Source of the DNA: Candidatus Poribacteria bacterium
GTDB lineage: Bacteria; Poribacteria; DTPJ01; WJIO01
Assembly (NCBI GenBank): GCA_014730235.1
Contig: WJIO01000246.1
Location: 1-17,736 of the forward strand
Direction of reading: 5' to 3'
DNA: 17,736 bases
Made by a program: the position numbers and the translations under genes. The first letter of the stretch is position 1; every line of letters begins with the position of its first letter. Positions 1 through 17,736 of this stretch are shown here, piece by piece. Below the pieces are notes generated by a model. It saw only the letters and a list, made by a program, of their open reading frames with translations. It ran no database searches and was not told the origin of the DNA.

Positions 1-95
1 CCTGCTTCAAGCTTTTTGAAAAAGCTTGAGCAAAAAGGAATAAGAGTTTCGCAGGAATGACAGCCTGATAGCATTTTCATTTGCTAGTGTCTCTT
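1..95. repeat. Truncated MITE-core hairpin repeat with an inserted palindrome
   Basis: Positions 47-90 (TTTCGCAGGAATGACA, then a GATAGCATTTTCA-type stretch) match the right half of the hairpin core seen complete at 14406-14445. The left arm CCTGCTT is at 1-7. Between the arms, in place of a 4-nt loop, lies about 39 nt containing an odd palindrome (10-bp arms 8-17 and 19-28 around G18). The MITE-type right inverted repeat expected after about 90 is not present. The window edge hides the left part. Confidence 0.5.
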
Positions 96-170
96 TAAGC
101 ACTGCAACATCTGGTTTTAGTTAATTTTAGAAATATCAGTAAAAACTTAAAATATCCCCGAAAATATTCT

Positions 171-320
171 GGTTACTTCTTTTGCTAAAAAATGAATGTA
201 ACTTTTTATCATTCCTGAAAAAGCATGAATGACAAAGTTTTATACTGATTTTTGGTATAATTATTCATTTTTAGCAATTACATACAAATATAGGTTATTC
301 CCCAATTAAAACGAAGAACC
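171..320. repeat. Degenerate MITE-like element with nested palindromes
   Basis: The left end GGTTACTTC (171-179) and right end CGAAGAACC (312-320) resemble the GGTTCTTCC/GGAAGAACC tips of the intact elements at 1657 and 14313. The right end can be aligned further back, through TTATT at about 294, with gaps. Inside are an inverted pair TTGCTAAAAAATGAAT (182-197) and ATTCATTTTTAGCAA (263-277), and a decayed hairpin core (ATTCCTG...CATGAAT, 211-230). The flanking 8-mers (163-170 and 321-328) do not match, so no target duplication survives. This is probably an old copy. Confidence 0.4.
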
Positions 321-366
321 AGAGGCTTTCTGAAAAACACTTAATACTACCCCTTGCTTTTAGTTT

Positions 367-738
367 TTACTCCTCCAGAACTTTCTCCAACTTGCTTAAT
401 AATGTTGGCATACTAAATGGTTTTACAACATAATCATCAGCACCAATCTTATGAGATTTAAGTATGGCTTCACTTTCACCTTTTGCGCTAAGCATAATTA
501 TGGGTATATGCTTAGTGCTGTCATCTTCCCGCAGTTTAGCGCATACTTCGTATCCATTCATCTCAGGCATCATAATATCAAGTAAGATAAGATCAGGTTG
601 TTCTTTTTTTGCTTTTTCAATACATTCTATGCCGTTACCTGCTGTAATTACCTGGAAAGAATAAGACTGGAGCATAAAAGCCGCAGTTTCAACAATATCA
701 GGTTCGTCATCCACGAGAAGTATTCTGTTTTTGGTCAT
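367..738 (-). CDS. Single-domain response regulator (REC only)
   Basis: The 123-residue protein is one CheY-like receiver domain with no output domain. Visible residues are the acidic pair D10/D11, the phospho-acceptor D54 in LILLDIMMP, S84 in the IIMLSA strand and K106 in VVKPF. All five canonical receiver positions are present, so it should be phosphorylatable. The ATG is preceded on the minus strand by GAGGTTGG. The gene starts 12 nt after the stop of the upstream REC-PAS gene, so the two are probably co-transcribed. No histidine kinase lies in the window, so the donor is unknown. Stand-alone receivers usually act as phospho-relays or bind a partner protein. The family call is firm; the pathway is unknown. 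Confidence 0.93.
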   Translation of the reverse strand: MTKNRILLVDDEPDIVETAAFMLQSYSFQVITAGNGIECIEKAKKEQPDLILLDIMMPEMNGYEVCAKLREDDSTKHIPIIMLSAKGESEAILKSHKIGADDYVVKPFSMPTLLSKLEKVLEE

Positions 739-750
739 TTATATCCAACC

Positions 751-1524
751 TCACACTTCTATAGAATTTTCAGTATTATCCCGGATAAAAACAATAAATT
801 CATTACCAGCACTTGCAACCACCCGGGCTTCATAGTTTTTAGTATCATTATTCAGCGAAAAGCTATAGTCAAAGTTCTGAGCTTCTCCGGTTTGTTGCGA
901 TTTTTGACCAGAATTCATTATTTTTTCTACGATTTCTCTGGGCATTAATTCCTCTATTTTTCTGCCAATAAATTTATTTTTCAATCCAGCGGTTTCATTA
1001 CTGGCTTCCTTATAATCCAGAATTTCACCGTTTCCACTAACACGTATAATTTCATCAGGAATAGCGTCAAGTATTGACCGGTTTCGTTCTTCACTAATGC
1101 GCAGGGCTTCTGTCTTTTGTTTTAGTTCCTCCAGCACCCTGTGCCTTTCCATAGCGTAATTTATAGAGCGTACAAGATGACTGCCGTCGGCTTTATCTTT
1201 GATAAGATAATCTTGCGCACCTTTGTGAACTACATCCAGAGTGAGTTCTTCGTCATCAAGACAGGACAAAATTACTATGGGAACATCCGGGTTTTCAGCG
1301 TAAACAGCCGCAAAAGTCTCACTCCCCCAGCTATCAGGGAGAGAGAGATCCAGTAATATTATATCTACATTGCCTTTTCTGAGTCTTTCAAGTCCTTCCT
1401 GAAGAGTCTCAAAACATTCCAACTCAAAATCCTCGATCATATCTTTATTCAACATTATTTCTATAAGTTCAGAATGGTCTGTATTATCTTCTATCATCAG
1501 AATTTTAATTGTTCTGTCTTCCAT
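751..1524 (-). CDS. Response regulator with REC-PAS architecture
   Basis: The N-terminal receiver (about 5-122) shows E12/D13, phospho-acceptor D59 in IILLDLSLP, S87 and K109 in YLIKDK. A short charged helical linker (about 124-148) leads into a PAS domain (about 145-252) that begins with SEERNRSILDAIPDEI. The protein ends right after the PAS domain at 257 residues, with no kinase, GGDEF, EAL or DNA-binding output. It is therefore a sensor-adaptor rather than a transcription factor. It is the first gene of the minus-strand pair; AATGAGGTT precedes the ATG at about 7 nt. Signal transfer to the neighbouring single-domain REC is plausible but inferred. The PAS ligand cannot be told from sequence. 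Confidence 0.9.
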   Translation of the reverse strand: MEDRTIKILMIEDNTDHSELIEIMLNKDMIEDFELECFETLQEGLERLRKGNVDIILLDLSLPDSWGSETFAAVYAENPDVPIVILSCLDDEELTLDVVHKGAQDYLIKDKADGSHLVRSINYAMERHRVLEELKQKTEALRISEERNRSILDAIPDEIIRVSGNGEILDYKEASNETAGLKNKFIGRKIEELMPREIVEKIMNSGQKSQQTGEAQNFDYSFSLNNDTKNYEARVVASAGNEFIVFIRDNTENSIEV

Positions 1525-1656
1525 TTTTAAACCTCATTTAACACTTCTGAAGATAAGGAAATTGTTTTCATAATATTCATAATAGTGCAAAGGATTTATC
1601 CCCCATGTTCTGGTATCGGCATAAATTCATTATTACTTTAGATAAAAAAGATTAAT

Positions 1657-1776
1657 AGTTCTTCCGGGCTTGGTGTATTTATAATTGAAAATTTTCTCAG
1701 CTTGTCATTCCTGCGAAAGCAGAAATGACAGCATAAAGAAGTTTCTTATCTTTACCACACTGAACCCGGAAGAACC
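1657..1776. mobile_element. 120-bp MITE, ISL3-like ends, perfect 8-bp target duplication
   Basis: Left end AGTTCTTCCGGGCTTGGTGT and right end (read inward) GGTTCTTCCGGGTTCAGTGT are imperfect terminal inverted repeats. Directly outside both ends stands AGATTAAT (1649-1656 and 1777-1784), an exact 8-bp target-site duplication. The core is a hairpin with arms 1703-1714 and 1719-1730, a GAAA loop and one mismatch. There is no coding capacity, so it must have been moved in trans. GG-starting GGTTCTTC tips and 8-bp duplications are typical of the ISL3 transposase family; that assignment is from family knowledge, not a search. Confidence 0.85.
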
Positions 1777-1795
1777 AGATTAATTCACTTATTCA

Positions 1796-1824
1796 TTGAC
1801 ATGTTTTTTGTAAAATCTTATAAT
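1796..1824 (+). promoter_or_regulatory. Perfect-consensus sigma70 promoter for the GH51 operon
   Basis: TTGACA (1796-1801), a 17-bp spacer and TATAAT (1819-1824) match the bacterial housekeeping consensus at every position with ideal spacing. Transcription should start near 1831, giving a leader of roughly 50 nt before the ATG at 1885. The -35 begins 11 nt after the MITE target duplication, so the MITE sits where an upstream regulator or UP element would act. Confidence 0.8.
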
Positions 1825-1884
1825 GCAAGGTATCAAGCGACCTGGTTTATGGCAAAGTCAATCTAAGATTAGCAGGAGGATTAA

Positions 1885-3954
1885 ATGCCTATATATATTA
1901 TTCCATCAGTAATGTTAATAATCTCAGGTATATATTCACAGCAGGATAAAAACATAATTAGCTATGAAAATAAGCAGGAAGATTTTCAGATTCAGGTATA
2001 TGCTGATGAAAAATCGGGAAAACCAATAACAAGGAATCTATACGGCAAATTTACTGAGCATCTGGGACGTAATATATATGGAGGTATGTGGGCACAAATA
2101 TTACAGAACCCGGGTTTTGAAGGCTGGAAATACTGGGGAAGAGACTCTGAGGATAGAAAAAAACGTATACGACATTATACTGGCCGTTTTGGTCTACCTG
2201 ATATAGCGGAAAACTATGAAAAGAATACCGCCCCTTGGTGGATTCCCTATGGCCGCGGCGATATAGATTACCAAATGAATGAAGAAGCCTTTAACTCTGA
2301 ATATTGCCAGAAGATAGTCCTGGAATCCCTTCAATCACAGCAGGCAGGTGTAGCTCAACCCCTTTTTCTGCCTACCCACAGACAAAGCAGGTATGAATTT
2401 TCCTTTTATGCGAAGGTTGAAAAAGCCTGTAAAATTCACATCTCTATACGCGGTATAACCGATGAGGATCGCATACTGGCTGAAACAACTGTGGACATAG
2501 ATGGTAAAGACTGGAAGCGTTACACAGCAGGTTTTGAACTATCCGAAAAGCTAGAAAGCGGAACTCCCGTACTGTTTGTTATGGGTCTTACAAAACCAAA
2601 CACCCTTTATCTGGATCAGATGGCCCTATTCCCTGTGGATCATATAGATGGTTTTGATCCTGATGTGATAAATATGATAAAGGATTCAAAACTGCCACTG
2701 CTTCGCTATCCTGGTGGAAACTTCGTTTCAGGCTATCGTTGGAAGGATGGCATTGGCCCCATAGACCAAAGAAAGACTACCCTGAACTGGGCCTGGAACA
2801 TGATCGAGTATAACCATGTGGGAACAGATGAATTTATGGCCTTCTGTAAAGCTGCTGAGACTGAACCCATGATATGTTTAAATGCCGGAGACGGCTCTCC
2901 TGAAGAAGCCGCTCAATGGCTGGAATACTGCAACGGCAGCACAGATAAGGAATATGGTGCGTTAAGGGCGAAAAATGGGCATCCAGAACCTTATAACGTG
3001 AAATACTGGGAGATCGGGAACGAACTGTACGGAGGCTGGCAGATTGGACATTGTTCACCGGAAGAATACGCGCATAGATACGAAAAGTTTTATAAAGCTA
3101 TGAAAGCCGTTGATCCAGATATTCTTATCATAGCCAACGGACAGGACAAGAAATGGAATGCACCCATAGTCCGGGAAAAACCGGGTATACTAAGAAGTCT
3201 TTCCATTCATACTCTTATTGGCGGCGGAACTCCTGACGATGCCGACCCGGATGAGGTTTTTGAATCCCTTATGGCTTATACGTTCTTTTATAAAGAACAT
3301 CTGAAGGAACTGGCAGAGCAAATGGGTCAGACAGTGGATAAACCTATGTTCGCTATCACAGAGCTTCAGATATTCACCAACAAACCCATGCTCCCAAACA
3401 ACAGCACTCTAAGTGAAGCCCTGTTCTGGTCGGGCATAGTCAATACATGTATACGTCTTAATGGGCTGGTTGAAATGGTTACTCACAGCGCTCTGGTAAA
3501 TCACGGCGGCGGTTTGCGAAAAGAACGGGAAATTGTATACGCTAACCCTGTTTATTATGCCAGAAAGCTGTATTCCACCCAATCGGCAACCATACCTGTC
3601 CGAACCAATATAAGCTGTCCCATGTTTAAATCCACCGACAGGTATACACCTGAGAGTATAGAAACACCTTATCTGGATGCAGTGTCTCTGCTGAGTGACG
3701 ACGGCAAAGAATTAAATGTAATTGTTTCAAACCGACATCCAAAAGATAATATGGAATTTAAAATTATACTTGATGGTTTTAAATCATCAGATAAAATAAA
3801 GGTAAAGACTATAACAGGTAAAAGCTATATGGACAGGAACACCTGGGATAATCAGGAAAATGTGAAGATAACAGAAACTGAGATTGATTATTCAAATGGT
3901 AATTTCTCTATTCCTGCTCATTCTATTGTAATGTATTTATTTGATAGGGATTAG
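1885..3954 (+). CDS. GH51-type alpha-L-arabinofuranosidase
   Basis: This 689-residue glycoside hydrolase of clan GH-A removes terminal alpha-L-arabinofuranosyl groups from arabinan, arabinoxylan or arabinogalactan. Visible landmarks are GKFTEHLGRNIYGGMWA near 54-70, a carbohydrate-binding-like beta insert (about 100-250), RYPGGNF (274-280), WEIGNE with the predicted acid/base E380, SIHTLIGGG (440-448), and AITEL with the predicted nucleophile E493. A C-terminal beta domain ends in PAHSIVMYLF. The first 17 residues are hydrophobic but lack a basic n-region, so export is uncertain. AGCAGGAGG sits 6 nt upstream of the ATG and supports this start. It heads the operon behind a consensus promoter. 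GH51 also contains endoglucanases, so the exact substrate is inferred. Confidence 0.9.
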   Translation: MPIYIIPSVMLIISGIYSQQDKNIISYENKQEDFQIQVYADEKSGKPITRNLYGKFTEHLGRNIYGGMWAQILQNPGFEGWKYWGRDSEDRKKRIRHYTGRFGLPDIAENYEKNTAPWWIPYGRGDIDYQMNEEAFNSEYCQKIVLESLQSQQAGVAQPLFLPTHRQSRYEFSFYAKVEKACKIHISIRGITDEDRILAETTVDIDGKDWKRYTAGFELSEKLESGTPVLFVMGLTKPNTLYLDQMALFPVDHIDGFDPDVINMIKDSKLPLLRYPGGNFVSGYRWKDGIGPIDQRKTTLNWAWNMIEYNHVGTDEFMAFCKAAETEPMICLNAGDGSPEEAAQWLEYCNGSTDKEYGALRAKNGHPEPYNVKYWEIGNELYGGWQIGHCSPEEYAHRYEKFYKAMKAVDPDILIIANGQDKKWNAPIVREKPGILRSLSIHTLIGGGTPDDADPDEVFESLMAYTFFYKEHLKELAEQMGQTVDKPMFAITELQIFTNKPMLPNNSTLSEALFWSGIVNTCIRLNGLVEMVTHSALVNHGGGLRKEREIVYANPVYYARKLYSTQSATIPVRTNISCPMFKSTDRYTPESIETPYLDAVSLLSDDGKELNVIVSNRHPKDNMEFKIILDGFKSSDKIKVKTITGKSYMDRNTWDNQENVKITETEIDYSNGNFSIPAHSIVMYLFDRD

Positions 3955-4023
3955 TAGATAACCAGAAAGAGAATCAGAAGATCGTTTACTTAAATTGTAA
4001 TTTAATATTTGGGAGGAACAAAT

Positions 4024-5175
4024 ATGGATTCATTATCAAACTTTAACGTTTTTATGCCAACAAAAATACTATTTGGTATTGACAGAGTCTCAGAGATCGC
4101 CGACGTGGTATTTGATCACGGCGAAAGGGCCATGATTGTCACCTATGAAGATTTGACAGGACTGGAAAAAACGGTGGAGAGGATCGAAGCCCTTCTGGAA
4201 GAAGGCGGAATCGCTGTAACTAAATATACTAAAATAAAGCCGGATCCCGGGGTTGAGATAATAAACAAAGGTGCAGAACTGGCCAATGAGGACGGCTGTC
4301 AGGTAATGATTGGTGTAGGCGGCGGAAGTGCCATTGATGCAGCCAAGGCCATAGGTGTTGTGGCAGTCAACGGCGGTGATGCCTGGGACTACGCTGTATG
4401 CAATCCGGATGTTAAGAAATATGATACATCCTTGCCTACTATTGCAATCCCCACCACATCAGGCACAGGGAGCGAGGTAACACCGGTAGCCGTTATCACC
4501 AACCAGAAGATAAAATCCAAAGGAGCCATGTCCAACCCGGTGAATATACCCAAAACTGCCATTGTTGATCCTGAATTGATGCGCACCATGCCTCCTGGTC
4601 TTACGGCTTCTACAGGTGCAGATGCTTTGGGACATGCTATGGAGGCCTATATTTCGGTTAAAGCTACTCCATTTGTTGAACCTCTTTCCCTTGAAGCTAT
4701 AAAGCTGATATGGAACAATCTGCCTATAGCTTACAGAGAAGGATCGAACATGATGGCCAGGGCAAACATGGCCTGGGCCAGCACTATATCAGGGATGATG
4801 CTGGTGCAGTCTGGAGCTACAGGTAATCATTCCCTGGCTCAGGCTTTAGGAGCACATCTGCATATACCTCACGGTGTTGGTGTAGCCATAGGAACTCCTG
4901 TATTCCTGGAGTATGCAAAGATAGAAGCGGCAGATAAGTATATGCGTATAGCCCAAAAGCTGGGTATGGAAACAAATGTAGATGGCTTTATAGACAACGT
5001 AAGGCAATTTTTAAAAGACCTGGGACTTCCAACCGATCTTAAAGATAAAGCTGATAAAGTGGACATGCGGGCCCTGGTGGAAAACGCCATGTTCAACGCA
5101 CCGGCGGCTCTGGTTAATACGCCAAGAGAGGTTACACATAGGGATATGGATAGGATAATTTCGGAATTATTCTAA
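4024..5175 (+). CDS. Iron-containing (group III) alcohol dehydrogenase
   Basis: This is an NAD(P)-dependent oxidoreductase that interconverts alcohols and aldehydes or ketones. With the ATG at 4024 it has 383 residues, the usual family length. The nucleotide-binding GGGSAIDAAKAIG is at 99-111 and TTSGTGSEVTP at 144-154. The four predicted metal ligands are all present: D200 and H204 in TGADALGHAMEA, H269 and H283 in GNHSLAQ and HIPHG. An in-frame TTG at 4009 lies partly inside the ribosome-binding site (GGGAGGA, 4011-4017), so I prefer the ATG. It follows GH51 by about 70 nt and precedes the URO-D gene by 41 nt. Next to sugar genes, a FucO-like lactaldehyde reductase role is reasonable but unproven; methanol or diol oxidation is the alternative. 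Confidence 0.92.
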   Translation: MDSLSNFNVFMPTKILFGIDRVSEIADVVFDHGERAMIVTYEDLTGLEKTVERIEALLEEGGIAVTKYTKIKPDPGVEIINKGAELANEDGCQVMIGVGGGSAIDAAKAIGVVAVNGGDAWDYAVCNPDVKKYDTSLPTIAIPTTSGTGSEVTPVAVITNQKIKSKGAMSNPVNIPKTAIVDPELMRTMPPGLTASTGADALGHAMEAYISVKATPFVEPLSLEAIKLIWNNLPIAYREGSNMMARANMAWASTISGMMLVQSGATGNHSLAQALGAHLHIPHGVGVAIGTPVFLEYAKIEAADKYMRIAQKLGMETNVDGFIDNVRQFLKDLGLPTDLKDKADKVDMRALVENAMFNAPAALVNTPREVTHRDMDRIISELF

Positions 5176-5216
5176 CACAGAGGCGCGTTAAGAAGGATGA
5201 AAAGGATAGTTGTATT

Positions 5217-6275
5217 ATGACCTCAAAAGAAAGGGTTATGGTTACCCTGAATTTCCGGGTACCGGATCGTATCCCCAAGTTCGATTCATTCTGGAGCGAA
5301 TTTGCAGGCAAATGCAAACGCGAGCTAAATCTGCCTGAAAACACAAACATGTACGAACATTTCAGCATTGATTTTGCCATAGCCGTAGCTGATGAAACTC
5401 CCTTCCCGACCCGACGCGAACTTATATCCGATGACGGCAAAAACAGGATCGAAAGGGATTCATGGGGACGTATAATCCGGACTGCCAGAGGTGGTTATTT
5501 CTATGAAGAACTAGAAGTAAGTGTTAAAACAAGGAAAGACCTGGATTCCATAAAATTTGATTCACCTTATCTGGATTCTCGCTATAACGGATTTGTAAAA
5601 ACAGTAGAAAACCTGAGAGATAAACGATGTGTGTTCTGTAAGACTGGCGGGCCTTATATCAGGACATCCTTTTTGAGGGGTAAGACCAATTTTCTTATGG
5701 ATATAGCCGGCGATCCGGAATTCGCCAAAGCTATGGCTGACCGGGTGGCGGATCATATAGCGGAAATAGGCAAAGAATCCCTGCGTCGAGGCAATTTATA
5801 CGATACCGGACTATGGATATACGACGATATGGCCTATAATCACGGCCCCATGATGTCACCAAAATCTTTTGAGAAAATATTTTTGCCAGGTTACAAACGC
5901 ATGGTCAAAGCCTTTAAAGATGCGGGGGCAGCTAAGGTTATACTCCACAGTGACGGCAATATCGGGCCTGTACTGGATATGCTTATAGATGCGGGAATAG
6001 AAGGCATAAACCCGGTTGAACCTAAAGCCGGACTGCATATACCTACCCTCAAAGCCAAATACGGTAAAAAACTTTCGTATATAGGCGGTATGTGCAATTC
6101 CCTGACTTTACCAAGAGGCACAAAGAAAGAAATAGAGAGACAGGCCATGGAGATAATCGAAGCAGGAAAGGACGGCGGCGTGGCTATCGGAGCACATTCT
6201 ATCGGACCTGATATACCTGTTCGTAATTATGTTTATTATCACAATACAGTAATGGAAAGGGGACGTTATAGATGA
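5217..6275 (+). CDS. URO-D-superfamily protein (MtaA/CmuA-like methyltransferase)
   Basis: The 352-residue protein has the TIM-barrel pattern of the uroporphyrinogen decarboxylase superfamily: MTSKERVMVTLNFRVPDRIP at the start, DDMAYNHGPMMSP (203-215), VILHSDGNIGPVLDMLIDAG (241-260), INPVEPKAG and SYIGGMCNSLTLPRGT (287-302). The H244-x-D-G motif is typical of the divergent branch, which includes corrinoid:CoM or THF methyltransferases, rather than true HemE. No other haem genes are nearby, which also argues against HemE. No corrinoid-binding protein lies in the window. AAAAGGAT precedes the ATG by about 9 nt. Its TGA overlaps the ATG of the radical SAM gene (ATGA), implying translational coupling. 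The substrate is unknown. Confidence 0.85.
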   Translation: MTSKERVMVTLNFRVPDRIPKFDSFWSEFAGKCKRELNLPENTNMYEHFSIDFAIAVADETPFPTRRELISDDGKNRIERDSWGRIIRTARGGYFYEELEVSVKTRKDLDSIKFDSPYLDSRYNGFVKTVENLRDKRCVFCKTGGPYIRTSFLRGKTNFLMDIAGDPEFAKAMADRVADHIAEIGKESLRRGNLYDTGLWIYDDMAYNHGPMMSPKSFEKIFLPGYKRMVKAFKDAGAAKVILHSDGNIGPVLDMLIDAGIEGINPVEPKAGLHIPTLKAKYGKKLSYIGGMCNSLTLPRGTKKEIERQAMEIIEAGKDGGVAIGAHSIGPDIPVRNYVYYHNTVMERGRYR

Positions 6276-7279
6276 CGGAAGCCAGATGGTATCGTAAATT
6301 ATCGGATAATAGAGTTAAATGCAATCTATGCAACCATGGATGTTTAATTCAGGATGGCAACAGGGGCATATGCGGTGTGCGGGAAAATAAAGACGGCACG
6401 CTTTACAGTCTGGTCTATGGAAAGGTTATAGCTACTCATGTTGATCCTATCGAAAAAAAGCCTTTATTCCACTTCTACCCGGGGACAAAGATATTTTCCA
6501 TCGCCACAGTAGGCTGTAACTTCAAATGCACCCACTGTCAGAACGCGGATATTTCCCAGATGCCTGTGGATCACAAACGTATATCGGGACAAGATGCAAG
6601 TCTGGAACAGATTATACAGATGGCAGAGCGAACAAATTGCAGCAGTATTGCATATACATATACCGAACCTACAATTTTCATGGAATACGCCTATGATATA
6701 GCTAAATTAGCCAACGAAAAGGGCATCAAGAACGTGTTTGTATCCAATGGCTACATGACAGAGGAGGCGCTGAGGGACATCAGTCCTTATCTGGACGCTG
6801 TTAATATTGACCTCAAAGGCTTTACCGAAGAGCATTACCGGGAAATATGCGGAGCACGACTTAAACCGGTATTGGATACCCTGAAGCTTATGAAGGAATT
6901 GGGAATATGGGTCGAAGTTACTACCCTGGTAATTCCAACGATCAACGATTCTGAGAAAACTTTAAAGGGAATAGCTGAATTTATCCTGAGTTTAGGGTCT
7001 GAAACACCATGGCATGTCAGCCGATTTCATCCCACATATAAGTTGATGAACCTTCCATCCACGCCGATAAGCACAGTGATAAAGGCCAGGGAGATAGGTC
7101 TGTCAGTTGGATTGAAATATGTATACAGCGGAAACGTACCGGGGGATGATGGTGAAAACACATACTGCCCTGACTGTGGAAAAGTCGTTATACCCAGATA
7201 TGGCTATAACCTGGAAAAAAGACATTTAACGGATTCTAAGTGTGAATTCTGTGGTGAAAAGATTGATATTGTGCAATGA
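6272..7279 (+). CDS. amrS: AmmeMemoRadiSam-type radical SAM enzyme
   Basis: This 335-residue protein is related to pyruvate formate-lyase activases. The N-terminal Cys cluster (C17, C20, C24, C34 in CNLCNHGCLI...GICGVR) is followed by THVDPIEKKPLFHFYPG, typical of the AmmeMemoRadiSam family. The 4Fe-4S motif C82-x3-C86-x2-C89 (GCNFKCTHCQN) comes next. YTYTEPT, FVSNGY and VNIDLKG complete the radical SAM barrel, and YVYSGNVPG is near 283-291. A C-terminal zinc-ribbon-like tail has C299/C302 and C324/C327. The usual partners (MEMO and AMMECR1 domains) are not in this window. It is joined by 4-nt overlap to the URO-D gene. The family call is strong; the cellular reaction is poorly understood. 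Confidence 0.88.
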   Translation: MTEARWYRKLSDNRVKCNLCNHGCLIQDGNRGICGVRENKDGTLYSLVYGKVIATHVDPIEKKPLFHFYPGTKIFSIATVGCNFKCTHCQNADISQMPVDHKRISGQDASLEQIIQMAERTNCSSIAYTYTEPTIFMEYAYDIAKLANEKGIKNVFVSNGYMTEEALRDISPYLDAVNIDLKGFTEEHYREICGARLKPVLDTLKLMKELGIWVEVTTLVIPTINDSEKTLKGIAEFILSLGSETPWHVSRFHPTYKLMNLPSTPISTVIKAREIGLSVGLKYVYSGNVPGDDGENTYCPDCGKVVIPRYGYNLEKRHLTDSKCEFCGEKIDIVQ

Positions 7280-7341
7280 ATTATAAAAACATGGATCTCT
7301 GGAATTCCTGTAAGGTTTTAACTATAAAAAGAGGAAGCAGT

Positions 7342-8286
7342 ATGTATCTTAGAATTGTCTTTACTTATTTATTTATTCTGACTTTTACCAGCTTTGCCGC
7401 ATTGGCTCAAGCACCTATTACACCACGGATAGCTTTTACCACAGATCGGGATGGCAACGAAGAGATATATACCATGGATATAGACGGTGGAAATTTGGTA
7501 CGGCTTACCGATGATTTTTCCTATGACGGCCACCCTGCCTGGTCGCCGGATGGCAAAAAGATAGCCTTTGTAACCCGACGGGAAATTAATGATGAGATAT
7601 ACACCATGAACCCTGATGGGAAGAATTTCATAAATCTAGTAGAGCGTCTTGGTTATGATGGTCATCCGGATTGGTCACCTAATGGAGCCAGAATTGTGTA
7701 TATGCAGGAGACGCAGATTTATATAATCAGTTCCAGCGGAAAAGCCCCAACCAAGCTTAAACAGCCTTTCCAGATAACCCGTTCACCGGCGTGGTCTCCG
7801 GATGGAGATAAAATTGCTTTCGTTGTGGATCAGAATGATAACCATGAAATTTATATTGTGGATATAAACGGCAATAACCTGAAAAATCTGACTAATCACC
7901 CCGAGGGTGATTACACTCCGGCCTGGTCTCCGGATGGAAACAAAATCGTCTTTTCCTCTGACAGGACAGGAAATAATGAGATATACATTATGAACGCAGA
8001 CGGAAGTAATTTCGTTAATATAAGCAATAACCCCGCTAAGGATATGCGTCCTGTATGGTCTTCCGACGGTAGCCAAATTGCTTTTGTTTCAGACAGGGAT
8101 GGCAATAATGAAATATATGTTATGAACGTCGACGGCAGCAACCCGCGAAATATCACAAACCACCCAGCGGATGACACTGATCCCGATTGGTTTGGAGGAA
8201 CATCACAGGCTGTTTCCCGTGAGGGAAAATTGACGATTACATGGGGATATTTAAAACGAGGAGATATAATAGAAACATTGCGGTAA
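7342..8286 (+). CDS. Secreted TolB-like beta-propeller protein (PD40 repeats)
   Basis: After a signal peptide (MYLRIVFTYLFILTFTSF, probable cleavage after LAQA) come six tandem repeats of roughly 42 residues, each built on an EIYxMxxDGxN strand and a PxWSPDGxKIAF turn. That is enough for one closed six-bladed propeller. No TolA, TolQ, TolR or Pal gene is near, so this is a stand-alone periplasmic or secreted propeller rather than the Tol system. The open frame begins at an ATG at 7276 overlapping the radical SAM stop. The ATG at 7342 has AGAGGAAG 4 nt upstream and puts the signal peptide at the N-terminus, so I prefer it. The C-terminus EGKLTITWGYLKR lies outside the propeller and looks like a separate tail. 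Binding partner unknown. Confidence 0.85.
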   Translation: MYLRIVFTYLFILTFTSFAALAQAPITPRIAFTTDRDGNEEIYTMDIDGGNLVRLTDDFSYDGHPAWSPDGKKIAFVTRREINDEIYTMNPDGKNFINLVERLGYDGHPDWSPNGARIVYMQETQIYIISSSGKAPTKLKQPFQITRSPAWSPDGDKIAFVVDQNDNHEIYIVDINGNNLKNLTNHPEGDYTPAWSPDGNKIVFSSDRTGNNEIYIMNADGSNFVNISNNPAKDMRPVWSSDGSQIAFVSDRDGNNEIYVMNVDGSNPRNITNHPADDTDPDWFGGTSQAVSREGKLTITWGYLKRGDIIETLR

Positions 8287-8399
8287 TTCTATGGATTATT
8301 TGTATTACTACTGTTGTTTATTCTAATGTCAATGCCCGGATTATATTTGCCGTTATTTTGTTGGGTTTCACAGACTCAACCCAACCTAAAATTATATAA
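8241..8399 (+). pseudogene. Possible truncated signal-peptide ORF
   Basis: A 52-codon frame starts at an ATG at 8241, overlapping the end of the TolB-like gene in another frame. Its first 33 residues look like a signal peptide: basic MGIFKTRRYNRN, hydrophobic IAVILWIICITTVVYS, then NVNA. Only about 20 more residues follow before TAA. The reading frame ends just after the GTTGGGTT hairpin repeat at 8360-8385. It may be the leftover 5' end of a secreted-protein gene cut by that repeat. GAGGG at 8221 is too far upstream to be a good ribosome-binding site. It may simply be chance. Confidence 0.25.
8360..8385. repeat. GTTGGGTT/AACCCAAC hairpin repeat
   Basis: Perfect 8-bp arms GTTGGGTT (8360-8367) and AACCCAAC (8378-8385) are separated by 10 nt and followed by CTA. 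From memory, this resembles a GTTGGGTT...AACCCAACCTA hairpin dispersed in many bacterial genomes, notably cyanobacteria. No T-run follows, so it is a poor intrinsic terminator. Confidence 0.6.
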
Positions 8400-8420
8400 T
8401 ATAGAATATCAGATAAAAAA

Positions 8421-9197
8421 TTGAATCCACTGTTAGAAAGCCTTATTAATTTTGTCTATCCATCCCGCTGTCGCTACTGCGGCGAGAATATATATCCATC
8501 GGATGGACACTATATCTGTCAACTATGCTGGCAGGAAGTGGAGTTTATAGAAAAGCCATTCTGTGATACATGCGGTCAGCCGCTGGATCCTTTGGCGGCT
8601 TTGCCTGATGTTATACCTTCCTGCGATAAATGTGCAGAGAGGCAAAATGACAGGGGAAGCTGGTATTTCAGGAGAGCCAGATCTGCGGTTGTTTATAAAT
8701 CGGTAGCAGCCAGGGCCTTTCAACTATTGAAATACTATGATAAACCGGTAATGGCAGAACCTCTGGCAAATCTTATGTTACGGGTATTTCAGAAATTTTT
8801 CGAAGCGACGGAATATGATTACATGACACTGGTTCCTCTGCATAAATGGCGAAGATGGAAGCGAGGCTACAACCAGGTGGAGCTTTTGGGGGGAAGACTT
8901 AGCAAGACAACAGGTATTCCTATGAAGCCTGATCTGGTGGTGAAAACAGCTAATACTCCGCCGCAGGTGGGTTTATCCCGCAGAGAAAGACAGCGAAACG
9001 TTCAGGGACACTTTGACATTACTGACAAATCAACTGTATCAGATGCCCGGATATTACTCATCGATGACGTTTTTACTACTGGCTCTACAGTGAGTGAAGT
9101 TAGCAGAATTCTTTTAAGAAAAGGTAAAGCAAAATATGTAGATGCTTTTACTCTGTTGCGTGTGGTTATGGGTAGCGACGATATAGACATCGCTTAA
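8421..9197 (+). CDS. comF: ComF-family phosphoribosyltransferase-like protein
   Basis: The 258-residue protein has the ComF layout. The N-terminal double zinc ribbon has Cys pairs C17/C20, C33/C36, C48/C51 and C68/C71. YKSVAARAFQLLKYYDKPVM follows, then VPLHKWRRWKRGYNQVELL (138-156), QVGLSRRERQRNVQGHF (182-198) and the PRPP-binding loop ILLIDDVFTTGSTVSE (211-226). Family members assist natural DNA uptake in Bacillus and Haemophilus, but they also occur in non-competent species as general phosphoribosyltransferase-like proteins. The start is a TTG with no visible ribosome-binding site. An in-frame stop at 8397-8399 limits alternatives to non-standard codons. It stands apart from the upstream operon by 134 nt. 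Confidence 0.9.
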   Translation: MNPLLESLINFVYPSRCRYCGENIYPSDGHYICQLCWQEVEFIEKPFCDTCGQPLDPLAALPDVIPSCDKCAERQNDRGSWYFRRARSAVVYKSVAARAFQLLKYYDKPVMAEPLANLMLRVFQKFFEATEYDYMTLVPLHKWRRWKRGYNQVELLGGRLSKTTGIPMKPDLVVKTANTPPQVGLSRRERQRNVQGHFDITDKSTVSDARILLIDDVFTTGSTVSEVSRILLRKGKAKYVDAFTLLRVVMGSDDIDIA

Positions 9198-9235
9198 ATT
9201 TACGTTTAATTCAAGAATGAATAAAGGAGGATTTC

Positions 9236-9589
9236 ATGAAAAAGATTAGACCCACCATATCTAAATTTATTAACGCCTTTAAGCTTTTAGCGCCTATTTT
9301 GCTGCTAGTATTATTTCTAGCGGGATGTGCAGCTTATTCAGTTGCGCCTGTTACTGGTGGACTTTACACCGAAGTTAAAATGCCCGGTGTGGTAACCTCT
9401 AACACAGGCTCATCTAAAGTTGGAACTGCGACCTGTACTTCTATCCTTGGTCTTATAGCACAGGGTGATGCCAGTATAGAAACTGCTGCTAAAAACGCTG
9501 GAATTACAAAAATTCACCATGTCGATTATCAAAGTAAAAGTATCCTGGGGATCTATGCTGAATTTACCGTAATGGTATACGGTGAATAA
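9236..9589 (+). CDS. TRL-like small lipoprotein
   Basis: The 117-residue precursor has a long signal peptide and a lipobox LAGC with the lipidated Cys at 31, so it should be membrane-anchored. The mature part carries the TRL-family pattern: G-L-Y at about 42-44, SKVGTATCTSILGLIAQGDAS in the middle, then IETAAKNAGITKIHHVDY and a final strand YAEFTVMVYG. TRL proteins are short lipoproteins of unknown function, sometimes found near tRNA genes; none is seen here. AAAGGAGG lies 6 nt upstream of the ATG, an excellent site. It is followed by a long-loop hairpin with a T-run. Confidence 0.8.
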   Translation: MKKIRPTISKFINAFKLLAPILLLVLFLAGCAAYSVAPVTGGLYTEVKMPGVVTSNTGSSKVGTATCTSILGLIAQGDASIETAAKNAGITKIHHVDYQSKSILGIYAEFTVMVYGE

Positions 9590-9604
9590 TACCAGTTCTA
9601 TTAA

Positions 9605-9660
9605 CAGTGACACAATCTGTATCCTGAAAATTGGGTCATACTTTTGTGTCACTGCTTTTT
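9605..9660 (+). terminator. Long-loop inverted repeat with T-run
   Basis: Perfect 11-bp arms CAGTGACACAA (9605-9615) and TTGTGTCACTG (9644-9654) enclose 28 nt and are followed by CTTTTT. This fits termination after the TRL lipoprotein gene. The large loop is unusual for an intrinsic terminator, so it could also be a small mobile repeat with TGACACAA ends. Confidence 0.5.
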
Positions 9661-9712
9661 CACTGGTAAATACTTGGAGTGCTGTATGATTAAAACTATA
9701 AGGGATCATGAT

Positions 9713-10066
9713 ATGAAAAACTGTATAACTATTCTGGTTGTTTTATTTATGGTTTTCCTCATGGGTTGCGCAACTATTGAAATGAAGACAAAAGTAAAAA
9801 AACCTGTAAGTATGACCAATATGGGTGGAGCACAACCAAGGGAATTTAATACAAAGTCCAGAGCCGTCTGGCTTTTCTGGGGCATAATTCCTCTTTCAGT
9901 GCCAAAGTTCGATCAGATTATAGTTCCTAATGTAGCAGATCGAAGCGGGGTACAAAATTTGGCCATTAAAACACAGAATTCCTTTGTAGATGTAATAGTT
10001 ACAACTGTGACCCAGGGAATTATTACTATGCGAACTATAGAAGTAGAAGGTGAAGTATATTATTAA
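9713..10066 (+). CDS. Small lipoprotein, Bor-like
   Basis: From the ATG at 9713 the product is 117 residues with a compact lipoprotein signal (MKNCITILVVLFMVFLMGC, lipidated Cys 19). AAGGGA lies 7 nt upstream. An earlier in-frame ATG at 9686, with GGAG upstream, would bury the signal peptide, so I prefer 9713. The mature region has AVWLFWGIIPLS, then SGVQNLAIKTQNSFVDVIVT, then a hydrophobic TVTQGIITMRTIEVEG stretch. This resembles phage-lambda Bor and related small lipoproteins (hydrophobic FF/WGI strand, then a GI strand before a C-terminal V-Y). The Cys residues of Bor are absent, so the relation is uncertain. Function is unknown. Confidence 0.6.
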   Translation: MKNCITILVVLFMVFLMGCATIEMKTKVKKPVSMTNMGGAQPREFNTKSRAVWLFWGIIPLSVPKFDQIIVPNVADRSGVQNLAIKTQNSFVDVIVTTVTQGIITMRTIEVEGEVYY

Positions 10067-10084
10067 CCCCGGGTTAAAATTAAT

Positions 10085-10205
10085 GGTTCTTTCGGGTTTA
10101 GTGTGGTAATATTGAAATGATTTTATGAGCTTGTTATTCCTACGAAGGCAGAAATGATAAGCAAAGCTGGTTTTTCTTGATAAATACATTTAACTCTGAA
10201 GAGCT
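10085..10205. mobile_element. 121-bp MITE copy with decayed right end
   Basis: The left inverted repeat GGTTCTTTCGGGTTTAGTGT (10085-10104) continues with GGTAAT and is close to the family consensus. The right end is degenerate: 10189-10205 matches the consensus CTGAACCCGGAAGAACC at about 11 of 17 positions and ends GAAGAGCT. The flanking 8-mers AAATTAAT (10077-10084) and AAATAAAT (10206-10213) agree at 7 of 8, supporting these borders. The core hairpin (TTATTCCT...AGAAATGATAA) is also decayed. It lies 18 nt after the lipoprotein stop and 31 nt before the DUF1080 start. Confidence 0.7.
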
Positions 10206-10236
10206 AAATAAATTAATTCTAAACAGGAGATATAAC

Positions 10237-10980
10237 ATGGCAAAAAACATCGGTTATGACGACACACCTATGCTGCCTGATTCAAAATGGCATGTGCATG
10301 ATGGCAAAAGACCGCAACCAAGAGTTGTAACACCTGGAACATGCAGCACTCAGGAAACACCCGGCAAAGCACCCTCTGATGCTGTTGTATTATTCGATGG
10401 TAAAGATACATCAAAGTGGGTTGGCAAAGATGGTGGGCCTGTGCAGTGGAAGGTGGAAAATGGATACATGGAGGTTACCCGAACAGGAAACATCCAGACT
10501 AAAGAACATTTTGGCGATTGCCAGCTTCATATTGAATGGGCTGCACCTGCCGAAGTAAAAGGGGAAAGCCAGGGCCGCGGTAACAGCGGTGTATTTCTTA
10601 TCGGAAAATATGAAATTCAGGTTCTGGATGGTTATGATAATATCACTTATGCCGATGGTATAACGGCTTCCGTATACGGAGAATATCCACCGCTGGTTAA
10701 TGCGTGTCGGAAACCGGGCGAGTGGCAGACTTATGATATAGTCTTTGAAGCACCTCTTTATGAGGATGATAAACTGGTAAAACCGGCTTATGCGACAGTA
10801 TTTCATAACGGCGTTGTAGTTCATAATCGCGTAGAGCTTCTGGGCCCTACTGGCCACAGAAATCTGCCCAATTATGATACACCTCACGGCCCCGAAGGGC
10901 CTTTGATGCTTCAGGATCATGGTGATCCTGTCCGTTATCGCAACATATGGATCCGTCCTCTTAAAGGATATGATGAGTAA
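10237..10980 (+). CDS. DUF1080 (3-keto-glycoside hydrolase-like) protein
   Basis: From the ATG at 10237 (AGGAGA 6 nt upstream) the protein is 247 residues. An earlier in-frame TTG at 10177 lies inside the MITE and is unlikely. The domain starts at VVLFDGKDTSKWVGKDGG and includes GYMEVTRTGNIQTKEHFGD, then RGNSGVFLIGKYEIQVLDGY, then PLMLQDHGDPVRYRNIWIRP. This is the concanavalin-like jelly roll of DUF1080 (PF06439). Members cleave 3-keto-glycosides made by Gfo/Idh/MocA-type oxidoreductases. There is no signal peptide, so it looks cytoplasmic, unlike many family members. A Gfo/Idh/MocA gene lies at the window end. The substrate is unknown. Confidence 0.88.
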   Translation: MAKNIGYDDTPMLPDSKWHVHDGKRPQPRVVTPGTCSTQETPGKAPSDAVVLFDGKDTSKWVGKDGGPVQWKVENGYMEVTRTGNIQTKEHFGDCQLHIEWAAPAEVKGESQGRGNSGVFLIGKYEIQVLDGYDNITYADGITASVYGEYPPLVNACRKPGEWQTYDIVFEAPLYEDDKLVKPAYATVFHNGVVVHNRVELLGPTGHRNLPNYDTPHGPEGPLMLQDHGDPVRYRNIWIRPLKGYDE

Positions 10981-10991
10981 GTAATTATCTT

Positions 10992-11027
10992 GAATTCCTT
11001 CGGCAGATTTATCTGCCGAAGGAATTC
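10992..11027. repeat. Perfect 16-bp stem-loop before the TSUP gene
   Basis: GAATTCCTTCGGCAGA (10992-11007) and TCTGCCGAAGGAATTC (11012-11027) are exact reverse complements around a TTTA loop. It starts 11 nt after the DUF1080 stop. No T-run follows on either strand, so classic intrinsic termination is not supported. It ends 3 nt before the GAGAGG ribosome-binding site of the next gene, so it could protect the upstream mRNA or affect translation of TSUP. Confidence 0.75.
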
Positions 11028-11030
11028 CGC

Positions 11031-11050
11031 GAGAGGATGGTATAGTTATA
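11031..11050 (+). promoter_or_regulatory. Ribosome-binding site with no standard start codon
   Basis: GAGAGG (11031-11036) is a good Shine-Dalgarno. The TSUP frame runs open from just after a TGA at 10991 and has ATA at 11042 (5 nt spacing), GTT at 11045 and ATA at 11048. No ATG, GTG or TTG occurs in that frame before 11138. An ATG at 11037 is out of frame and stops after two codons. One extra base between 11040 and 11042 would put it in frame. Confidence 0.5.
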
Positions 11051-11137
11051 AATTTTTCAGTAATAATTTTTTCGAGTTTTATTGTTATTATAGCTTTTCT
11101 TGTACGTGGTCTGGCTGGTTTTGGTTCCGGACTTCTC

Positions 11138-11932
11138 ATGGTTCCCTCGCTGTTGCTTTTGCTGGACATCATGGGATTTTCGGAGGTAATGAGGCTTGTA
11201 GTACCTACTGCAAATATCCTCGCGGTGCTTAGTAGTATTTTACTTCTTTTTACTTTTAGAACCAGAGAATGGATCAGAAAAGATGTTTTGCTTATGATGA
11301 TCGCCGGTGCTGTGGTGGGAAGTATATTAGGTGTATATGTATTGGCATCTTACAGCAGTGATATACTCAAAAAGTTTATGGGATTATTTTTATGCTTCTA
11401 TGCACTAAGGATGCTGTTTACAAAGAAAAAGGATAAAAAGGAGATCAGCAATCGCTGGGGACTGCTGGCTGGTTTTCTGGGAGGTAGTATCGGTGGGATG
11501 TTTGGCACAGGTGGCCCTCCTGTGATAATCTATCTAAGCAGGCAAATAAAGGATAAACGCATGTTTAGAGCCACATTGCTTATGTATTTCCTGGTGGTCA
11601 ATGCATGGCAGTGCGCTACTTTTTGCTGTGTCAGGCTTGTAAACTGGGATGTAATAAAATTTGTTCTGTTCTTAATTCCAGCCTTTATTTTAGGTAATAT
11701 TATCGGTTCTGTGCTACATATAAAAATCAACCAGAAGTTGTTTAATATAGCTGTAGCCTCAATACTTTTGCTATCCGGTATATTTTTGGTGCTGCCGGAT
11801 TTCACAACTGATACAGTTCAATCTGATACTGAATTGGAAGCAAAAGCTAATAGAGCATCTGGATTAAAGTGGATCTTTGAGAGGGAGTTGTTTGTATGTC
11901 AGATAAAGCAAAATTTTTGGCCTTTGATATAG
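11138..11932 (+). CDS. TSUP (TauE/SafE) family permease, start uncertain
   Basis: This is a polytopic membrane protein of the sulfite/sulfonate/anion exporter superfamily. The first standard start is the ATG at 11138 (264 residues). The frame upstream, from 11042, encodes the expected first membrane helix (FSVIIFSSFIVIIAFLV) and the family motif RGLAGFGSGLLMVPSLLL, so the real protein is about 32 residues longer. The mirrored half-motif GLLAGFLGGSIGGMFGTGGP confirms the two-fold repeat of the family. About eight hydrophobic segments are visible when the extension is counted. The 3' end overlaps rhamnulokinase by 37 nt, implying co-translation. Transport of a small acid released during sugar breakdown is a guess from context. 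Confidence 0.82.
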   Translation: MVPSLLLLLDIMGFSEVMRLVVPTANILAVLSSILLLFTFRTREWIRKDVLLMMIAGAVVGSILGVYVLASYSSDILKKFMGLFLCFYALRMLFTKKKDKKEISNRWGLLAGFLGGSIGGMFGTGGPPVIIYLSRQIKDKRMFRATLLMYFLVVNAWQCATFCCVRLVNWDVIKFVLFLIPAFILGNIIGSVLHIKINQKLFNIAVASILLLSGIFLVLPDFTTDTVQSDTELEAKANRASGLKWIFERELFVCQIKQNFWPLI

Positions 11933-13389
11933 GCGCATCCAGTGGAAGAGGTGTTCTTGGAACACTGGAACATGAAAAGCTGGAACTTCAGGAAGTGCAT
12001 CGTTTTCCAAACGGCCCTGTGCACGTGCTGGACAGCCTGCACTGGGATGTTTTGTTGATGCAGCAGGAACTGAAACATGCTATGGAAACATGCGCTCGGG
12101 AGTTTGGGTCTGATATTGACGGTATGGGAGTTGATACTTGGGGAGTGGATTTTGGCCTTGTAGGTAGAAATAATACTCTTCTGGGACATCCATATCATTA
12201 TCGGGATAAACTTACTGATGGTATGATGGAAGAAGCATTTAAAACAGTGCCGAAGGAAGAAATATTCAGGATAACAGGCATACAGTTTATGAAGCTCAAC
12301 ACATTGTATCAGCTTCTGGCCATGTCCCTGATGAAGTCCCCCCTGCTGGATGTGACCGAAGTTCTGCTTTTAATGCCTGACCTGTTTAATTTCCTTTTCA
12401 CCGGTCAACGAGTTTCTGAGTTTACCATTGCCACCACGACACAATTTTATGATCCCACAGAACGGAATTGGTCAAAGCCCTTATTTGATAAGCTTGGGCT
12501 TCCCTTCCATATACTTCCTGAGATCGTGCCTGCGGGTACAGAAATAGGAACGCTGCTACCTGATATACAGGAAGAGGTAGGTCTGGGGAAAGTTCCGGTC
12601 ATTGCACCCGCCTGTCATGACACCGGATGTGCTGTAGCTGCTGTTCCAGCCAAGGGTGAAAACTGGGCATATATAAGCTCCGGAACATGGTCGCTGGTGG
12701 GGGTTGAAGTTCCCGATCCTATCATTAACAGTCTTACGCTAAAATACAACTTCACCAATGAGGGGGGAGTCGGCGGAACCATAAGGCTATTGAAGAACGT
12801 CACAGGCATGTGGCTTATACAGGAATGTAAGCGAATATGGGAGGAAGCCGGAGAAAATTATTCCTATGATGAAATTACTAAAATGGCTGAGGATGCCCAA
12901 CCATTCAATTGTATAATCGAACCGAATTATGAGCCTTTCCTAAGTCCATGCGATATGCCGGAACGCATAAGGGAGTTCTGCAAAGATACAGGTCAGAAAA
13001 TACCGGAAACAAAACCTGCCGTAATTAGATGCGCTTTTGAAAGCCTGGCCCTGAAATACCGATGGGTATTGGAAAAACTTGAGGAAGTACTGGAACAGGA
13101 ACTGGATGTGGTCCATATTATTGGCGGTGGTTGTCAAAATAAATTCCTTTGCCAGTTGACGGCTGATGCTACGGGAAAACAGGTTTTAGCTGGCCCTGTG
13201 GAAGCTACGGCTATCGGGAATATTATCATACAGGCAATAACCATCGGTTATCTGGATTCAATAGATTCAGCGAGGGAACTTATAGCTCAATCCTTTGATG
13301 TTGTTGCTTATGAACCCAGACCTGATAAAAGATGGAATGACGTATACAGTCGGTATCTGGAAATAATGGAGAAAACCGTAGGACTTTAG
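11896..13389 (+). CDS. rhaB: Rhamnulokinase
   Basis: This FGGY-family kinase (497 residues) phosphorylates L-rhamnulose to L-rhamnulose-1-phosphate. FLAFDIGASSGRGVLG (7-22) is the ATP-phosphate loop. GMGVDTWGVDFGLVG (76-90), HPYHYRD (98-104) and PACHDTGCAVAAVP with the predicted catalytic base D242 follow. SSGTWSLVGVEV and NFTNEGGVGGTIRLLKNVTG are rhamnulokinase-type signatures, and VHIIGGGCQNKFLCQL binds the adenine side. GAGAGGGAG lies just upstream of the ATG, inside the end of the TSUP gene. Rhamnose isomerase and aldolase genes are not in the window. The TAG stop falls inside a MITE-like terminal repeat fragment (13373-13401). L-fuculokinase is the main alternative; the motifs favour rhamnulokinase. 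Confidence 0.9.
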   Translation: MSDKAKFLAFDIGASSGRGVLGTLEHEKLELQEVHRFPNGPVHVLDSLHWDVLLMQQELKHAMETCAREFGSDIDGMGVDTWGVDFGLVGRNNTLLGHPYHYRDKLTDGMMEEAFKTVPKEEIFRITGIQFMKLNTLYQLLAMSLMKSPLLDVTEVLLLMPDLFNFLFTGQRVSEFTIATTTQFYDPTERNWSKPLFDKLGLPFHILPEIVPAGTEIGTLLPDIQEEVGLGKVPVIAPACHDTGCAVAAVPAKGENWAYISSGTWSLVGVEVPDPIINSLTLKYNFTNEGGVGGTIRLLKNVTGMWLIQECKRIWEEAGENYSYDEITKMAEDAQPFNCIIEPNYEPFLSPCDMPERIREFCKDTGQKIPETKPAVIRCAFESLALKYRWVLEKLEEVLEQELDVVHIIGGGCQNKFLCQLTADATGKQVLAGPVEATAIGNIIIQAITIGYLDSIDSARELIAQSFDVVAYEPRPDKRWNDVYSRYLEIMEKTVGL

Positions 13390-13401
13390 TTTGGTAATAA
13401 T
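13373..13401 (+). repeat. MITE left-end fragment overlapping the rhaB stop
   Basis: TTTAGTTTGGTAATAAT (13385-13401) matches the inner left repeat of the MITE family (TTTAGTGTGGTAATAAT) at 16 of 17 positions. The outer tip (13373-13380) does not match GGTTCTTC; it is rhaB coding sequence. The rhaB TAG lies within the matching part. No right end follows directly; the next right-type end is at 14475, beyond the methyltransferase gene. Confidence 0.5.
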
Positions 13402-13463
13402 ATGACAATGAAAATAAGTATATACTAATTCTTAAATGCATTTGCTAAATTTGTTTATTTTTT

Positions 13464-14309
13464 ATGAGTTTCAAAATTCTAAGAGGTGATTGCAGAGATC
13501 TGCTGCATTGGGAAGTTTTGAGGGAAGTGGAATTTTCCCGCAGTATTGATCTGACATTTCTGGATCCCCCTTTCAACCAATCCAAGAAATATAAAAGCCA
13601 TAAAGATAACATGCCTGAAAATGCTTACTGGCAGTGGATGAAAGAAATTGCAAGACGTATATATGATATTACTTCCTTTGGTGGTGCTATATATTTCATG
13701 CAGCGGGAGAAAAATGCGGAATATGTGCTTCGATGTCTCAGAGAAACAGGATGGGAATTCCAGAACCTCATAATCTGGAAGAAAATGACTTCTGCCATAC
13801 CTTCACCTATTCGATTTGGCAAACACTACCAGATAATCGCATTTGCTACCAAAGGCAAAAAAACCAGAACTTTTAATAAACTAAGGATTAAACCACCCCT
13901 TAAACCGAATTACAAACAAGAACGGAAAAACGGGATCTATTTAACAGATGTATGGGATGATATAAGAGAATTGACATCCGGTTACTTTGCGGGACAGGAA
14001 CCTATAAGGGATAATGAAGGACGGCGTTTCCATAAACAACAATCACCAATTAAGCTGCTGACCAGGATAATATTATCATCAACGAAACCCGGGGATCTGG
14101 TTCTCGATCCCTTTGCTGGAACGGGAACAACGATTGTGGTTTCAGAACAATTAGGTAGGAATTCTATCGGTATGGAATTAGACCCGGAAAATGTCAATAT
14201 TATGCACCAGCGCATGTCATGTATGAGAGATGCAGATAATGTTTCTGGTTTTATGGAAGATTATCATTACACAAAAAATCTTGATTGTATATGGCCTAAG
14301 ATTGAATAA
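13464..14309 (+). CDS. DNA adenine/cytosine-N4 methyltransferase, beta-type, apparently orphan
   Basis: This 281-residue S-adenosylmethionine-dependent DNA methyltransferase of the N6/N4 family (PF01555) has permuted motif order. The catalytic DPPF (34-37, LTFLDPPFN) comes first and the SAM-binding LDPFAGTGTT (214-223) last, with KQQSPIKLLTRIILSSTKPGD before it and IGMELDP after. A central target-recognition stretch lies at about 130-190. No endonuclease or specificity subunit is next to it. The ATG has no visible ribosome-binding site (AT-rich upstream), unlike its neighbours. It is bounded by a MITE end fragment upstream and a full MITE that begins 4 nt after its stop. The adenine versus cytosine target cannot be settled by eye. 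Confidence 0.88.
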   Translation: MSFKILRGDCRDLLHWEVLREVEFSRSIDLTFLDPPFNQSKKYKSHKDNMPENAYWQWMKEIARRIYDITSFGGAIYFMQREKNAEYVLRCLRETGWEFQNLIIWKKMTSAIPSPIRFGKHYQIIAFATKGKKTRTFNKLRIKPPLKPNYKQERKNGIYLTDVWDDIRELTSGYFAGQEPIRDNEGRRFHKQQSPIKLLTRIILSSTKPGDLVLDPFAGTGTTIVVSEQLGRNSIGMELDPENVNIMHQRMSCMRDADNVSGFMEDYHYTKNLDCIWPKIE

Positions 14310-14312
14310 ACT

Positions 14313-14475
14313 GGTTCTTCAGGATTTAACTTGGTAATAATAGGAAATTCTATATGCTGTTATTCCTGCGAAAGCAGGAATCTAGTCTTTATGCGGATCT
14401 ACTGGATTCCTGCTTTCGCAGGAATGACAAGCTGAGAGCGTTTTCAATTATTACCACACTGAACCCGGAAGAACC
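14313..14475. mobile_element. 163-bp MITE with double hairpin core
   Basis: Left end GGTTCTTCAGGATTTAACTT...GGTAATAAT (14313-14341) pairs with the right end ATTATTACCACACTGAACCC...GGAAGAACC (14447-14475). The core has two 8-bp hairpins with identical arms, ATTCCTGC/GCAGGAAT, at 14362-14381 (GAAA loop) and 14406-14425 (TTTC loop). The flanking 8-mers AATAAACT (14305-14312) and TAATAACT (14476-14483) share the last four bases and agree at 5 of 8, a possibly decayed duplication. The left flank includes the methyltransferase TAA. The right end stops 23 nt before the next start codon. There is no coding capacity. Confidence 0.75.
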
Positions 14476-14498
14476 TAATAACTGAATTAGGAGCTTGC

Positions 14499-15626
14499 TT
14501 GAAAAAGTTTTTAATAACACTGTTACTATTAGCCGTTACTATAAAATCGGCTTACACAAATAACCAGAGCAATGAATTATTAAAATCATTAGCCCAATTC
14601 GGATTTGAAAATATCAGGCTTTACGAGCAAGATGATATAACTATAATTGATTATGAAAACAGAATTTACATTAGAGAGAAAGACGCAGTAAAGACTATAA
14701 TTTCAAAGACAAAAGATTTCTACCCGGATATTGATCGTCTATATCTCATATCCAGGAAAAATGACACACCGATTCTTAGTTTTTCCGTAAAAATTGGCAC
14801 AGAAGGTGAATATGATATTGAATATGCAGCAGTAAAACACCAGAATATAAAGAAATACAATTCAAGCAGTGGCAAGATTGATATTATTATAAGGCCTGAA
14901 TTTGATTCTCTGTTAGGAAGGTTCAGCGATCCTATGATATATCAGCTTGCAATTTCGCCTGAAATTTCTACATCTATCACAAAACAGCTAAAGACTAGCT
15001 TACAGCTTAAATTATTTCTCTATGATGAGTTATCCAATAAAGAACAGACATTATCCCTGGGACGTTTTTGTTTTTATTATCTGCATCATCGGAATAGCTC
15101 ATCACTATTAAATCTTTCCGGGGGTTATTTCGGAAATAACAGGTATGGCATGTTCAGTGAATATAACCATCTTTTTGTAAATAATAATCTAACCCTGGGA
15201 ATTATGGCTGCATGGCTTGGAAATATATATTATTGGTCTGATAAGTTCTATTACACCAGGTTATGGAAATGGACCTCTTTAGGTAAGGTTCAATATAAAC
15301 TCCCTATCTGGAATATGATACTAACTGCCAGATTAGGCAGATTTCTTCACCTGGATAACGGCTTTCGTTTTGAAGTGACCAGGCTTTTTCGACATACATG
15401 CTTAACTATCTTTGTAGCAAAAACCAGCGAAGAATCTATCGGCGGATTTAATATAAAACTGATTCCGTATCCCCGGAAACATATGAAGCCAGATCGTATA
15501 AGAGTCAGGTTACCATCTCTGCTGATAATGAACTACAGATATGCCGAAAGCGATGCAGCCAGAGTTTTTTCATCAACCTATGGTATAGACCATTTTATCC
15601 AGAGACATTGGCTTATGGATTTATAG
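14499..15626 (+). CDS. Secreted YjbH-like outer-membrane beta-barrel protein
   Basis: The 375-residue precursor starts at TTG with AGGAG 5 nt upstream and has a signal peptide (MKKFLITLLLLAVTIKSAYT). The N-terminal third (LLKSLAQFGFENIRLYEQDD, then RIYIREKDAVKTII) resembles the small alpha-beta repeat of YjbH/GfcD-like proteins. The rest is a run of amphipathic strands typical of a barrel, ending in LTARLGRFLHLDNGFRFEVT, RLFRHTCLTIFVAKTSEES and GGFNIKLIPYPRKHM. These resemble the C-terminal YjbH part, where an R-x-F-x-x-G strand precedes a T-rich one. YjbH-type proteins belong to exopolysaccharide export or assembly loci. It lies right after a MITE. The relation was recognised by eye and is moderate. 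Confidence 0.6.
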   Translation: MKKFLITLLLLAVTIKSAYTNNQSNELLKSLAQFGFENIRLYEQDDITIIDYENRIYIREKDAVKTIISKTKDFYPDIDRLYLISRKNDTPILSFSVKIGTEGEYDIEYAAVKHQNIKKYNSSSGKIDIIIRPEFDSLLGRFSDPMIYQLAISPEISTSITKQLKTSLQLKLFLYDELSNKEQTLSLGRFCFYYLHHRNSSSLLNLSGGYFGNNRYGMFSEYNHLFVNNNLTLGIMAAWLGNIYYWSDKFYYTRLWKWTSLGKVQYKLPIWNMILTARLGRFLHLDNGFRFEVTRLFRHTCLTIFVAKTSEESIGGFNIKLIPYPRKHMKPDRIRVRLPSLLIMNYRYAESDAARVFSSTYGIDHFIQRHWLMDL

Positions 15627-15647
15627 ATCTGTGGAAATTGTTTTTAC

Positions 15648-15676
15648 TTGACATGGAATAACCCATTTGCTATTCT
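15648..15676 (+). promoter_or_regulatory. Probable sigma70 promoter for the bactofilin-like operon
   Basis: TTGACA (15648-15653) is a perfect -35. After 17 bp comes TATTCT (15671-15676), a 4-of-6 match to the -10. It lies about 40 nt before the GGAGG site and suits transcription of the bactofilin-like, STAS and oxidoreductase genes. Confidence 0.6.
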
Positions 15677-15715
15677 TTACCAGTTTTAATATAAATATGT
15701 GACACTGGAAACAAC

Positions 15716-15733
15716 GGAGGTGCTGACATAATT
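15716..15733 (+). promoter_or_regulatory. Strong ribosome-binding site leading to ATA/ATT
   Basis: CGGAGG (15715-15720) is a strong Shine-Dalgarno. In the bactofilin-like frame the codons at normal spacing are ATA (15728, 7 nt) and ATT (15731, 10 nt). The frame is open from a TAA at 15692 and contains no ATG, GTG or TTG until 15827, after the signal peptide. Confidence 0.55.
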
Positions 15734-15826
15734 AATCAGATTTGCAAATGGAATACAGGATATCTTATAAAAGCTTTATATATATTAATAATATTATTTA
15801 TTCCAGATTTAGCTTTTACACAGCAA

Positions 15827-17026
15827 ATGCAGGAATCGGAAACCACTCAAATATCCGAAAATACCGAGAGCCAGCAGGATACGCCGGTGCCGGGTAGTGA
15901 AACTCGCTCGGGTGATTTGGTGGAAGTCAAGGAATCAGAAGTTATTCCCGGTGATTTATTAACTGCATGCAAAACCCTTAATATGAAAGGTAAAGTTAGA
16001 GGTGATCTTTTAGCCGGTGGGGTTTACCTGAATGTTGGTAACTCTATAGGTAGAGACCTTACTGTTGGTGGTTACAATATTCATTCATGGAGCAGTGTAA
16101 AAGAAAATGCAAGGCTGGGTGGAGCTAATATAAAGATACAGGGTGTTATAAATGGTGACCTTTTGGCCTTAGGTGGTAACGTGGAAATCCTGGGCGAGGT
16201 AAAAGGGGATGTCATTACCGGTGGCGGAAAAATAAGAATATCCGGAAATATACACGGCAGTCTTGAAGCTCGTTGTGGTGAAATGCTGATTGATGGCAGT
16301 ATTGGTCAGAATGTTGATCTTACTGTTGCCAGACTTAGAATATCTCCTAATGCTGTAGTAAAGGGAAATCTGGAATATGTAAGTAATCGCAGTGCAGAAA
16401 TAGAAAAAGGGGCCTTTATTGCTGGTATAGTGGAGAGACGATCAGGGAAAAGAAGCGTTATGACATTCTGGGATATAATGGCTTCCCTTGCTAACAGGTT
16501 ACCTGAAAACCCGGAAAAGTTCCGGGAATGGCGGAGTAAAACCCCCGGTTGGTTCAGGATACTATTGCAGGTTTCCCCACTTGTCTCTTTACTTATAGCA
16601 GGATTGGTGATATTAATTCTTTATGAACGTCATGTTACTATGGTTGCTAACAGGATAATTGCTTTTCCATTGAAAAGCTTTGGTATGGGTCTGCTTTTTC
16701 TTGCATGTGTTCCCATTGGCTCCATAATTTTGTGTTTAACTATAATAGGTATTCCTATAGGTATTATTGCCCTTGCTGCCTATATAGTTTTTTTATTTGT
16801 AAGTCGAATATATGTAGGTTTGGCTATTGGGCGGGAAATTCTGGAACGTATTACCAAGCATGAACTGAGAATAATCTGGCAGATGATTCTTGGGATATTA
16901 CTTATTGCTATTCTGACAGCTATTCCATATATAGGTTGGTTAATAGGAATTGTTTTTATTTCCTTTGGGCTGGGTGGAATGATTACCACAGGAAGAAGAA
17001 CCCGTCTTTTATCCAAAGAAGAATAG
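15827..17026 (+). CDS. Bactofilin-like membrane protein, probable start at 15728
   Basis: The N-terminal half is a right-handed beta-helix of the polymer-forming bactofilin type, with repeats such as GKVRGDLLAGGVYLNVGNSI, GVINGDLLALGGNVEILGEV and KGDVITGGGKIRISGNIHGS. The C-terminal half has hydrophobic segments at about 247-265, 285-330 and 350-390, the latter with IGIPIGIIALAAY and YIGWLIGIVFISFGLGG. This matches predicted integral membrane proteins with an exposed bactofilin domain. The first standard start (15827) gives 399 residues. The frame upstream from 15728 encodes a signal peptide (KALYILIILFIPDLAFTQQ), making about 432 residues. A consensus-like promoter precedes it. Likely an envelope scaffold; the partner is unknown. 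Confidence 0.82.
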   Translation: MQESETTQISENTESQQDTPVPGSETRSGDLVEVKESEVIPGDLLTACKTLNMKGKVRGDLLAGGVYLNVGNSIGRDLTVGGYNIHSWSSVKENARLGGANIKIQGVINGDLLALGGNVEILGEVKGDVITGGGKIRISGNIHGSLEARCGEMLIDGSIGQNVDLTVARLRISPNAVVKGNLEYVSNRSAEIEKGAFIAGIVERRSGKRSVMTFWDIMASLANRLPENPEKFREWRSKTPGWFRILLQVSPLVSLLIAGLVILILYERHVTMVANRIIAFPLKSFGMGLLFLACVPIGSIILCLTIIGIPIGIIALAAYIVFLFVSRIYVGLAIGREILERITKHELRIIWQMILGILLIAILTAIPYIGWLIGIVFISFGLGGMITTGRRTRLLSKEE

Positions 17027-17054
17027 ATGATTTATATAACTGGAGGATAGATGC

Positions 17055-17396
17055 ATGGAAATTTCTGTAAGATACAGGGAAAATGTTGCAATCCTGGATA
17101 TTTCAGGAGAGATAATCGGAGATGCCAGACTTAACCTGGATGAAGCCATACAGGAACAGGTAGAAGCAGGTAGAAGCGGCTTAATCATTAACCTGGAAGA
17201 GGTGCCTATGATGGACAGCGTAGGCCTGGGTATTCTGGTAGCTGCTTATACTTCTCTGGCAAAACGCGGTAAAAAGATGGTTCTGCTGAATGTTGGCAGA
17301 TCGGTTAAATACCTTTTAGTTGTAACAAAGCTTGATCAGATATTTGAAAAATACGATGATGAAGATGAAGCTCTGGAAAATTTCGAAGAGAAATAA
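17055..17396 (+). CDS. STAS-domain anti-sigma factor antagonist
   Basis: The single-domain protein of 113 residues resembles SpoIIAA/RsbV. It starts MEISVRYRENVAILDISGEI and has the phospho-switch PMMDSVGLGILVAAY with predicted phosphorylated S55. GKKMVLLNVG and KYLLVVTKLDQIFE complete the fold, and the C-terminus is acidic. When unphosphorylated, such proteins bind an anti-sigma kinase and free the sigma factor. No kinase or phosphatase gene is in the window. GGAGG lies 8 nt upstream of the ATG. An ATG 4 nt earlier is in another frame. It sits 28 nt after the bactofilin-like gene and 14 nt before the oxidoreductase, so co-transcription is likely. Confidence 0.92.
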   Translation: MEISVRYRENVAILDISGEIIGDARLNLDEAIQEQVEAGRSGLIINLEEVPMMDSVGLGILVAAYTSLAKRGKKMVLLNVGRSVKYLLVVTKLDQIFEKYDDEDEALENFEEK

Positions 17397-17410
17397 ACAG
17401 GAGAACTGCA

Positions 17411-17736
17411 ATGCCTAACAAAAAACTCAGTTTAGCTATCACCGGATGCGGTGGTATGGCCCACGGTCATTTAAACGGGTATAAGCGGATTAAGGAAAAA
17501 GAGGCTGATAAATTTGATTTTGTGTCTATGTGTGATCCGGTGGAAGAAAGAGCACAGAAATTCGCCCAGGAAGCCTCAGAAACTCAGGATTCCATGCCTA
17601 AAGTCTATACAAATCTGGAGGAAATGCTGGAAAAAGAAAACCTGGATGCGGTGGATATATGTTCCAGGCACTCGGATCATCACGTCAACGGCATTGCCTG
17701 TCTGGATGCCGGTGCAAATATTATGATCGAAAAACC
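17411..17736 (+). CDS. Gfo/Idh/MocA-family oxidoreductase, partial (3' end outside)
   Basis: The frame is open from the ATG at 17411 to the window edge, about 108 codons. It reads MPNKKLSLAITGCGGMAHGH, a Rossmann fold dinucleotide-binding loop (GCGGMAHGHL), then FDFVSMCDPVEERAQKFA with the acidic residue at the end of beta-2. VYTNLEEMLEKENLDAVDIC and SDHHVNGIACLDAGANIMIE follow, ending at the family's conserved EKP. AGGAG at 17399-17403 is a good ribosome-binding site. Members oxidise or epimerise sugars and inositols with NAD(P). With the DUF1080 gene, a 3-keto-sugar route is possible. The C-terminal substrate domain is missing, so specificity cannot be judged. Confidence 0.9.
   Translation, partial: MPNKKLSLAITGCGGMAHGHLNGYKRIKEKEADKFDFVSMCDPVEERAQKFAQEASETQDSMPKVYTNLEEMLEKENLDAVDICSRHSDHHVNGIACLDAGANIMIEK

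Follow-up and report, generated by a model that had tools for sequence, protein, structure and literature searches.

The dRS3 repeats of Neisseria carry hairpin arms of the ATTCC(C/T)...GGAAT kind. Among mobile elements, insertion sequences of the ISL3 family classically duplicate 8 bp of target DNA, an AT-rich example being TTCTTTTT (PMC7643977). MITEAba12 is a 113-bp non-coding bacterial MITE with ISAba12 as its proposed parent and with movement ascribed to the trans action of a resident IS; it makes 9-bp duplications, and 90 copies have been identified over many genomes (PMC6382973). The TIMEs are non-autonomous miniature elements derived from Tn3 and, in the sections of the report drawn on here, are described as forming mosaics (PMC4133298).

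Here we describe a MITE from a Candidatus Poribacteria genome (assembly GCA_014730235.1), with three copies in a stretch of 17,736 nucleotides on contig WJIO01000246.1, hereafter the window. Like the ISL3 insertion sequences it has an 8-bp AT-rich duplication (PMC7643977), and similar tips stand at the ends of ISL3 genes, but it is 120 bp long, carries no transposase gene, and no complete ISL3 element with identical tips was found. It shares with MITEAba12 the character of a short non-coding bacterial MITE with movement ascribed to an IS in trans; the two differ in the length of the duplication (9 bp against 8 bp) and in abundance, 90 copies spread across many genomes as opposed to several hundred tips within a single one. 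TIMEs are likewise non-autonomous and mosaic-forming, yet they belong to the Tn3 family, and arm exchange at a hairpin is not described in those sections of the report (PMC4133298).

When three sequence strings were looked up in the papers covered by the search, the sole match was a Neisseria hairpin, ATTCCCGCGAAAGCGGGAAT occurring in one Neisseria paper. The MITE resembles dRS3 and similar ATTCC-hairpin repeats in its hairpin arms, but unlike dRS3 the MITE hairpin lies mostly between transposon tips: within 124 kb of fetched loci, which had been chosen for carrying the MITE, both tips flank 43 of 54 hairpin places. Literature searches for ISL3 together with MITEs yielded no named relative, nor did a plasmid search yield any match to the MITE. 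The suggestion in the preliminary description that the MITE is undescribed agrees with these literature and plasmid searches, ISfinder lying outside their scope. We regard it as a new family within a well-known class of elements, remarkable mainly for its copy number and its interchangeable arms.

Structure and setting of the element

Copy 1 lies between two exact AGATTAAT octamers that are 128 bases apart and form the sole direct repeat family reported in positions 1600-1830 of the window (Table 1). The 120-bp element with an exact 8-bp target duplication that had been noted at first sight is therefore present as described, and so is its GAAA-loop hairpin core: CTGC-GAAA-GCAG folds within a longer stem, and the DNA fold of the copy (-24.2 kcal/mol, z -5.4), good over the whole element, was equalled by none of 200 shuffles. 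The terminal repeat of 29 bp proposed for this copy is real but overstated in length, since 11 bases are exact (GTTCTTCCGGG) and agreement falls from 16/20 over the first 20 bases to 20/29 over 29. Copy 1 begins with A, whereas G is the first base of most copies.

Copy 1 occupies a gap (1525-1884) with a response-regulator-like ORF on one side and a 689-aa ORF on the other, and in the ORF list of the window no ORF of at least 70 aa overlaps it. Copies 2 and 3, which are both worn, likewise lie between ORFs, provided that the gene after copy 2 begins at the ATG at 10237. A comparison of the window with Rfam gave zero matches. Separately, a worn hairpin core without tips is found at 209-230.

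Table 1. Positions of the MITE copies and their parts in the window.
Feature	Positions	Strand	Remarks
Left target-site duplication AGATTAAT	1649..1656	.	
MITE copy 1, 120 bp	1657..1776	+	hairpin core with the X arm before it and the Y arm after it
Left terminal repeat, exact part GTTCTTCCGGG	1658..1668	+	
Hairpin core	1705..1726	+	TCATTCCTGC-GAAA-GCAGAAAT
Right terminal repeat, exact part GTTCTTCCGGG	1765..1775	-	
Right target-site duplication AGATTAAT	1777..1784	.	
Worn MITE copy 2, 121 bp	10085..10205	+	flanks AAATTAAT / AAATAAAT agree 7/8; right tip set by eye
MITE copy 3, 163 bp	14313..14475	-	two hairpins, a GAAA loop being followed by a TTTC loop; flanks agree 5/8

Copy number and distribution

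A search of the 5.5-Mb genome with the 23-base tip GGTTCTTCCGGGTTYAGTGTGGT, allowing up to 2 mismatches, gave 285 forward and 275 reverse matches, 560 in all, whereas the reversed pattern used as a control gave 0 in either direction. These are counts of tips and not of elements, and would correspond to about 280 elements if most tips are paired. A DNA search of the same genome, with 40 of 871 first-look candidates scored, returned at least 41 long matches in one orientation.

Outside this genome, the 23-base tip at the same threshold occurred once in 57 other relatives searched, and a search of 83 other genomes of the phylum for the 21-base tip with 1 mismatch gave no match. Among the matches listed, exact 21-base tips are present in other phyla, in MAGs whose titles give Deltaproteobacteria, Nitrospirae or Planctomycetota, and those elements that were read have different interiors. 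One of them, in a deltaproteobacterial MAG (L055:5968-6154), is a 187-bp element with GGTTCTTC tips, another interior and, as compared by eye, the flanks acttttac / acctttac. The exact tip was not found in viral contigs.

Target-site duplications

We assembled 56 elements from the fetched loci by pairing nearest tips less than 180 bp apart. The loci came from searches with copy 1 or its tip, the first query extending 16 bases into either flank, so that the 56 are a subset of the genome's copies drawn by similarity and not at random; one locus, L091, contributes two overlapping pairings. Exact direct flanks of 8 bp bound 27 of the 56, as compared with 2, 1, 0 and 2 elements at lengths of 4, 5, 6 and 7 bp and none at 9-12 bp. 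An earlier set of 63 tip pairs, which included some mispaired tips, had 28 exact 8-bp flanks, against 1.2% exact under shuffled pairing. Because further copies exist genome-wide and their 8-bp flanks agree at a rate far above that of shuffled pairs, the bounded element seen at copy 1 is confirmed to be more than chance.

The 27 exact octamers comprise 24 distinct sequences, mostly with A first and T last, and flank octamers are 89.5% AT as compared with 59.4% for the window, which shows that the targets of the family are AT-rich. The copy at L062:1381-1521 shares its exact flanking octamer, AGATTAAT, with copy 1, and where the loop usually stands it has a longer stem (TTCAAGCTTTTTGAAAAAGCTTGAA).

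The element could be imagined to be a REP-like palindrome that spread by some route other than transposition, its tips being part of a larger hairpin. The good folding of the entire element would suit such an origin, as would the core occurring without tips at 8 of the 54 hairpin places, but one would not then expect 27 of 56 copies to carry an exact 8-bp duplication at defined tips, and we consider this origin very improbable. The element is short and non-coding, has terminal inverted repeats and occurs in multiple copies with target-site duplications; from the tip copies and the exact 8-bp direct flanks it follows that this non-coding, 120-base mobile DNA bounded by 8-base target duplications is a MITE family.

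Probable relationship to ISL3 transposases

We believe, with a probability of roughly 0.8, that the MITE is a non-autonomous miniature element moved by an ISL3-type transposase encoded elsewhere. Such a DDE transposase would bind the GGTTCTTCCGGGTTYAGTGTGG tips, and insertion of the element into AT-rich DNA would then produce the 8-bp duplication. ISL3 mobilisation is the best inference because of the duplication length, the target bias and the tips.

The genome itself has three ISL3 (PF01610) matches, all of them fragments at contig ends. In one (C342) the gene ends in GGTTCATCCGGT, which agrees with the MITE tip at 11/16 positions; in another (C391) the agreement is 7/16. A deltaproteobacterial MAG in which exact tips are present (G088) has three ISL3 3' ends (L100-L102), near-identical and so counted as one observation, in which the stop codon lies inside the tip GGCGGTTCCGGGTTTAGCATGGG. 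The right end of the MITE aligns with this 3' end over 25 bases with a score of 36 (5,000 shuffles: mean 14.9, maximum 28, none as good), although the shuffles take no account of G088 being the best of the ISL3 loci examined and of the MITE end being a consensus read from fetched copies. Three of the first five bases differ between the two tips. We infer that the 3' end of an ISL3 gene gave rise to the right end of the MITE. The ISL3-like tips of the preliminary description find support in C342 and G088, whereas the low agreement of C391 speaks against an ISL3 origin.

That description also looked for many copies with differing 8-bp duplications and a full-length ISL3 transposase gene sharing the ends. 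The former are present, whereas neither the genome nor the samples searched yielded a full-length ISL3 carrying these exact tips. A search combining the tip with a transposase motif matched G088 alone; the tip with the motif YGFRD, which is unsuited to the ISL3 clade of G088, had no match in 193 relatives of G088; and the lone long ISL3 in the phylum (L070, open frame 549 aa) has no such tip. At another locus (L033), a match of score 32 at 461-490 was rejected as the ISL3's own end, as it lies about 280 bases past the gene-end tip (182); it is probably a nearby MITE-type tip.

Duplications of 8 bp are also made by some IS66, ISAs1 and IS256 elements. Movement of the MITE by a transposase of another such family would accord with the lack of a complete ISL3 partner, but is improbable; in the search, which was directed at ISL3 transposases, the tips resemble ISL3 gene ends in two genomes. 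The ISL3 assignment, as judged from sequence comparison, is indirect but well supported and the most likely one.

Interior of the element

What is new here is that the tip and the hairpin core are constant while the intervening arms vary and occur in different pairings, and that two-hairpin forms exist. Arm type 0 is paired with type 1 in 46 of the 56 pairings, and the remainder combine types 0 to 6 otherwise, types 5 and 6 both deriving from the doubly paired L091; two pairings are without a usable core. The arm pairings include 0-1, 0-4, 1-4, 1-2 and 1-3. In the 120-bp class, with copies oriented alike, the loop is GAAA in 19, TTTC in 7 and other sequences in the remainder, and the two-hairpin form is seen in 2 copies, one being copy 3 of the window.

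The core is a shared structural module and may be the point at which arms were exchanged. Recombination there would swap halves with the same tips around the shared palindrome to give new arm combinations, and two-hairpin forms would collapse to one hairpin with the loop in either orientation. This would explain both the arm pairings and the loop orientations, though we hold it to be somewhat doubtful. It is quite possible, if short of even odds, that several MITEs arose independently from different ISs with similar tips and that no arms were exchanged at the hairpin; arm types 2, 3 and 4 are few and unequal in length, which speaks for such origins, but the same arm types recur in different pairings.

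The same core is also found at three loci without GGTTC tips (L006:2450-2471, L009:1405-1426 and L011:2636-2657), with arms like TTACAAAATTTG and CAACTAAATTAT; these are perhaps a second repeat family that shares the core.

With 560 tips in one genome, the family is a clear case of strong MITE amplification in a bacterium, and its constant hairpin between seemingly exchangeable arms provides a tangible starting point for studying the diversification of MITEs.
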